Of a stretch of DNA of 58,737 nucleotides, positions 1 through 58,737 are shown piece after piece; positions within the stretch are counted from its first letter, which is position 1, and the number at the start of each line of letters is the position of its first letter. Both the position numbers and the translations under genes were made by a program. This DNA comes from Gammaproteobacteria bacterium (GTDB taxonomy: Bacteria > Pseudomonadota > Gammaproteobacteria > Ga0077536): assembly GCA_016209015.1 (NCBI GenBank), contig JACQWY010000050.1, positions 1 to 58,737 of the forward strand, given 5' to 3'. The notes below the pieces were generated by a model. The model searched no databases. It was given only the letters and a program-made list of their open reading frames with translations, and was not told the DNA's origin.

Positions 1-148
1 GGGGCGCCAATCCGCGAAATCCATCAGGGACAGCGCGCCTATGCGCAGCTCAAGTCCGGATATACGGCCGCAATCGACCCTCTCGCGCCATACCTACTGA
101 CTACTTGGCAATGTGGGAGCGTCCATATACGGACCTACGGCAACCCGA
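1..148. other. Window edge without a recognised gene
   Basis: This stretch lies downstream of the first minus-strand gene. One forward frame is open from base 1, but its translation resembles nothing I recognise. A small palindrome (GTCC-N6-GGAC) lies around 120-133, next to the string TACGGACCTACGGCA, which recurs near 35950. It may be a decayed intergenic repeat. Confidence 0.3.
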
Positions 149-913
149 TCAAATCTCGAGCCATTGCAGCACCTCGTCCTGCGCCGCGATCGCGTACTCC
201 GCGCCGAGCTCGGCGGCGGCGGGCCCGAGCAATGCTGCGACCGTCTCGTGATCGTTCGTGCGCTGGCTGAGATGGGCGGCGACGATGCGCTTCAGGCGGC
301 CGGCGGTGAAGTTGCCGAGGAACTCCAGCGCCTGGGCGTTGCTGAGATGGCCGTAGAAACCCGCGATGCGCCGCTTCAGCCGCGCCGGATAGGCACAGGT
401 CTGCAGGCGCGCGGGATCGTGGTTGAACTCGACGAACAGGCCGTCGCACTCGCGGTATTCCGCGATGACGTGCGGCGTGATCGTACCGATGTCGGTGAGG
501 ATGCCGAGTTGCCTGCCGGCGTGCTCGAAGACGAACTGGCAGGGCTCGCGGGCGTCGTGCGGTACGGCCACGGGACGGATGCGGAGATCGCCGATTTCGA
601 ACACCGCGTGCTGGGAGAAGATGCGCGTGTCCGCGATCCTGCCGAGGCGCGCCTTGCCGCTCGCGAACGAACCGGCCGTCGCATACACCGGCATGCCGTA
701 TTTCTTGGCGAGCGGCGCGACGCCCGCGATGTGATCGTCGTGCTCATGGGTGATGACGATGGCGTCGATGTCGGCGGCGTCGAAGCCGAGCAGCGCCGCG
801 CGCTCCTCGACGCTCTTCGCGGCATAACCGCAGTCGACGAGGACGAGCGTGTCGTCCGTCGCGACGAGCGTCCCGTTGCCGGCGCTGCCGCTGCCGAGGG
901 CTGCGAGCCGCAC
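149..913 (-). CDS. MBL-fold metallohydrolase, WalJ/YycJ-like
   Basis: A 254-residue single-domain metallo-beta-lactamase-fold protein. The metal-binding HxHxDH motif is at residues 56-61 (HEHDDH), after an N-terminal MRLAALGSGSAGN strand typical of the YycJ/WalJ subgroup. Members of that subgroup act as cytoplasmic nucleases or phosphodiesterases; the substrate here is inferred only from the family. There is no signal peptide. It lies 16 bp downstream of bamC on the same strand, and bamC-MBL adjacency is common in Pseudomonas-type genomes, so it is probably the last gene of a dapA-bamC-MBL operon. Length is normal for the family. I am confident of the fold and less so of the exact function. 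Confidence 0.88.
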   Translation of the reverse strand: MRLAALGSGSAGNGTLVATDDTLVLVDCGYAAKSVEERAALLGFDAADIDAIVITHEHDDHIAGVAPLAKKYGMPVYATAGSFASGKARLGRIADTRIFSQHAVFEIGDLRIRPVAVPHDAREPCQFVFEHAGRQLGILTDIGTITPHVIAEYRECDGLFVEFNHDPARLQTCAYPARLKRRIAGFYGHLSNAQALEFLGNFTAGRLKRIVAAHLSQRTNDHETVAALLGPAAAELGAEYAIAAQDEVLQWLEI

Positions 914-929
914 CGGGCGAGTCGCCGCG

Positions 930-2036
930 CTAGAGCGCGGCCGCGTTGTAGGCGTTGAGGAGCCGGCCGAGCACGTCCTCGGCGATGGGCCCCGTCTCCC
1001 AGCGACCGTCCTTGTCGAGGACCGTCACTTCGGTCTTCTCGCCGACGCCGCTGACGTCCACCTGCAACTCGAACACGTCCTCGTCGTCACCCCAGAACTT
1101 CATCTTGGACATGAGGCTCTTCTTCGGCTTCATGCCCTCTTTCGCCGGCACCTTGACCATGTAGACGCTGCGGCTCTTGTCCGAGGAGACGATGTCGATG
1201 CCGGCGCGCTGCAGGGCGACCGCCGTGCTGCGCCAGGCCGCGGAGAAATCCTGGGCCAGCGCGATGTACATCTTGCCGCCGCCCGATTTCACGAGCTGCG
1301 CGCCGCCCGCGGCGAGACCCGTGTCGGCGTCCGGAGCAGCGGCCGCCGCGGTCTCACCCGCTGCCGCGGCGGCGGCCGGCGCGCCCGCCGCTGCCTCGAC
1401 CGGCGTGCCGCTCAGATAGGACTGCAGCTTCGCGACGAACTCGCCTTCGAGCTCGACGTTGCGCGGCCGGGACTGCCAGACCTGATCGCCCGCCTTCGTC
1501 ACGAGCTCCTCGCCGCGCTGCGAGACGTAGAGCACGGTCGTCCCGGCCTTCGCGCCGGCCTCGGCGAAGATCTTGAACTTGTCGCGCGTGAGCTTCTCCT
1601 GGTTTTCCTGCCAGACGGTCTCGATGACGCCGAGATCCGCGTCGTCCAGCTCGAGCTTGTAGTTGCTCTCCGCCATGAAGCTGCGCAGCTTCGGCCAGAT
1701 CTGCACGGGCAGACCGTCGACGGCGATGACGTGCTCGTTCTCGAGCACCTTGACCGCTTCGTTCTGCGACTTCTCGATCTGTTCCTTGCGCTTGCGATCG
1801 GCGATGCGCTCCTGGTACGTCGAGTACGTCGCCTTGTCGCCGCCTTCCGGGATCGCCATCTTGTCCTTGATGGCCTCCGTGGTCAGATCGGGCGGGACCT
1901 CGAGGTCCGGCATCGTCTTGCTCTTCTTGTATTCGACGCGGTTGTCGGGAATGACTTCGTCGAGTTTGGGCATGATTTTGCTGCAGCCCGACAGCAGGGC
2001 GACGAGCAACAGCGAGCCCATGCAGGTCTTAAACAT
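930..2036 (-). CDS. bamC: Outer membrane assembly lipoprotein BamC
   Basis: Predicted lipoprotein subunit of the BAM complex, which inserts beta-barrel proteins into the outer membrane. The ATG at 2036 is chosen because it yields a lipoprotein signal peptide with lipobox LLSGC and the lipidated Cys at residue 18. The frame is open 102 codons further upstream but has no signal there. After the Cys come the conserved unstructured segment that contacts BamD (residues ~19-70, with PDLEVPPDLT) and two helix-grip domains, separated by an Ala/Gly-rich linker at about residues 215-240. Length is about 368 aa. It sits between dapA and the MBL gene on the minus strand, as in many gammaproteobacteria. 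Confidence 0.9.
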   Translation of the reverse strand: MFKTCMGSLLLVALLSGCSKIMPKLDEVIPDNRVEYKKSKTMPDLEVPPDLTTEAIKDKMAIPEGGDKATYSTYQERIADRKRKEQIEKSQNEAVKVLENEHVIAVDGLPVQIWPKLRSFMAESNYKLELDDADLGVIETVWQENQEKLTRDKFKIFAEAGAKAGTTVLYVSQRGEELVTKAGDQVWQSRPRNVELEGEFVAKLQSYLSGTPVEAAAGAPAAAAAAGETAAAAAPDADTGLAAGGAQLVKSGGGKMYIALAQDFSAAWRSTAVALQRAGIDIVSSDKSRSVYMVKVPAKEGMKPKKSLMSKMKFWGDDEDVFELQVDVSGVGEKTEVTVLDKDGRWETGPIAEDVLGRLLNAYNAAAL

Positions 2037-2107
2037 ACCGGGGAGACCTCGGAATGAAATGAATTCGTGTGATGTAAAGCGGTGCACCGGCGTGCACGGC
2101 GGGCGAC

Positions 2108-3010
2108 TCAAGAGACAAGCTTGAGTCCGGCTTGTTCCACCGCCGCGCGCACCTTCGGCTCGCACGCCGCCGACAGCCACGTCAACGGCAGCCGGATGCC
2201 CTCGTCGATGAGGCCCATCGCGTGCGCGGCCCATTTGACGGGGATCGGGTTCGCTTCGCAGAACAAATCGCGATGCAGTGCCGCGAGCGGTGCGTCGAGC
2301 CGGGCGGCCGCGGCGGCGTCGCCGGCGAGCGCGGCCTTGCACATCTCGTGCATCGCGCGGGGTGCGACGTTCGCGGTCACGGAAATCACGCCGTGGCCGC
2401 CGGCGAGGATGAACTCGCGGGCCGTCGCATCGTCGCCGCTCAGCAGGACGAAATCCGGGGCGCAGGTCTCGCGGAGCTTCGCGAGCCGGCTCAAATCGCC
2501 GGTCGCTTCCTTCACGCCGATGATGTTCGGTACTTTCGCGAGCCGGGCGATCGTCTCCGGCAGCATGTCGCAGGCCGTGCGGCCCGGAACGTTGTAGAGG
2601 ATCTGCGGAATCGCGACGGCCTCGGCCACGGCCTTGTGGTGGAGATAGAGGCCTTCCTGCGTGGGCTTGTTGTAATAAGGCGTCACGAGCAGGCAGGCCT
2701 CGGCGCCGAGCTCCTTCGCCCGGGCGGTGAGCTGGATCGCTTCGGTCGTGGAGTTCGCGCCGGTCCCCGCGATGACGGGGATGCGGCCGGCGACCCGGCG
2801 TACGACGAATTCGATCGCGGCGCAGTGTTCCTCTTCGTTCAGGGTGGCGGATTCACCGGTCGTGCCGACGGCGACGATCGCATCCGTCCCTGCGGCGAGG
2901 TGGTGGTCCACGAGACTCGCGAAACGATCCCAGTCGACGGCGGAATCCGGCGTCACGCCGCCGCGCATGGGCGTCACGATCGCCACCATACTGCCTCGCA
3001 AGATCGCCAT
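2108..3010 (-). CDS. dapA: 4-hydroxy-tetrahydrodipicolinate synthase
   Basis: Cytoplasmic class I aldolase that condenses pyruvate with aspartate semialdehyde in the diaminopimelate/lysine pathway. Visible hallmarks are TTGES at residues 50-54, the tyrosine of YNVPGRT at 139 and the Schiff-base lysine of KEATGD at 167. Length (300 aa) matches the family. The start at 3010 gives the usual [11 protein letters not shown]-terminus. An alternative ATG at 3040 would add ten residues and has a better Shine-Dalgarno (GGAAG, 5 nt upstream), so the start is uncertain. It is the first gene of the dapA-bamC run and is divergent from gcvR, the same arrangement as in E. coli. Confidence 0.95.
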
Positions 3011-3119
3011 TGGGACCACCCAGGTAAAACGGTCGTGCATAGTAGCTTCCGGCCGGCCCCAACTCAAGGCGGGACGCCGGTTTACGGGCCGCGGACACCG
3101 TGCTGGAGCGCCGCGGTCC

Positions 3120-3149
3120 TTGCCCTACTGGCTGGAGTGCATGCAAAAT
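3120..3149 (+). promoter_or_regulatory. Possible sigma70 promoter for gcvR
   Basis: TTGCCC at 3120-3125 and CAAAAT at 3144-3149 are separated by 18 bp, about 40 bp before the gcvR start in the dapA-gcvR divergent spacer. Both boxes are only partial matches, so this is a weak call. Confidence 0.3.
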
Positions 3150-3190
3150 CACCAGTCCGCCGATACGGCACACGCGACAGCCCTCAGTTG

Positions 3191-3718
3191 ATGCAGAATT
3201 TCATTGCCATCTCGGTCATCGGAACGAACCGGCCGGGACTCCTCGAAGCCTTTTCCAAAGCCATCCGGGACTGCGGTTGCAGTATCGTCGACAGCCGCAT
3301 GACCGTGCTCGGAGACCGGCTCGCGATGATGATGCTGCTCGCCGGCACCTGGGATGCGATCGCGAAAATCGAGAGCTCGCTCGCGCGGCTCGAGAACCAG
3401 TTGCAGGTGAAGGCGATTTCCCAGCGGACGGAAGCGCGCAAGCGCACCGGCAACCTGATGCCCTACGCGATCGAAGTCGTCGCGCTGGACCAGGTCGGCA
3501 TCGTCCACGAGATCACGCAGTTCTTCTCCCAGCGCGACATCTGGATCGAGGACATGCACACCGGCACCTATGCCGCAGCCCATACCGGCACCCCGATGGC
3601 GTCCTTGCACATGACCATCAGCGTGCCGACCGATCTCTCCATCGCGGGCCTGCGCGGCGAATTCATGGATTTCTGTGATCAGTTGAATCTCGACGCGATC
3701 ATGGAGCCCGTCAAGTAA
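3191..3718 (+). CDS. gcvR: Glycine cleavage system repressor GcvR-like, ACT-domain protein
   Basis: A 175-residue protein made of two consecutive ACT domains. The first begins at MQNFIAISVIGTNRPGLLEA and the second near residue 92 (YAIEVVALDQVGIVHEITQF). This is the architecture of GcvR, which in E. coli binds GcvA and represses the glycine cleavage operon when glycine is low. The ATG at 3191 is chosen because the ACT domain begins immediately after it; the open frame further upstream is antisense to dapA. It is divergent from dapA-bamC, as in E. coli. The neighbouring bcp gene of enterics is replaced by a PhoH-type gene only 4 bp downstream, so the two are probably co-transcribed. Confidence 0.85.
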   Translation: MQNFIAISVIGTNRPGLLEAFSKAIRDCGCSIVDSRMTVLGDRLAMMMLLAGTWDAIAKIESSLARLENQLQVKAISQRTEARKRTGNLMPYAIEVVALDQVGIVHEITQFFSQRDIWIEDMHTGTYAAAHTGTPMASLHMTISVPTDLSIAGLRGEFMDFCDQLNLDAIMEPVK

Positions 3719-3722
3719 CCCG

Positions 3723-5138
3723 GTGACAGTCGAGTCCACCCCGACCCAGCGGCGGCTGTTCGTGCTCGACACGAATGTGCTGCTGCACGATCCGACGGCC
3801 GTGTTCCGTTTCAAGGAGCACGACATCTACATCCCGATGATGGTGATCGAGGAGCTCGACGCCGCGAAGAAGGGCGTCTCCGAGGTCGCGCGCAACGGGC
3901 GCCAGATCAGCCGCTTCCTCGACGATCTCATCAACGATGCCGACCGCGGCGCGATCGAGGCGGGCCTGCCGCTGCCGACGCCCGGCAACGGGGCGACCGG
4001 CCAACAGCCGAGCGGCCGGCTGTTCCTGCAGACGCGGCCGATGGAGACGACCGTCCCGACCGGCCTGCCCGGCAACACGCCGGACAACAGCATCCTCGGC
4101 ACGGTGCTGGCGCTGCGCGCCGCCTATCCGGGCCGCGACGTCACGCTGGTCTCGAAGGACATCAATCTGCGCATCAAGGCGCGGGTCATCGGCATCGGCG
4201 CCGAGGACTACTACAGCGACATGGTCCTCGACGACGTCAACCTGCTCTACACGGGCATGCGCGAGTTGTCGAAGGACTTCTGGTCGCAGCAGGGTGACAA
4301 GCTCGAATGCTGGCAGGCGGACGCCGCGACGTTCTACGCCGTGCCCGCCGCGACGTTCGAGAACTTCTACCCGAACGAATTCCTCTACAGCCCCGAGGAC
4401 GGCGGACTCGAAATCATCGCGCGCCGCATCGAGAAGGGCCGCGTCGTCTTCGAGCGCGCGCGCGACTATCGCAGCGCGCGGCACACGGTGTGGGGCATCA
4501 ACGCCCGCAACCGCGAGCAGAATTTCGCGCTGAACCTGCTCATGGATCCGGACGTCGACTTCGTCTCGCTGCTCGGCGTCGCCGGCACCGGGAAGACGCT
4601 GCTCGCGCTCGCCGCGGGTCTCGCCCAGTGCCTCGACAAGAAGCTCTACCGCGAGGTGATCATCACCCGCGAGACCGTGCCGCTCGGCCAGGACATCGGC
4701 TTCCTGCCGGGGACCGAGGAAGAGAAGATGAATCCCTGGATGGGGGCGCTGCTCGACAATCTCGAAGTGCTCGCCGAGACCGACGAAGGCGGCGAATGGG
4801 GCCGTGCCGCGAGCGCGGATCTGCTGCAGAACCGCGTGAAGATCCGCTCCATGAGCTTCATGCGCGGCCGCACGTTCTTCAACCGCTACATCATCATCGA
4901 CGAGGCGCAGAATCTGAGCGCGAAGCAGATGCGCACGCTAATCACGCGCGCCGGTGCCGGCTCGAAGATCGTCTGCCTCGGCAACATCGCGCAGATCGAC
5001 ACGCCCTACCTGACCGAAACGACGTCCGGTCTGACCTACGTCGTGGATCGCTTCAAGGGTTGGGAGCACAGTGGCCACGTGACCCTGATGCGCGGCGAGC
5101 GCTCGCGTCTGGCCGATTACGCCACCCAGCACCTCTGA
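3723..5138 (+). CDS. PIN domain-PhoH family ATPase/ribonuclease
   Basis: A 471-residue fusion of an N-terminal PIN nuclease domain and a C-terminal PhoH ATPase, as in PhoH2/YlaK proteins, which are RNA helicase/ribonucleases in characterised actinobacterial homologues. The PIN domain begins with FVLDTNVLLHDP (first acidic residue D16). The PhoH domain has Walker A GVAGTGKT at residues 285-292 and a Walker B-type IIIDEAQN further on. The start is GTG at 3723, 4 bp after gcvR. The inserted linker at about residues 80-100 is Gly/Pro-rich and otherwise unremarkable. The biochemical role is transferred from the family; the biological target is unknown. Confidence 0.9.
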   Translation: MTVESTPTQRRLFVLDTNVLLHDPTAVFRFKEHDIYIPMMVIEELDAAKKGVSEVARNGRQISRFLDDLINDADRGAIEAGLPLPTPGNGATGQQPSGRLFLQTRPMETTVPTGLPGNTPDNSILGTVLALRAAYPGRDVTLVSKDINLRIKARVIGIGAEDYYSDMVLDDVNLLYTGMRELSKDFWSQQGDKLECWQADAATFYAVPAATFENFYPNEFLYSPEDGGLEIIARRIEKGRVVFERARDYRSARHTVWGINARNREQNFALNLLMDPDVDFVSLLGVAGTGKTLLALAAGLAQCLDKKLYREVIITRETVPLGQDIGFLPGTEEEKMNPWMGALLDNLEVLAETDEGGEWGRAASADLLQNRVKIRSMSFMRGRTFFNRYIIIDEAQNLSAKQMRTLITRAGAGSKIVCLGNIAQIDTPYLTETTSGLTYVVDRFKGWEHSGHVTLMRGERSRLADYATQHL

Positions 5139-5245
5139 GCCGGCGGCTCGCGCGCGCCGGGTGTCCGGCCCTCCTGTAACACGCCGTCCGGCGCGGGACG
5201 TTATCATGCCCGCCATGTGCGGCAGCAAGCCTTGAGGAAGCAGCC

Positions 5246-6031
5246 TTGAGCTGGTGGGGAAAGGTCCTGGGCGGTGCTTTCGGGTTCGCCGCGGGCGGTC
5301 CGCTCGGCGCGCTGCTCGGCGTCGCGGTCGGCCATCACTTCGATCGCGGCCTCGAGGCGGGCCCCGCCCCGCTCGAGCACGCGCGCGCACCGACGATGGA
5401 AGAGCTGCAGACGGCGTTCTTCACGGCCGTGTTCAGCGTCATGGGCCATCTCTGCAAAGCCGACGGCCACGTCTCGCCGGCCGAGATCGCGATGGCCGAG
5501 TCGCTCATGGACCGCATGAACCTCGGGCCCGAGCAGCGCCGCGCGGCAATCGGTCTGTTCAACCAGGGCAAGGCGCCGGATTTTCCGTTCGACGCCGTGC
5601 TCGCGCAGTTCGAGCGCGAGGTCGGCCGCCAGCGCGACGTCGCGCGCTTCTTCCTCGAAATCCTGTTCCAGGCCGGCTACGCGGACGGTGAGCTCGGCGC
5701 GGCCGAACGCGCGGTGCTCTACGAGGTGGGGCGCCAGCTCGGGTTCGGCACGCTCGAGCTCGCCGCGATCGAGCTGCGCGCGCGCCCCGCCCCGCGCGGC
5801 CGGCAGGCCCCGCCGCAGCAATCGCTCGATGCCGCCTATGCGACGCTCGGCGTGCCGCGCACGGCCACGAACGACGAAGTCAAACGCGCCTACCGGCGGC
5901 TCCTCTCGCAGCATCATCCCGACAAGCTCGTCGGCGCCGGCGTGCCCGAGGAGATGATCGCGCTCGCGAACGAGAAGACGCACGAGATCAAGGAGGCGTA
6001 CCGGCGCGTCATGGAAGCGCGCGGCGCCTGA
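5246..6031 (+). CDS. djlA: DjlA-like J-domain co-chaperone with TerB-like domain
   Basis: A 261-residue protein with a Gly-rich hydrophobic N-terminus (residues 5-28) that could anchor it in the inner membrane. A helical TerB/DjlA-type domain follows at about residues 45-165, and a C-terminal J domain at 195-261 carries HPD at 224-226. DjlA proteins recruit and stimulate DnaK at the membrane. The start is TTG at 5246, chosen because the frame has MSWWGKVLGG directly afterwards, as in homologues. The gene ends 3 bp before the CHAD gene, so it may lead the CHAD-parA-queG-acyltransferase operon. Confidence 0.88.
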   Translation: MSWWGKVLGGAFGFAAGGPLGALLGVAVGHHFDRGLEAGPAPLEHARAPTMEELQTAFFTAVFSVMGHLCKADGHVSPAEIAMAESLMDRMNLGPEQRRAAIGLFNQGKAPDFPFDAVLAQFEREVGRQRDVARFFLEILFQAGYADGELGAAERAVLYEVGRQLGFGTLELAAIELRARPAPRGRQAPPQQSLDAAYATLGVPRTATNDEVKRAYRRLLSQHHPDKLVGAGVPEEMIALANEKTHEIKEAYRRVMEARGA

Positions 6032-6034
6032 ACC

Positions 6035-7573
6035 ATGGAGCGGCCGGTGCACTATTTCATCGCCGGCAGCGCCCCGCTCGCGCGCGGCCGGCTGCTGTGC
6101 GGGGCACTGACCGGCGCGACGCCCGCCACCGAGCGCGCGAAGATCACGCGCTTCGACAGCTTCGACGGCCTGCTCGAGACCGCGGGCCGCGTGTTGACCA
6201 TCGAACGCCACGGCCGGCGCCACATCGCGAATCTGCGCCGGGCGGGCGGCGAGCGCCTCGACTGGACGGGCGAGCTGCAGCGCGTGCCGCGCTTCGCCGC
6301 GGACTTCCCGACCGCCGGCCTGCGCACGCTGCTCGGCCGCATGCTCGGACCGCGGGCGCTCCTGCCCGGCGTGTCGTTCACCTTCGAGCGCGAGCGCTAC
6401 GGACTCACCGCGCCGAACGGCAAGCTGCTCGCGGAGCTCCTGCTGGAGCGTTATGCGAGCCCGCGGCTGACGCGTCATCACGGCGGCGATCTCGTGCTGC
6501 TGCGGCTGCGCGGCCTGCGCGGCTACGAAAAGGAACGCGACACGCTCGCCGCACATCTCGCCCGCGAGCCCGATGTCGAGCCGCTCGTCGTCGATCTGGC
6601 GGTCTTCCTCGCCGAGGCCGCGGGCGGCGCACCGCATCCCTATGTCGCGAAGCCCGCGGTCACGCTCGAGCCGACGCGCCCGGCCGCCGCGGGTGCCGCC
6701 GAGGTGCTCGCCGCGAACTTCGCGGTGATGCGCGCGAACGAATGGGGGATCCGCGCCGGCGTCGACGTCGAGTTTCTGCACGATTTCCGCGTCGCGATGC
6801 GCCGCATGCGGTCCGTCTTCATGGACTTCCGCAACGAGTTCCCGCCGGGCGAGGTCGCGCATTTCAGAACGGAATTCGGCTGGCTGAACGCCGTGACGGG
6901 CCGGCCGCGCGATCTCGACGTGATGCTGGACGTGATGCCTGCCGAGCTCGCCGCCGCGGGCATCGCCGCGCCGATTGCCGGGGCGATCGCGACCCGGCTC
7001 GCCGATCTGCGCGCGACGGCGCATGCCGAGCTCCTGCGCGAGCTCGGCGGCGCACGCTACCGGCGCTTCGTCGCGGACTGGCGGCGGCTCTTGAAGCGCG
7101 CCGCGGCCGCATCCGGCGGCAAGCCGCTCGCGAAGCGCGCCGCACAGGCGATCACGAAGCGCCATCGCCGCATCGTCGAACATCCGTGGCGTAACGACGG
7201 GAGCTGCACGCTCGAATCGCTGCACGAGCTGCGCAAGGAGTGCAAGAAGCTCCGCTATCTCGTCGAATCGTTCCAGTCGATCTACGCGCCGAAGACGATC
7301 AGGCGCGCGGTCGCGACGCTCAAGGGCTTGCAGAGCGCGATGGGCGAGGCCTTCGATCTGCACGTGCAGCGCACGCTGCTCGGGGAACTCGCCGGCGCGG
7401 CGCCGGGTGATCCGGAATGCGCTATGCTGGCGGACGCGCTGACGGCGCTCGATGCCCGACTCGCCGGCGCGGAGCAGCGCCGCCTCGGGACCGCGGCCGG
7501 CGCGCTCGAGGATTTCCGCGCCGCCTCCGAACGGCGCGTCTACCGGGAGCTGCTGCGCGCGACGTCGTCATGA
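6035..7573 (+). CDS. CHAD domain protein with degenerate CYTH-like N-terminus
   Basis: A 512-residue protein. From about residue 215 it is a CHAD domain with the two conserved His/Arg-rich helices: HDFRVAMRRMRSVF near 250 and LHELRKECKKLRYLVESF near 400. CHAD domains are helical and basic and bind inorganic polyphosphate. The first ~130 residues recall CYTH (triphosphate tunnel) domains in their RFDSFDGLLETAG segment, but the ExExK signature is not visible, so catalysis there is unlikely. The gene follows the djlA-like gene by 3 bp and overlaps the ParA gene by 4 nt (ATGA). A polyphosphate-related role is inferred from the domain alone. Confidence 0.85.
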   Translation: MERPVHYFIAGSAPLARGRLLCGALTGATPATERAKITRFDSFDGLLETAGRVLTIERHGRRHIANLRRAGGERLDWTGELQRVPRFAADFPTAGLRTLLGRMLGPRALLPGVSFTFERERYGLTAPNGKLLAELLLERYASPRLTRHHGGDLVLLRLRGLRGYEKERDTLAAHLAREPDVEPLVVDLAVFLAEAAGGAPHPYVAKPAVTLEPTRPAAAGAAEVLAANFAVMRANEWGIRAGVDVEFLHDFRVAMRRMRSVFMDFRNEFPPGEVAHFRTEFGWLNAVTGRPRDLDVMLDVMPAELAAAGIAAPIAGAIATRLADLRATAHAELLRELGGARYRRFVADWRRLLKRAAAASGGKPLAKRAAQAITKRHRRIVEHPWRNDGSCTLESLHELRKECKKLRYLVESFQSIYAPKTIRRAVATLKGLQSAMGEAFDLHVQRTLLGELAGAAPGDPECAMLADALTALDARLAGAEQRRLGTAAGALEDFRAASERRVYRELLRATSS

Positions 7574-8358
7574 TCGTGCTCGCCACCTACAACATCAAAG
7601 GCGGCGTCGGCAAAACGGCCGCGGCCGTCAACCTGTCGTGGCTCGCGAGCCGCGCGGGCCTGCGCACGCTGGTCTGGGATCTCGATCCGCAGGGCGCGGC
7701 AACGTTCTATTTCCGCATCGAGGCCGAACCCACCAGCGACGCGTCGGCGCTGCTCGACAAGAAGCGCGGCCTCGGCGCCGCCATCCGCAGCACCGATTAC
7801 CCGCGGCTCGACATGATCCCCGCTTCGCTCGGCCTGCGGCATCTCGATCTCGAGCTCTCCGAGTTCAAGAAGCCGACGGAACGCCTGCAGAAGCTGCTCG
7901 CCGGGCTCGCGCCCGACTACGACGTCGTCTTCCTCGACTGCGCACCGAATCTCTCGCTCGTCTCGGAGAACATCTTCGGCATGGCGGACTGGCTCGTCGT
8001 GCCGCTCATTCCGACGCCGCTGTCGCTGCGCGCCTACACGCAGTTGAAGAGCTTCTGCGAGACGGAAGGCCTCGACGCCTCGAAGCTGCTGCCGTTCTTC
8101 TCCATGGTCGATCGCCGCCGACAGTTGCACTGCGAGCTCGTGCAGCGCTTCGCGACGGAGCATGCCGAGCTCCTGCGGAGCTTCGTGCCGTACACGAGCC
8201 TCGTCGAGCGCATGGGCGAGGAGCGTGCGCCGGTCGGCACGTTCGCCGCCGGCAGCCCCGGCGCGCGTGCCTTCGAGGCGCTGTGGAAAGCCTGCGCGAC
8301 ACGCATCGGGCTCGTCGAGCCGGAAGCCGCGCCGGATCCGGCCCGACCACCCGCGTGA
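7570..8358 (+). CDS. Orphan ParA/MinD-family ATPase
   Basis: A 262-residue ParA-type ATPase with the deviant Walker A box KGGVGKT at residues 10-16, including the signature lysine K10. It also has the DLDPQGAAT switch and the CAPNLSLVSENIF region. Such ATPases bind DNA non-specifically as ATP dimers and position cargo: chromosome origins, plasmids or protein/lipid granules. No parB-like gene or parS-like cluster lies nearby. The ATG at 7570 overlaps the CHAD stop codon (ATGA), and the gene overlaps queG by 4 nt. The context is therefore a granule- or protein-positioning role rather than chromosome partition; this is inference. Confidence 0.88.
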   Translation: MIVLATYNIKGGVGKTAAAVNLSWLASRAGLRTLVWDLDPQGAATFYFRIEAEPTSDASALLDKKRGLGAAIRSTDYPRLDMIPASLGLRHLDLELSEFKKPTERLQKLLAGLAPDYDVVFLDCAPNLSLVSENIFGMADWLVVPLIPTPLSLRAYTQLKSFCETEGLDASKLLPFFSMVDRRRQLHCELVQRFATEHAELLRSFVPYTSLVERMGEERAPVGTFAAGSPGARAFEALWKACATRIGLVEPEAAPDPARPPA

Positions 8359-9440
8359 CCGTGGCCGATTACGACGCTGCCGCACTCAAGGACGAGATCA
8401 GGGACTGGGGGCAGGCGCTCGGCTTCGGGCGTCTCGGCGTCGCCGCGATCGCGCTGCCGGACGACGAGCTCCGCCTCGCCGCCTGGCTCGAGGCGGGCCG
8501 CCACGGCACGATGGAATACATGGCGCGCCACGGCACGAAGCGCAGCCGGCCCGCCGAGCTCGTGCCGGGCACGGTGTGCGCGATCTCGGTGACGCTGCCC
8601 TATCTCGATCGCGACGCGCGGCCGATGCGCGAGGTGCTCGCCGAGCCGCACACCGCCTACGTCTCGCGTTATGCGCTCGGCCGCGATTATCACAAGGTCG
8701 TGCGCGCACGTCTGAAGGCGCTCGCCGGACGCATCGGCGAGCGCATCGGCGAATTCGGCTATCGCGTCTTCAGCGACAGCGCGCCCGTGCTCGAGCGCGC
8801 GCTCGCCCGCAATGCCGGCATCGGCTGGATCGGCAAGCACACGAATCTCATCCACCGCTTCGACGGCTCGTGGTTCTTCCTCGGCGAGATCTACACCGAT
8901 CTGCCGCTGCCGCCGGACGCACCGTTCAAACGCGACCACTGCGGCACGTGCACGCGCTGCATCACGGCCTGTCCGACCGCGGCCATCGTCGCGCCCTACG
9001 CGCTCGACGCCAGGCGCTGCATCTCCTATCTCACGATCGAGCACCGCGGTCCGATCCCCGAGGAGTTTCGCGCCGCGCTCGGCAACCGCATCTACGGCTG
9101 CGACGACTGCCAGCTCGTCTGTCCCTGGAACCGTTACGCGAAGAAGAGCGTCGAGCCCGACTTCGCCGCGCGTCACGGCCTCGACGGCGCCTCGCTGCTC
9201 GCGCTCTGGGACTGGGACGAGGCGACGTTCCTGCGGCTCACCGAGGGCTCGGCGATCCGCCGCGTGAATTTCGAGCTGTGGCAGCGCAATCTCGCCGTCG
9301 CGCTCGGTAACGCGCCGCGCGATCCGGCGATCGCCGCCGCGCTCGCGCGCCGCCTGGATGCCGGCGTCAGCGAGCTCGTCGCCGAGCACGTGCGCTGGGC
9401 GCTCGCCCGCCACACGGCGGGACGGGATGCGCCGGCATGA
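8355..9440 (+). CDS. queG: Epoxyqueuosine reductase QueG
   Basis: Cobalamin- and [4Fe-4S]-dependent enzyme for the last step of queuosine synthesis, reducing epoxyqueuosine to queuosine in tRNA. Two ferredoxin-type cysteine clusters are visible: CGTCTRCITACP (C196, C199, C202, C206) and CDDCQLVCPW (C249, C252, C256). The YALGRDYHKVVR and NAGIGWIGKHTN motifs are also typical of QueG. I start it at GTG 8355, which overlaps the parA stop (GTGA); GTG 8361 is an equally possible start two codons later. Length (361 aa) is normal. It overlaps the downstream gene by 4 nt. queC lies about 48 kb away in the same window. Confidence 0.93.
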   Translation: MTVADYDAAALKDEIRDWGQALGFGRLGVAAIALPDDELRLAAWLEAGRHGTMEYMARHGTKRSRPAELVPGTVCAISVTLPYLDRDARPMREVLAEPHTAYVSRYALGRDYHKVVRARLKALAGRIGERIGEFGYRVFSDSAPVLERALARNAGIGWIGKHTNLIHRFDGSWFFLGEIYTDLPLPPDAPFKRDHCGTCTRCITACPTAAIVAPYALDARRCISYLTIEHRGPIPEEFRAALGNRIYGCDDCQLVCPWNRYAKKSVEPDFAARHGLDGASLLALWDWDEATFLRLTEGSAIRRVNFELWQRNLAVALGNAPRDPAIAAALARRLDAGVSELVAEHVRWALARHTAGRDAPA

Positions 9441-11716
9441 ACGGCGGTATCGAGCTCGATCCCCAGACCTACGAGTGGTGCGTGCGGCTCTTCGAGCACG
9501 CGCAGAAGCTGCTGAAGGTCGACATCACGTTCCATCACCAGCGCGATCAGATCGTCGAAGGCGACGTCTTCCTCTTCAATCATTTCGCGCGCGCCGAGAG
9601 TTTCATCCCGCAATACCTCATCTACCGCGAGACCGGCACGCTGTGCCGTTCGGTCGCCGCCGCGGAGCTCTTCAAGGGCAACGATCGCTTCGCGCGCATG
9701 CTGCGCGACGTCGGCGCCGTGCCGAACGATCATCCCGAGCTCCTGAAGCTGCTCGCCGTCGACATCCTGCGCGGACGCAAGGTCGTGATCTTCCCGGAAG
9801 GCGGCATGGTGAAGGATCGCCAGGTCGTCGACGGCAACGGCGAGTACGGCGTCTATTCGCGCAGTGCGAACGCGCGGCGCAAACATCATTCGGGCGCGGC
9901 GCGGCTCGCGACGGGCCTGCAGATCTTCAAGCAGGCGATCGCCCGGCGCCTCGCGCGCGGCCGGATGGCGGACCTCGAGCGCTGGGCGGACGAGCTCGGC
10001 CTGCCGTCGGCCGAAGTGCTCGTCGCGAACGCGGCGCGGCCCGTGACCATCGTGCCCGCGAACATCACGTTCCATCCCCTGCGCGTTTCCGACAATTTCC
10101 TGCGGCGCGGCGCGGAGCTCGTGCTGAAGGAGCTGAGCCCGCGCGCGGCCGAGGAGCTCGTCGTCGAAGGCAATCTGTTCTTCAAGGCGACGGACATGGA
10201 CATCCGCCTCGGCGATCCGATCCGCCCGGCGGAGATCTGGAGCTGGTGGGAGCGTGCGCTCGCCGCCTGGCTCGCGCGCGATCTGCCGGGGCTCGACGCC
10301 GCGTTCCGGCGCGAGCACCTCGCGGGCTCGTGGCCCCGCCGGCTCGCGAACCGCGGCCTCGCTGCGAGCGTCGCGTCGCTCCGCGATCGCTACATGCGCG
10401 ACATCTACCGCGCGGTGACCGTCAACGTGAGCCATCTCGCCGCACGGGCCGTGCTCGAGGCGCTCGAAGCGGGACGCGGCACGCTGCCGCTCGACACGCT
10501 CTGCCGCGTCGTCTATCTCGCGCTGAAGACTTTGCAGCGCGATGCGGAGATCCATCTCCATCGCGGCCTCGGGGATCCGGAGCGCTATCGGCGGCTGCTG
10601 AACGGGCCGCCCGAGGATCTGCGCGAATTCCTCGCGGCCGCGGCGGACGCGGGCCTCATCACGCTCACCGAGGGGACTTTGGAATTACGCGAGAAGCTGC
10701 GCCACGAGCACGGCTTCGACGCCGTGCGGCTCGAGAATCCGCTCGAGGTGTATGCGAACGAGATCGAGCCGCTGCCGGCCGTCGGCGCGGCGGTGCGCGC
10801 GGCCTGGCAGGCGCTCCCCGCAGTGCGCCCGGCGGACTGGGCACGGCACGCCTTCGACGACGAGCAGCGCATGCTCTCCCACGATCGGCGACAGTTCAGC
10901 GCGGCGAAGCATCACGAGCTCAACGCCAGCGAAACCGCGACGGCGGATCCCGCGCCCTTCCTGTTCACGCCGGAAGCGCCGCGCCCGCTCGGCGTCGTGC
11001 TCGTGCACGGCTTCCTCGCGACGCCCGCGGAAGTGCGTCCGTTCGGTGAGAAGCTCGCGCAGGCGGGCTATCCGGTGATCGGCGTGCGACTGAAGGGCCA
11101 CGGCACCTCGCCCTGGGATCTGCGCGAACGCTCCTGGCGCGACTGGCTCGCGTCCGTCGCCGCGGGCGCGGAGATCCTGCGTCCGTTCGCGGAGCGGATC
11201 TGCGTCGTCGGCTTCTCGACGGGCGGCGCGCTCGCGCTCGCCTATGCCGCGGAGCAGCCGCCCGGGCTCGCGGGCGTGGTGTCGATCTGTCCGCCCCTGA
11301 AGTTCCGGAACCGCAACATGCGCTTCGTGCCGCTCGTGCACGGCGCGAACCGCTTCGTCGCATGGGTCGCGCAGCTCGAAGGGGTGATGCCGTTCCGGCC
11401 GGCGGAGACGGAGCATCCGCTCATCAACTACCAGCACATGCCGGTGCGCGGTCTCTACGAGCTGACGCGCATGGTCGGACATCTGCGCAAGACGCTGCCG
11501 GCGATCCGCTGCCCGGTCTCGATCGTGCAGTCGAGCGGCGACCCGGTCGTCGATCCGGCGGGCGCGGAGGAAGTGCGCGCGGCGCTGACGGTCGCCGACA
11601 AAACGCTGCACTGGGTGGAAGCACGACGCCACGGCATCCTCTACGAGGACATCGGCGCGACGCACGCGCTGGTGATGGAGTTCCTCGCGCGGCGCGCGGC
11701 CGCGCTCAGCCCTTGA
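9437..11716 (+). CDS. Acyltransferase-alpha/beta hydrolase fusion protein
   Basis: A 759-residue fusion. Residues ~25-260 look like a PlsC/PlsB-type glycerolipid acyltransferase, with FNHFARAES around 47-55 in place of the usual NHxxxxD box (H49, E54) and FPEG at 119-122. The middle part (~330-500) contains ENPLEVYANEIEPLP, a PlsB-family-like segment. Residues ~515-759 form an alpha/beta hydrolase with an oxyanion loop at VHGF (H524), nucleophile S594 in GFSTGG, an Asp in GDPVVD and H732. It therefore pairs lipid acylation with ester hydrolysis in one chain and probably acts at the membrane in phospholipid or lysolipid remodelling. The substrate is unknown. It overlaps queG by 4 nt and overlaps the opposing gene by 11 nt. 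Confidence 0.82.
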   Translation: MNGGIELDPQTYEWCVRLFEHAQKLLKVDITFHHQRDQIVEGDVFLFNHFARAESFIPQYLIYRETGTLCRSVAAAELFKGNDRFARMLRDVGAVPNDHPELLKLLAVDILRGRKVVIFPEGGMVKDRQVVDGNGEYGVYSRSANARRKHHSGAARLATGLQIFKQAIARRLARGRMADLERWADELGLPSAEVLVANAARPVTIVPANITFHPLRVSDNFLRRGAELVLKELSPRAAEELVVEGNLFFKATDMDIRLGDPIRPAEIWSWWERALAAWLARDLPGLDAAFRREHLAGSWPRRLANRGLAASVASLRDRYMRDIYRAVTVNVSHLAARAVLEALEAGRGTLPLDTLCRVVYLALKTLQRDAEIHLHRGLGDPERYRRLLNGPPEDLREFLAAAADAGLITLTEGTLELREKLRHEHGFDAVRLENPLEVYANEIEPLPAVGAAVRAAWQALPAVRPADWARHAFDDEQRMLSHDRRQFSAAKHHELNASETATADPAPFLFTPEAPRPLGVVLVHGFLATPAEVRPFGEKLAQAGYPVIGVRLKGHGTSPWDLRERSWRDWLASVAAGAEILRPFAERICVVGFSTGGALALAYAAEQPPGLAGVVSICPPLKFRNRNMRFVPLVHGANRFVAWVAQLEGVMPFRPAETEHPLINYQHMPVRGLYELTRMVGHLRKTLPAIRCPVSIVQSSGDPVVDPAGAEEVRAALTVADKTLHWVEARRHGILYEDIGATHALVMEFLARRAAALSP

Positions 11717-12671
11717 CGGGCGTCGCGCCCGGCGTCGCGGCAGGTGGCGCGGCCGGGGCCTGATTCGCGGTTCCCGCCGCGGGTTTCGCGGGCGGCGGCG
11801 GAACGGCCGCCGCGAGCCGCTTCAACCAGCCGCGCACCGCATAGGCGACGATCGCCTCGGCACCCCGATAATCGCGGCCCGCGCCTTCCACGACACTCTG
11901 CCGGTACGGCTTCCCGGGCTGGACGCTGCGCGCCTCGCGCCGCCGCGCCGCGGCGGATTTTACCGCCGCCGCTTCGCGCGCAGGCACGACGTCGAGCACG
12001 GGCAGCTTCAGATCCGCGAGCGTGCCGCTCCACGGTCCGAGCACCGCGAAACCGAGCAGCTCCGGCGGCCAGGCGTCCTTGAAGCAGCCCGGCAATGCGT
12101 CCGCGGCCGTGCCCGCCGCGACGAGCCCCGCCTTCTTGTAGCCCTGTGCGAGGAGATGCGCGAGCCCGGCCTTCACGCGCGCACACAGCGGCGCGGCGAG
12201 CGCGGCATAGGCCGCGGTGTCGGCCGTCGGCGCGGGCAGCGGCGGCTGGATCGCGAGCGTCGCATAACCGCCGCGCGGCAGGTTCGTGCGCAACTCCCGG
12301 ATCACCGCATCCTGATCGATGAACGATCCGATCGCCGGCACGACCAGCAGGCCCACGGTCGGCGGCTTGCGCTCGCCGGCGCGATAGAACGCGAAGAATT
12401 TGCCGCCTTCGGCCTCGAGCGTCACGGCTTCGCCGGGCGCCGCGAGCTGCGGCAGGGCCGCCGTCAACGCCGCTTCGCGATCCGCGGACGCGGGCGCCGC
12501 GGCCTCCGTCGCCGGCTTCGCGTCCGCTGCGGGTTTGGCGTCCGCGGCCGGCTTCGCATCGGCTGCGCCGGCCGCCGGTGCGGCGGGTGCGGGGTCGGCC
12601 GCGAACGCGAGGCCCGACACGAGCAGCAGCGCGAGCAGCAATGCGGTACAGCGGGCAGGATGGGTCGTCAC
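11706..12671 (-). CDS. Exported DUF3530-like alpha/beta-hydrolase-fold protein
   Basis: A 321-residue protein with a clear signal peptide (residues 1-24, cleavage after LAFA). A low-complexity spacer of repeated ADAKPA units follows at about 38-58, and there is an Ala/Pro-rich C-terminal tail. The central region (PTVGLLVVPAIGS... RELRTNLPRGGYATLAIQPPL) resembles DUF3530, an envelope protein family with a hydrolase-like fold. The usual GxSxG nucleophile is not evident (VAAGTAAD is found instead), so it may be catalytically inactive. It is convergent with, and overlaps, the end of the acyltransferase-hydrolase gene. Family assignment is from recollected sequence pattern only. Confidence 0.65.
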   Translation of the reverse strand: MTTHPARCTALLLALLLVSGLAFAADPAPAAPAAGAADAKPAADAKPAADAKPATEAAAPASADREAALTAALPQLAAPGEAVTLEAEGGKFFAFYRAGERKPPTVGLLVVPAIGSFIDQDAVIRELRTNLPRGGYATLAIQPPLPAPTADTAAYAALAAPLCARVKAGLAHLLAQGYKKAGLVAAGTAADALPGCFKDAWPPELLGFAVLGPWSGTLADLKLPVLDVVPAREAAAVKSAAARRREARSVQPGKPYRQSVVEGAGRDYRGAEAIVAYAVRGWLKRLAAAVPPPPAKPAAGTANQAPAAPPAATPGATPVKG

Positions 12672-12754
12672 GACGTGATTCTCAGCGCGGCGCGCGAGAT
12701 GCGCCGGGCGCGGCGATCCGGTAGAGTTCCGGCCCCCAACAGCCGCGGACGGAC

Positions 12755-13438
12755 ATGCCCGTGATGCAACCGGATGCCATAGCTCCCTCCATTCTGTCCG
12801 CGGATTTCGCGCGCCTCGGCGCCGAGGTCGATGCGGTGCTCGCCGCCGGCGCGGACATCGTGCACTTCGACGTGATGGACAACCATTACGTCCCGAATCT
12901 GACGATCGGTCCGATGGTCTGCGAAGCGCTGCGCCGCTACGGCATCACCGCGCCCATCGACGTGCATCTCATGGTATCACCCGTCGACCGGCTGGTCGGC
13001 GATTTCGCCGCGGCCGGGGCGAGCTACATCACGTTCCACCCGGAAGCGAGCGCGCACATCGACCGCACGCTCGCGCTCATCCGCGAGTCGGGCTGCAAAT
13101 CGGGCCTCGTCTTCAATCCCGCGACCCCGCTCGATCACCTGCGCTACGTGATGGACAAGGTGGACATGATCCTCGTCATGTCCGTGAACCCGGGCTTCGG
13201 CGGGCAGTCGTTCATTCCGGGCGCGCTCACGAAGATCGCCGAAGCGCGGCAGATGATCGACGCGAGCGGCCTGCCGATCCGGCTCGAGGTCGACGGCGGC
13301 GTGAAAGTCGACAACATCCGCGCGGTCGCCGAAGCCGGCGCCGACACCTTCGTCGCAGGCTCGGCGATCTTCAACAGCGCCGACTATGCGGCGACGATCG
13401 CGAAAATGCGCGCGGCGATCGCCGCGGTCCACCCGTGA
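12755..13438 (+). CDS. rpe: Ribulose-phosphate 3-epimerase
   Basis: A 227-residue TIM-barrel enzyme interconverting ribulose 5-phosphate and xylulose 5-phosphate in the pentose phosphate pathway. Hallmarks are [31 protein letters not shown], the [11 protein letters not shown] phosphate/loop region and EVDGGV. ATG 12755 is used; ATG 12764 would trim three residues. The gene overlaps gph by 4 nt (GTGA). The rpe-gph pair normally precedes trpE/trpG/trpD/trpC in related gammaproteobacteria, whereas here trp genes lie 6 kb further on. Confidence 0.95.
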
Positions 13439-14106
13439 CGCATGGCGCACGACCAGTCGTGCTCTTCGATCTCGACGGGACGCTCGTCGACAGCGCGGCG
13501 GACATCGTCTACGCCTGCGACGCCGCGCTCGCCGCAGTCGGTATGCCGCCGCGCGATTTCGAGACTGCGAAGGGCTACATCGGTCAGGGTTCGGAGCGGC
13601 TCGTTCACCGCTGTCTCACCGGGGCTCGCGACGGCATCGCTGAGCCCGCGCTGTTCGCGCGCGCCTACGCTGCGTTCGAGTCGTTCTACGAAGCCCATCT
13701 CATCACGAACACGCGAGCCTACCCCGGCGCCGCGGCGACGCTCGAACGACTCGCCGACGCGGGCTACGCGCTCGCCTGCGTGACGAACAAGCCCTCGCGC
13801 TTCACGCTGCCGCTGCTCGCCGACCTCGATCTCGCGCGCCATTTCGCGCTGGTGCGGGCGGGCGATCAATTGCCGCGCAAACCGGATCCGACGCCGCTGC
13901 TCGAAACCGCGGCCGCGCTCGGCGGGGCGGCGGCGAGCACGACCCTCGTCGGCGATTCGGCGGCCGACATCAAGGCCGCGCGCGCCGCCGGCATGCGCAT
14001 CGTCTGCGTCTCTTTCGGCTATGCGCAGCCCGGCGACCTCGTGCGCCTCGCGCCGGATGCCGTCGTCGATACCCTGCCCGGGATCCTGCCGCTGCTCACC
14101 GGCTGA
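13435..14106 (+). CDS. gph: Phosphoglycolate phosphatase (HAD superfamily)
   Basis: A 223-residue HAD hydrolase that dephosphorylates 2-phosphoglycolate, a product of DNA repair and oxygenase side reactions. Motif I is [10 protein letters not shown] (residues 11-20), motif II is the T of VTNKPS, the motif III lysine is in RKPDPTP and motif IV is GDSAAD. The helical cap starting at about residue 20 is typical of Gph. The start is GTG at 13435, overlapping the rpe stop, which indicates translational coupling. Confidence 0.92.
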
Positions 14107-14111
14107 CTACG

Positions 14112-14128
14112 GCCGGCGTCGCGCCGGC
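14112..14128. terminator. GC hairpin between convergent genes
   Basis: GCCGGC-GTCGC-GCCGGC forms a 6-bp stem between the gph stop and the convergent gene ending at 14139. There is no U-tract in either direction, so termination strength is doubtful. Confidence 0.3.
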
Positions 14129-14138
14129 TGGTGTGTCT

Positions 14139-15239
14139 TCAGGCCAGGCGGTGTTCGCCCGCGCCGTTCGCGAGCCGGATCCCCCGATATGCCGCCTTGC
14201 CCTCGCCGCGCTGGAAGATGCTGACCGCGATGAGCCAGACCCGCAGGATGTGCCCCGGCGGGGTGCCGAGCGCGTTCGCGTAATCGGCATAGAGGTCCTG
14301 CGATTCGTCGAACCAGCGCCCGAGCTCCGCCGTGCCGCTGCGCACGACCTGATGCGTCTCGCGCTGCGCCCAATTCGGCAGCGGGCAGCGGAACACTTTC
14401 CCGACCGGCAGCTCGGCGCTCCAGAAGTACGTGAGGTCCTGGCCGTTGTCGAACTCGACGGCGATCGAGAGGTAGTCGTGCGTCGGCATGGTGTCCTCGG
14501 CGATCTTGGACGGCAGCATCTCGATGCACCACGACCAGTCGAGGCGCGTGCCGGGCAGGAAGGGCAGCGGCGTGTCGTAGTGCAGGATGCCGACGTCGTC
14601 GCGGGTGTGGCAGGCGATCGCCGCTGCGCCCGGGCCGACGGACGAGTAGATCTCCGCGGGCCCGAGGTACCAGAGGTATTCCCAGCCGGGCGGCGGTGAG
14701 ACCGGCCGCTCGAGGCGCTCGAGCTCTGCGGTGACGGGCGACCCGCCGCGGCCGGTGGCGGCGAGCGCCCGGACGCCCTCGACAGGCGTCACGCCGGCGG
14801 CCCATTCGACGACGAGGATCCGGAAGCCGCCTTTCATCATCGCGTAGGCCTCGGCCGGCACACTCGAGTGCCCCATCCGATCGACCCATTCGCCGGGAAA
14901 ATAGCTGGCGAACGCGAGACCGCCGGCCGCGGGCGCCCGGAAGCTGTGACTCGCCCGGGTGCCGCGGAACACCTCGCTCGCGCCGACCCGTGCCCAGATC
15001 TGGAGTCCCGCCCGGAACCGCAGGCCCGGCAGGGGCGCGACCTCGCTCGCGCCGGCCGCGAACCAGGTGACGGCCGCGTCGGCGGTGAGCTCCAGGCCGG
15101 TCGCCGTCCACGGCGCACGGTTGCTCGGCAGATCGAGCCAGGTCGCGCGCTGCACGAGGCCGGGCGGCAGGGCGGCAAGCGCGGCGCCGAGAGCGTCCTC
15201 GAGGGCGCCGGGGCTGAATTCAGTCGGGAGGGCGGCCAT
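14139..15239 (-). CDS. Protein of unknown function, DUF3047-like C-terminal half
   Basis: A 366-residue protein without a signal peptide. Residues ~50-115 are beta-rich (LELTADAAVTWFAAG, FRGTRASHSF). From ~190 the chain (WEYLWYLGPAEIYSS, VGILHYDTPLPFLPGT, WSWCIEMLPSKIAEDTMPTHDYLSIAVEFDN) resembles DUF3047-type proteins, with a carbohydrate-binding-like beta-sandwich feel. Function is unknown. Its ATG lies one base after the stop of the upstream DUF2380-like gene, so the two form a minus-strand pair. It sits in the accessory block that separates rpe-gph from trp genes. Confidence 0.6.
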   Translation of the reverse strand: MAALPTEFSPGALEDALGAALAALPPGLVQRATWLDLPSNRAPWTATGLELTADAAVTWFAAGASEVAPLPGLRFRAGLQIWARVGASEVFRGTRASHSFRAPAAGGLAFASYFPGEWVDRMGHSSVPAEAYAMMKGGFRILVVEWAAGVTPVEGVRALAATGRGGSPVTAELERLERPVSPPPGWEYLWYLGPAEIYSSVGPGAAAIACHTRDDVGILHYDTPLPFLPGTRLDWSWCIEMLPSKIAEDTMPTHDYLSIAVEFDNGQDLTYFWSAELPVGKVFRCPLPNWAQRETHQVVRSGTAELGRWFDESQDLYADYANALGTPPGHILRVWLIAVSIFQRGEGKAAYRGIRLANGAGEHRLA

Positions 15240-15240
15240 G

Positions 15241-16101
15241 TCAGCGGCCCTCCCCGGCGGCGAGCGCCGGCGGAGTCCGGCGGATCATCCGGTCGATGCG
15301 TGCCGCGAGCTCCTGGGCGCCTCGTTCGGTGAGCTTCGTGTCACCCATCGGCCCCTTGAGCTCGACGTAGGAATTGCCGGCAGAACGGCCGCTGCGGGCG
15401 TCGACGACGTCGACGACGACATAGCAGAACAGGAAGCTCGGCTTGGTGAGCCGCACGACGGCGATCCAATCGGCGTCCGCGCGGCGCGCAGCGGCACCGG
15501 CGGCCTCGGGATGGGCCGCGAGATAGCCGGAGGTCACGCCATCGCGGAGCTCGCGGTCGGCGACCGGTGACTTCACTTCGTATCCGGCCTCGGCGAGATG
15601 GCGGCGGATGCTCGGCGCGATGGACCCGGTGCGTGCGAGCTCGGCGGGGACAGCGGGCAGGAGCGTCAGATCGTTCAGGCCGACATCGGGCAGCAGCACG
15701 CTCGGCGCGGCGTCCGCGGGCGCGAGCCACGCTGCCGCACCGAGCCGAACCAGGTCCGCGGCGAAGCCGCGGGGGCTGCGGTTGGTGCCTGTCCCGAACT
15801 GGGGGGCACAGTTGGTGCCTGTCCCGAACTGGAACTGGTTGGTGCCTGTCCCGAATTGGGTCGCGGTTGGTGCCTGTCCCGAATTGGGTCGCGGTTGGTG
15901 CCTGTCCCGAACTGGGGGGCACAGTTGGTGCCTGTCCCGAACTGGAACTCCCCGAACTGGAACTGCGGGGGGTACAGTTGGGGTGCTGCAGTTGGTGCCT
16001 GTCCTGAACTCGCTGTTGGTGCCTGTCCTGAATTCGCTGAACTCGCCTCCGGACTCGGCGGCGGCCATGTCCCCGATTGCGATTGGCCTCTGAGAATTCA
16101 T
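15241..16101 (-). CDS. DUF2380-like exported protein with repeat-derived N-terminus (start lost?)
   Basis: The conserved part runs from about residue 120 (VLLPDVGLNDLTLLPAVP) to the end. It looks like a DUF2380-type exported protein, with DWIAVVRLTKPSFLFCYVVVDVVDA as its core (given only as a landmark). Immediately before it, LVRLGAAAWLAPADA reads like the hydrophobic end of a signal peptide whose start is missing. The preceding ~90 codons are translated 22-bp repeats (QFGTGTN, VRDRHQ and SGQAPT in successive frames). No in-frame ATG, GTG or TTG occurs between the array and the conserved domain, so only ATG 16101 or 16068, beyond the array, can start the frame. Either the gene is 5'-truncated by the array or the repeat-derived leader is translated. 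Confidence 0.45.
   Translation of the reverse strand: MNSQRPIAIGDMAAAESGGEFSEFRTGTNSEFRTGTNCSTPTVPPAVPVRGVPVRDRHQLCPPVRDRHQPRPNSGQAPTATQFGTGTNQFQFGTGTNCAPQFGTGTNRSPRGFAADLVRLGAAAWLAPADAAPSVLLPDVGLNDLTLLPAVPAELARTGSIAPSIRRHLAEAGYEVKSPVADRELRDGVTSGYLAAHPEAAGAAARRADADWIAVVRLTKPSFLFCYVVVDVVDARSGRSAGNSYVELKGPMGDTKLTERGAQELAARIDRMIRRTPPALAAGEGR
15781..16036. repeat. Eight-copy 22-bp interspersed repeat array
   Basis: Copies begin at 15781, 15811, 15838, 15866, 15894, 15924, 15991 and 16015. Each is GTT followed by GGTGCCTGTCCCGAAYTGG; the last two copies carry CCTGAA and end in CG. Start-to-start distances are 30, 27, 28, 28, 30, 67 and 24, and the spacers (2-8 nt, with one long one) are partly related to each other. 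Extra half-copies (CCCGAACTGG) lie at 15951-15960, and TGTCCCCGATT lies near 16069. The spacers are far too short for CRISPR. Similar TGTCCC(C)GAA strings are, as I recall, common in REP-like elements of proteobacteria. Confidence 0.95.
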
Positions 16102-16286
16102 GGGTGTCCTCCATTGCGCTCAGTGCGCGAACTGGCGGTCACCGTAGCGGAACGGGGCCGGCGGCGAAGCCGCGATTCGCCCGCCGGGAGCTGGGCATTT
16201 TGCCCGCCACGCGCCGCTCGGGCTCCAAGGCGGTCCGGACGGCGCGTAGAATCCCGGGCCATCCACTCCGCCGCGCAGCGCGCCCC

Positions 16287-17630
16287 ATGAGCCTGACACA
16301 GCGACTGATCCTCACGACCGCCGGCTGGGCACTGCTCTGCCTCGCGCTCGCGGCGCTCTTCGTGCCCTGGCAGGCGCATCGCGACGCACTCGCCGCGACC
16401 CGCGGCACGGTCGTGGCCGCCACCCGCCTGCTCGAGCTCCAGCTCATGCGGATCAGCGCCGGCTACGATCTCCCGGAGCGCTTTCCCGACTGGCAGGCCG
16501 TCGCGGGCGTCGCCCGCGCGGACGGCAGTTGCGTGAGCTTCGAATCGACGACCGGCCGTCCCGCGAAGCGCGGCTGCTCCGGCACGTTGTCGACGCGACC
16601 GCCCGCGCCGGACTGGTTCGCCGCCGTCTACCGCCGTCTCCTCGAACCCGGTGCCGCGGTCGGCAACGACGTCGCCTGGGCCGGCCAGCAGGCCGGTCGC
16701 CTGACCGTGACCGGTGATCCGGACGCCGAAATCGCAAGTGCCTGGGGCGCGCTGCAACGTGCCTTCGGCCTGACCGCGCTCGCCGTCGGCGGCCTCGCGG
16801 CCCTGACGGCCTGGTCGATCGGCCGGGCGCTGAAGCCGACCGGGACGATCCTCGCCGGCCTCGAGCGGCTCGAGCGCGGCGAGCTCGCGAGCCGGTTGCC
16901 GGATTTCCACGTCCGCGAATTCGCCCGCCTGAGCGAGGCCTTCAACCGCCTCGCGGCGAGCCTCGAACAGCACATCGCCGAGCGCGCCGCGCTCGCCCAC
17001 AAGCTGCTGCAGGTCGCCGAGGAGGAACGGCGCACGCTCGCTCGCGAGCTCCACGATGAGCTCGGCCAGTACCTCACCGCGACGAACGCGCTCGCCGCCT
17101 CGCTGCGCCAGGGCGCGAGCGATCCCGGACTCGAGCGCGAGGCCGGACAGGTTGCCCAGAACGTGGAAGCGATGATGGCTCTGCTGCGCGGCATGCTCGA
17201 GCGTCTGCGGCCGCCGGATCTCGAGGAGCTCGGGCTCGCGGCGAGCCTCGAGAGCCTGGTCGCGGGCTGGAACGGCCGCTGCCGCGGCACGCGTTTCCAG
17301 CTCAATCTCGACGGCGGGCTCGCCGATCTGCCGGCGGACCTCAACGCGAGCGTCTACCGCATCGTGCAGGAGTGCCTGACGAACAGCGTGCGCCACGCCC
17401 GGGCGCGTGAAGTGCAAGTGAAGCTCTCTCGTCGCACCGAGATCCCCGGCGCGCTCGAGCTCTCGGTCGCCGACGATGGTCAGGGCGGCGACGCCGCAGC
17501 CCGGCTCGCACCCGGTTTCGGCGTGATCGGCATGCGCGAGCGCGTGCTCGCGCTCGGCGGCACGCTCGAGCTCAGCTCGGCGGCGGGGCGCGGTTTCGTC
17601 GTCCATGCCGTGCTGCCGCTGCCCGCATGA
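16287..17630 (+). CDS. NarX/UhpB-type membrane sensor histidine kinase
   Basis: A 447-residue kinase with TM1 at about residues 7-30, a ~115-residue periplasmic segment with a Cys pair (DGSCVSFE ... KRGCSGT), TM2 at about 150-172 and a HAMP-like linker. The HisKA_3 dimerisation helix has the phosphoacceptor H256 in ARELHDELGQ, and the HATPase domain has N in ECLTNSVRHA, DDGQGGD and GFGVIGMRERV. The ATG at 16287 is chosen because it places TM1 at the N-terminus. It overlaps the response-regulator gene by 4 nt (ATGA). The signal is unknown; the periplasmic cysteines suggest redox or metal sensing, but that is a guess. Confidence 0.9.
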   Translation: MSLTQRLILTTAGWALLCLALAALFVPWQAHRDALAATRGTVVAATRLLELQLMRISAGYDLPERFPDWQAVAGVARADGSCVSFESTTGRPAKRGCSGTLSTRPPAPDWFAAVYRRLLEPGAAVGNDVAWAGQQAGRLTVTGDPDAEIASAWGALQRAFGLTALAVGGLAALTAWSIGRALKPTGTILAGLERLERGELASRLPDFHVREFARLSEAFNRLAASLEQHIAERAALAHKLLQVAEEERRTLARELHDELGQYLTATNALAASLRQGASDPGLEREAGQVAQNVEAMMALLRGMLERLRPPDLEELGLAASLESLVAGWNGRCRGTRFQLNLDGGLADLPADLNASVYRIVQECLTNSVRHARAREVQVKLSRRTEIPGALELSVADDGQGGDAAARLAPGFGVIGMRERVLALGGTLELSSAAGRGFVVHAVLPLPA

Positions 17631-18316
17631 GCGCCGGCACGCCGATCCGCGTCATGCTCGTCGACGATCACGCGATCGTCCGCGAAGGCTATCGCGCGCT
17701 CCTCGCCAGGCACCCCGATCTCGACGTCGTCGCCGAGGCCGCGGACGGCGCCGAAGCTTATCTCGTCGCGCAACACAGTCTGCCTGACGTCGTCGTGATG
17801 GATCTCTCGATGCCGGGCATGGGCGGCCTCGAGGCCATCGCCCGGCTGCGCGCGCGCTTCCCCGAGCTCAGGATTCTGGTCTTCACCATGCACGACAACC
17901 CGAGCTTCGCGATGCAGGCGACGCGGGCCGGCGCGCGCGGCTACGTCACGAAGAGCAGCCCGCCCGAGATGCTGGTCCGCGCGATCTACGAAGTCCATGC
18001 CGGCCGCCACGCGCTGAGTCCCGATCTCGCCCATGCGCTCGCGCTGCGCCGCCTGCAGGGCGAGGGCTATCCGCTCGACGAGCTCACGGTCCGCGAGTTC
18101 GAAATCCTGCGCCTGCTCGTCGCGGCACGGAGCACGGCCGAGATCGCCCAGGATTTGAACCTGAGCCCGAAGACCGTCGCGAACCTGCACTATGCGATCA
18201 AGCGCAAGCTCGGCGTCGGCAGCGACATCGAGCTGACACGCTTCGCGCTGCGCTGGAAGATCCTCGACGCCCGCGAGTTGCTGGAGGAACCGCCGCCCGG
18301 CGCAGCGGAGACTTGA
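17627..18316 (+). CDS. NarL/FixJ-family response regulator
   Basis: A 229-residue two-domain regulator. The receiver domain (residues 7-125) has DDH acidic residues near 16-18, phosphoacceptor D59 in VVMDLSMPG, T/S in FTMHDN and K in YVTKSS. A C-terminal LuxR-type helix-turn-helix (about 152-215) has LTVREFEILRLLV and NLSPKTVANLHYAIKRKLG. It is translationally coupled to the kinase gene. Candidate targets are the adjacent exported-protein gene at 18341 and its own operon; this is inference from position only. Confidence 0.93.
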   Translation: MSAGTPIRVMLVDDHAIVREGYRALLARHPDLDVVAEAADGAEAYLVAQHSLPDVVVMDLSMPGMGGLEAIARLRARFPELRILVFTMHDNPSFAMQATRAGARGYVTKSSPPEMLVRAIYEVHAGRHALSPDLAHALALRRLQGEGYPLDELTVREFEILRLLVAARSTAEIAQDLNLSPKTVANLHYAIKRKLGVGSDIELTRFALRWKILDARELLEEPPPGAAET

Positions 18317-18340
18317 ACACAGGCCGCTCCGGCATCGACA

Positions 18341-18958
18341 ATGCCCGGGATGAGTCCTTTCCGCATCCCCGTTCTCCTCTGCCTTCTGAGCGCGCTCGCC
18401 GGCCCGCTGCCGGCCGCGGCCTGCGTGTGCTGCGCGGGCGGCGGCGAGTGGAGCGAGACGCCGAAGAAGCTCGACCAGGCGACCATCGAAGTGCTGCAGC
18501 ATCTGCCGCTCGCCGGACGGCTGATGTTCCCGGGCGCGAACAACACCGAACAGTCGCTCGCGATCGCGGGGCGCTTCGACGGCGCGACGGTCGTCTTCAC
18601 GCTCGAGGGCGATTCGAAGGAAGCCGTGGCCCGTTTCGTCGCGCAGGCCGACTACGAGTCCTTCATGTCCGACGACGGCAACAGGCGCGGCGTCGAGGGT
18701 GCGCTCTACAAGGAGCTCCGGCTGAGCGGCACGCTCGAGGTGACGGGAACGAAAGCGCCGCAGCGTCCGAAGGCCGCGCGCGCGATGCTCGTCCTGCAGG
18801 GTCGCGGCAATCACTGCCTGAAGCCGGACGATCTCGACCACTGGACGCTGCGCCCCCTGCCCCGTCGCGGCACCGCGTCGCGCGGCGTGCGCGGCTACGG
18901 CGACGTCGCACACCCGTCGCCGCCGGCGCCCCCGGAAACGAAGCCGCCGACGCCCTGA
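18341..18958 (+). CDS. Exported Cys-motif protein of unknown function
   Basis: A 205-residue protein beginning MPGMSPFR (ATG 18341; ATG 18350 is equally likely). It has a signal peptide ending around residue 26, and the mature protein then starts with CVCCAGGG (C28, C30, C31), a possible metal or disulfide site. A further Cys is in GNHCLKPDD. The middle is mixed alpha/beta and the C-terminus is Pro-rich. I recognise no family. It follows the kinase/regulator pair by 24 bp on the same strand and is probably co-transcribed, so it may be an accessory sensor or an output protein. Confidence 0.7.
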   Translation: MPGMSPFRIPVLLCLLSALAGPLPAAACVCCAGGGEWSETPKKLDQATIEVLQHLPLAGRLMFPGANNTEQSLAIAGRFDGATVVFTLEGDSKEAVARFVAQADYESFMSDDGNRRGVEGALYKELRLSGTLEVTGTKAPQRPKAARAMLVLQGRGNHCLKPDDLDHWTLRPLPRRGTASRGVRGYGDVAHPSPPAPPETKPPTP

Positions 18959-19036
18959 GCGCCCGCCCGCGGGCGAAAAAACAAAGAGGTTCTTCTCCGA
19001 ACTGCGGGGCACGATTCACCGGCAGAGGTGGCCTTC

Positions 19037-19190
19037 TGTAGACGTCGCCCTCGCGCAGGCGAGGGCCCAGCCGTTCAGCCCCGGCGCCGAGGTCGAACTG
19101 CGGGGCGAGTGCAGATTACCCGCGCGGCGCGGCGCCCTCGAAAGCCCGAAGTTCACTGCGCGTGCCATGGATCACCGACTGAAAATTTCG
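19037..19190. repeat. 154-bp direct repeat, copy 1
   Basis: This segment recurs at 19303-19456 with about six substitutions and no gaps (roughly 96% identity). Near its start it contains a hairpin, GCCCTCG-CGCAGG-CGAGGGC. It lies in the 608-bp gene-free stretch 18959-19566. I see no convincing coding frame in it. Confidence 0.9.
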
Positions 19191-19192
19191 GG

Positions 19193-19285
19193 AAAATTTC
19201 GGGGACACGATACTTAATTCGGCTTCGCCCATGGATCGTCGAGGAAGCATGTCGGCCGAATTAAGTTTCGTGTCCCCGAAATTTT
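19193..19285. repeat. 31-bp inverted-repeat element between the direct repeats
   Basis: The arms 19193-19223 and 19255-19285 are reverse complements over 31 bp with one mismatch, around a 31-bp loop. Each arm contains GTGTCCCCGAAATTTT (or its complement) and GCCGAATTAAG. A further solo copy of the outer part (GTGTCCCCGAAATTTT) follows at 19288-19303 and abuts direct-repeat copy 2. The structure resembles a tiny non-autonomous element (MITE/REP-like). No transposase gene is in the window. Confidence 0.85.
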
Positions 19286-19302
19286 GCGTGTCCCCGAAAT
19301 TT

Positions 19303-19456
19303 TGTAGACGTCGCCCTCGCGCAGGCGAGGGCCCAGTCGTTCAGCCCCGGCGCCGAGGTCGAACCGCGGGGCGAGTGCAGATCACCCGCGCGGCGCGGCG
19401 CCCTCGAAAGCCCGAGGTTCACTGCGCGTGCCATGGCTCACCGACTGAAGATTTCG
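19303..19456. repeat. 154-bp direct repeat, copy 2
   Basis: Second copy of the segment at 19037-19190, with the same length and order. Differences include TCGTTC for CCGTTC, AACCG for AACTG and GGCTCA for GGATCA. After this copy the sequence becomes unique and leads into the terminator of the small exported protein. Confidence 0.9.
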
Positions 19457-19496
19457 CCGGGAGCCGTCGACACACCCCGCAGTCTGGAGAAGAACC

Positions 19497-19523
19497 AAAA
19501 AAAACCCCGCGCGCTGCGCGAGG
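19497..19523 (-). terminator. Intrinsic terminator of the small Lys/His/Thr-rich gene
   Basis: Read on the minus strand: an 8-bp stem CCTCGCGC/GCGCGGGG with loop AGC, followed by eight T. It lies 44-70 bp beyond the stop codon at 19567. A second, similar GCGCGCTGCGCGAGG segment at 19539-19553 precedes it. This is the most convincing rho-independent terminator in the window. Confidence 0.85.
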
Positions 19524-19566
19524 TCTTCTCCTGCCCAGCGCGCTGCGCGAGGCCCTTCGGCGATCT

Positions 19567-19773
19567 CTATTGCGTGGCCGCCTTCTTCGTCGTCTTGTGC
19601 GTGGTCTTGTGCGTCGATTTGTGCTTCTTGTGCTTCGTCGTCTTCTTCACCGGCGCCGGCGCGGTGTCCATCGTCGGAGCCGCACCCGTGGCGTCCTCGG
19701 CCGCCTGGCCGGCCAGAGGCAGCAGGCTGCCTGCCGCGATGATTGCTGCAAGAATCAGTGATGATTTCTTCAT
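19567..19773 (-). CDS. Small exported Lys/His/Thr-rich protein
   Basis: A 68-residue protein starting at ATG 19773. It has a classical signal peptide (MKKSSLILAAIIAAGSLLPL, cleavage near QAA). A short acidic/Pro stretch follows, then a very basic tail of KTTKHKKHKSTHKTTHK type. Composition resembles acid-shock/Asr-like or polyanion-binding periplasmic peptides, but no family is certain. A strong intrinsic terminator follows, which supports a genuine monocistronic gene. It lies divergent from trpD with a 256-bp spacer that shows no clear promoter. Confidence 0.75.
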   Translation of the reverse strand: MKKSSLILAAIIAAGSLLPLAGQAAEDATGAAPTMDTAPAPVKKTTKHKKHKSTHKTTHKTTKKAATQ

Positions 19774-20029
19774 GTCTCTATCCCGAAAATATGATGGTTG
19801 TGGCGAGGGTCTCGCGCGTCTGCCGCTCTGTGCCGCCGAAGCGCCGCAGGCATTCTCCCGACTCCGCGCGCGACCTGCCAGAGGACTTTCCCGTTGACCC
19901 GTCGACACCTCGTTGGTTCCGCCGGCACCGTGGTGAATAGCTGACGCCCGCGCCGTTTCGGAGGACAATCGCAGTCCGCCCGGACCATGCCGCGTCCGAG
20001 CTCCCCCGGAACCCAGTGAAGACCCGAGC

Positions 20030-21058
20030 ATGATCACGCCACAGGAAGCGCTCCAGCGCACGATCGAACACCGCGAAATCTTCCACGACGAGATGCTGCA
20101 CCTGATGCGGCAAATCATGCGGGGCGAGATCTCCCCGCTCATGACTGCGGCCATCCTGACGGGCCTGCGCGTGAAGAAGGAGACGATCGGCGAGATTTCC
20201 GCCGCCGCGAAAGTGATGCGCGAGCTCGCGACCCACGTCAGCGTCGCGCCGCATCCGCATTTCGTCGACATCGTCGGCACCGGCGGCGACGGCGCGCACA
20301 CGTTCAACATCTCGACCGCCGCGATGTTCGTCGCGACCGCCGCGGGCGCGAAGGTCGCGAAGCACGGCAATCGCGGCGTGTCCTCGAAGTCGGGCGCGGC
20401 CGACGTGCTCGAGGCGCTCGGCGCGAACATCCAGCTCACGCCCGAGCAGGTCGCGCGCTGCATCGAGGAAGTGGGCTGCGGATTCATGTTCGCGCCGAAC
20501 CATCATCCCGCGATGAAGAACGTCGCGCCCGTGCGCCGCGAGATGGGCGTGCGGACGATCTTCAACATCCTCGGACCACTGACGAATCCCGCCGCCGCGC
20601 CGAACGTCCTCATCGGCGTCTTCCATCCCGATCTCGTCGGCATCTGCGTACGCGTCATGCAGCAGCTCGGCGCCGAGCACGTGATTGTGGTCTGGGGCAA
20701 GGACGGCATGGACGAAGTCTCGCTCGGCGCGACGACCATGGTCGGCGAATTGAAGCAAGGCGAGATCCGCGAATACGAAGTGCATCCGGAGGATTTCGGC
20801 CTCGCGATGGTGTCGAACCGCGGACTGCGCGTCGCCGATGCCGCCGAGTCGAAGACCATGCTGCTCGAAGCGCTCGGCGACACCGCGGGCACGCCGCGCG
20901 AGATCGTCGTGCTGAACGCCGGCACCGCGCTCTACGCCGCGAATCTCGCGCCCTCGATCGCCGAGGGCATCGTGCTCGCGCGCACGACGATCGCTTCGGG
21001 CGCGGCGCGCCGCAAGCTCGAGGAATTCGTGGCGTTCACGCGGCAGTTCGACGCATGA
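20030..21058 (+). CDS. trpD: Anthranilate phosphoribosyltransferase
   Basis: A 342-residue enzyme that transfers phosphoribosyl from PRPP to anthranilate, the second step of the tryptophan branch. The glycine-rich PRPP loop [11 protein letters not shown] is near residue 84, followed by [21 protein letters not shown] and the DGMDE metal motif. Length is standard. It precedes trpG and trpC, the reverse of the usual trpG-trpD-trpC order, and no trpE is present in the window. The 5' leader (19774-20029) shows no obvious trp attenuator. Confidence 0.96.
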
Positions 21059-21158
21059 GCGCCCGATGTGCAGCCCCGCGGGCCCGATGCTATAGTGCCG
21101 GCCGCCCGCTTCTTTCCCCGCGCCGCGCCCCGCGGTCGGCTCTCCCGGAAGTCATCTG

Positions 21159-21745
<587 letters not shown>

Positions 21746-21749
<4 letters not shown>

Positions 21750-22567
21750 GCGCGAGCGAGAAGACGCCGCTCGCCGGCGGCCGCGATGTCCTCGGCGAAA
21801 TCTGCGATCACAAGCGCGTCGAGGTCGCGGCGCGGCGCGTGAACGTGCCGCTCGCGGAATTGAAGGCGCGCGCCCGCGATGCCGCGCCGACGCGTGGCTT
21901 CGTGAACGCGCTGTACCGCCGCGTCGGCGCCGGGGAGCCGGCGATCATCGCGGAGTGCAAGAAGGCCTCGCCGAGCAAGGGCGTGATCCGCGAGGACTAC
22001 GACCCCGCGGCGATCGCCGCCTCCTATGCCCGCGGCGGGGCCGCATGCCTGTCCGTGCTCACGGACGCGAAGTACTTCCAGGGCGAGGATGCGCACCTCG
22101 TGGCGGCGCGCACGGCCTCGGGCCTGCCGGCGATCCGCAAGGACTTCATGGTCGACCCCTATCAGATCTACGAATCGCGCGTGCTCGGCGCGGACTGCAT
22201 CCTGCTCATCGTCGCCGCGCTCGACGACACGGCGCTGCAGGAGCTCGCCGGCCTCGCGACCGAGGTCGGTCTCGACGTGCTGACGGAGGTCCACGATCGC
22301 ACCGAGCTCGAACGCGCGCTGCGGCTGCGCCTGCCGCTGATCGGCATCAACAACCGGGATTTGCGCCATTTCGTCACGGACATCGAGACGACGCTCGGCC
22401 TGCTGAAGGACATCCCCGTGGATCGTCTCGTCGTGACCGAGTCCGGCATCAACTCGCGCGCGCAGGTCGAGCGCCTGCGCGCCCACGACGTGAACGCCTT
22501 CCTCGTGGGCGAGGCGTTCATGCGCAGCGACGATCCCGGCGCGCGCCTGAAAGAGCTCTTCTTCTGA
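21746..22567 (+). CDS. trpC: Indole-3-glycerol-phosphate synthase
   Basis: A 273-residue TIM-barrel enzyme converting carboxyphenylaminodeoxyribulose phosphate to indole-3-glycerol phosphate. Hallmarks are [12 protein letters not shown], the catalytic lysine in [24 protein letters not shown] and VTESGI. ATG 21746 overlaps the trpG stop (ATGA), so the open frame upstream is not used. It is monofunctional, with no fused TrpF domain. Confidence 0.96.
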
Positions 22568-22578
22568 TCCTCCCGCGA

Positions 22579-22600
22579 TGTGCCTGTCCGCCGACAGGCA
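22579..22600. repeat. Perfect 9-bp-stem hairpin after trpC
   Basis: GTGCCTGTC-CGCC-GACAGGCAC begins 12 bp after the trpC stop. It could end trp transcription (no U-tract). Its arm is the same GTGCCTGTC core that is tandemly arrayed at 15781-16036, here in palindromic form. The rest of the 22568-22813 spacer holds no recognised gene. Confidence 0.7.
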
Positions 22601-22813
22601 CGCCACGCTCCTCCCGGTAGCGTCGCTACCCAGCCATACATACCCGAACCCACTCGGGCGGGTGGGCTTGCCCGTCTGAATCCGTCGTCGCTGCGCCACG
22701 GCCTACGCGGTCGTGCCGATGCGCCGACGGCAATCGGGTGCAGTGCCCCCCATCTTTTTGCTCGCGACTACGCCGGAGCCCACTCACCCGATGACACGAG
22801 CCTGCAATCCGCC

Positions 22814-24280
22814 ATGAAAGTGCTGAATTCCGATCGCCTCGACCGCCTTGCACAGGCACGGTGGTTCGAGCTGCAGGCGAGCGCCGCGGCGCTGAAGGGT
22901 GACGATGCGTTCGCGGAGCGCCTTGCACTGCAGGCGAACATCTACGCACCGGCCCACTCCTCGCCGGAAGAGCGTCTGCGCGCGCTCGCCGCGGCGCGCG
23001 TCCGGCAGCGCCGCGCGGAGACAGGCACCGTGCGGCGCACGCCGCGCAAGTTCGATTTCCTCTACGCGCCGACGCTGCGCGGCCTGAGCACCGAATTCAG
23101 CTCGCTCGCGCCGCTGCATCCGGATGTGTTCTCCGTACCGAAGCACGAGCTCGATCATGCGCTCGAGACCGCGACGGAAGGCGCCCTGCTCGAGAAATAC
23201 CGACGGAGCGTGCTCGACGCACGTCCGCACGTCACCGGCGGCCTCGTCCAGCACGCCTACATCGCGGAACAATACGGCGATGCGAGCATCGCCGCGCGCC
23301 TCGCCGCAATCTGTAATCGGCGCCTGTTCGTGCACGGCGTGCGCGATCCGCTCGCGATCGCCGTCTCCACCTACAACCACGAGCTGATCGCGCGTCACGG
23401 CGGCGCTTATCGCTTTCTCGCCGTCGACGAAAAGACGGGCTTCGGGCGCGCGCCGCTCGATCTCGACCGGCGCTGGCGCTTCCGGCCGCGCACGCTGCTC
23501 GGGCGTGCGACGCGGCGGCATGCGCCGCTGCCGCTCGCTGCGGCACATCGAGACGCGATCCTCGACGAGGCGCTCGGCGCGCCACGCCACTACGCGGTCG
23601 GCAGTTGCTACGCGCGGCACTTCGAGGTGTGGAAGCCGCTCGACCTGACGCGCCGTCCCGAATCGACGCGCCACACCGTACAGCGCCTCTTCGAGGCGAT
23701 CGGCGTGAACGACGCCCTGGAGCATCCGGCGTTCCACGCCTCGGAGGGTACGACCGTGCACCGGCTGATGGTGCAGAACCTCATGAACGTGCAGTGCGAA
23801 GGGCATGCACTCTCGCTCGGTCTCGGCTACGCGAACCGCGCGATATTCTCGAACTCCTTCCTGATGGGGGAGCTCTACGCGTTCCAGGCCGACGACCGTT
23901 TCGCAGGGACCGAGCTCGCAGGCCTCACGCTCGCGCTGACGGTGCCGCTCGAGCAATGGGTGCTGCTGCCGGCGGCGCTCCGCCTGCGGCTCATCGAGGA
24001 AGGCCGGCTGCTCGCGTTCTGCAATGAAGTGCTCGTGCCGGAGTGGCTCGCGAGCCATGCGGCGTGGCAGGCGGCGCTGTCGCGTCATCTGCTGAAGCAC
24101 CTGGAGGCGGCGATGGTTGATCGCCTGAAGGATCGCGTCGGGCGCGATTTCGAGCAGTTCCTGAAGCACCATCCGGCGTTCGAGAATGCCTGGCCTGCGG
24201 CGATCGCCGCGCTCGGCCGGCACCCGCGTCAGAGCCCGATCACGAGCCCGCGCCTGCGCCCGCGTTTCGCGGGCGGCTGA
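22814..24280 (+). CDS. Unrecognised 488-aa protein with a sulfotransferase-like motif
   Basis: It starts at ATG 22814 (MKVLNSDRLDRLAQARWFEL); the frame is open upstream but has no supporting signal. It has an N-terminal helical region, then FDFLYAPTLRGLSTEFSSL. VRDPLAIAVSTYNHE around residues 176-190 recalls the RxPxxxxxSxYxH phosphate-binding element of sulfotransferases. Later segments include GSCYARHFEVWKP and a long helical C-terminus. No P-loop-like PRSGTT motif is seen, so the sulfotransferase link is weak. No signal peptide or TM is seen. It is monocistronic, ending just before a hairpin shared with the convergent VPxPA gene. Confidence 0.65.
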   Translation: MKVLNSDRLDRLAQARWFELQASAAALKGDDAFAERLALQANIYAPAHSSPEERLRALAAARVRQRRAETGTVRRTPRKFDFLYAPTLRGLSTEFSSLAPLHPDVFSVPKHELDHALETATEGALLEKYRRSVLDARPHVTGGLVQHAYIAEQYGDASIAARLAAICNRRLFVHGVRDPLAIAVSTYNHELIARHGGAYRFLAVDEKTGFGRAPLDLDRRWRFRPRTLLGRATRRHAPLPLAAAHRDAILDEALGAPRHYAVGSCYARHFEVWKPLDLTRRPESTRHTVQRLFEAIGVNDALEHPAFHASEGTTVHRLMVQNLMNVQCEGHALSLGLGYANRAIFSNSFLMGELYAFQADDRFAGTELAGLTLALTVPLEQWVLLPAALRLRLIEEGRLLAFCNEVLVPEWLASHAAWQAALSRHLLKHLEAAMVDRLKDRVGRDFEQFLKHHPAFENAWPAAIAALGRHPRQSPITSPRLRPRFAGG

Positions 24281-24285
24281 AAAGA

Positions 24286-24310
24286 GAAGGGCCGAACGAG
24301 TCGGCCCTTC
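24286..24310. terminator. Bidirectional hairpin between convergent genes
   Basis: A 10-bp perfect stem GAAGGGCCGA/TCGGCCCTTC with loop ACGAG lies between the stops at 24280 (+) and 24331 (-). U-tracts are poor, but the position and the perfect stem support shared termination. Confidence 0.65.
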
Positions 24311-24330
24311 GTCGCCTCGTCGGGTGCGGA

Positions 24331-24939
24331 TCAGGCGGCGCGGCGCCGCCGCGCGGCACCGAGCAGACCGAGCGCCGGCGCCATCAACGCGAACGCAGCC
24401 GGCACGGGCACGGCACTGACCGGGGCGGCGGTGCGGAACAGCGCGGTCACGTCGCCGCTGTAGATTCCCGAGGTCCAGATCCAGTCGGCATCGACACTGC
24501 CGACTCTCGAGCCCCACGGCCCGGAGTTGTACGACAGGTCGCTGCCGATCGCCTCGAACGTCGCGCCCGCGATGAGGGCTGTCGTGACGGTCGTCGTGTT
24601 AGCGACGTTCGCGCCGACCCAGTCCGTCGCATTCGTGTCGATGGTCCCGACCGGCGTCGTGAACGTGCCCTGCCAGGAGTGCGGCTGCCCGGTATCGTGC
24701 GCGAGCACGTAGAGGTAATCGCCGGGATTGACGTGGAAGGACAGCGTGACCGGTACCGTCCAGTCGTGGCCTTCGCCGACGAACTGGAGAGTGCTGCCGG
24801 TCAGGTTGCCGGTGTAGAGCCAGAACTCGTTGTCCGCGGTGAGCGTCCCGCCCGCATTCGGCGCGACGCTCGCAGCGGCCATGCCCGACCAGGCGGCGGC
24901 GGCCAGAGTAACGGCCAGCGCCAGGGGTTTGATTGTCAT
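24331..24939 (-). CDS. VPxPA/PEP-CTERM-type surface-sorted protein
   Basis: A 202-residue protein with a signal peptide (cleavage near AAAS, residue ~24), a beta-rich body with many Gly/Thr/Asn, and a C-terminal sorting tail. The tail has VPVPA at 177-181, a hydrophobic helix (FALMAPALGLLGA) and a basic cluster RRRR. This tripartite end is recognised by exosortase-type transpeptidases, placing the protein at the cell surface or in the matrix. No exosortase is in the window, so the sorting machinery must be elsewhere. The ATG at 24939 is chosen because the signal peptide begins there. Confidence 0.88.
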   Translation of the reverse strand: MTIKPLALAVTLAAAAWSGMAAASVAPNAGGTLTADNEFWLYTGNLTGSTLQFVGEGHDWTVPVTLSFHVNPGDYLYVLAHDTGQPHSWQGTFTTPVGTIDTNATDWVGANVANTTTVTTALIAGATFEAIGSDLSYNSGPWGSRVGSVDADWIWTSGIYSGDVTALFRTAAPVSAVPVPAAFALMAPALGLLGAARRRRAA

Positions 24940-25242
24940 AATTGTTCGTCCCGCCTCTTGTTTATTCTCTTGACTCGATCGACGTTCCGCGCGCAGTAGC
25001 CCTCGGGTACTCGGGATGAACCGTCGAGTGTCGAGGTGTGCATCCGGTACGCGCAGCAAAGCCTGAGCCTGTGCGGTAATGAAACCCTGCGCGGCGATGG
25101 ATTACAACGGGGCGACACGTTTCATTGCAGTTGGAGTGTGAACTGACTTGCACAACGCGGGGCGGCCGCAGCGCCGTTCCACGGGCCGCTCACGAAGCCT
25201 GGCACACAGGTCGTTCCCGGGTCCCGGGTCACGACTCGCCCG
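24940..25242. other. Gene-free stretch upstream of the VPxPA gene
   Basis: A 303-bp spacer between the VPxPA start and the GST stop, less GC-rich near 24950-24975 (TCTTGTTTATTCTCTTGA). It presumably holds the VPxPA promoter on the minus strand; I cannot pick boxes with confidence. CCCGGGTCCCGGG (25216-25228) is a small palindrome near the GST end. Confidence 0.5.
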
Positions 25243-25998
25243 CTAGCGAGACTCCGTGCGCCGTCGGTTCTCCCTGAACAGGCGCAATGCGAAGGCCCCG
25301 GCCGGATGTGCCCGGAAGCGCAGGATGAGCTCGCGTGCCGCAGGGGGCGCCTCTTCGAGCGGCGGGAATTTCACGCCGTATTCCGGCGGCCACAGCACGG
25401 GCGCGGCGAGCGCGGCGAACGTGAGGTCGGCGGCGGTGAAGCGGTCGCCGCAGAGGAAGCGGCGGCCGTCCGCGAGGCGGGCGCGTACGTCGTCGAACGT
25501 CTCCGAGATGAGGCGTGCACCCTGCGCCACCCGCGCCTGCGATGCGCCGAGATGATGGAGGAGGAAGCGATACAGCAGGGGAAAGAGCGGCGGCGCGAGC
25601 ATGCGCTCCCAGCGCGGCGTGCCCTGCCCCGCGAGATTCAGGATGTCGCGGGCCGGCATGTCGCGCAGGTCGTAATAAGCCCAGCGCCGCGTCTCTACGC
25701 CGAACTGCTCGTCGAAGCGATCCTCGAGCGCCTCGACCTCGCGGCGCTGGTCGCCTGGATAGAGCTTCGCGGATTCCGGGAGGAGCTCGTCGAGGTGGCG
25801 CAGGATGTCCGTCGAGTCGGTCAGCACGACGCTGTCCGTCACCAGGATCGGGACCATGCCGCGGCGGCTGTGCGGCAGGGCGAAGAAGTAATGGAACAAC
25901 TGCAGATGCGCATCCTCGATGTAGGGCACGCCCGCATGATCGAGGCCCCAGCGCGCCTTCTCGCAGTAATGACTCACGGGGATCGTGATCAGGCGCAT
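25243..25998 (-). CDS. Glutathione S-transferase family protein
   Basis: A 251-residue protein with an N-terminal thioredoxin-like GST domain starting MRLITIPVSHYCEKARWGL. The candidate catalytic residues are S9/C12, and GMVPILVTDSVVLTDS supplies the cis-Pro and the glutathione-contacting SD/DS. The helical C-terminal domain (~95-235) contains CGDRFTAADLTFAAL. ATG 25998 is chosen because the domain begins at once. It stands alone on the minus strand, 155 bp from the DUF58 stop. The substrate is unknown; detoxification or dehalogenation-type roles are possible. Confidence 0.85.
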   Translation of the reverse strand: MRLITIPVSHYCEKARWGLDHAGVPYIEDAHLQLFHYFFALPHSRRGMVPILVTDSVVLTDSTDILRHLDELLPESAKLYPGDQRREVEALEDRFDEQFGVETRRWAYYDLRDMPARDILNLAGQGTPRWERMLAPPLFPLLYRFLLHHLGASQARVAQGARLISETFDDVRARLADGRRFLCGDRFTAADLTFAALAAPVLWPPEYGVKFPPLEEAPPAARELILRFRAHPAGAFALRLFRENRRRTESR

Positions 25999-26153
25999 GG
26001 GTCGTACCCCGGCCGCTCCGGTCCCGGAATCTCGAAGCAGAGTACTCGCATGTCTTCGCGCCTCACCGTCCGTGGGAAGTGGATCGCTGCGGGCCATTAC
26101 TACGCGCTCGCCGGGCGCCGCGACTTGACGGGGATCAGCGCCGGCAGCGTGCC

Positions 26154-27454
26154 TCAGAGACTCCCGCTGCGCTTGATCGCGAGATAGCGGTTCACGAGCG
26201 CGATGGGAAGCTGGTTCGCGAGCACGTCGAGAACTTCGGCGCCGCGATGACGCAGGAGCTCATGATGACGGCGGCGCTCCTCGAGGTAGCGGTTCACCGC
26301 GTTGAACCGCAGCGCCGCCGGGTGGTCCTCGATCGGCGCGGCGAGCGTCTCGTCGAGGATTGCTTCGCGCAGATCCGCGACGACGACGAGATGGCGGCGG
26401 CGCAGGAGCTCGAGCGCGCCGTCGAGCTCGAGATGATCCTCGTCGCGCGTGTTCGTGATCACGACCACGAGCGCACGGCGGCGCTGGCGGGGCATGAGCG
26501 CGGCGGCGGCGCCGAGGTAATCGGCGGGTCGCGTCGTCGATTCCAGATCGTAGACCTGCTCGAGCAGCGCCGGGATCGTGCCCGCGCCCTTGCGCGGCGG
26601 CACCCAGCGTTCGCGGCCCGCGAACGACAGGAAGCCGACCGCATCGCCCTGACGGAGCGCGACATAGGTCAGCAGCAGCATCGCGTTCAGCGCTTCGTCG
26701 AGATGCGCGCGGCCGTGGTCCTCGTGACGCATGCGCCGGCCGCAATCGAGCAGGAACACGAGCTGCTGATCGCGCTCGTCCTCGTTCTCCTTCGAGATGA
26801 GCCGGCGCAGGCGCGACGACGCCTTCCAGTCGATCTGGCGCAGCGCATCGCCTTCGCGGTATTCGCGCAACTGGTGGAACTCGTGGCCCTCGCCGCGGCG
26901 CGGGCGCCGGTGTACGCCGATCTGACTGAGGCGATTGTCGGTCGCGAGCAGCGTGAAGTTCGAGATCTCCGCGAAGTTCGGATAGACGCGCGCCTGCGCC
27001 GGGAGCTCGTGGCGCAGACGGCGCCGCCACAGCCCGAGGCGCGACGCGAGGAGCATCTCGACACGGCCGAAACGCGCCGCGCCGCGGCGCCGCGGACAGA
27101 CGCGATAGCGGAGCCCGGCCTCGACTCCCGCGGGGATCTCGACGCGCAGCGGCAGGCCGTCGCCTTCGATCGTCTCCGGCAGATGATCGACGGCGACGAG
27201 ACGCACCGTGCGCGCCGTGCCGTTGCGCACGCCGAGCTCGACGCGGCGCCAGGCGCCCAGCGGCAGCACGGCGTCGAGCCGTCGCGTCACGCTGAAATCA
27301 CGCTCGCGCTCGAGGAGCAGTGCGTCGGCCAGCGCGGCACCCGCGACCGCGATCCCGACGCCCTGCCAGAAGACGGAGAGTTCCGGCAGCACGGCCGCGG
27401 CGGCGCCGAGCAGCGTCCACGCGATCAGCGCCCAATAGAGGCGCGGTGCCGGAA

Positions 27455-27458
<4 letters not shown>
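26154..27458 (-). CDS. DUF58 (vWA-like) protein of the MoxR cluster
   Basis: A 434-residue protein with two N-terminal TM helices (about residues 7-24 and 32-50), a beta-rich middle and the DUF58 core with GHEFHQLREYREGDALRQID around 191-210. A vWA-like fold follows, in which the metal-site strand reads LLDCGRRM (D238), lacking the DxSxS serines. Start GTG 27458 overlaps the moxR stop (GTGA). DUF58 proteins are encoded with MoxR AAA+ ATPases and are thought to be their vWA partners. It is the last gene of the six-gene cluster. Confidence 0.9.
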
Positions 27459-28422
<964 letters not shown>

Positions 28423-28426
<4 letters not shown>

Positions 28427-29643
28427 GCGTGTCCGTCCTGATGCAGTTTCGTCGTGGGTCCCTGGCGGGCGAGCCGCTGCAGGCTGCGGCTCGCGGTGAT
28501 CAACGCCGCTTCGTCGTCGACGGGCGCGGCGAGTGCCTGCTCCACCGCGGCCACCGGCTCCCCGACCGCCGCCGCGATCGCGGCGGCGAGCTCGCGCTGT
28601 TCGAGCCGCGCGAGCTCCGGGTGGCGACTCGTCCAGGCGCGCAGCACGCGGGCGCGCGCGGCGCCGAGGAGGAGTGCGCGTTCGCGGGTGCGCCAGAGAA
28701 AGTGCGCGGCGGCATCGAGATGTTGCGTCAAATCGCGGCGTGCGAGGAGATCCTCGCCGCGGATCGGACCGAAGCGCAACGCCGTGCCGAGTGCAGCGGC
28801 CGCGGCGAGCGCGGCGGCGGCGATGACGAACGCCGGCGCGCGCTTCCACACGAGCAGCGGCAAGGGTTCGACGGCACTGTCGTAGAGCAGCCAGACGCGG
28901 GAGCCGTCGCGGCGGCCGAGCAGCGATGCCGCGTAATAGGCATGATCGAGCCTGCCGAGCGCGCGATTGCGCAGGAACGCGCTGTCGCTCGTCACGGTCA
29001 CCTGGCCGAGGCCGACCGGGATCTGCAGCAGATGATAGGCGCCTTCGACGTGGCCTGCGGCGACGCCGCTGCGCGCACGCTTGCCGCCGTCGACGAGGTA
29101 ATACGTCGGGAAGAAATCGACCTGCACCGGCCCCGGATCGCCGTCGAAGCGGACGGCTGCTATCTCGTGCACTTTGTCCGGCACCGCGGCGAGCACCGGG
29201 CCTTCGAGCTGGTGGAGCTCGATGCCGAGCCCGTCGAGCAGCCGGTCGCCGCTCGCGCCCTCTTTCTCGTCCCAGAAACGCCGCGCCTCGATGACGAGAT
29301 GCCCGCCGTTGTCGAGCCAGTCGAGCAGCGCTGCTTCGCGATCCGGCGCGAGCGCCGGACCGGCATTGTTCACGACGAGGACGTCGTGGGGGTCCGGCAG
29401 GTGGATGAGCTTGTCCCGTCCGGCGACGCTCTCCACGCGATAGCCGAGCTCGCGCAGCACGAGCTCGAGGGCGAGGAAGGGATTGCGGTGCGCGGCCTCG
29501 CTCATGCCGACGTACTCGACCCGCTCGCGCCGCTCGAAGTTCTCGAGGAACCAGCGCCAGCATGCGACCACGGCTATGCTCGCCGCGCCGACGAGGACGA
29601 GCGTGCGCAGGCGCGCGCTAAGCGGCGGCAGCGTGCGTGCCAT
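28423..29643 (-). CDS. DUF4350 membrane protein of the MoxR cluster
   Basis: A 406-residue protein with an N-terminal TM (about residues 13-30) and a long extracytoplasmic domain, in which NNAGPALAPDREAALLDWLDNGG marks the DUF4350 fold (a class-I-amidotransferase-like sheet). A second TM follows near 265-285 (FVIAAAALAAAAALG), then a cytoplasmic helical tail. ATG 29643 is chosen so that the first TM lies at the N-terminus. It overlaps the DUF4129 gene by 26 nt and moxR by 4 nt. Function is unknown; it could sense or scaffold outside the membrane. Confidence 0.85.
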
Positions 29644-31087
29644 AGGCGTCGAGCACGGCCGCGAGACGTTCGGGCGGCGGCGCTTCGTGGGCATAAGCGA
29701 GCCGCGTCCAGAGCTCGAGCAGCGCGCGGAAGTATGCGGCCTCTTCCGCGCTCGCCGGCGCGCTCACGCGGGCCGCGCACTCCGCTTCCGTGAGCCCGGC
29801 CCCGAGCTCGAGCGCGTAACGCGCGGCGAAATCCTCGAGCGTCGCGCGGAGCAGGAGCGCGAGTGCGCGCCGCACCTCGCCGGCGGCGACGAGGGTACGC
29901 GCGGCGCTCGCGACATCCGTCGGTAGCGGTTGCGCGCTCGCCGGCAGACCGAGGAGTGCGGCGGCGTCGACGCGGCGCGAGCGGGCGCGGCGACCCGGCA
30001 GGCGCAGCCCCGGCACGAGCCCTTCGAGCCGCGCGAGGAACCAGACGACGAGCGCCGCCGCACCGATCCACGCCAACACACGGACCAGGCTCGCGATGGA
30101 GCGCGCGAAATCGCGCAGCGCGGCGAGGAAGCGCTGCCATTCGCCGGCCGGCGGCTCGTGCCGCGCGGCGCGCTCGACGTATTCCCAGTGCAGTCCGCTC
30201 TTGCGGGTTCCGAACTCCGGCCGCGCGAGCACGCGCGTGGCGGTGTCGCGCGCGAAATCGCGCGTGAGCGGCGCGGCGGACACCGGCGGCGGCAGGCTCG
30301 CGCCGGCGAGGACGAGCGCGAGAAAGGCGCCGAGCGCCGCGCCGCGGCGCAGCCGTTCGGCGCGGCGTTCGACGAGGCGGCGCAGACGGAGCTCGAGGTC
30401 CCAGGCCTCGAGCTCGCTGCGGCGCGTGAGATAGAGCGCGAAGCCGCCGGCGACGTAGAACGGTGCGATCGCCGCGCACGTGAGGAGATAACTCACGATC
30501 GCGATCCAGTCCGCGCCGCCGCCGGCCTGGATCCCCTCGAGGAGCGTCGCGCGGAAATGCGCGGGCACGAGCATCACGGCGAGCATGAGCATCGCGGCGT
30601 TCAATACGAGCTCGAAGTGCGCGCAGGCGATCGTGAACCAGGCCGGCGTGCTCGCGCCGAAGCGCAGCACCATGATGCGTTCGCGCTTCGCCGGACCGGC
30701 CAGCGACTCGAGCAGCCCCACGGGCATGAGGAAGGAGCGCGACGGCGAGAAGCGTGCGAAGCTCAACCAGCCCAGGAGATCGCGCCAGCCCGTCGGCGTA
30801 ACGGCCGCGCGCAGCGCGGGCCAGTCCGGGCTCTCGCCGAACATCCGGCGGCTGAGCCAGACGAGTAGCGGCGCATCGAACAGCGGCTTCAGCCACCACA
30901 GCACGAGCAGCGACCAGACGCTGTCGACACCGAGCGCGGCGACGATCAGCACCGTCGCCGGCACACTCACGGCGAGATGGCGCAGCACGAGCGCGCGATA
31001 CCACTCGCGGGCGAGCACGAAGCCGAGATCGACGCCTTCCCAGGGCGGCCGCACGCGCGCTTCGGCGGCGAGATCAGCGAGGCGCAT
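29618..31087 (-). CDS. DUF4129-containing membrane protein of the MoxR cluster
   Basis: A 489-residue protein. The N-terminal half has several hydrophobic segments (about residues 38-70, 155-185, 190-225, 245-268). It continues into an extracytoplasmic part with EFGTRKSGLHWEYVERA, a TM near 335-355, and a C-terminal DUF4129 domain with EVRRALALLLRATLEDFAARYAL. DUF4129 is a helical domain common in transglutaminase/MoxR neighbourhoods. It overlaps the SpoIIM gene by 14 nt at its start and the DUF4350 gene at its end. Confidence 0.85.
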   Translation of the reverse strand: MRLADLAAEARVRPPWEGVDLGFVLAREWYRALVLRHLAVSVPATVLIVAALGVDSVWSLLVLWWLKPLFDAPLLVWLSRRMFGESPDWPALRAAVTPTGWRDLLGWLSFARFSPSRSFLMPVGLLESLAGPAKRERIMVLRFGASTPAWFTIACAHFELVLNAAMLMLAVMLVPAHFRATLLEGIQAGGGADWIAIVSYLLTCAAIAPFYVAGGFALYLTRRSELEAWDLELRLRRLVERRAERLRRGAALGAFLALVLAGASLPPPVSAAPLTRDFARDTATRVLARPEFGTRKSGLHWEYVERAARHEPPAGEWQRFLAALRDFARSIASLVRVLAWIGAAALVVWFLARLEGLVPGLRLPGRRARSRRVDAAALLGLPASAQPLPTDVASAARTLVAAGEVRRALALLLRATLEDFAARYALELGAGLTEAECAARVSAPASAEEAAYFRALLELWTRLAYAHEAPPPERLAAVLDAYGTHAAAA

Positions 31088-32069
31088 GGCGGACGGCGCC
31101 GGCGCGCGTGAAGTAGAGAACGACCAGCACCCAGAACGCCGCCGCGGCGAAGAACTTCACGGCGGCCGGCAGGAGCGCGCTCGAGGACCAGAACGCTTCG
31201 AGGAATGCGGCGACGAGCAGCATCGCCGCCGCACCGCCGACGAGCACCGCGGCGTCGCGCCCGGCGCGCTTCATCGCGACCTTGCGCGCGAGATTGCCGG
31301 GAAAGAGCACGGCGGCCGCGACGACGAGACCCGCCGCACCGCAGATGACGATCGCCGTGAGCTCGAAGGCGCTGTGCCCGCAGACGAACGGCCAGAACGT
31401 GCTGCCGTAGCCGATGCGCGTGAGATGCCCCGCGACGGCACCGATGGTCAGCCCGTTGTAGACGAGCGTGAGCACGGTGCCGATACCGGCGAGCACGCCG
31501 GCCGCGAACGTGCGGAAGCCGATGCCGATGTTGTTCGAGATGTAATACCCGAACATCGCGATGTCCGAGCTCGCCTCGCGCCCCGTCTCGCGGCCGAGAC
31601 GCTTGCCGCCGGGCTCGTACATGTATTCCATCTCCGCGACCTGGTTCGCCTCCATCACGCTGTAGACGAGCTCGGAGTCGACGTAGCAACCGATGCCCGC
31701 GAACGCCCCCGGCAACAGGAACAGCGCGAGCGCGACGAACATCGCATGCGCGTGACGGCGCGTCATGCGCGGGAATTCGGAGGTGACGAAAGCGAGCAGG
31801 CGCCAGCCGAACGCGGGATCGCGACGGTAGAGCTGACGATGCGCGCGGAGCGCGAGCGCGTGGAGCTCGGCCGTGAGGCGCGCGCTGTAGCCGCGATCGC
31901 GCGCGACGGCGTAGTGGCCGCAGAGCTCGCGATACCACGCCGGCAAGCGTGCCGCGTCGGCAGGCACGGGAGCGCCGCGGCCTGCCGTCTCGAGCGCGCC
32001 GAGCAGGGCGTCGAACTCGCGCCAGCGCACGGCGTGCAGACGTTCGAACTGCTGCTGCTTTTCGATCAC
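31074..32069 (-). CDS. SpoIIM/DUF95-family membrane protein
   Basis: A 331-residue integral membrane protein. A cytoplasmic helical N-terminus (residues 1-105) is followed by about five TM helices and conserved segments such as SNNIGIGFRTFAAGVLAGIGT and VCGHSAFELTAIVI, characteristic of the SpoIIM (stage II sporulation protein M) family. The organism class is non-sporulating, so the sporulation name reflects homology only. Start GTG 32069 overlaps the RDD gene stop (GTGA). Homologues outside Firmicutes are routinely found beside RDD and MoxR genes. Confidence 0.87.
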   Translation of the reverse strand: MIEKQQQFERLHAVRWREFDALLGALETAGRGAPVPADAARLPAWYRELCGHYAVARDRGYSARLTAELHALALRAHRQLYRRDPAFGWRLLAFVTSEFPRMTRRHAHAMFVALALFLLPGAFAGIGCYVDSELVYSVMEANQVAEMEYMYEPGGKRLGRETGREASSDIAMFGYYISNNIGIGFRTFAAGVLAGIGTVLTLVYNGLTIGAVAGHLTRIGYGSTFWPFVCGHSAFELTAIVICGAAGLVVAAAVLFPGNLARKVAMKRAGRDAAVLVGGAAAMLLVAAFLEAFWSSSALLPAAVKFFAAAAFWVLVVLYFTRAGAVRHAPR

Positions 32070-32764
32070 GTGGTCTCGTTCCCCCGCATCACGAACGCCG
32101 CGTAGCCGAGCACCTCGTCGAGCGCAGCCTGGCCCTCGCGGCCGTGCAGGGGCGTGAGGATCCCGGCGAGCTCGACGGCACGCGCAGGCGCGAGCTCGGG
32201 CACGCGCTCGGCGAAATCGACGAGCGCGGCCTGCTCGTCGCGATCGAGCGGGACCGGCGGCGGCAGCGCAGCGTGCGGCGCGAGCGGCGCGCGCCGGCGC
32301 GCCGGCGGCGCATAGACGACGAGCGTTCCGGCGACGACATCGCCCAGGCGCTGGAAGCGCGGGCTGACGAGCATCGCGACGAGGCCCGCGGCATAGAGTG
32401 CCGGAAAGAAATCCGCGACACGCAGAAGATTGCGCACGACGGACGCGCTCCACGCGACGGGCGTACCGTCGTCGTTCACGACGACGAGCCCGAGCGCCTT
32501 CTTGCCCGGGGTGGCGCCGCGTTGGATCTCGAAAGCGACGGGATAGAACCACTCCGCGAGGAAGATGCCGATGAGCATCGGTCCCGTGCCGAGCTCGCCG
32601 AGCAGGCCGAGCGTGAGGCTCAGCGCGAGATAGATCGCGCCGCGGATGCGCAGGTCGATGGCGAATGCGAGCGCGCGCGCCGGCGGGCCCGCGACCGGCA
32701 GATCGAGCGTGATGCCCTCCGGCGTCTCGAAGCGGAACAGCGTGTCGAGTTTCGGTGCGCTCAT
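32066..32764 (-). CDS. RDD-family membrane protein
   Basis: A 232-residue protein with the RDD domain. Conserved ARALAFAIDLRIRG (about residues 28-41) begins TM1, and QRGATPGKKALGLVVVNDDG is the loop, followed by two or three TMs up to ~160 and a Pro/Ala-rich cytoplasmic tail. RDD proteins are small membrane proteins of poorly known function, some linked to ion transport. It is the first gene of the six-gene minus-strand cluster (RDD, SpoIIM, DUF4129, DUF4350, MoxR, DUF58), so the promoter should lie upstream of 32764. ATG 32764. Confidence 0.87.
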   Translation of the reverse strand: MSAPKLDTLFRFETPEGITLDLPVAGPPARALAFAIDLRIRGAIYLALSLTLGLLGELGTGPMLIGIFLAEWFYPVAFEIQRGATPGKKALGLVVVNDDGTPVAWSASVVRNLLRVADFFPALYAAGLVAMLVSPRFQRLGDVVAGTLVVYAPPARRRAPLAPHAALPPPVPLDRDEQAALVDFAERVPELAPARAVELAGILTPLHGREGQAALDEVLGYAAFVMRGNETT

Positions 32765-32814
32765 ATCCCTGGAATGAAATTCGCGCCGCGCCGCTTCCCG
32801 CCGCGCGCCGAGGC

Positions 32815-33465
32815 TCAGCGCGGCTGCTGGCCGTAGGTCTTGAAACGCTCCAGCACTTCGCTCATCTCGGTGTCGTCGAGGAGCTGCGGTCCGCCGATCT
32901 GCAGCGTGATGCAGTACTGACGTGCGAGCTCCTCGATTTCGGTCGTGAGCCGGAGCGCGGCGGGCAGCGTCGCGCCGATCGCAATCATGCCATGGTTCGC
33001 GAGCAGACACGCGCGGCGGCCTTCGAGCGCGGCGACCGCGACGTCCGAGAGGTCCTGGGTGCCGAACAGCGCGTAGGGCGCACAGCGCACGGAATCGCCG
33101 CCGGCCGCGCAGATCATGTAATGGAAGGCCGGAATGTCGCGGCGCGCACACGCGAGCGCGGTCGCATACGTCGAGTGCACGTGAACGACCGCGTTGATCT
33201 CCGGGCGTGCGACGTAGACGTCGCGATGGAACCGCCATTCGCTGGACGCACGCCAGCGCTGCTCCGGTCCGGGCTCGCCCGCATAGTCGAGGAGGACGAT
33301 TTGATCCGGCTCGAGCTCGTCGGGCGGCACGCCGGTCGGCGTGACGAGGAAGCCCCCTTCGACCCGGGTGCTGACATTCCCCGCGGCGCCGTAATTCAGG
33401 CCCGCGTGCTGCAGGATGCGCATGACCGCGACGACCTCGGCGCGCAACTCGCGCAGCGCGGTCAT
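32815..33465 (-). CDS. Class II aldolase/adducin-family protein, FucA-like
   Basis: A 216-residue zinc-dependent aldolase domain. The residues matching L-fuculose-1-phosphate aldolase are visible: GN (29-30), TPTG (42-45), the SSE motif with catalytic E76, and zinc ligands H95, H97 (HVHSTYA) and H158 (NHGM). It would cleave a sugar phosphate to DHAP and an aldehyde, though in this context the substrate is unknown. It lies 9 bp after the ilvA stop on the same strand and 50 bp before the RDD gene. Confidence 0.87.
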   Translation of the reverse strand: MTALRELRAEVVAVMRILQHAGLNYGAAGNVSTRVEGGFLVTPTGVPPDELEPDQIVLLDYAGEPGPEQRWRASSEWRFHRDVYVARPEINAVVHVHSTYATALACARRDIPAFHYMICAAGGDSVRCAPYALFGTQDLSDVAVAALEGRRACLLANHGMIAIGATLPAALRLTTEIEELARQYCITLQIGGPQLLDDTEMSEVLERFKTYGQQPR

Positions 33466-33474
33466 CGCGGGATC

Positions 33475-34995
33475 TCAGCGCAGGAAGAGGTCATACGCCG
33501 GATTCGCCTTCTCTTCGACGTGCTCGACGGTCAGTCCGGCGAGGAAGGCCGCGTACTCACGTTCCTGCTCGGGCGGCACCTGCATGCCCATCAGCACGCG
33601 TCCGTAGGCCGCGCCGTGATTGCGATAGTGGAACAGACTGATGTTCCAGCGATCACCGAGCTGATTGAGGAAATGCAGCAGCGCACCCGGCCGCTCCGGG
33701 AATTCCACACGCATGAGACGCTCGTGCGCGACGCCGTGACCATGGCCGCCGACCATGTAGCGGATGTGCATCTTCGCGACTTCGTTGTCGGTGATGTCGA
33801 TCGCCTCGAAGCCGCGCTCGCGCAGGGTCTGCACGAGATCCACCTTGTCGGTGTCGCCCGGTTTGAGCTGCACGCCGGCGAACACCGTCGCGCGCCGGGT
33901 GTCGGCATAGCGGTAGTTGAATTCCGTGATCTGACGCGGACCGAGCGCATGGCAGAAGCGCCGGAAGCTGCCCGGGCGCTCCGGGATGATCGCGCCGATC
34001 AGCAGCTCGCGCCGTTCGCCGAGCTCGGCGAGCTCGGCGATGTGGCGCAGGCGATCGAAATTCACGTTCGCGCCGGAGAGGATCGCGACGAGGTCGAGAC
34101 CCGTCGTCTTGTGCTTCGAGGCGTATTGTTTCAGGCCCGCGAGACCGAGCGCGCCGGCGGGCTCGGCGATCGAACGCGTGTCCTCGAAGATGTCCTTCAC
34201 CGCGGCGCAGATCTCGTCGATGCTGACGGTGAGCACGTCGTCCACACATTCCTGCGCGATGCGGAACGGCTCCTCGCCGACCTGCTTGACGGCCGCGCCG
34301 TCCGCGAAGATGCCGATCTTCTCGAGGGTGACGCGCCGTCCCGCGGCGAGCGCCGCCTTCATGCTCGCGCACTCCGCAGCCTGCACGCCGATGATCTTGA
34401 CAGCGGGATCGAGTGACTTGACGTAGGCCGCGATGCCTGCGATCAGTCCGCCGCCGCCGACCGGGACGAAGATCGCGTGAATGGGCTGGGGGTGCTGGCG
34501 CATGATCTCCATCGCGACCGTGCCCTGGCCGGCGATCACGAGCGGATGATCGTAGGGCGGCACGTAAGTCAGACCCTGCTCGCGCGCGAGCACGTGGGCC
34601 TGCTCCGCGGCCTCGTCGTAGGTGTTGCCGTGGAGCACGACCTCGGCGCCGAGACGGCGCACCGCACTGACCTTGATCTCCGGTGTCGTCTTCGGCATCA
34701 GCACGAGCGCGCGCACGCCGAGACGCTGCGCGGAGAGCGCGACACCCTGTGCGTGATTGCCGGCAGAGGCGGTGATGACCCCGCAGCGGCGTTCTTCCTC
34801 GCTGAGCGCCGACATCATGTTGTAGGCGCCGCGGAGCTTGTAGGAGAACACGGGTTGGGTGTCCTCGCGCTTCAGCCACACGCGGTGTTTCGTCCGGCGC
34901 GACACGCCGGGGATCAATTCGAGCTCGGTCTCGCGCGCGACGTCGTAGACCGGTGCCTTCAGGATCATCTTCAGGTAATCTTCGAACATCGCCAT
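33475..34995 (-). CDS. ilvA: Threonine ammonia-lyase (biosynthetic threonine deaminase)
   Basis: A 506-residue PLP enzyme forming 2-oxobutanoate from threonine, the first committed step to isoleucine. The PLP lysine is K53 in [11 protein letters not shown], with [10 protein letters not shown] and [10 protein letters not shown] as cofactor-binding loops. From ~335 there are two ACT-like regulatory repeats, as in the long IlvA, implying allosteric isoleucine/valine control. ATG 34995 (MAMFEDYL) is preferred; ATG 34989 is possible. It is divergent from rpiA, 54 bp apart. Confidence 0.95.
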
Positions 34996-35049
34996 AAGAT
35001 ACCACTTGATGTGCTTCCGGAATGTCACGGCCGGGTCGGGAAAAGTGAA

Positions 35050-35706
35050 ATGAGTCAGGACGCGAAGAAAGAACGCGTGGCCCGCGCCGCGCTCGAGTTC
35101 GTCACGGCGGGTTCGATCCTCGGCGTCGGCACGGGCAGCACGGCGAATTGTTTCATCGACGCCCTCGCCGCGAGCGGGCTCAGGCTCGAGGCTGCGGTCG
35201 CGAGCTCGGAGGCGACCGCGAAACGGCTCGCCGGCCACGGCATCCGCGTCATCGATCTCAACGAAGTCGACGAGCTCGCCGTCTATGTCGACGGCGCGGA
35301 CGAAGCGACACCCGGGCGCTGCCTCGTCAAGGGCGGCGGCGGCGCGCTGACGCGCGAGAAGATCGTCGCCGGCGCAAGCCGGCAGTTCGTCTGTGTCGTC
35401 GACGATTCCAAGCTCGTCGATCGGCTCGGCCGTTTCCCGCTGCCGATCGAGGTGATCCCGATGGCGCGGCGGCTCGTCGCGCGTGAAGCGGCCGAGCTCG
35501 GCGGCGAGGCGAAGTTGCGTGACGGCTTCGTGACGGACAACGGCAACGTGATTCTCGACGTGCACGGTCTCGACATCGCCGATCCCGTCGCGCTCGAGAC
35601 GCTCTTGAACGGGATCCCGGGTGTGGTCACGAACGGCCTGTTCGCGCGCCGTCCGGCGGACGTGCTGCTGGTCGCCGATGCTGCGGGCGTGCGCCGCATC
35701 GGTTGA
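35050..35706 (+). CDS. rpiA: Ribose-5-phosphate isomerase A
   Basis: A 218-residue enzyme interconverting ribose 5-phosphate and ribulose 5-phosphate. Recognised motifs are [22 protein letters not shown], the catalytic [12 protein letters not shown] and [14 protein letters not shown]. Length is standard. The ATG at 35050 lies just downstream of a GGGAAAAGTGAA purine run that could serve as ribosome binding site. rpiA-ilvA divergence is common in Pseudomonas and relatives. Confidence 0.96.
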
Positions 35707-35716
35707 CGCGGCCCGG

Positions 35717-35911
35717 GTGAACCGCTTCCTCATCGCGCTCGGCGTGCTGTGCATCCTCGCCGGCGTCGCCTGGCCGTGGCTCGGCCGCCTCGGGCGTCTG
35801 CCTGGCGACATCGTCGTCGAACGCGAGCACGGCAGCTTCTATTTCCCGATCGTCACCTGCCTCGTCGTGAGCATCGTGTTGTCGGTCCTGATGTGGCTGT
35901 TCAGGCGGTGA
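35717..35911 (+). CDS. Small DUF2905-family membrane protein
   Basis: A 64-residue protein from GTG 35717. It has a first TM (about residues 3-20), the conserved loop LGRLPGDIVVEREHGSFYFP that defines DUF2905, and a second TM ending in LMWLFRR. Function is unknown; it is widespread in proteobacteria. It follows rpiA by 10 bp and is probably co-transcribed. Confidence 0.87.
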   Translation: MNRFLIALGVLCILAGVAWPWLGRLGRLPGDIVVEREHGSFYFPIVTCLVVSIVLSVLMWLFRR

Positions 35912-35928
35912 GGCAGGCGGCGTCGAAC

Positions 35929-35954
35929 GTCCGATTACGCCTTCGGCTACGGAC
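35929..35954. repeat. Hairpin/short intergenic repeat after DUF2905 gene
   Basis: GTCCG...CGGAC with an inner GCC-TTC-GGC stem, followed by CTACGGACCTACGGCACCTACG (described by position 35948-35969). It resembles the abundant GTAGGTCGGATTAnGC-type intergenic repeat of gammaproteobacteria, in degenerate form. TACGGACCTACGGCA also occurs near 127-141. It lies between the convergent DUF2905 and tatC genes. Confidence 0.45.
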
Positions 35955-35974
35955 CTACGGCACCTACGTCGGAT

Positions 35975-36793
35975 TTACGGCGTTGCCGGCGGGCCGCCCG
36001 CCTGTGCGCCCTCGTCCGCTGCCTCGTCCTCATCGGGCTTGATGAAGATCTTGCAACACATGAGTCCGGCTTCGAAGAGCAGCCAGATCGGCACGGCGAG
36101 CGAGACCTGCGAGAAGACGTCGGGCGTGAGCAGCGCGCCCGCGACGAACGCCCCGACGATGACGTAGGGCCGCTTCGCGGCCAGACTCTCGCGCGTCGTG
36201 ATGCCGGCCTTCACGAGCAGGAACGTCGCGACCGGGACTTCGAACGCGCAGCCGAACGCGAAGAAGAGCTTCAGCACGAAGTCGAGATACTGGTTGATGT
36301 CCGTCATCACCGTCACGCCCTGCGGCGCCATGGAGGTGAGGAACGCGAAGAGGCGCGGGAAGATCGCGAAATACGCGAACGCCATGCCGCCGTAGAACAG
36401 CAGGGTCGCCGAGAGCAGCAGCGGCGCGGCGAACCTGCGCTCGTGCTGGTAGAGGCCGGGCGCGATGAACGCCCAGATCTGGTAGAGGATGAACGGCACG
36501 CAGATCGCGACGGCGACGAACGTGCTGAGCTTCAGCGGCGCGAGGAAGGGCGAGGCGACCTCGGTCGCGATCATCTGCGCGCCCGTGCGCTGCATCTGTG
36601 AGATGAGCGGCTTCGAGAGCCACTCGTAGACCTGGTTCTGGAACGGCATCAGCGCGGCGAGCACGACGACGACGCAGAGGATCGCGCGCAGCAGGCGCGA
36701 GCGCAGCTCGATGAGATGGGAAATGAACGACTGTTCCTGCTCCCCGGGCGCGGGGGCCGAAGCGGAGGGCGACGGCGGTGGGAGCTCGGTCAT
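35975..36793 (-). CDS. tatC: Twin-arginine translocase subunit TatC
   Basis: A 272-residue, six-TM core receptor of the Tat pathway, which exports folded proteins with RR signal peptides. Family landmarks are SFISHLIELRSRLLRA at the N-terminus (residues 22-37), YQIWAFIAPGLYQHERR in the first periplasmic/TM2-3 region, the NQYLDFVLKLFFAFGCAFEVPV region, and KRPYVIVGAFVAGALLTPDVFSQ. The N-terminal extension of ~18 residues and the acidic C-terminus are variable. It is the last gene of the his-tat operon, 13 bp after tatB. Confidence 0.95.
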   Translation of the reverse strand: MTELPPPSPSASAPAPGEQEQSFISHLIELRSRLLRAILCVVVVLAALMPFQNQVYEWLSKPLISQMQRTGAQMIATEVASPFLAPLKLSTFVAVAICVPFILYQIWAFIAPGLYQHERRFAAPLLLSATLLFYGGMAFAYFAIFPRLFAFLTSMAPQGVTVMTDINQYLDFVLKLFFAFGCAFEVPVATFLLVKAGITTRESLAAKRPYVIVGAFVAGALLTPDVFSQVSLAVPIWLLFEAGLMCCKIFIKPDEDEAADEGAQAGGPPATP

Positions 36794-36806
36794 CGCGCGC
36801 GGTGCC

Positions 36807-37100
36807 CTAGGGCTGCTTGTCGGTGACGTTGCCCGGGGCCGACGCGGACTCCTGCTCGCGGAGGGTCTCGCCGACCGGTCGCGGCAGCTCGGCGGATTGT
36901 TCGATCTGGTTCTGGACCTGGCGGATCTCGTGGAGACCGACGTCCTGTTCGAATTCCGACTTCAGCTCGCGCGCCATGCGCTGGGCGCGGCCGATCCACA
37001 GACCCGCCGTGCGTACGAGGCCGGGCAGTCGCTCCGGGCCGACGACGACGAGCGCCACCACGCCCACGAGCGCGAACTCCCAGAAGCCGGCGCCGAACAC
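36807..37100 (-). CDS. tatB: Sec-independent translocase protein TatB
   Basis: A 97-residue single-TM protein with an N-terminal hydrophobic helix (MFGAGFWEFALVGVVALVVV), the hinge GPERLPGLVR, an amphipathic helix (IGRAQRMARELKSEFEQDV) and a polar tail. It forms the substrate-binding complex with TatC. It lies 13 bp downstream of tatA. Confidence 0.93.
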   Translation of the reverse strand: MFGAGFWEFALVGVVALVVVGPERLPGLVRTAGLWIGRAQRMARELKSEFEQDVGLHEIRQVQNQIEQSAELPRPVGETLREQESASAPGNVTDKQP

Positions 37101-37113
37101 CCGGGTACTCCGC

Positions 37114-37350
37114 TCAGGCGTTCTTCTTCTCGTTGACGGGCGTCGCCTCGCCTTCGATCACATGCTTCGCGGGCTCGTGCTCGGCGTTCGCCTCGAGGCT
37201 GCCTTCGGCTTCGTTGCCATCCTTGAGCGCCTTCTTGAAATCGCGGATCCAGCCGCCGGCATCGGAGCCCAGGTTGCGGATCTTCTTGGTCCCGAACACG
37301 AGCATCACGACGATCAGGACGACGAGCAGTTCTCTGAAATTGAATCCCAT
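37114..37350 (-). CDS. tatA: Sec-independent translocase protein TatA
   Basis: A 78-residue pore-forming subunit of the Tat translocase with a short TM (FRELLVVLIVVMLVF), the hinge GTKKIRNLGSD, an amphipathic helix (GGWIRDFKKALKDG) and an acidic/polar tail. ATG 37350 is chosen because the TM follows immediately. It lies 58 bp after hisE on the minus strand, in the usual hisE-tatABC arrangement. Confidence 0.94.
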   Translation of the reverse strand: MGFNFRELLVVLIVVMLVFGTKKIRNLGSDAGGWIRDFKKALKDGNEAEGSLEANAEHEPAKHVIEGEATPVNEKKNA

Positions 37351-37408
37351 GGCGGGCCTCCTGCAGTCGCACGGGGCGGGGCGGCTGCATGCATTGGTGT
37401 GAATCCGG

Positions 37409-37732
37409 TCATTGTCCCTGACGGGACGCCTTTTCCTCAAGGCCGGAGACCCCGAAGCGCCGGGCGAGCTCGGCGAGCACCGCCTCGTGGTCGAGGTCGC
37501 AGTAATTGAGCATGACGAGGGTGTGGAACCACAAGTCGGCCGTCTCGTAGACGATCTTCGACTTCTCGCCGTCCTTCGCCGCGAGCACGACCTCGGTCGC
37601 CTCCTCGCCCACTTTCTTCAGGATGGCATCCAGGCCACGCGCGTAGAGCTTCGCGACGTAGGACTTTTCCGGATCGGCCTGCCGGCGCTCGGCCAGGATC
37701 GCGGCCAGCCGGCTCAGGATCTCGTCTGACAT
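37409..37732 (-). CDS. hisE: Phosphoribosyl-ATP pyrophosphatase
   Basis: A 107-residue all-helical MazG-like enzyme hydrolysing phosphoribosyl-ATP, the second step of histidine synthesis. Key acidic/lysine residues are in [15 protein letters not shown] and [14 protein letters not shown]. It is a separate gene here, not fused to hisI, and lies 22 bp downstream of hisI. Confidence 0.95.
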
Positions 37733-37754
37733 CGGAGTGCTCCTGCGGGGCGGG

Positions 37755-38138
37755 TCAGGCCTTGTAGATCTCGTCCGGGGATTTCAGCACCGGATCGGTC
37801 GCGACCCAGGCGTCCTGATCGAGACGGCGGTAGAAGCAGCGCTCGCGACCAGTATGACACGCGATGCCGCCGATTTGTTCGACCAGGAGCAGGACGGCGT
37901 CGCCGTCGCAGTCGAGCCGGACGTCGAGGAGCCGCTGCACGTGTCCGGATTCCTCGCCCTTGCGCCAGAGCTTCCGGCGCGAGCGCGACCAGTAGACCGC
38001 CCGACCCTCGTCGCGGGTGGCGAGGAGCGCCTCGCGATTCATCCAGGCGAGCGTGAGCACCCGGCCGGAGGCTGCATCCTGGGTGATGACCGGAACGAGG
38101 CCGTCGGCGTCCCATTTCACGTCGTCGAGCCAGCTCAC
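37755..38138 (-). CDS. hisI: Phosphoribosyl-AMP cyclohydrolase
   Basis: A 127-residue zinc/magnesium enzyme opening the purine ring of phosphoribosyl-AMP. Motifs are [32 protein letters not shown] (signature), [13 protein letters not shown] and the zinc cysteines in [12 protein letters not shown]. It overlaps hisF by 4 nt at its start. Confidence 0.95.
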
Positions 38139-38902
38139 AACCGCACCTCGATACCGGCGTCGCGCATGCGGGCCTTCGCCTGGCCGACCGTGTATTCGCC
38201 GAAGTGGAAAATGCTCGCCGCGAGCACGGCGTCGGCGTGGCCGCGGGTCACGCCGTCGACGAGGTGATCGAGCGTGCCCACGCCGCCCGAGGCGATGACG
38301 GGTATGCCGACCGCATCCGCCACGGCGCGCGTCAGCGCGACGTCGAAACCGTCGCGCGTGCCGTCGCGGTCCATGCTCGTCAGGAGAATCTCACCCGCGC
38401 CGAGCCCGGCCATGCGCACGGCCCAGGCGACGGCGTCGATGCCGGTCGCCTTGCGGCCGCCGTGCGTGAAGACTTCCCAACGGTCGGGGTGCCGGCCGCT
38501 CCGGCGCGCGTCGATCGCGACGACGATGCACTGCGAGCCGAATTTGTCCGCCGCCTCGCCGACGAACGCCGGGTTCGTCACCGCGGCCGTATTGATCCCG
38601 ACTTTGTCCGCGCCGGCGTTCAGCATGCGGCGCACGTCGGCGATGCTGCGGATGCCGCCGCCGACCGTGAGCGGAATGAAGACCTGGGAGGCGACGGCCT
38701 CGACGACGTGGACCATGGTCGCGCGATCGTCGCTGCTCGCGGTGATGTCGAGGAAGGTGATTTCGTCCGCGCCCTGCTCGTCGTAGCGCTTTGCGATTTC
38801 GACCGGATCGCCCGCGTCGCGGATGTCGACGAACTTCACGCCCTTGACGACGCGGCCGGCGTCGACGTCGAGACAGGGGATGATGCGTTTGGCGAGTCCC
38901 AT
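38135..38902 (-). CDS. hisF: Imidazole glycerol phosphate synthase cyclase subunit
   Basis: A 255-residue TIM barrel that, with HisH, forms imidazole glycerol phosphate and AICAR. The catalytic aspartates are D11 in [12 protein letters not shown] and the Asp of VVAIDARR near 130. GGGIRS and ASGGVG are the phosphate loops. ATG 38902 is used; the open frame upstream overlaps hisA in another frame. hisH is not in the window, so it must lie elsewhere. Confidence 0.95.
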
Positions 38903-38967
38903 GGTTCGAACGGCCTCTGCGGCGCGGCGGTCCGGCCCTGCGCCGCGCGGAGCGGCGCCCGGGCGGC

Positions 38968-39714
38968 TCAGCGCGCGCCGTCGGTCAGTTGGTCCGCGAG
39001 CTCCTGCGCAGCGCCGAAATCCAGCGAGCCCTCGTAGATCGCGCGACCGGTGATCGCGGCCGTGATGCCGTCGCCCTGCACGGCGCAGAGCGCGCGGATG
39101 TCGTCGAGGTTCGTGACGCCGCCGGACGCGATGACGGGAATCGTGAGGGCGCGGGCGAAGGCGACGGTCGCCTCGAGATTCAGCCCGCTCATCATGCCGT
39201 CGCGACGGATGTCGGTGAACACGATCGCCTCGACGCCGTTGTCCTGGAACTGCAGCGCGAGATCGGTGGCGTCGTGACGGGAGAGCTTCGACCAGCCTTC
39301 GATGGCGACTTTGCCGTCGCGCACGTCCAGGCCGACGATGATGTGCCCCGGGAACTCGAGACAGACGTCGGAGACGAAGTGCGGCGCGGTCACGGCCTTC
39401 GTGCCGATGATCACGTAGCGCACGCCGGCGTTGAGGTATTCCTGAATCGTGTCCTCGTCGCGAATGCCGCCGCCGACCTGAATCGGCACGCTCGGAAAGG
39501 CCTGCGCGATTTCGTGAATGACCGCCGAATTCACCGGCTTGCCCACCGTCGCACCGTTCAGATCCACGAGATGCAGGCGTCTCGCCCCGGCGTCGACCCA
39601 GCGGCCCGCCACCTCGACGGGATCGTCCGAGTACACCGTGTCGTCGTCCATGCGTCCCTGACGGAGGCGGACACATTTGCCGTCTTTGATGTCGATGGCG
39701 GGGATGAGCAGCAT
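38968..39714 (-). CDS. hisA: ProFAR isomerase (HisA)
   Basis: A 248-residue TIM-barrel isomerase with catalytic D8 ([14 protein letters not shown]) and the Asp in [11 protein letters not shown], phosphate loops GGGIRD and ASGGV, and LVDLNGA. It heads the hisA-hisF-hisI-hisE-tatABC run on the minus strand; the usual upstream hisB-hisH genes are absent and polA lies there instead. An AT-rich promoter-like stretch precedes it. Confidence 0.95.
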
Positions 39715-39800
39715 GACGCTAACCTGTCTGGGCTTCGTGGTGGTGGAATCAGGTATTGCGGGTGACTGGCAGGATCAAGGCATCTGTCGATTCTGGGGAG

Positions 39801-39830
39801 ATATTAGCATACCCCCAAGCCAATGAAAGA
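39801..39830 (-). promoter_or_regulatory. Probable extended -10 promoter of the his-tat operon
   Basis: Minus strand: TATGCTAATAT gives an extended -10 (TGnTAATAT; -10 box at 39806-39801) with a poor -35 (TCTTTC, 39830-39825) 18 bp upstream. It sits in an unusually AT-rich pocket about 90 bp before the hisA start. Confidence 0.5.
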
Positions 39831-39846
39831 CGGGGTCCCGGCCCGC

Positions 39847-42546
39847 TCAGTGCGCCTCGTCCCAGTTCGCTCCCGTGCCGATGTCGACGACGAGGGGCAC
39901 CGATAATTCCGCGGCGCCGGCCATCAATTCGCACAGCCGCGCCGCGACGTCCGGAGCCGCTGCAGTGTCGACCTCGAGCACGAGCTCATCGTGGACCTGC
40001 ATGATCATGAGCGCGGGAACCCGCTCGCGCACGAGCCAGGCGTCGACGGCGATCATCGCGCGCTTGATGATGTCGGCGGCCGTGCCCTGCATGGGCGCAT
40101 TGATGGCGGTGCGCTCCGCGTACTGGCGGCGCTGGACATTGCGCGAGTTGATTTCCGGCAGATAGAGGCGACGCTTGAACACGGTCTCGACGTAGCCGCG
40201 TTCGCGCGCCTGGGCACGGATGTCGTCCATGTAACGCTTCACGCCGGGATAGCGCGCGAAATAGCGATCGACGTACTGCTGCGCCGCGGCGCGATCGAGC
40301 CCGAGCTGGCGTGCGAGGCCGAACGCCGACATGCCGTAGATGAGACCGAAGTTTATGGCCTTCGCGGCCCGGCGCTGTTCGTCGGCGACCTCGGCCGGCG
40401 GCAGGCCGAAGACCTCGGCGGCCGTCGCGCGATGCACGTCGAGCCCGGACGCGAAGGCTTCGAGCAGGCGCTCGTCGCGTGAGAGGTGCGCCATGATCCT
40501 GAGCTCGATCTGCGAGTAGTCCGCGGCGAGCAGCACGCGCCCCGGCGGGGCGATGAAAGCCTGGCGGATGCGCCGTCCCTCGGGCGTGCGCACCGGGATG
40601 TTCTGCAGGTTCGGATCCGAGGACGAGAGGCGGCCGGTCGCGGCGACGGCCTGATGGTAGCTCGTGTGGACGCGTCCCGTATCGCGATCGACTTCCTCGG
40701 GCAGCTTGTCCGTGTAGGTCGACTTCAGCTTCGCGACCGCCCGATGTTCGAGGATGAGCTTCGGCAGCGGATAGTCCAGCGCGAGCTCGGCGAGCACGGA
40801 CTCGGCCGTCGACGGCTGGCCGGTCGGCGTTTTCTCCTTCACCGGCAGGCCGAGCTTCTCGAAGAGGATTTCCTGGATCTGTTTCGGCGAGCCGAGGTTG
40901 AACGGCTGTCCCGCAGCCTCGTGCGCGGCCGCCTCGACCTCGATGAGCTTGCGCGCGAGCTCGGCGCTCTGGGCGCGGAGCATCGCCACGTCGAGCAGCA
41001 CGCCGTTGCGCTCGAGGCGCGCGATGACCGGCAGCAGCGGCATCTCGATCTCCTCGAAGAGCCGGCGCAGCTCGGGCTCGGCCTCGATGCGCGGCCAGAG
41101 CTTCGCGTGGAGCTGCAGGCAGACATCGGCATCCTCCGCGGCATAAGGGCCCGCGGTCTCGACCGGGACGTCGTTGAACGAGAGCTGCTTCGCGCCCTTG
41201 CCCGCGACGTCCTCGTAATGAATGGTCCGCACGCCGAGATGATCGAGCGCGAGCGTATCGAGATCGTGGCGCGAAGCGGTGCTGTTCAAGGTGTAGGACT
41301 CGAGCATCGTGTCGTAGCGGATGCCCTGCAGATCGATGCCGTGATTGAGCAGCACCTCGCGGTCGTACTTCAGGTTGTGGCCGACCTTGGCGTGCGCGGG
41401 ATCCTCGAGAAGCGGTTTCAGGCGCGCGAGCACGGTATCGCGATCGAGCTGGTCGGGTGCGCCTGGATAATCGTGGGCGAGCGGCACGTAGGCCGCGCGG
41501 CCGGGCTCGCGACAGAACGACACGCCGACGATCCGCGCCTGCATGTAGTCGAGGCTCGTGGTTTCGGTGTCGAACGCGAAGAGCGGTGCCTGCCGCAGCG
41601 TCGCGAGCCAGGCCTCGAGCTGCGCTTCCGTGAACACCGTCTCGTAGTCACGCGGGACCGCGGCAGGCGCGTCGGCGGCGGGTGCAGCTTCGACTTCGGG
41701 GCCGATCTGCTTCAGCCAGGACTTGAACTCCAGCTCGGTCAGCAAGGCGACGAGGCGCGGCGTGTCGGCTTCGCGCGTGACGAGCTTCTCCGGCGCCACG
41801 TCGAGCGGTACGTCGTCGATGACCGTCACGAGCTTGCGGGAGAGCGGGAGCTTCGGGATCGCCTCGCGGAGGTTCTCGCCGATCTTGCCCGGTATGTCGG
41901 CCGCGTGCGCGATCACGCCGTCGAGCGTGCGATATTCCGCCAGCCATTTCACGGCGGTCTTGGGTCCGACTTTCGGCACGCCGGGGATGTTGTCGACCGC
42001 ATCACCGACGAGCGTGAGGTAATCGATGATTTGATCGGGACCGACCCCGAACTTCGCGCGCACGCCGGCCTCGTCGAGCACCGAATCGTCCATCGTGTTC
42101 ACGAGCGTGATGTCGGGCGTGACGAGTTGGGCGAGATCCTTGTCGCCGGTCGAGATGACGACGGCGAGCCCCTGCGCCGCGGCACGCCGCGCCAGCGTGC
42201 CGATGACGTCGTCGGCTTCCACGCCGTCGACGACGATGCGCGGATAGCCCATGGCATCGATGAGCTCGAAGAGCGGCGGCACCTGGGTCGCGAGATCGTC
42301 CGGCATGGAGGGCCGGTGAGCCTTGTAATCGGCGTACCACGCGTCGCGCGTGGTACGCCCGCGCGGGTCGAACACGACGGCGAAGTACGCCGGCGTGTAC
42401 TGCGCGTGCAGGCGTCGCAGCATCGCCGCGACACCGTGAATCGCACCCGTCGCCTGGCCCTTGGAATTCGTCAGCGAAGGCAATGCGTGAAACGCGCGAT
42501 AGAGGTAGGAGGAGCCGTCGACGAGGACGAGAGTATGTTTGCTCAT
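39847..42546 (-). CDS. polA: DNA polymerase I
   Basis: An 899-residue full-length Pol I for Okazaki fragment processing and repair. The N-terminal 5'-3' exonuclease (residues 1-~290) has VDGSSYLYRAFHALP and GDKDLAQLV. The 3'-5' exonuclease appears intact, with FDTETTSLDYM and YAAEDADVC. The polymerase domain has motif A DYSQIELR, motif B RRAAKAINFGLIYG and motif C QVHDELVLEV. It is convergent with nothing and divergent from the DUF2782 gene. polA-DUF2782-thrB adjacency is typical of Pseudomonas-type genomes. Confidence 0.97.
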   Translation of the reverse strand: MSKHTLVLVDGSSYLYRAFHALPSLTNSKGQATGAIHGVAAMLRRLHAQYTPAYFAVVFDPRGRTTRDAWYADYKAHRPSMPDDLATQVPPLFELIDAMGYPRIVVDGVEADDVIGTLARRAAAQGLAVVISTGDKDLAQLVTPDITLVNTMDDSVLDEAGVRAKFGVGPDQIIDYLTLVGDAVDNIPGVPKVGPKTAVKWLAEYRTLDGVIAHAADIPGKIGENLREAIPKLPLSRKLVTVIDDVPLDVAPEKLVTREADTPRLVALLTELEFKSWLKQIGPEVEAAPAADAPAAVPRDYETVFTEAQLEAWLATLRQAPLFAFDTETTSLDYMQARIVGVSFCREPGRAAYVPLAHDYPGAPDQLDRDTVLARLKPLLEDPAHAKVGHNLKYDREVLLNHGIDLQGIRYDTMLESYTLNSTASRHDLDTLALDHLGVRTIHYEDVAGKGAKQLSFNDVPVETAGPYAAEDADVCLQLHAKLWPRIEAEPELRRLFEEIEMPLLPVIARLERNGVLLDVAMLRAQSAELARKLIEVEAAAHEAAGQPFNLGSPKQIQEILFEKLGLPVKEKTPTGQPSTAESVLAELALDYPLPKLILEHRAVAKLKSTYTDKLPEEVDRDTGRVHTSYHQAVAATGRLSSSDPNLQNIPVRTPEGRRIRQAFIAPPGRVLLAADYSQIELRIMAHLSRDERLLEAFASGLDVHRATAAEVFGLPPAEVADEQRRAAKAINFGLIYGMSAFGLARQLGLDRAAAQQYVDRYFARYPGVKRYMDDIRAQARERGYVETVFKRRLYLPEINSRNVQRRQYAERTAINAPMQGTAADIIKRAMIAVDAWLVRERVPALMIMQVHDELVLEVDTAAAPDVAARLCELMAGAAELSVPLVVDIGTGANWDEAH

Positions 42547-42625
42547 GCGGCATTGTCCCGCAGCGCGACGGTGCCCGAAAGGCGCGCGCCACGGCGTGAT
42601 ATTTGGAGATTTGGATGGTCTTAGA

Positions 42626-42634
42626 TGTTATGCT
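42626..42634 (+). promoter_or_regulatory. Extended -10 box upstream of DUF2782 gene
   Basis: TGTTATGCT (TG-N-TATGCT) in an AT-richer stretch (42598-42640) of the polA/DUF2782 divergent spacer, about 47 bp before the start codon. No good -35 is visible, consistent with an extended -10 promoter. Confidence 0.45.
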
Positions 42635-42680
42635 ACCCGAGCCTGACCCAACATCGAATAACGATCCGAGAACACCTCAT

Positions 42681-43034
42681 ATGCGTCCCCGCAATGCGCT
42701 CCTGATACTCTGCGGCTCGATCCTGCTGCCCTTGGCTGTCGCCGCCGAGGACGCCCAGCCGCCGGGTCTCGAACGCGTCGAGGACGTGCCGCCTCCGCCG
42801 CCGCCGATGGAGAGCGGTGAGGTCGTCGAGCCCACCGTGACGGTCATTCAGCGCAAGGACGCACGCATCGAAGAGTACCGCTTGAACGGCCGCCTCTACA
42901 TGATTCGCGTCGAGCCCGTGGTCGGTAAGCCGTATTACCTGATGGACAAGACGGGCAAGGGGCTCATGGAATCGAAGATCAGCGAGCTCTACAACGATCC
43001 GATCGTTCCGCAGTGGGTGATTTTCAGCTGGTAG
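42681..43034 (+). CDS. DUF2782-family exported protein
   Basis: A 117-residue protein from ATG 42681 with a signal peptide (cleavage after VAAA), a Pro-rich spacer (VPPPPPPM) and the conserved C-terminal DUF2782 domain. That domain has TVTVIQRKDARIEEYRLNGR, IRVEPVVGKPYYL and a terminal WVIFSW. Function is unknown; the family is nearly always found between polA and thrB in gammaproteobacteria, as here. Confidence 0.88.
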   Translation: MRPRNALLILCGSILLPLAVAAEDAQPPGLERVEDVPPPPPPMESGEVVEPTVTVIQRKDARIEEYRLNGRLYMIRVEPVVGKPYYLMDKTGKGLMESKISELYNDPIVPQWVIFSW

Positions 43035-43067
43035 TCACCTGAGCGCGGACGACGCCGCGCTCCACGC

Positions 43068-44021
43068 ATGTCCGTCTACACGTCCGTCGACGCGATCGCG
43101 CTCCGCGATTTCCTCGCCCGCTTCGACGCCGGCACGCTCGTCGCCTACACGGGTATCGAGGCCGGCATCGAGAACACCAATTACTTCGTGGATACGACGA
43201 CAGGGCGTTTCGTCCTCACGCTATTCGAGTGGATGCCGGCAACGGAGCTCCCATTCTTCCTCGAGCTCATGCGCCACGTCGCGGACGGCGGGTTGCCGGC
43301 GGCGCGACCACTCGCCGCTCGCGACGGCGCGCTCGCGGGCGAGCTGCTCGGCAAGCCGGCGGCGCTCGTGACGCGCTTGCCGGGCACGAACCTCCTGCGA
43401 CCTTCGCCCGGGCACTGTCGCCAGGTCGGCGCGGCACTCGGGCGCTGGCATCGCGCCGTGCAATCCTTTCCCCGCGAACACCCCGACGGTCGCGGCCGGC
43501 CATGGCGCGAAGCCGCGGCCGCGCGCGTCGGGCCCGGACTCTCGACCGGCGATCGCGCACTGCTCACGCGCACGCTCGAGGCCCTGCGCGACTGGCCCGT
43601 GCCCGGGCTGCCCGGCGGCGTCATCCACGCGGATCTCTTCCGGGACAACGTGCTGTTCGACGGCGCTGTGCTGAGCGGGCTGCTCGACTTCTACTACGCC
43701 TGCAGCGGTCCGTTCGTCTACGATCTCGCGGTGGCGTTCGCGGACTGGTGCTTCGTGCCGACCGGCCGCCTGGAGCCGGAGAATGCGCAGGCCTTCATCG
43801 CAGGCTATCAGGGCGTCCGCGTGCTGCTTGTGACGGAGTGCGCGGCCTGGCCGACGGCGCTGCTGGCCGCAGGCCTGCGCTTCTGGCTGTCGCGCCTCGT
43901 GGATAGCTGCTTTCCGAAAGCCGGAGCGCTGACGTTCCTGAAGGACCCGGCGGAATTCCGAGGGCTGCTGCTGGCGCTCACGGGCGATCCCGCACCGTTC
44001 GCGCAGGTTCTCGAGGGATAA
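43068..44021 (+). CDS. thrB: Homoserine kinase, APH-fold type
   Basis: A 317-residue ThrB of the aminoglycoside-phosphotransferase fold (not GHMP), phosphorylating homoserine on the way to threonine. The N-terminus has GIEAGIENTNYFVDT (nucleotide loop); the catalytic loop is HADLFRDNVLF with H187 and the following Asp; GLLDFYYACSGPF is the metal-binding segment. It lies 33 bp after the DUF2782 gene. Its product links to IlvA at 33.5 kb via threonine. Confidence 0.92.
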   Translation: MSVYTSVDAIALRDFLARFDAGTLVAYTGIEAGIENTNYFVDTTTGRFVLTLFEWMPATELPFFLELMRHVADGGLPAARPLAARDGALAGELLGKPAALVTRLPGTNLLRPSPGHCRQVGAALGRWHRAVQSFPREHPDGRGRPWREAAAARVGPGLSTGDRALLTRTLEALRDWPVPGLPGGVIHADLFRDNVLFDGAVLSGLLDFYYACSGPFVYDLAVAFADWCFVPTGRLEPENAQAFIAGYQGVRVLLVTECAAWPTALLAAGLRFWLSRLVDSCFPKAGALTFLKDPAEFRGLLLALTGDPAPFAQVLEG

Positions 44022-44028
44022 AATGAAA

Positions 44029-44050
44029 GAGGCCCTCTCGCGAGGGCCTC
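44029..44050 (-). terminator. Hairpin terminating the OmpA-like gene
   Basis: A 9-bp perfect stem GAGGCCCTC/GAGGGCCTC with a 4-nt loop. On the minus strand it is followed by TTTCATTTTA, a fair U-rich tract. It lies 8 bp past the thrB stop and 26 bp past the OmpA-like stop, so it can serve both convergent genes. Confidence 0.75.
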
Positions 44051-44075
44051 GAAGTGCAGTGCCGGCGTCGCGCCC

Positions 44076-44810
44076 TTACTGGACGACGAGCTCCACGCGG
44101 CGGTTCTTGAACATGTTCTCTTCAGTGTCGTTCGGCGCGACCGGCTTGCTCTCGCCGAGGCCCTTCGAGCTCAGGCGACTCGCGCTGATGCCGTGCTTCA
44201 CGAGATAGGTCATGACCGCGGCGGCGCGCTTCTCCGACAACTTCTGGTTGTAGGCGTCCGCACCGCGGCTGTCGGTGTGACCTTCGACGCTCACGGCCAC
44301 GCCTTCGTTCTGCTTCAGCACATCGACCGCGTGGTCGAGGATGGAGGACGAATCGGCACGGATCGTCGCCTTGTCGAAGTCGAAGTTCACGCCCTCGAGG
44401 GTCATGAGCTTCTCACCCTTCAGCGGGCAGCCCGTCGCGTCCACCTTCACGCCGGGGGGCGTGCCGGGACATTTGTCCTTGTCGTCGTATACGCCGTCGC
44501 CATCGCTGTCCTTCAGGACCGGACGCGGGGCGGGAGCGGTCGCGGCGGCGACCGGAGCCGGCGCGGGCGCGGCAGCCGGGGCCTTGTCGTGGCAGATGAA
44601 GTAACCCGCGACGGCGCCGACGACGGCACCCGCGGCCATTTCGGCTTCGTTCTTGCCGCCCATGGCACCACGCACGATGCCGGCACCGGCAGCGCCACCC
44701 AGAACCGGGCAGATAATGTCTTTGGGCTTGAAATTCGCCGGATCGGACGCGCAACCGGCGACGAAAATCCCGAGGAGCCCGATTGCTCCAGCTCTGAGTG
44801 TGTTCTTCAT
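44076..44810 (-). CDS. OmpA-family lipoprotein with glycine zipper and TSP3 repeat
   Basis: A 244-residue predicted outer-membrane lipoprotein with lipobox VAGC (Cys ~20), a glycine-zipper-like hydrophobic stretch (LGGAAGAGIVRGAMGG...AGAVVGAVAGYF, about 38-72), an Ala/Pro linker and a calcium-binding type-3 repeat (DSDGDGVYDDKDKCPGTPPG). The C-terminal OmpA peptidoglycan-binding domain has GHTDSRGADAYNQKLSEKRA and NRRVELVV. It anchors the outer membrane to peptidoglycan. It is monocistronic, followed by a clear terminator. Confidence 0.9.
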   Translation of the reverse strand: MKNTLRAGAIGLLGIFVAGCASDPANFKPKDIICPVLGGAAGAGIVRGAMGGKNEAEMAAGAVVGAVAGYFICHDKAPAAAPAPAPVAAATAPAPRPVLKDSDGDGVYDDKDKCPGTPPGVKVDATGCPLKGEKLMTLEGVNFDFDKATIRADSSSILDHAVDVLKQNEGVAVSVEGHTDSRGADAYNQKLSEKRAAAVMTYLVKHGISASRLSSKGLGESKPVAPNDTEENMFKNRRVELVVQ

Positions 44811-44999
44811 GGATAACCCCCTCTCGTTGCATTCGTACAGCCGACGCGTCGTTTCGAGTGCGTTCTACGCCACACGCGGTCGGTGGTGACGACCGGGATC
44901 CTAACGGCTTACGCCTGGATTCTCAACGCCGACGTACGGTCTGGAGGTGAATTCCGGCACGATTGCCGCTGTGGCGCAGACGCCGACAGGGATCCGGAA

Positions 45000-46733
45000 T
45001 CAGCCGATGGCCTCGATGAGGGCGCGGAAGCGGTCCATGCTCGAGGTCCGGAGCACGCGGCGCGCGAGCGGCTCGATGTCCCCGACTGCAGTGTTCGTGA
45101 TGACGTCCTTCACTTCGAGCAGCGCCGAGGGATGGACGCTGAAGATCCGAAGGCCGAGCGCCAGCAACAGGCGGGTGTAGCGGGTGTCCCCGGCCATTTC
45201 GCCGCACATCGCGACCGGCGTGCCCCGGCGGCGCCCGGCATCGATGGTCGTCGCGATGAGTCGCAGCACGCCTGGATGCAGCGGGTCGTAGAGATAGTTG
45301 ACCTCGTCGTTGATGCGGTCGATGGCAATGGCGTACTGGATGAGATCGTTCGTGCCGATGGACAGGAAATCCAGATAGCGCGCGAAGCCGTCGGCGAACA
45401 TGGCCGCGGCCGGCACTTCGATCATGCCGCCGATTTGCATGTGCGGATCGAAGGGCACGTCGTTCTGCACGAAATCGGCCTGCATCGTGCGCACGATGTC
45501 GACGACCTGCCGCGCCTCGTCGATCGTCGACAGCATGGGCAGCATCATCCGCACGGGCCCGAGCGCCGAGACCCGCACGATCGCACGGAGCTGCGGCCAC
45601 GAGAGGCTCGGTTCCTTCAGGCCGAGCCGCACCGCGCGCAGACCGAGCGCCGGATTCGCACCGGCCGTTCGCGACGCGAGGATGCCGTCGGCGTGCTTGT
45701 CGGCGCCGATGTCGAGCGTGCGGATCGTCACCGGCAGGCCGCCGAGGGCCTCGACGAGCTGGCGATAGGACTCGAAGTGCTCCTCCTCGCTCGGCGCGAC
45801 GGAGCGGTTCATGTACAGGAACTCGGTACGGTAGAGCCCGACACCGGTCGCCCCCACACGCCGCGCGGCTTCGAAGTCGGCCGGCAATTCCACGTTCGCG
45901 TACAAATCGATCGCCTGCCCGTCGGAGGTGACGGCCGGCGCCGCCTTCAGCCGCTTCAGGCCCTGGTAGTACTTCTGCTGCTCGCGACGGCGCTGCTTGT
46001 AGTGGCGCAGCGTCTGCTCGTCGGGCTCGCCGATGACGACGCCGCCCTTGCCGTCGACGATGAGAATCTCGTCCTCGCGGATGTAGCGACGGGCGTGGTG
46101 CACGCCGACGACGCCCGGAATGCCGAGGCTCCGCGCGAGGATGGAGGTATGCGAGGTCTGGCCGCCGAACTCCGTCACGAACGCCGCGATGGCGTTGTGC
46201 TGCATGAGGAGCGCATCGGCCGGCGTGAGGTCGTCGGCGATGAGGACCTTGCCGCTCAACTGGCTGCCCGCCACTTCGTGATGCAGCGGCGCGTGATTCA
46301 GGAGGATGCGCTGAATGCGGTTCACGACGTGGTCCACGTCGTCCTGGCGCGTGCGCAGGTAGGGATCGTCCATGAGCTCGAAGACACCGACCAGGACGTC
46401 GCGCTGGATCTTCAGCGCCCACTCGGCGTTGCAACGGCGTTCACGGATGATGTGGACCGGCTCCTCGGTCAGCGTCGAATCTTCGAGCATGAGGAGATGG
46501 GTGTCGATGAACGCCGCGATGTCGGCCGGCGTGCTCGCCGGAATCTTCTCGCGAATCGCGTGGAGGTTCTCGCGCGCCTGGGTGACCGCCTCGCGCAGCC
46601 GCGCGATTTCCGCGTCGACCGCATCCGGCGCAACCGGATATTCGCGCACGTCGAGATCGGCGTGCACGACGATGTGCGCCTTGCCGATGGCGATGCCGCG
46701 CGAGACCCCGACGCCGTGCAGGGAGAACGTCAT
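45000..46733 (-). CDS. ptsI: Phosphoenolpyruvate-protein phosphotransferase (PTS enzyme I)
   Basis: A 577-residue EI without an N-terminal GAF domain, so it is PtsI-like rather than PtsP. The phospho-histidine is H195 in GGQTSHTSILARSLGIP. The PEP-binding C-terminal barrel has LYRTEFLYM, LDIGADK, IGTNDLIQYAIAIDR and MCGEMAGD. It passes phosphate to the HPr encoded just upstream (4-nt overlap). With no sugar permease in the window, it probably feeds a regulatory, nitrogen-type PTS. Confidence 0.94.
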   Translation of the reverse strand: MTFSLHGVGVSRGIAIGKAHIVVHADLDVREYPVAPDAVDAEIARLREAVTQARENLHAIREKIPASTPADIAAFIDTHLLMLEDSTLTEEPVHIIRERRCNAEWALKIQRDVLVGVFELMDDPYLRTRQDDVDHVVNRIQRILLNHAPLHHEVAGSQLSGKVLIADDLTPADALLMQHNAIAAFVTEFGGQTSHTSILARSLGIPGVVGVHHARRYIREDEILIVDGKGGVVIGEPDEQTLRHYKQRRREQQKYYQGLKRLKAAPAVTSDGQAIDLYANVELPADFEAARRVGATGVGLYRTEFLYMNRSVAPSEEEHFESYRQLVEALGGLPVTIRTLDIGADKHADGILASRTAGANPALGLRAVRLGLKEPSLSWPQLRAIVRVSALGPVRMMLPMLSTIDEARQVVDIVRTMQADFVQNDVPFDPHMQIGGMIEVPAAAMFADGFARYLDFLSIGTNDLIQYAIAIDRINDEVNYLYDPLHPGVLRLIATTIDAGRRRGTPVAMCGEMAGDTRYTRLLLALGLRIFSVHPSALLEVKDVITNTAVGDIEPLARRVLRTSSMDRFRALIEAIG

Positions 46734-46999
46734 TCGCTCTCCCCGAATCGTGTATCGATGAGCTCGACGAGCGCCGCCAGCGCGGCGTCCTCGTCCTCGC
46801 CGGTGGTGACGAGCTCGATCTCGCAGCCCTGCGACGCCGCGAGCATCATCAGCCCCATGATGCTCTTGCCGTTGACACGCTTGCCATCCCGCACGACCCC
46901 GATGTCGCAGCCGAATTTCGCGGCCGTTTGAACGAATTTCGCCGCGGCGCGCGCGTGCAGGCCGAGCCTGTTGATGATCGTGATCCGGCGTGCGGGCAT
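46730..46999 (-). CDS. ptsH: HPr phosphocarrier protein
   Basis: An 89-residue HPr with phosphorylatable H15 in NRLGLHARAAAKF and the regulatory-type S46 in VNGKSIMGLMML. ATG 46999 is chosen; the frame extends 12 codons upstream without homology. It overlaps ptsI by 4 nt and follows rapZ by 32 bp. No HPr kinase/phosphatase gene is seen nearby. Confidence 0.94.
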   Translation of the reverse strand: MPARRITIINRLGLHARAAAKFVQTAAKFGCDIGVVRDGKRVNGKSIMGLMMLAASQGCEIELVTTGEDEDAALAALVELIDTRFGESE

Positions 47000-47031
47000 C
47001 GCTTCAATGCCTCCCTCGAACGCTGTCGCGC

Positions 47032-47889
47032 TCAACCGTCACGGTGATTGAGGACGATGCGGCGCTTCGACCGGAAATGCGCAGCGAGCTGTTCGGCAAT
47101 GTAGACGGAGCGATGTCGGCCCCCGGTGCAGCCGATCGCTACCGTCAGATAACTGCGCTGGTCGAGTTCGAAGCGCGGGATCCATTTCTCCAGGAAGCTC
47201 GTGATGTCGGCCACCATCTCGCCGACCGCGGGCGTCGCATCGAGGAAGCGCGCGACCGGCTCGTCGCGCCCCGAATGCTGGCGCAGCGCCGGCTCCCAAT
47301 ACGGGTTCGGAAGACAGCGCACGTCGAAGACGAAGTCCGCGTCGGGCGGCACGCCGTTCTTGTAGCCGAACGAGCAGAACTGTACCGCGAGCGAACCCTC
47401 CTTGCGCTTCGCCACGCGCTCGTTCACCTGCGCCCGGAACTCGTGCAGCCGGGTGAGCGAGGTGTCGATGCGCAGATCCGCACGGGCAATGATGGGCTCG
47501 AGCAGCGCGCGCTCGGCGGCGATCGCCTGCCGCAGCGGCACGTCGTCGCTAGACAGGGGGTGGCGTCGGCGCGTCTCGCTGAAGCGGTTGATGAGCGCCT
47601 GGTCGCCGGCCTCGACGAACACCAGCTCGAGGTTCACGAGCCGCTTCTTCAGGCCATCGAGGATCGCCGGGAGCTGGCGCAGGTCGGCCTCGGGATTGCG
47701 CGCGTCGATGCCGACGGCCACGCGGCGGTAATGCGGCAGATCGCTCTTCGCGATGAAGTCGGCGAAGTCCGCGAGGAAACCCGCCGGCAGATTGTCGACG
47801 CAGTAGAAGCCCGCATCCTCGAGCGCGTGGAGCGCGACGGTCTTGCCGGCACCCGACAGCCCCGAGACGATGATGAAACGGTCCTGCAT
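47032..47889 (-). CDS. rapZ: RNase adapter protein RapZ
   Basis: A 285-residue P-loop protein. In E. coli RapZ binds GlmZ sRNA and RNase E to control GlmS, coupling amino-sugar synthesis to the envelope. Walker A is GLSGAGKT (residues 10-17). The C-terminal domain has FSFGYKNG-like CSFGYKNGVPPDAD, RCLPNPYW and GCTGGRHRSVYIAE. ATG 47889 is chosen at the Walker strand. rapZ-ptsH-ptsI lies in the rpoN cluster as usual. Confidence 0.95.
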   Translation of the reverse strand: MQDRFIIVSGLSGAGKTVALHALEDAGFYCVDNLPAGFLADFADFIAKSDLPHYRRVAVGIDARNPEADLRQLPAILDGLKKRLVNLELVFVEAGDQALINRFSETRRRHPLSSDDVPLRQAIAAERALLEPIIARADLRIDTSLTRLHEFRAQVNERVAKRKEGSLAVQFCSFGYKNGVPPDADFVFDVRCLPNPYWEPALRQHSGRDEPVARFLDATPAVGEMVADITSFLEKWIPRFELDQRSYLTVAIGCTGGRHRSVYIAEQLAAHFRSKRRIVLNHRDG

Positions 47890-48197
47890 CTTTTTACGCC
47901 AGTCCTGCGCCACCCGGTTTGAGCGATGAGTGCACGTCCGTCCCACTGTAGCAAACGCCAGGGCCGGCTGAAAAACTGCTGTTCGGGTTCCGGGGACAAC
48001 CCCGGTGCGGGTCGACGGGGACCCCGTGTCGACCGACGCCCCGGGCCCTCATGGTCTGAGGACTCCGGCGGCGGCAGCGATCAGATGCTGTGCGCGGGAC
48101 CGGCCTTCGGCGCGGTCCCTCCGCTCCCGCCCGAGGCAATGCGCCGGGCGCCTCCCCTCTTCGGCCTCACCGCCCGCGTAGGCGATGCGGTCCGCGC
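47890..48197. other. Gene-free 308-bp stretch where ptsN would be expected
   Basis: It lies between hpf and rapZ, the usual place for ptsN (EIIA-Ntr) and sometimes hprK. I found no frame with an EIIA-like sequence. It contains two GC hairpins: CCGGGG-ACAA-CCCCGG (47990-48005) and GGTCGAC...GTCGACC enclosing GGGG-A-CCCC (48010-48034). They could act as a terminator or RNA-processing site between hpf and rapZ. Confidence 0.7.
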
Positions 48198-48530
48198 TTA
48201 TTCTTCGGCGGCGCCGACGCCGCGAGTCGCGGCTTCGCGATGATGATGATTCGTCACCTTCTCTTTGTGCTTGCGAACCTGGCGATCCAGCTTGTCGAGC
48301 AGCAGATCGATCGCGGCGTACATGTCGTCGTGCTCGCTGGCCGCGTGCAGGGTATTGCCGGAAACGTGGATCGTCGCCTCGGCTTTGTGGCGCTGACGCT
48401 CCACGCCCAGGACCACGTGTGCATCGACGACCTGATCGAAATGGCGCTCGATGCGCTGGAGCTTGCTCTTGATGTAATCGTTGAGCGCGGGAGAAAGTTC
48501 CACGTGGTGACCAGAGATGTTCAGTTGCAT
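48198..48530 (-). CDS. hpf: Ribosome hibernation-promoting factor (HPF/YfiA family)
   Basis: A 110-residue short-form HPF with MQLNISGHHVELSPALNDYI, KLQRIERHFDQV and the SGNTLHAASEHDDMYAAIDLLLDKLDRQVRKHKEK helical tail region. It binds the 30S subunit in stationary phase and promotes 100S dimers. ATG 48530 has a good AGGGAG-type ribosome-binding sequence just upstream. It sits directly downstream of rpoN, 134 bp away, as in most gammaproteobacteria. Confidence 0.93.
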   Translation of the reverse strand: MQLNISGHHVELSPALNDYIKSKLQRIERHFDQVVDAHVVLGVERQRHKAEATIHVSGNTLHAASEHDDMYAAIDLLLDKLDRQVRKHKEKVTNHHHREAATRGVGAAEE

Positions 48531-48664
48531 AGGAATCTCCCTATAAATTCGCAATTCGCGACCATATATGCTGGCGGTCCGCACGACAAGTGGGCATGCC
48601 GGTCCGGTCTGGTGCCGGTCCTCGCGCCATTCCTGTCCGGGATGTCTCGATCATCGCATGGGCC

Positions 48665-50194
48665 TCACGCCAGGCGTTTCCGCTCGTTGGACGGCGGGAT
48701 CTGCATCGCTTCGCGGTATTTTGCAATGGTCCGGCGGGCGACGTTGATGCCCTGTTTCGACAGCAGGGTCGCGATCTTGCTGTCGCTGAGGGGCTTCTGT
48801 GAGCTTTCAGCGGCGATCAGTTTCTTGATCACTGCACGGATGGCGGTGGACGAAGCCTCTCCGCCGACCGATGTGCTGACGTGGCTCGAGAAAAAGTACT
48901 TGAGCTCGAAGATGCCGCGCGGCGTGTGCATGTACTTGCGGGTCGTGACGCGGGAAATCGTCGATTCGTGCATGCCGAGTGCTTCGGCGATGTCATGCAG
49001 CACGAGCGGCTTCATCGCCTCCTCGCCGTACTCGAGGAAGGCCTTCTGTTGCTCGACGATCGCCGTCGCGACACGCAGCAGCGTTTCGCTGCGGCTCTGG
49101 AGGCTCTTGATGAACCACTTCGCTTCCTGCAGGTGAGTCTTCAATGAGCTGTTGTCCGCACTGTTGTCGGCGCGGCGAATCAGGCTCTGATAGTAGGGGT
49201 TCACGCGGACGTGCGGAATGGTGTCGGGATTGAGCTCCACTTTCCAGCGGCCCTTGACCTTGCGCACGAACACGTCGGGGATCAGGTACTCCGGCGGCTC
49301 TTCGTTGTACTTCGCGCCAGGACGCGGATTCATCGACTGAATGAGCGTGAGGATCTTGCGCAGATCGTCCTGCGTGATCTTCAACCGTCTCATGATCTGC
49401 GTGTAGTCGCGGCCGCCCAGCGCGTCGAGATAATCCTCGCAGACGCGGAGCGCCTCCGCTTTCCAGGGCGTGGTGGCCGAGAGCTGACGAAGCTGCAGAA
49501 TGAGGCATTCGCGCAGATCGCGCGCCGCGACGCCGGGCGGGTCGAGGGACTGGACCTGCTTCAGCACGGCCTGCACTTCGTCGAGCTCGATCTCGACTTC
49601 CTCGACGCTGCTCACAGCGCTCAGGATTTCGTCGAGCGTGACGGTGAGATAGCCGTCCTGGTTCAGTCCGTCGACGATCGCGTGCGCGATTGCGCGATCC
49701 GTCGGCGTCAGCGGCAGCAGATTCAATTGCCAGGTGAGCTGGTCGTGCAGCGACTCGCGCGCGCTGCGCATGCTCTCGAATTCGTTTCCATCCTCACGAC
49801 TGCCCGAACTGCTGCCCGCGGGCAGCGTGCTGTCGTAGATGTCGTCCCAGTCGCTGTCGACCGGCATGTCCTGCGGAATGTCGTCCTGGGTGCTCGGCGT
49901 GAAGTTCTCGGCCTCGTCGAAATCGCCGCTGCCGCCCTCGTCGCCGCCGCCACCTTCTTCGCCGGCGCTCTCTCCAGCCACGGCCTCGGCACCGCGCACC
50001 GCGAGCTCGCTCGTGAAGTCGACGACATCCGTCTCGGCTTCCTCCACGAGCTCCAGCATCATGTTCGAATCCAGCGCCTGCTGAACCTCGAGCGAGAGCT
50101 CGAGCGACGAGAGTTGCAACAGGCGGATGGCCTGCTGCAGCTGGGGCGTCATCGTCAGCGTCTGGCCGAGCTTGAGCTGCAGGGATTGTTTCAT
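48665..50194 (-). CDS. rpoN: RNA polymerase sigma-54 factor
   Basis: A 509-residue sigma-54. Region I (residues 1-~50) is Q/L-rich ([22 protein letters not shown]). Region II is an acidic Gly/Asp/Glu linker (~58-135), then the core-binding domain, a helix-turn-helix near 390-410 and the C-terminal RpoN box [10 protein letters not shown] at 486-495. It directs transcription from -24/-12 promoters with enhancer-binding activators. ATG 50194 is chosen by homology. It is flanked by lptB and hpf. Confidence 0.96.
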
Positions 50195-50242
50195 GATCGG
50201 GCGGAGTGGATGGGCCTGTATCTGGGGTTCGGTCGGGAATTT

Positions 50243-50248
50243 AGTGTA
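50243..50248 (-). promoter_or_regulatory. Candidate -10 box for rpoN
   Basis: Minus-strand TACACT lies in GCGGTACACTAAATTCC, about 50 bp before the rpoN start and downstream of the lptB terminator-like hairpin. The -35 is not recognisable, so confidence is low. Confidence 0.3.
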
Positions 50249-50306
50249 CCGCATTCCGCCTGGCCGGCAGGGTGGGCGGAGTCTTACAACCGTGAAATAT
50301 GATTTG

Positions 50307-50331
50307 ACCGGGCCGTAGGACGCGGCCCGGT
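50307..50331 (-). terminator. Hairpin between lptB and rpoN
   Basis: A 9-bp stem ACCGGGCCG/CGGCCCGGT with a 7-nt loop, 22 bp after the lptB stop. On the minus strand it is followed by CAAATCATATTT, moderately T-rich. It may attenuate read-through from lptB into rpoN. Confidence 0.5.
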
Positions 50332-50352
50332 GCGAAGCGGCGGGCGCAGCAC

Positions 50353-51078
50353 CTACATCGTGAAATCGTCTCCCAGATACACCTCGCGTACATGCTCATT
50401 TTCGAGTATCTGTCCGGCCGTGCCTTCCGCAATGATGCGGCCGTCGTTCACGATGTACGCGCGATCGCAGATGCCCAGCGTTTCGCGCACGTTGTGATCG
50501 GTGATCAGCACCCCGATGCCGAGCCGGCTCAGGTGCTGGATGATGCGCTGGATGTCGCCGACCGAGATCGGATCGACGCCAGCGAACGGCTCGTCCAGCA
50601 GGATGAAGCGCGGCTGGGACGCCAGGGCTCGCGCGATTTCCACGCGCCGCCTCTCACCTCCGGATAGCGACATTCCGAGGTTTTTCTTGATGTGATTGAC
50701 GTGGAACTCGCGCAGCAGACCATCGAGCCTTTTCTCGCGCTGCGCCGGGGTGAGCTCCGGCACGAGCTCGAGCACGGCCATGATGTTCTCTTCCACCGTC
50801 AGCTTGCGGAACACGGAGGCTTCCTGCGGCAGATAGCCGAGGCCGCGGCGCGCGCGCAGATCCATCGGCAACCCGGTCAGGTCCTCCTTGTTGAGATGGA
50901 TCGTGCCGCCCTCGCCGGCGATGAGGCCGACGATCATGTAGAAGCTCGTCGTCTTGCCCGCGCCGTTCGGCCCCAGCAGGCCGATCACTTCGCCGCTGTT
51001 CACGGTGAGGCTCACGTCGCGCACGACCTGGCGCGACTTGTAGGTCTTCGACAAATGCCGGACCGCGAGGACGCTCAT
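50353..51078 (-). CDS. lptB: LPS export ABC transporter ATP-binding protein LptB
   Basis: A 241-residue ABC ATPase powering lipopolysaccharide extraction by LptB2FGC. Walker A is GPNGAGKTT (36-44), the signature is [17 protein letters not shown], Walker B is [13 protein letters not shown] and the switch His is in ITDHNVRET. It lies 19 bp after lptA in the lptC-lptA-lptB order. Confidence 0.96.
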
Positions 51079-51097
51079 GCGCGAGACCCGGGGCGTC

Positions 51098-51691
51098 TCA
51101 AGGCGTCGCGGGCGCGGGCGCGGGCACTGGAGCAGGCGCGGCGCCCCCCGGCGGCGTCTTCGGCGGGATGATCACGTGCACGCGGCCTTGCGACTTCGGT
51201 GCGCCGGCCTCGGGCGTCTGCGGTTTGTCGCCAGGCGTGCCGCGTCCGGTGATGATGCTCTTCTTCGTATCGTAATTGATGCGATAGCCTTCGAAGAGGC
51301 GCTCGCCCTGGGTGAGCTTCGCGCGCTGGATGAGGAACAGCAGATTCTTCTTCGCGTAGTACTCGACGTCGAGCGCCTCGCCCATGATGTCCTGCTTGTC
51401 GCCGTCGGGCGTCTGCTTGAAGTGCGCGGGACGGCCTTCCATGAACGCCTCGATCAATTCCCGGTTCTCGTTGAAGTTCGCACGCAGCTTGTCGCCGGTC
51501 ATGCGGATCGAGCCCTGGGTCACGACCACGTTGCCGATGTAGATCGTCTTGTGCTCCTGATCGTCGAGCTCGGCGAAGTCCGATTCGATTTCGATCGGCT
51601 GATCGGAGTCCGAGGAGAGCGCGTGCGCCACTGCGACGAATTTCGCGCACAGCGCGAACAGCAGGATCCTAGCTGCGTGACTTCTGTTCAT
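51098..51691 (-). CDS. lptA: LPS transport periplasmic protein LptA
   Basis: A 197-residue periplasmic bridge protein with a signal peptide (cleavage near AHA, residue 24) and a beta-jellyroll OstA domain ([24 protein letters not shown]..., landmark only). A Pro/Ala-rich tail ([13 protein letters not shown]) is variable. It overlaps lptC by 23 nt at its start. Confidence 0.93.
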
Positions 51692-52238
51692 GGCGGCTCT
51701 TTACGCGCTCCAACAACTCAAGGCGATCGTGCTCGAAATTCGCACGGAACCCGATGGATTTCGTGACACTGCTGGGACTCGTGATGGTCGCCGGATCGTC
51801 GGTCTCGGCGTACTGGACGCGCGGAAACACCCGCAATTCGGAGGTGATCACTTCCAGTTCCCGCTGACCGGAATCGTCGACGCGCCAGATCTCCACGATG
51901 CCATGAAGCAGCACGACTTCATTGCCGGATTTGACCGTGGCGCGCTCGGCCACCACGTACCACGGCCTCGCGTCCTCATTGTAAATCTCCATGCGCGGCC
52001 GGGCCAATTCCGCGGTGTCGTCGTCCGGATAGTGATACACGGTGTCCGCGCGCAGCACGCTCTGCAGTGCGCCGTCCTTGTCCATGGTGCTGCGAACCAT
52101 GTCGAGGAGATAGTAATCGGGTTCGTGCGGCCGGCTGGCCACCGCCTTGGCGGCCTCCTCGTCGAGCTTGTGCCAGATCCAGAACGTCGCCGCACCCAGC
52201 GCGACGAAAACCAGGGCTGTGAACCACGAATTCGACAT
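51669..52238 (-). CDS. lptC: LPS export system protein LptC
   Basis: A 189-residue bitopic membrane protein with a single N-terminal TM (about residues 5-22) and a periplasmic jellyroll domain (PDYYLLDMVRSTMDKDGAL, ATVKSGNEVVLLHG). It hands LPS from LptBFG to LptA. It is followed directly by lptA; 96 bp separate it from the upstream kdsC. Confidence 0.92.
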   Translation of the reverse strand: MSNSWFTALVFVALGAATFWIWHKLDEEAAKAVASRPHEPDYYLLDMVRSTMDKDGALQSVLRADTVYHYPDDDTAELARPRMEIYNEDARPWYVVAERATVKSGNEVVLLHGIVEIWRVDDSGQRELEVITSELRVFPRVQYAETDDPATITSPSSVTKSIGFRANFEHDRLELLERVKSRHEQKSRS

Positions 52239-52334
52239 TATCGCATTATCGCCGCCGCCCGCAGGGCCGCCTAGGGGTGATCATGCGCGCAGCGTGGGGG
52301 CCGGCGGCGATCGTGCGGGCGCCCGGGATCCGGT

Positions 52335-52877
52335 TCAGGCGACTGCGCCGTAGTGCGCGAGCTGGGCCGCGAGCGTACCGCGCGCCCGCATCACGAGCTC
52401 ACATACTTCGCGCACCGCACCCTGGCCGCCTGGGAGCGACGTGCGCCACACGGCGGCCTCGGCAATGGCCCAGTGTGCATCGGCGACCGCGACCGAGAGC
52501 GCAACGCGCTTCATCACCGGCAAATCCGGCAGATCGTCCCCGACATAGCAGACTTCGGCGGGTGAGAGTTTCAGTTCGGCGAGCAGGGCATCGAACGCTT
52601 GCAGCTTGTCGCGTTGGCCCTGATAGACGAAGTGGATGCCGAGCTCCGCCATGCGCGCGGCGACGACCGGCGATTTGCGGCCCGTGATGACGGCGAGCGT
52701 CACCCCGGACTCGCGCAGCATCACGAGCCCGTGGCCGTCGCGGACGTGGAACTGCTTGAGCTCCTCGCCCTGCGGACCGAGCAGGAGCTGGCCGTTCGTG
52801 AGCACGCCGTCGACATCGAAGATGGCGAGTCGCACGTTCGCCGCGAGGGTGAGAATGGCGTCGGGCACTGCGTTCAC
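52335..52877 (-). CDS. kdsC: KDO 8-phosphate phosphatase
   Basis: A 180-residue HAD-family C0 phosphatase that removes the phosphate from Kdo-8-P for LPS core synthesis. The nucleophile and acid are D21/D23 in FDVDGVLTNG, with VITGRKSP (motif II), the KLQAFD lysine and GDDLPDLPVM (motif IV). GTG 52877 overlaps the kdsD stop (GTGA), so the pair was translationally coupled. All active-site motifs are intact even though the upstream kdsD is not. Confidence 0.93.
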   Translation of the reverse strand: MNAVPDAILTLAANVRLAIFDVDGVLTNGQLLLGPQGEELKQFHVRDGHGLVMLRESGVTLAVITGRKSPVVAARMAELGIHFVYQGQRDKLQAFDALLAELKLSPAEVCYVGDDLPDLPVMKRVALSVAVADAHWAIAEAAVWRTSLPGGQGAVREVCELVMRARGTLAAQLAHYGAVA

Positions 52878-53693
52878 AGCACGCGGGCCCGCAGGAGATC
52901 GTGCATGTTCAGCACGCCGACGAGCACGTTGCCGCTGTCGACGACGGGCAGCGCGTTGATCTTCTTGTCCTGCATGATGCGCAGCGCTTCCGCGGCCAGC
53001 ATGTCCGGCCGGACCGTCGTACAGCCGCGGGTCATGACTTCGGCGAGCGGCGTGGTCTGGACGTCGACGCCACGATCGAGCGCGCGGCGGAGATCGCCGT
53101 CGGTGAAGATGCCGAGTACCCGGTTCTGCGCGTCGACGACGACGGTCAGCCCGAGACCCTTGCGGGTGATTTCGAGCAGGGCCCGGCTCAACAGTATGTC
53201 GGGTGCGGCGGTCGGCATCTCGGCGCCCTGATGCATGAGATCGGCGATCCGGAGCGACGTGGACGTGGACGTCGGCGGCCTGGGCGAGTGTCGATACCGG
53301 GTTGCCGGTCAGTGCGACGAGCGGTGCGCCGAGACGCTTGAGGAGCGGTACGAGGATGACGAGCTCGTCCGTCTCGCCGGAGTTGGAGAGCGCGAGCACG
53401 ACGTCGTCAGAGGTGATCATCCCCATGTCGCCATGGCTCGCTTCGCCGGGATGGACGAAGAATGCCGGCGTGCCGGTGCTCGCGAGGGTCGCGGCGATCT
53501 TGCCGCCGATGTGACCCGACTTGCCCATGCCGAGGACGACGATCCGCCCGCGGCAGGCGAGCATGTGGCGGGCCGCCGCGACGAACGCGCCGTCGAGCTG
53601 CGGCACGAGGGCGGCGAGCGAGCGGGCCTCGGCCTCGAGTACGGCGCGGCCGAGCGCGATGATCCGCCCGTCGTCGGGGAGCGCGGGAGTCAT
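52874..53693 (-). pseudogene. kdsD: D-arabinose-5-phosphate isomerase KdsD with internal deletion and frameshift
   Basis: The N-terminal SIS part starts at ATG 53693 (MTPALPDDGRII) and carries VLGMGKSGHIGGKIAATLA and LALSNSGETDELV, but ends at ADVHVHV near 53257. The next bases encode LRIADLMHQGAEMP in the +1 frame and continue as a normal tandem-CBS C-terminus to the stop at 52874. By comparison with E. coli KdsD, about 54 codons are missing between these points, including the ACPLxLAPTxSTT segment and the SHPGG motif with the catalytic His. Both flanks are otherwise well conserved, so this looks like a recent deletion (or an assembly error). Without a paralogue elsewhere, Kdo synthesis would be affected. 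Confidence 0.88.
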
Positions 53694-53785
53694 GCCGAAT
53701 CGCGGACGCGCGGGTCCGGGATCGGCGACAGACGGCGGCAGCGGCGCGCGCCCGGGGCGCGGTGGCGGGGCTTGAGAATAGATGA

Positions 53786-54571
<786 letters not shown>

Positions 54572-54621
54572 CGATCGTCCCGTGCTTTCAATGGCTTAGG
54601 CTTTATATTCAATGTGTTGGG

Positions 54622-54649
54622 TTGCCTTCATCACCTTCATCGTTATAAT
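54622..54649 (+). promoter_or_regulatory. Sigma70 promoter of the MltF-like gene
   Basis: TTGCCT (54622-54627) and a perfect TATAAT (54644-54649) are separated by 16 bp in an AT-rich stretch (54585-54675). This leaves a ~140-nt leader before the ATG at 54799. The leader contains a possible stem (CGGGT...ACCCG, about 54705-54726). It is the best promoter match in the window. Confidence 0.75.
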
Positions 54650-54798
54650 GCCTGCCTAAGCTACTAATTTTCTGACACGTGTTTTCTCCGACCCCTGCGG
54701 TTCGGGTCGAAAAGATTGAACCCGGTCGCACAGGGGATTCAAAATGCCCCCGCCCCGGTCACATCGATCACCGAACCTGGCATCGAAATCCGACACCC

Positions 54799-56859
54799 AT
54801 GAACAATCGTCTGCTCACCAGCTTTGCCGGTCTGCTGCTCGTCGCGAGCGCGGCATCGCCCGTCGTGGCGGCGGTTACCCGGACGCAGCCGTCATTCGAA
54901 CAGTCGCGTGGTCACCAGACGCCGAGAGCTGTGACGCATCTGCGGGTATTGAAGCTCCGCGATCACGAACTCATCCATGCCTATCGCAACGCCGCGCTCG
55001 AAGTGCGGATGATGGAGGACTTCGCGCGCAGCGAAGGCTTCGTCATCGACTGGGTGGACGTCGTGCAACCCGAAGAGCTCCACGACAAGCTCGTCGCCGG
55101 ACAAGGCGATCTCGCGATCGGCTCCCTGCCGCCCGAGCTCGTGGGCGAAGCGGAGCTGCTCCGCACGGAGCCGCTCGACACAGAACGTCATCTGCTGGTC
55201 GGGCGCACGGACAGCAAGTTCGCCTCGCCGCTCGATCTCACCGACGCGAAGGTCGCGGTGCCGCTGTCCTCCCCGCTGTGGAGCTATTTCCAGAAGTTGC
55301 GGAAGACCGTGCCGGGTCTGCAGGTCGAAGCCCTGCCGAACGAGCTCTCGCGTGACGACCTGCTGCGGCAGGTGGCGGAAGGCGTCTACGATGCGACTGT
55401 CGTACCCGGCACCGCAATCGACGAAGGACTCGCGGATCATCCTCAGCTCCGCCGCCTGTTCGACATGACGGGCGAGGAGACGGTGAGTTGTTTTCTACCG
55501 GCCGGCCACGCCGCACTGACGGAAAGGCTGAACAAGTACATCCAGAGCTTCCACACGGCGTATCTCGAGCCGGTCCACGCGCCGCGCGACAGCCGCGCCA
55601 TCAAGGCGACGAAGATCCTGCGCGTCATCACCCGGCTCGATCCCCAGAATTACTTCCTCACGAAGGACGGCAAGCCGGCCGGCTTCGATTTCGAGCTCGC
55701 CCGGCAGTTCGCCGCCGAGCACGGTCTCCGGCTCGAAGTCCTGGTCGGCAGGACGGAGGAGGAAATACTCGGCTGGCTCAAGCGCGGGGCCGGTGACGTT
55801 CTGCTGAGCAGGATCGACGAAGATCGCGTAAGGTCAGACCCTACTCTCAACACTTCAGTGAGTTATCACTACACGGCCTATGTCACACTGACGGCCGCGA
55901 AGGCGCCGGTTCTGCAGCCGGCTGCGCGCGCCGGTGCGCTCGTCGCCGCGTTTGAGGGCTCGGCCGAGGAGCGCGCCCTGCGCAGCGCGGCGCTCGCGCA
56001 GCCGGGGTTGCACGTGCTCCCTGTCGCGCCCGCGGTGCCCCTGCCCAAGCTGCTGTCGCGGGTCGCGCACGGCGAAGTCGCCGCGACCATAGTCGACGCG
56101 GATGCTGCGCCCACGCTGCTCCGCAACCGTTCCGATCTCGTGATCGGCGCTGCGATTCCGCATCGCCTGACGTACCGCTGGACGGTGCGCAGCGACGATC
56201 CCGCCTTCCTCGAGATGGTGAACGGCTTCCTGCACGACAGTTACCGCGGCGGTCTGCTCGCCACGCTCGAATCGCGCTATTTCGGCCGCCGGCAGAGCGC
56301 GGTACCCGCCGACGAACCGCGCGAGCTCTCGCCCTTCGATCAGATCGTGCAGAACTATGCCCAGCGCTACGGTTTCGACTGGCGGCTCATCTCCGCGCAG
56401 ATCTATCAGGAGAGCCAGTTCGATCCCCGCGCGGTGTCGCCGAGCGGCGCCCGCGGCCTGATGCAGATGCTCCCGAGCACGGCGAAAGCGCTGGGCTTCC
56501 AGAGCCTCGCGACGCCGGACGCAGCGATTCATGCCGGAGTGAAATACCTCTGGTCGCTGCGCAACGAGTTCGCCGAAGACCTGCCGGCGAGCGAACGGAC
56601 GTGGTTCGCGCTCGCGGCCTACAACACCGGCGTGAATCGCGTGGAGGAAGCGCGGCGGCTCGCGCGCAAGCTCGAGCTCGATCCGAATCGCTGGTTCGGC
56701 AACGTGGAGGTCGCGATGCAACGCATGGCGAGAGCGCGCGGCGGTGATGGTCGATGCGGACAGGCGATCATCTATATGCAGAACGTGCGTTCGCTCTACA
56801 GCACGTACCGCTATCTGCAGGTTTCCTCGGCGGGCGGAGTCGTTCCGCCCCGCGGCTGA
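54799..56859 (+). CDS. MltF-like lytic transglycosylase with two solute-binding domains
   Basis: A 686-residue periplasmic protein with a signal peptide (residues 1-~25, cleavage near VVAA). A first SBP_bac_3-like domain (about 45-255) has FARSEGFVIDWVDV and GDLAIGSLPPEL. A second (about 265-505) has LRVITRLDPQNYFL and KPAGFDFELARQFAAEHGL. A C-terminal SLT domain (about 515-660) has catalytic E538 in IYQESQFDPRAVSPSGARGLMQM and the AAYNTG motif. MltF normally has a single binding domain and ~500 residues, so this one carries an extra module. It would cleave peptidoglycan to 1,6-anhydro products under ligand control. It is convergent with queC. Confidence 0.87.
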   Translation: MNNRLLTSFAGLLLVASAASPVVAAVTRTQPSFEQSRGHQTPRAVTHLRVLKLRDHELIHAYRNAALEVRMMEDFARSEGFVIDWVDVVQPEELHDKLVAGQGDLAIGSLPPELVGEAELLRTEPLDTERHLLVGRTDSKFASPLDLTDAKVAVPLSSPLWSYFQKLRKTVPGLQVEALPNELSRDDLLRQVAEGVYDATVVPGTAIDEGLADHPQLRRLFDMTGEETVSCFLPAGHAALTERLNKYIQSFHTAYLEPVHAPRDSRAIKATKILRVITRLDPQNYFLTKDGKPAGFDFELARQFAAEHGLRLEVLVGRTEEEILGWLKRGAGDVLLSRIDEDRVRSDPTLNTSVSYHYTAYVTLTAAKAPVLQPAARAGALVAAFEGSAEERALRSAALAQPGLHVLPVAPAVPLPKLLSRVAHGEVAATIVDADAAPTLLRNRSDLVIGAAIPHRLTYRWTVRSDDPAFLEMVNGFLHDSYRGGLLATLESRYFGRRQSAVPADEPRELSPFDQIVQNYAQRYGFDWRLISAQIYQESQFDPRAVSPSGARGLMQMLPSTAKALGFQSLATPDAAIHAGVKYLWSLRNEFAEDLPASERTWFALAAYNTGVNRVEEARRLARKLELDPNRWFGNVEVAMQRMARARGGDGRCGQAIIYMQNVRSLYSTYRYLQVSSAGGVVPPRG

Positions 56860-56873
56860 TATCGCCGGAGCGC

Positions 56874-57560
56874 TCAGCCCCGGACGGCGTAGCGCGTCGG
56901 ATCCGCGACCCCGGACTGTCTGAAGCCCTCGGCACGGAAGTGGCAGGCATCGCAGACGCCGCACGCCCGCCCCCCTTCATCCGGCTGATAGCAGGACACC
57001 GTCATCCCGTAGTCGACGCCGAGGGCTGCGCCGAGGCGGATGATGTCCGCCTTGCTGAGCGCGATCAGCGGCGTACGCACCTCGAAGGGCTGCCCTTCGA
57101 CGCCCGCCTTCGTCGCGAGCCTGGCCATCCGCCCGAAGGCCTCGATGAATTCCGGGCGGCAGTCGGGATAGCCCGAGTAGTCCACCGCGTTCACGCCGAT
57201 GTAGACCGCCTCCGCGCCCAGCACCTCCGCCCAGGCAAGTGCGAGCGAAAGCAGTACGGTGTTGCGCGCGGGAACGTAGGTGACTGGGATCCCGGTCTCG
57301 CGGACCGTAGGCACGTCGATCGATTGATCGGTCAGCGCCGAGCCGCCGAACTGCGCGAGATCGAGGCGGAGACAGCGGTGCTCGGCTGCGCCCAGCGCAG
57401 CCGCGACGCGCTGCGCGGCGGCGAGTTCCGCGGCGTGCCGCTGGCCGTAATCGACGGTCAGCGCATAGCACTCGAGGCCGTCGCGGCGCGCGACCGCGAG
57501 CGCCGTCGTCGAGTCGAGTCCGCCGGAGACGAGGACGACGGCGCGGCGCGTGGCATTCAT
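56874..57560 (-). CDS. queC: 7-cyano-7-deazaguanine synthase QueC
   Basis: A 228-residue PP-loop ATPase making preQ0 from CDG and ammonia for queuosine. The PP-loop is SGGLDST (residues 12-18). Zinc cysteines are C190, C200, C203 and C206 in SCYQPD...[28 protein letters not shown] is also typical. It lies 51 bp after cpoB on the same strand; queE, often between them, is absent. The ATG sits at the end of an ATATATAT run with no clear Shine-Dalgarno. Confidence 0.95.
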
Positions 57561-57611
57561 ATATATATGAGAACGAACGCGCGCCGGGAAACGTAGCGCG
57601 ACGAGGCGGGC

Positions 57612-58634
57612 TCAGGTCTTCTTCTTCGCCGCGGCGTTCAGCGTCGCGAGCTTCTCTTCGGCGAGATGCGCGGCCTGGGTGCCGGGATAGCGACGCTTGA
57701 GATCTTCGAGCACGGCGCGGGCCTGATCGACCTGGCCGAGCTTCTCATAGCCGTAGCCGATCTTCAGCAGCGCCTGGGGCAGCTTCTTGCTCGCCGGGAA
57801 ATTGCGGATGAGGTTCTGATACTCACCCACCGCCGGCTGGAAGCGGCCCTTCGCGTAATGGATTTCACCGATCCACCACTGCGCGTTGTCGCCATACTGG
57901 CTCGCGGGATACTGCTGGCGGAAATTGCTGAACGCGGTCAGCGCGTGATCGTAATCGCCGGTCTTCAGCATGCTGAAGGCGTCCTTGTAGGCCGCTTCGG
58001 AGGCGGCATCGTCGGCGGTCGCCGCGGCGACGGCCGGCGGCGCGGCCGCGGCGAGCTGCGGATTCTCGGCGGCGGGCGGCACAGGCGTCGCGCCGGCATC
58101 GACCGGCGGCTGCTGCGCGGCGCTCGGCGCGACCGTCATCTCACCAGGACGGGGGCCACCCTGGAAGCGCGGATCCTGCTCGGCCGGCGCCGGTGCGGCG
58201 GGCGGCGGATTCTGCATCTCCATCTGCAAGGAGGATTCCGGCGCGGGCGTACCCGCCACGCTGTCGCCGGCCGGCGCTTCGATCGTCGGCAGCGGCGCGC
58301 CTGGAGCGGCTGCCGCGGCCGTCCCCGCCGCGGCGCCGCCCGCTTCGAGTGCGCGCACCCGGCGGTCGAGATCGACGTAGCTGTCCTTCTGGCCTTTCCG
58401 CACGAGCTCGATGGCGTGGCTCTGATCCTCGATCTGCCCCTGCAGGCGCTGGATGTCGCGCTTCAAAGCCTCGACTTCCTGCAGGAGATCGAGCAGGCCA
58501 CGATTGTTCATCGCCTGCTCGAGCTTGCCGATCCGGTTCTTGATCTCCGTATCGTCATAGGCGGACGCGGCCAACGCGCTCATACCGAGCGCCACCGCCA
58601 CGACCGAGGACTTCAACACACCCCAACGCATCAT
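57612..58634 (-). CDS. cpoB: Cell division coordinator CpoB (YbgF)
   Basis: A 340-residue periplasmic protein with a signal peptide (cleavage after ASA, residue ~25), an N-terminal trimerising coiled coil (about 29-95, EIKNRIGKLEQAM...), a long Ala/Pro-rich linker (about 97-205) and three TPR-like repeats (about 208-330) with YKDAFSMLKTGDYDHALTAF. CpoB links Tol-Pal to PBP1B during constriction. The start is one of two adjacent ATGs (58634/58631); the second is better spaced from GGAG. tolB-pal would lie just upstream, outside the window. Confidence 0.92.
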   Translation of the reverse strand: MMRWGVLKSSVVAVALGMSALAASAYDDTEIKNRIGKLEQAMNNRGLLDLLQEVEALKRDIQRLQGQIEDQSHAIELVRKGQKDSYVDLDRRVRALEAGGAAAGTAAAAAPGAPLPTIEAPAGDSVAGTPAPESSLQMEMQNPPPAAPAPAEQDPRFQGGPRPGEMTVAPSAAQQPPVDAGATPVPPAAENPQLAAAAPPAVAAATADDAASEAAYKDAFSMLKTGDYDHALTAFSNFRQQYPASQYGDNAQWWIGEIHYAKGRFQPAVGEYQNLIRNFPASKKLPQALLKIGYGYEKLGQVDQARAVLEDLKRRYPGTQAAHLAEEKLATLNAAAKKKT

Positions 58635-58737
58635 GCTTCTCCGTGCCCGCGCGCCGCGCGCGAGGCGACGGCGGATCGATAGTCGGACTCTCGGACGGCG
58701 CGGCGGGGCCCCGTCGCGCGATCCGGCCTGTCAGTGA

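Follow-up and report, generated by a model that had tools for sequence, protein, structure and literature searches.

A CHAD–ParA Gene Pair Conserved across Phyla as a Candidate Module for Positioning Polyphosphate Granules

Introduction

In the McdAB system, a ParA-type ATPase works with a partner protein that binds the cargo (PMC13052382). Polyphosphate (polyP) granules are an evenly spaced cargo in Pseudomonas aeruginosa, where the protein described is AlgP (PMC9239181). AlgP and PhaM have been proposed to tether polyP granules to DNA or to set the place of nucleation (PMC9239181, PMC13052382), and a 2025 review treats it as unsettled whether cells expend energy on the spacing and inheritance of these granules (PMC13052382). 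The available text of these two sources describes no ParA for polyP. Similarly, a term search of the main text of a ParA/MinD survey in H. neapolitanus returned neither CHAD nor polyphosphate (PMC10241942), and searches of the open-access literature, a scope outside which most subscription papers and bioRxiv lie, listed no paper whose title or abstract proposes a ParA for polyP granules.

The CHAD domain of Chlorobium tepidum (CtCHAD; PDB 6qv7/6qva) has been shown by mutation to bind polyP through residues H253, R256, R260, R296, R418 and Y419 of its central cavity (PMC6537752). In Acidithiobacillus, parA lies beside CHAD and ppk. This arrangement was printed in 2019 in a paper on nucleotide signalling, with parA in a figure legend (PMC6416229), and in 2024 the group formed by folD, ppk, parA and CHAD was called highly conserved, with ParA described by its plasmid-partition role (PMC10892726).

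The DNA analyzed here (the window, a stretch of 58,737 nucleotides from a gammaproteobacterial genome) contains a CHAD gene overlapping the gene of a ParA-type ATPase. Judged by published gene order, the Acidithiobacillus cluster resembles this locus in having CHAD beside parA with ppk1 near, and it is very probably the same module. It differs in that the published cluster belongs to one genus and comes from studies of nucleotide signalling and of copper resistance, which name parA as a partition gene of chromosomes or plasmids. The original prediction for this locus knew of no description of the combination. That statement requires amendment: the adjacency is in print for Acidithiobacillus in the two papers cited, although the available text of both gives it no positioning interpretation.

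The window pair resembles McdAB in combining a ParA-type ATPase with a partner, which is here assigned to its cargo by homology. It differs in that the partner is a folded protein with a triphosphate-tunnel (TTM) domain and a CHAD domain, a predicted polyP binder in which no basic N-terminal peptide was seen, and in that the pair is known from sequence. With CtCHAD, whose structure covers the CHAD part only, it shares the fold and the six cavity residues. With AlgP it would share the polyP granule as cargo, although AlgP is a histone-like DNA-binding protein. The Soj/ParA chromosome partition ATPases have the same fold and catalytic motifs, whereas the window ParA has no ParB and its DNA-binding Arg loop is not conserved.

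Results and Discussion

The genes around the pair are listed in Table 1. The overlap of the parA start with the CHAD stop, claimed in the original prediction, is exact to the base and spans 4 bp, and the J-domain co-chaperone gene does end 3 bp upstream of CHAD. Pfam assigns the CHAD product with an E-value of 1.9e-53 and the parA product to AAA_31 (1e-30), plus CbiA. The gene upstream of CHAD is identified as DjlA (NCBIfam NF006948, 282 bits, above cut-off), and a family search places the gene after parA in the QueG family. For the fusion gene following queG, the acyltransferase match is weak and no listed family covers the whole length. CHAD has a single match in the whole source genome. The absence of ParB beside parA was also confirmed: since the sole ParB_N match in the 5.7-Mb source genome adjoins a different parA, on contig C45, no ParB belonging to the window ParA lies nearby.

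Table 1. Genes at the CHAD–parA locus, in window coordinates
Feature	Position	Strand	Remarks
djlA-like TerB/J-domain co-chaperone gene	5246..6031	+	stop TGA 6029-6031; 3 bp before CHAD reading frame
CHAD gene	6035..7573	+	512 aa; stop TGA 7571-7573
ParA-type ATPase gene (parA)	7570..8358	+	262 aa; ATG 7570-7572; no adjacent ParB
queG (epoxyqueuosine reductase)	8355..9440	+	GTG start at 8355 overlaps parA stop
acyltransferase-like/alpha-beta hydrolase fusion gene	9437..11716	+	759 aa; overlaps queG stop; outside the CHAD–ParA module

The adjacency of CHAD and parA, proposed earlier as the quantity to count and, if restricted to this genome, as a refutation of the idea, is not confined to the source genome; the idea thus passes this check. 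An ortholog search across 58 genomes gave 20 loci (the window's own and 19 others) with a ParA ortholog of at least 52% identity, and CHAD lies directly upstream of parA in 17 of these 20. At L016–L018, parA has no CHAD directly upstream, and the upstream gene at L016 is an AI-2E transporter by Pfam. A ParA profile scan of GTDB contigs matched at least 594 stretches, 592 of those listed encoding a relative. The analysis used the best 80; they represent the closest ParA relatives rather than an even sample, and four of their loci are shared with the ortholog set. Among these best 80 of at least 594, CHAD is directly upstream on the same strand at 61 loci, and with start codons set by rule the two genes overlap in 46 of the 61, lie 0–20 bp apart in 12 and lie 21–100 bp apart in 3. 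This count includes L089, L093 and L101, where CHAD is broken, partial or interrupted by N and was counted wherever a piece sat upstream; partial genes occur at L010, L021, L084 and L085, and a second scan of the best 80 found CHAD in 60, the L085 fragment not being picked up. No identical ParA proteins occur among the best 80 of at least 594 loci. By record title, the 61 paired loci from this set include Gammaproteobacteria, Nitrosomonas, Alphaproteobacteria (with Thalassobaculum litoreum DSM 18839), Deltaproteobacteria/Desulfuromonadales, Actinobacteria (Geodermatophilaceae) and Thermoanaerobaculia, where single placements may be wrong because many of the genomes are MAGs. Named strains with the pair include Methylotuvimicrobium buryatense 5G, Nitrosomonas marina Nm22 and Thalassobaculum litoreum DSM 18839.

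A neighbouring CHAD is absent for 19 of the best 80 of at least 594 ParAs. At L047 its absence means little because the stretch begins 361 bp before parA. Genomes in which parA does not adjoin CHAD generally carry CHAD elsewhere (17 of 18 searched in the genome collection, drawn from the best 80 of at least 594, and 21 of 25 searched overall), with no match at E 1e-5 in G006, G060, G105 and the genome of L099. In the genome of L110 (Acidobacteriota), the contig with parA also carries a CHAD reading frame, which starts some 4.3 kb downstream in a stretch with CYTH, ppk1 and ppx genes.

An even sample of 124 genomes across the class, searched with thresholds of E 1e-50 for the ParA profile and E 1e-8 for CHAD, contained 16 genomes with a ParA match and 34 with a CHAD match. 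A CHAD match ends less than 300 bp from ParA on the same strand in 12 of the 16, the source genome included. The four unpaired cases comprise a ParA at a contig edge (G114), a CHAD on another contig (G083) and two genomes with no CHAD (G060 and G105). In this sample ParA occurs in 14 of the 34 CHAD genomes versus 2 of the 90 others (Fisher p 1e-7, genomes counted as independent), and 20 of the 34 CHAD genomes have no ParA of this type. A search of 149 genomes from the phylum of L105 (Actinobacteria by record title) found the ParA in 7; CHAD adjoins it in 4 of the 7, search centre included, and no CHAD was found within 1.5 kb in the three remaining genomes. As a control, 14 loci coding for other ParA relatives (L022–L035, about 1.5 kb flanks) were scanned, and none contained CHAD; the pairing at the orthologous and genome-collection loci therefore exceeds chance. 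Comparison of the CHAD and ParA trees gave a mirror-tree correlation of r 0.76 over 69 pairs, against a maximum of 0.22 in 2000 shuffles, with the species tree not factored out; this fits joint inheritance of the two proteins. The two genes form a unit that is conserved widely, with ties to CHAD and to genomes that have polyP kinases.

The genes outside the pair behave differently from it. DjlA as a partner of CHAD–ParA is not borne out: it adjoins CHAD only at L039 among the best 80 of at least 594 loci, is a lineage-specific neighbour, and was rejected as a module member. At L012, L036 and L037, phoH lies ahead of CHAD and the interval contains no djlA match, and the flanks of L002–L021 are mostly too short to judge this neighbour. 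QueG was rejected as well, as queG adjoins parA in 4 of the best 80 of at least 594 genome-collection loci. Within the window's family (L002–L018), parA adjoins queG in 17 of 17 loci and CHAD in 14 of 17. CHAD lies directly before queG in G063 (L148), where ParA has no match, and more loosely near it in G061 (L147).

This arrangement bears on the proposal that CHAD and parA have a promoter in common but no joint function. In the window lineage both genes belong to an extended, overlapping gene series that also includes djlA and queG, and parA–queG and CHAD–queG each occur without the third gene, as operon hitchhiking would allow. However, the adjacency is kept across phyla with different outside neighbours, and CHAD and ParA co-occur even when unlinked, so that we regard hitchhiking as highly improbable.

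Other genes accompany parA in some lineages. Methylotroph genomes have a glycogen phosphorylase-like gene after parA at 9 of the best 80 of at least 594 loci (L065, L066, L068, L073, L080, L081, L088, L090 and L061; Pfam Phosphorylase on L088). Most of these are parA genes without a CHAD neighbour, and L061 has one. At L020, CHAD–parA is followed by a histidine phosphatase gene and a ROK-family kinase gene.

The pair is also found on at least two plasmids. Eleven plasmid records matched ParA, and at two of the six loci inspected, both on Paracoccus plasmids, CHAD adjoins the ParA-type ATPase. The order there is a small reading frame, CHAD, ParA, CYTH and NUDIX; on one of the plasmids phoU–phoB lies upstream, followed by CHAD–ParA–CYTH–NUDIX–CYTH. 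The small hypothetical reading frame (62 aa) overlaps the CHAD start on both plasmids (L136:2299-2487; L140:2288-2476) and is a possible extra component. The inspected stretches around the Marinobacter, Sphingomonas and Novosphingobium plasmid ParAs contain no CHAD match, and at the Pontibacter locus the upstream side of the ATPase ends with the record. On the conjugative plasmid pMAQU02 of Marinobacter nauticus VT8, the ParA (L138:5001-5747, 41% identity, no CHAD match) lies about 3.6 kb from phbB (polyhydroxybutyrate), possibly pointing to another storage polymer.

The connection to polyP metabolism is seen in gene content and in gene neighbourhood. PPK1 is present in 38 of 40 chosen ParA genomes and the other two have PPK2; in the 124-genome sample, PPK1 occurs in 14 of 16 ParA genomes versus 54 of 108 others (Fisher p 0.006). 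The flanks of the best 80 of at least 594 loci (4 kb at most, shorter where a contig ends) contain SixA-like genes at 12, ppk1 at 7, PstS-like genes at 7 and CYTH at 5, as exemplified by the Pfam families His_Phos_1, PP_kinase, PBP_like_2 and CYTH, the names SixA and PstS being interpretation. For CHAD genes detached from parA (L116–L132), a SixA-like or PstS-like gene lies in the fetched stretch in 16 of 17 cases, and among 20 CHAD loci of ParA-less genomes, 4 have ppk nearby and 4 a SixA-like gene. Such neighbours therefore mark CHAD more than ParA, because CHADs without ParA have them too. At L043, a gene fusing NUDIX and histidine phosphatase domains (5235-6101) follows CHAD–parA–CYTH, with ppk1 upstream.

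The pair could instead be a phosphate or nucleotide signalling unit, with the TTM-like domain acting as a sensor of triphosphate or polyP whose signal is passed on by ParA, SixA-like or Nudix partners. The SixA-like, Nudix, CYTH, PhoB/PhoU and PstS-like neighbours are in line with this idea, but it is improbable, since only CHAD–ParA recurs in most loci while the others vary and reach at most 12 of the best 80 of at least 594. Because the adjacency is conserved, the polyP-binding residues are invariant, the ParA genomes have PPK1 or PPK2 (40 of 40 chosen) and polyP genes lie nearby, it is very likely that CHAD–ParA is a module dedicated to polyP. Together with the empty control loci, these observations bear out the polyP link of a conserved pair that had been suggested from the window.

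The AlphaFold2 model of the window CHAD protein has a mean pLDDT of 92.6. Residues 203–511 fit the Chlorobium CHAD crystal structure with Z 32.9 and 2.1 Å over 306 residues, and Pfam CHAD matches 47 of 47 family members. The six central-cavity residues of CtCHAD listed above align, in the same order, to H249, R252, R256, R292, R407 and Y408 of the window protein, and all six positions are invariant in the 47-row family alignment. The protein is thus predicted to bind polyP. Residues 1–200 of the model adopt a triphosphate-tunnel (CYTH-like) fold, with Z of about 15 against TTM chains. CYTH/TTM triphosphatases have an ExExK motif on the first strand. The aligned first strand of this N-terminal domain showed no such motif, and Pfam CYTH matches none of the 47 family members, so the domain is probably inactive and an active CYTH triphosphatase was rejected; D41, D44, R107, K130 and G163 are still conserved.

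An N-terminal Arg/Lys peptide that could stimulate the ATPase had been envisaged for CHAD and is not borne out. In the AlphaFold2 model of the window protein the first strand begins at residue 5, so that the folded tunnel domain starts almost at once and leaves no basic peptide; this check refers to the window protein, as the true starts of other CHAD members are not fixed. At the C-terminus the tails are short, and basic in only some cases.

The ParA protein retains the features of an ATPase. Across 99 ParA sequences, K10 and K15 of the deviant Walker A motif, D39 and D123 (catalytic Asp and Walker B) are conserved in at least 95%, and D39 aligns to the catalytic D60 of Myxococcus xanthus ParA. 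The nearest folds to the ParA model are ParA/Soj (Z 28–30), McdA (Z 26) and BcsQ (Z 24.8). These almost invariant catalytic residues are relevant to the possibility that ParA and CHAD act solely as a tether of granules to DNA, or fix the nucleation site, without energy-driven spacing. Tethers of the AlgP type have been described for polyP granules (PMC9239181, PMC13052382), but a static tether would not need catalytic ATPase residues, and we consider this explanation unlikely.

DNA binding is less clear. In M. xanthus ParA, R238 is required for non-specific DNA binding (PMC12462528). Its equivalent in the window ParA is L211, and the position is basic in 2% of the 99 sequences; the numbering of PDB 8ray is offset by 19 from that of the paper, as inferred from the D60A substitution in the 8ray sequence. 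The other Arg of the DNA-binding loop is replaced by Y208. A conserved basic triplet, R182–R184, could substitute in DNA binding.

ParA might alternatively be an ATP-dependent switch for the assembly or activity of polyP enzymes on the granule, in the way that BcsQ acts in cellulose synthesis, and not a nucleoid-based positioner. The Pfam BcsQ family (PF06564) also matches the window ParA, at 26.7 bits with a cut-off of 21.3, and the protein falls below the cut-off of the NCBIfam BcsQ model. The Pfam match, the absent canonical DNA-binding Arg and the ppk1, CYTH and SixA-like neighbours all favor such a switch. Conversely, the closest folds are ParA/Soj, with BcsQ lower, and CHAD, the invariable partner, is predicted to bind polyP, has lost its TTM motif and is not an evident enzyme. 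On balance, we judge the enzyme switch rather unlikely.

Granule positioning is the reading that we prefer, even though the lack of a basic N-terminal peptide and the loss of the M. xanthus DNA-binding Arg weigh against it. So do the ParAs that have no CHAD beside them, the CHAD genomes without this ParA, the polyP-gene neighbours of CHADs without ParA, and the steadier link of parA to queG than to CHAD in the window's family. We propose that the CHAD domain, by homology and through its conserved residues, would bind polyP on the granule, and that ParA, as its motifs and fold suggest, would form an ATP-dependent dimer. The dimer would then bind the nucleoid, which is the weakest step. The CHAD protein may contact ParA through its degenerate TTM domain or short C-terminal tail and promote ATP hydrolysis. 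Granules would track the resulting ParA gradients and so be spaced and distributed to the daughter cells, much as carboxysomes are by McdAB. The chance that CHAD and ParA form a two-gene positioning module of this kind appears to us close to even. The broader proposal, that a pseudo-TTM–CHAD adaptor with its own ParA drives ATP-dependent segregation of polyP granules across several phyla and on some plasmids, is put forward tentatively, at somewhat below even chances.

Conclusions

The CHAD–ParA pair, kept together across phyla, provides a candidate ATPase and adaptor for the placement of polyP granules, and the question thereby becomes testable. If the proposal is true, the ParA/MinD family would gain an inorganic polymer as cargo, together with a partner that dispenses with the usual N-terminal peptide, and the "chromosome segregation" label on the two Paracoccus ATPases would be wrong.
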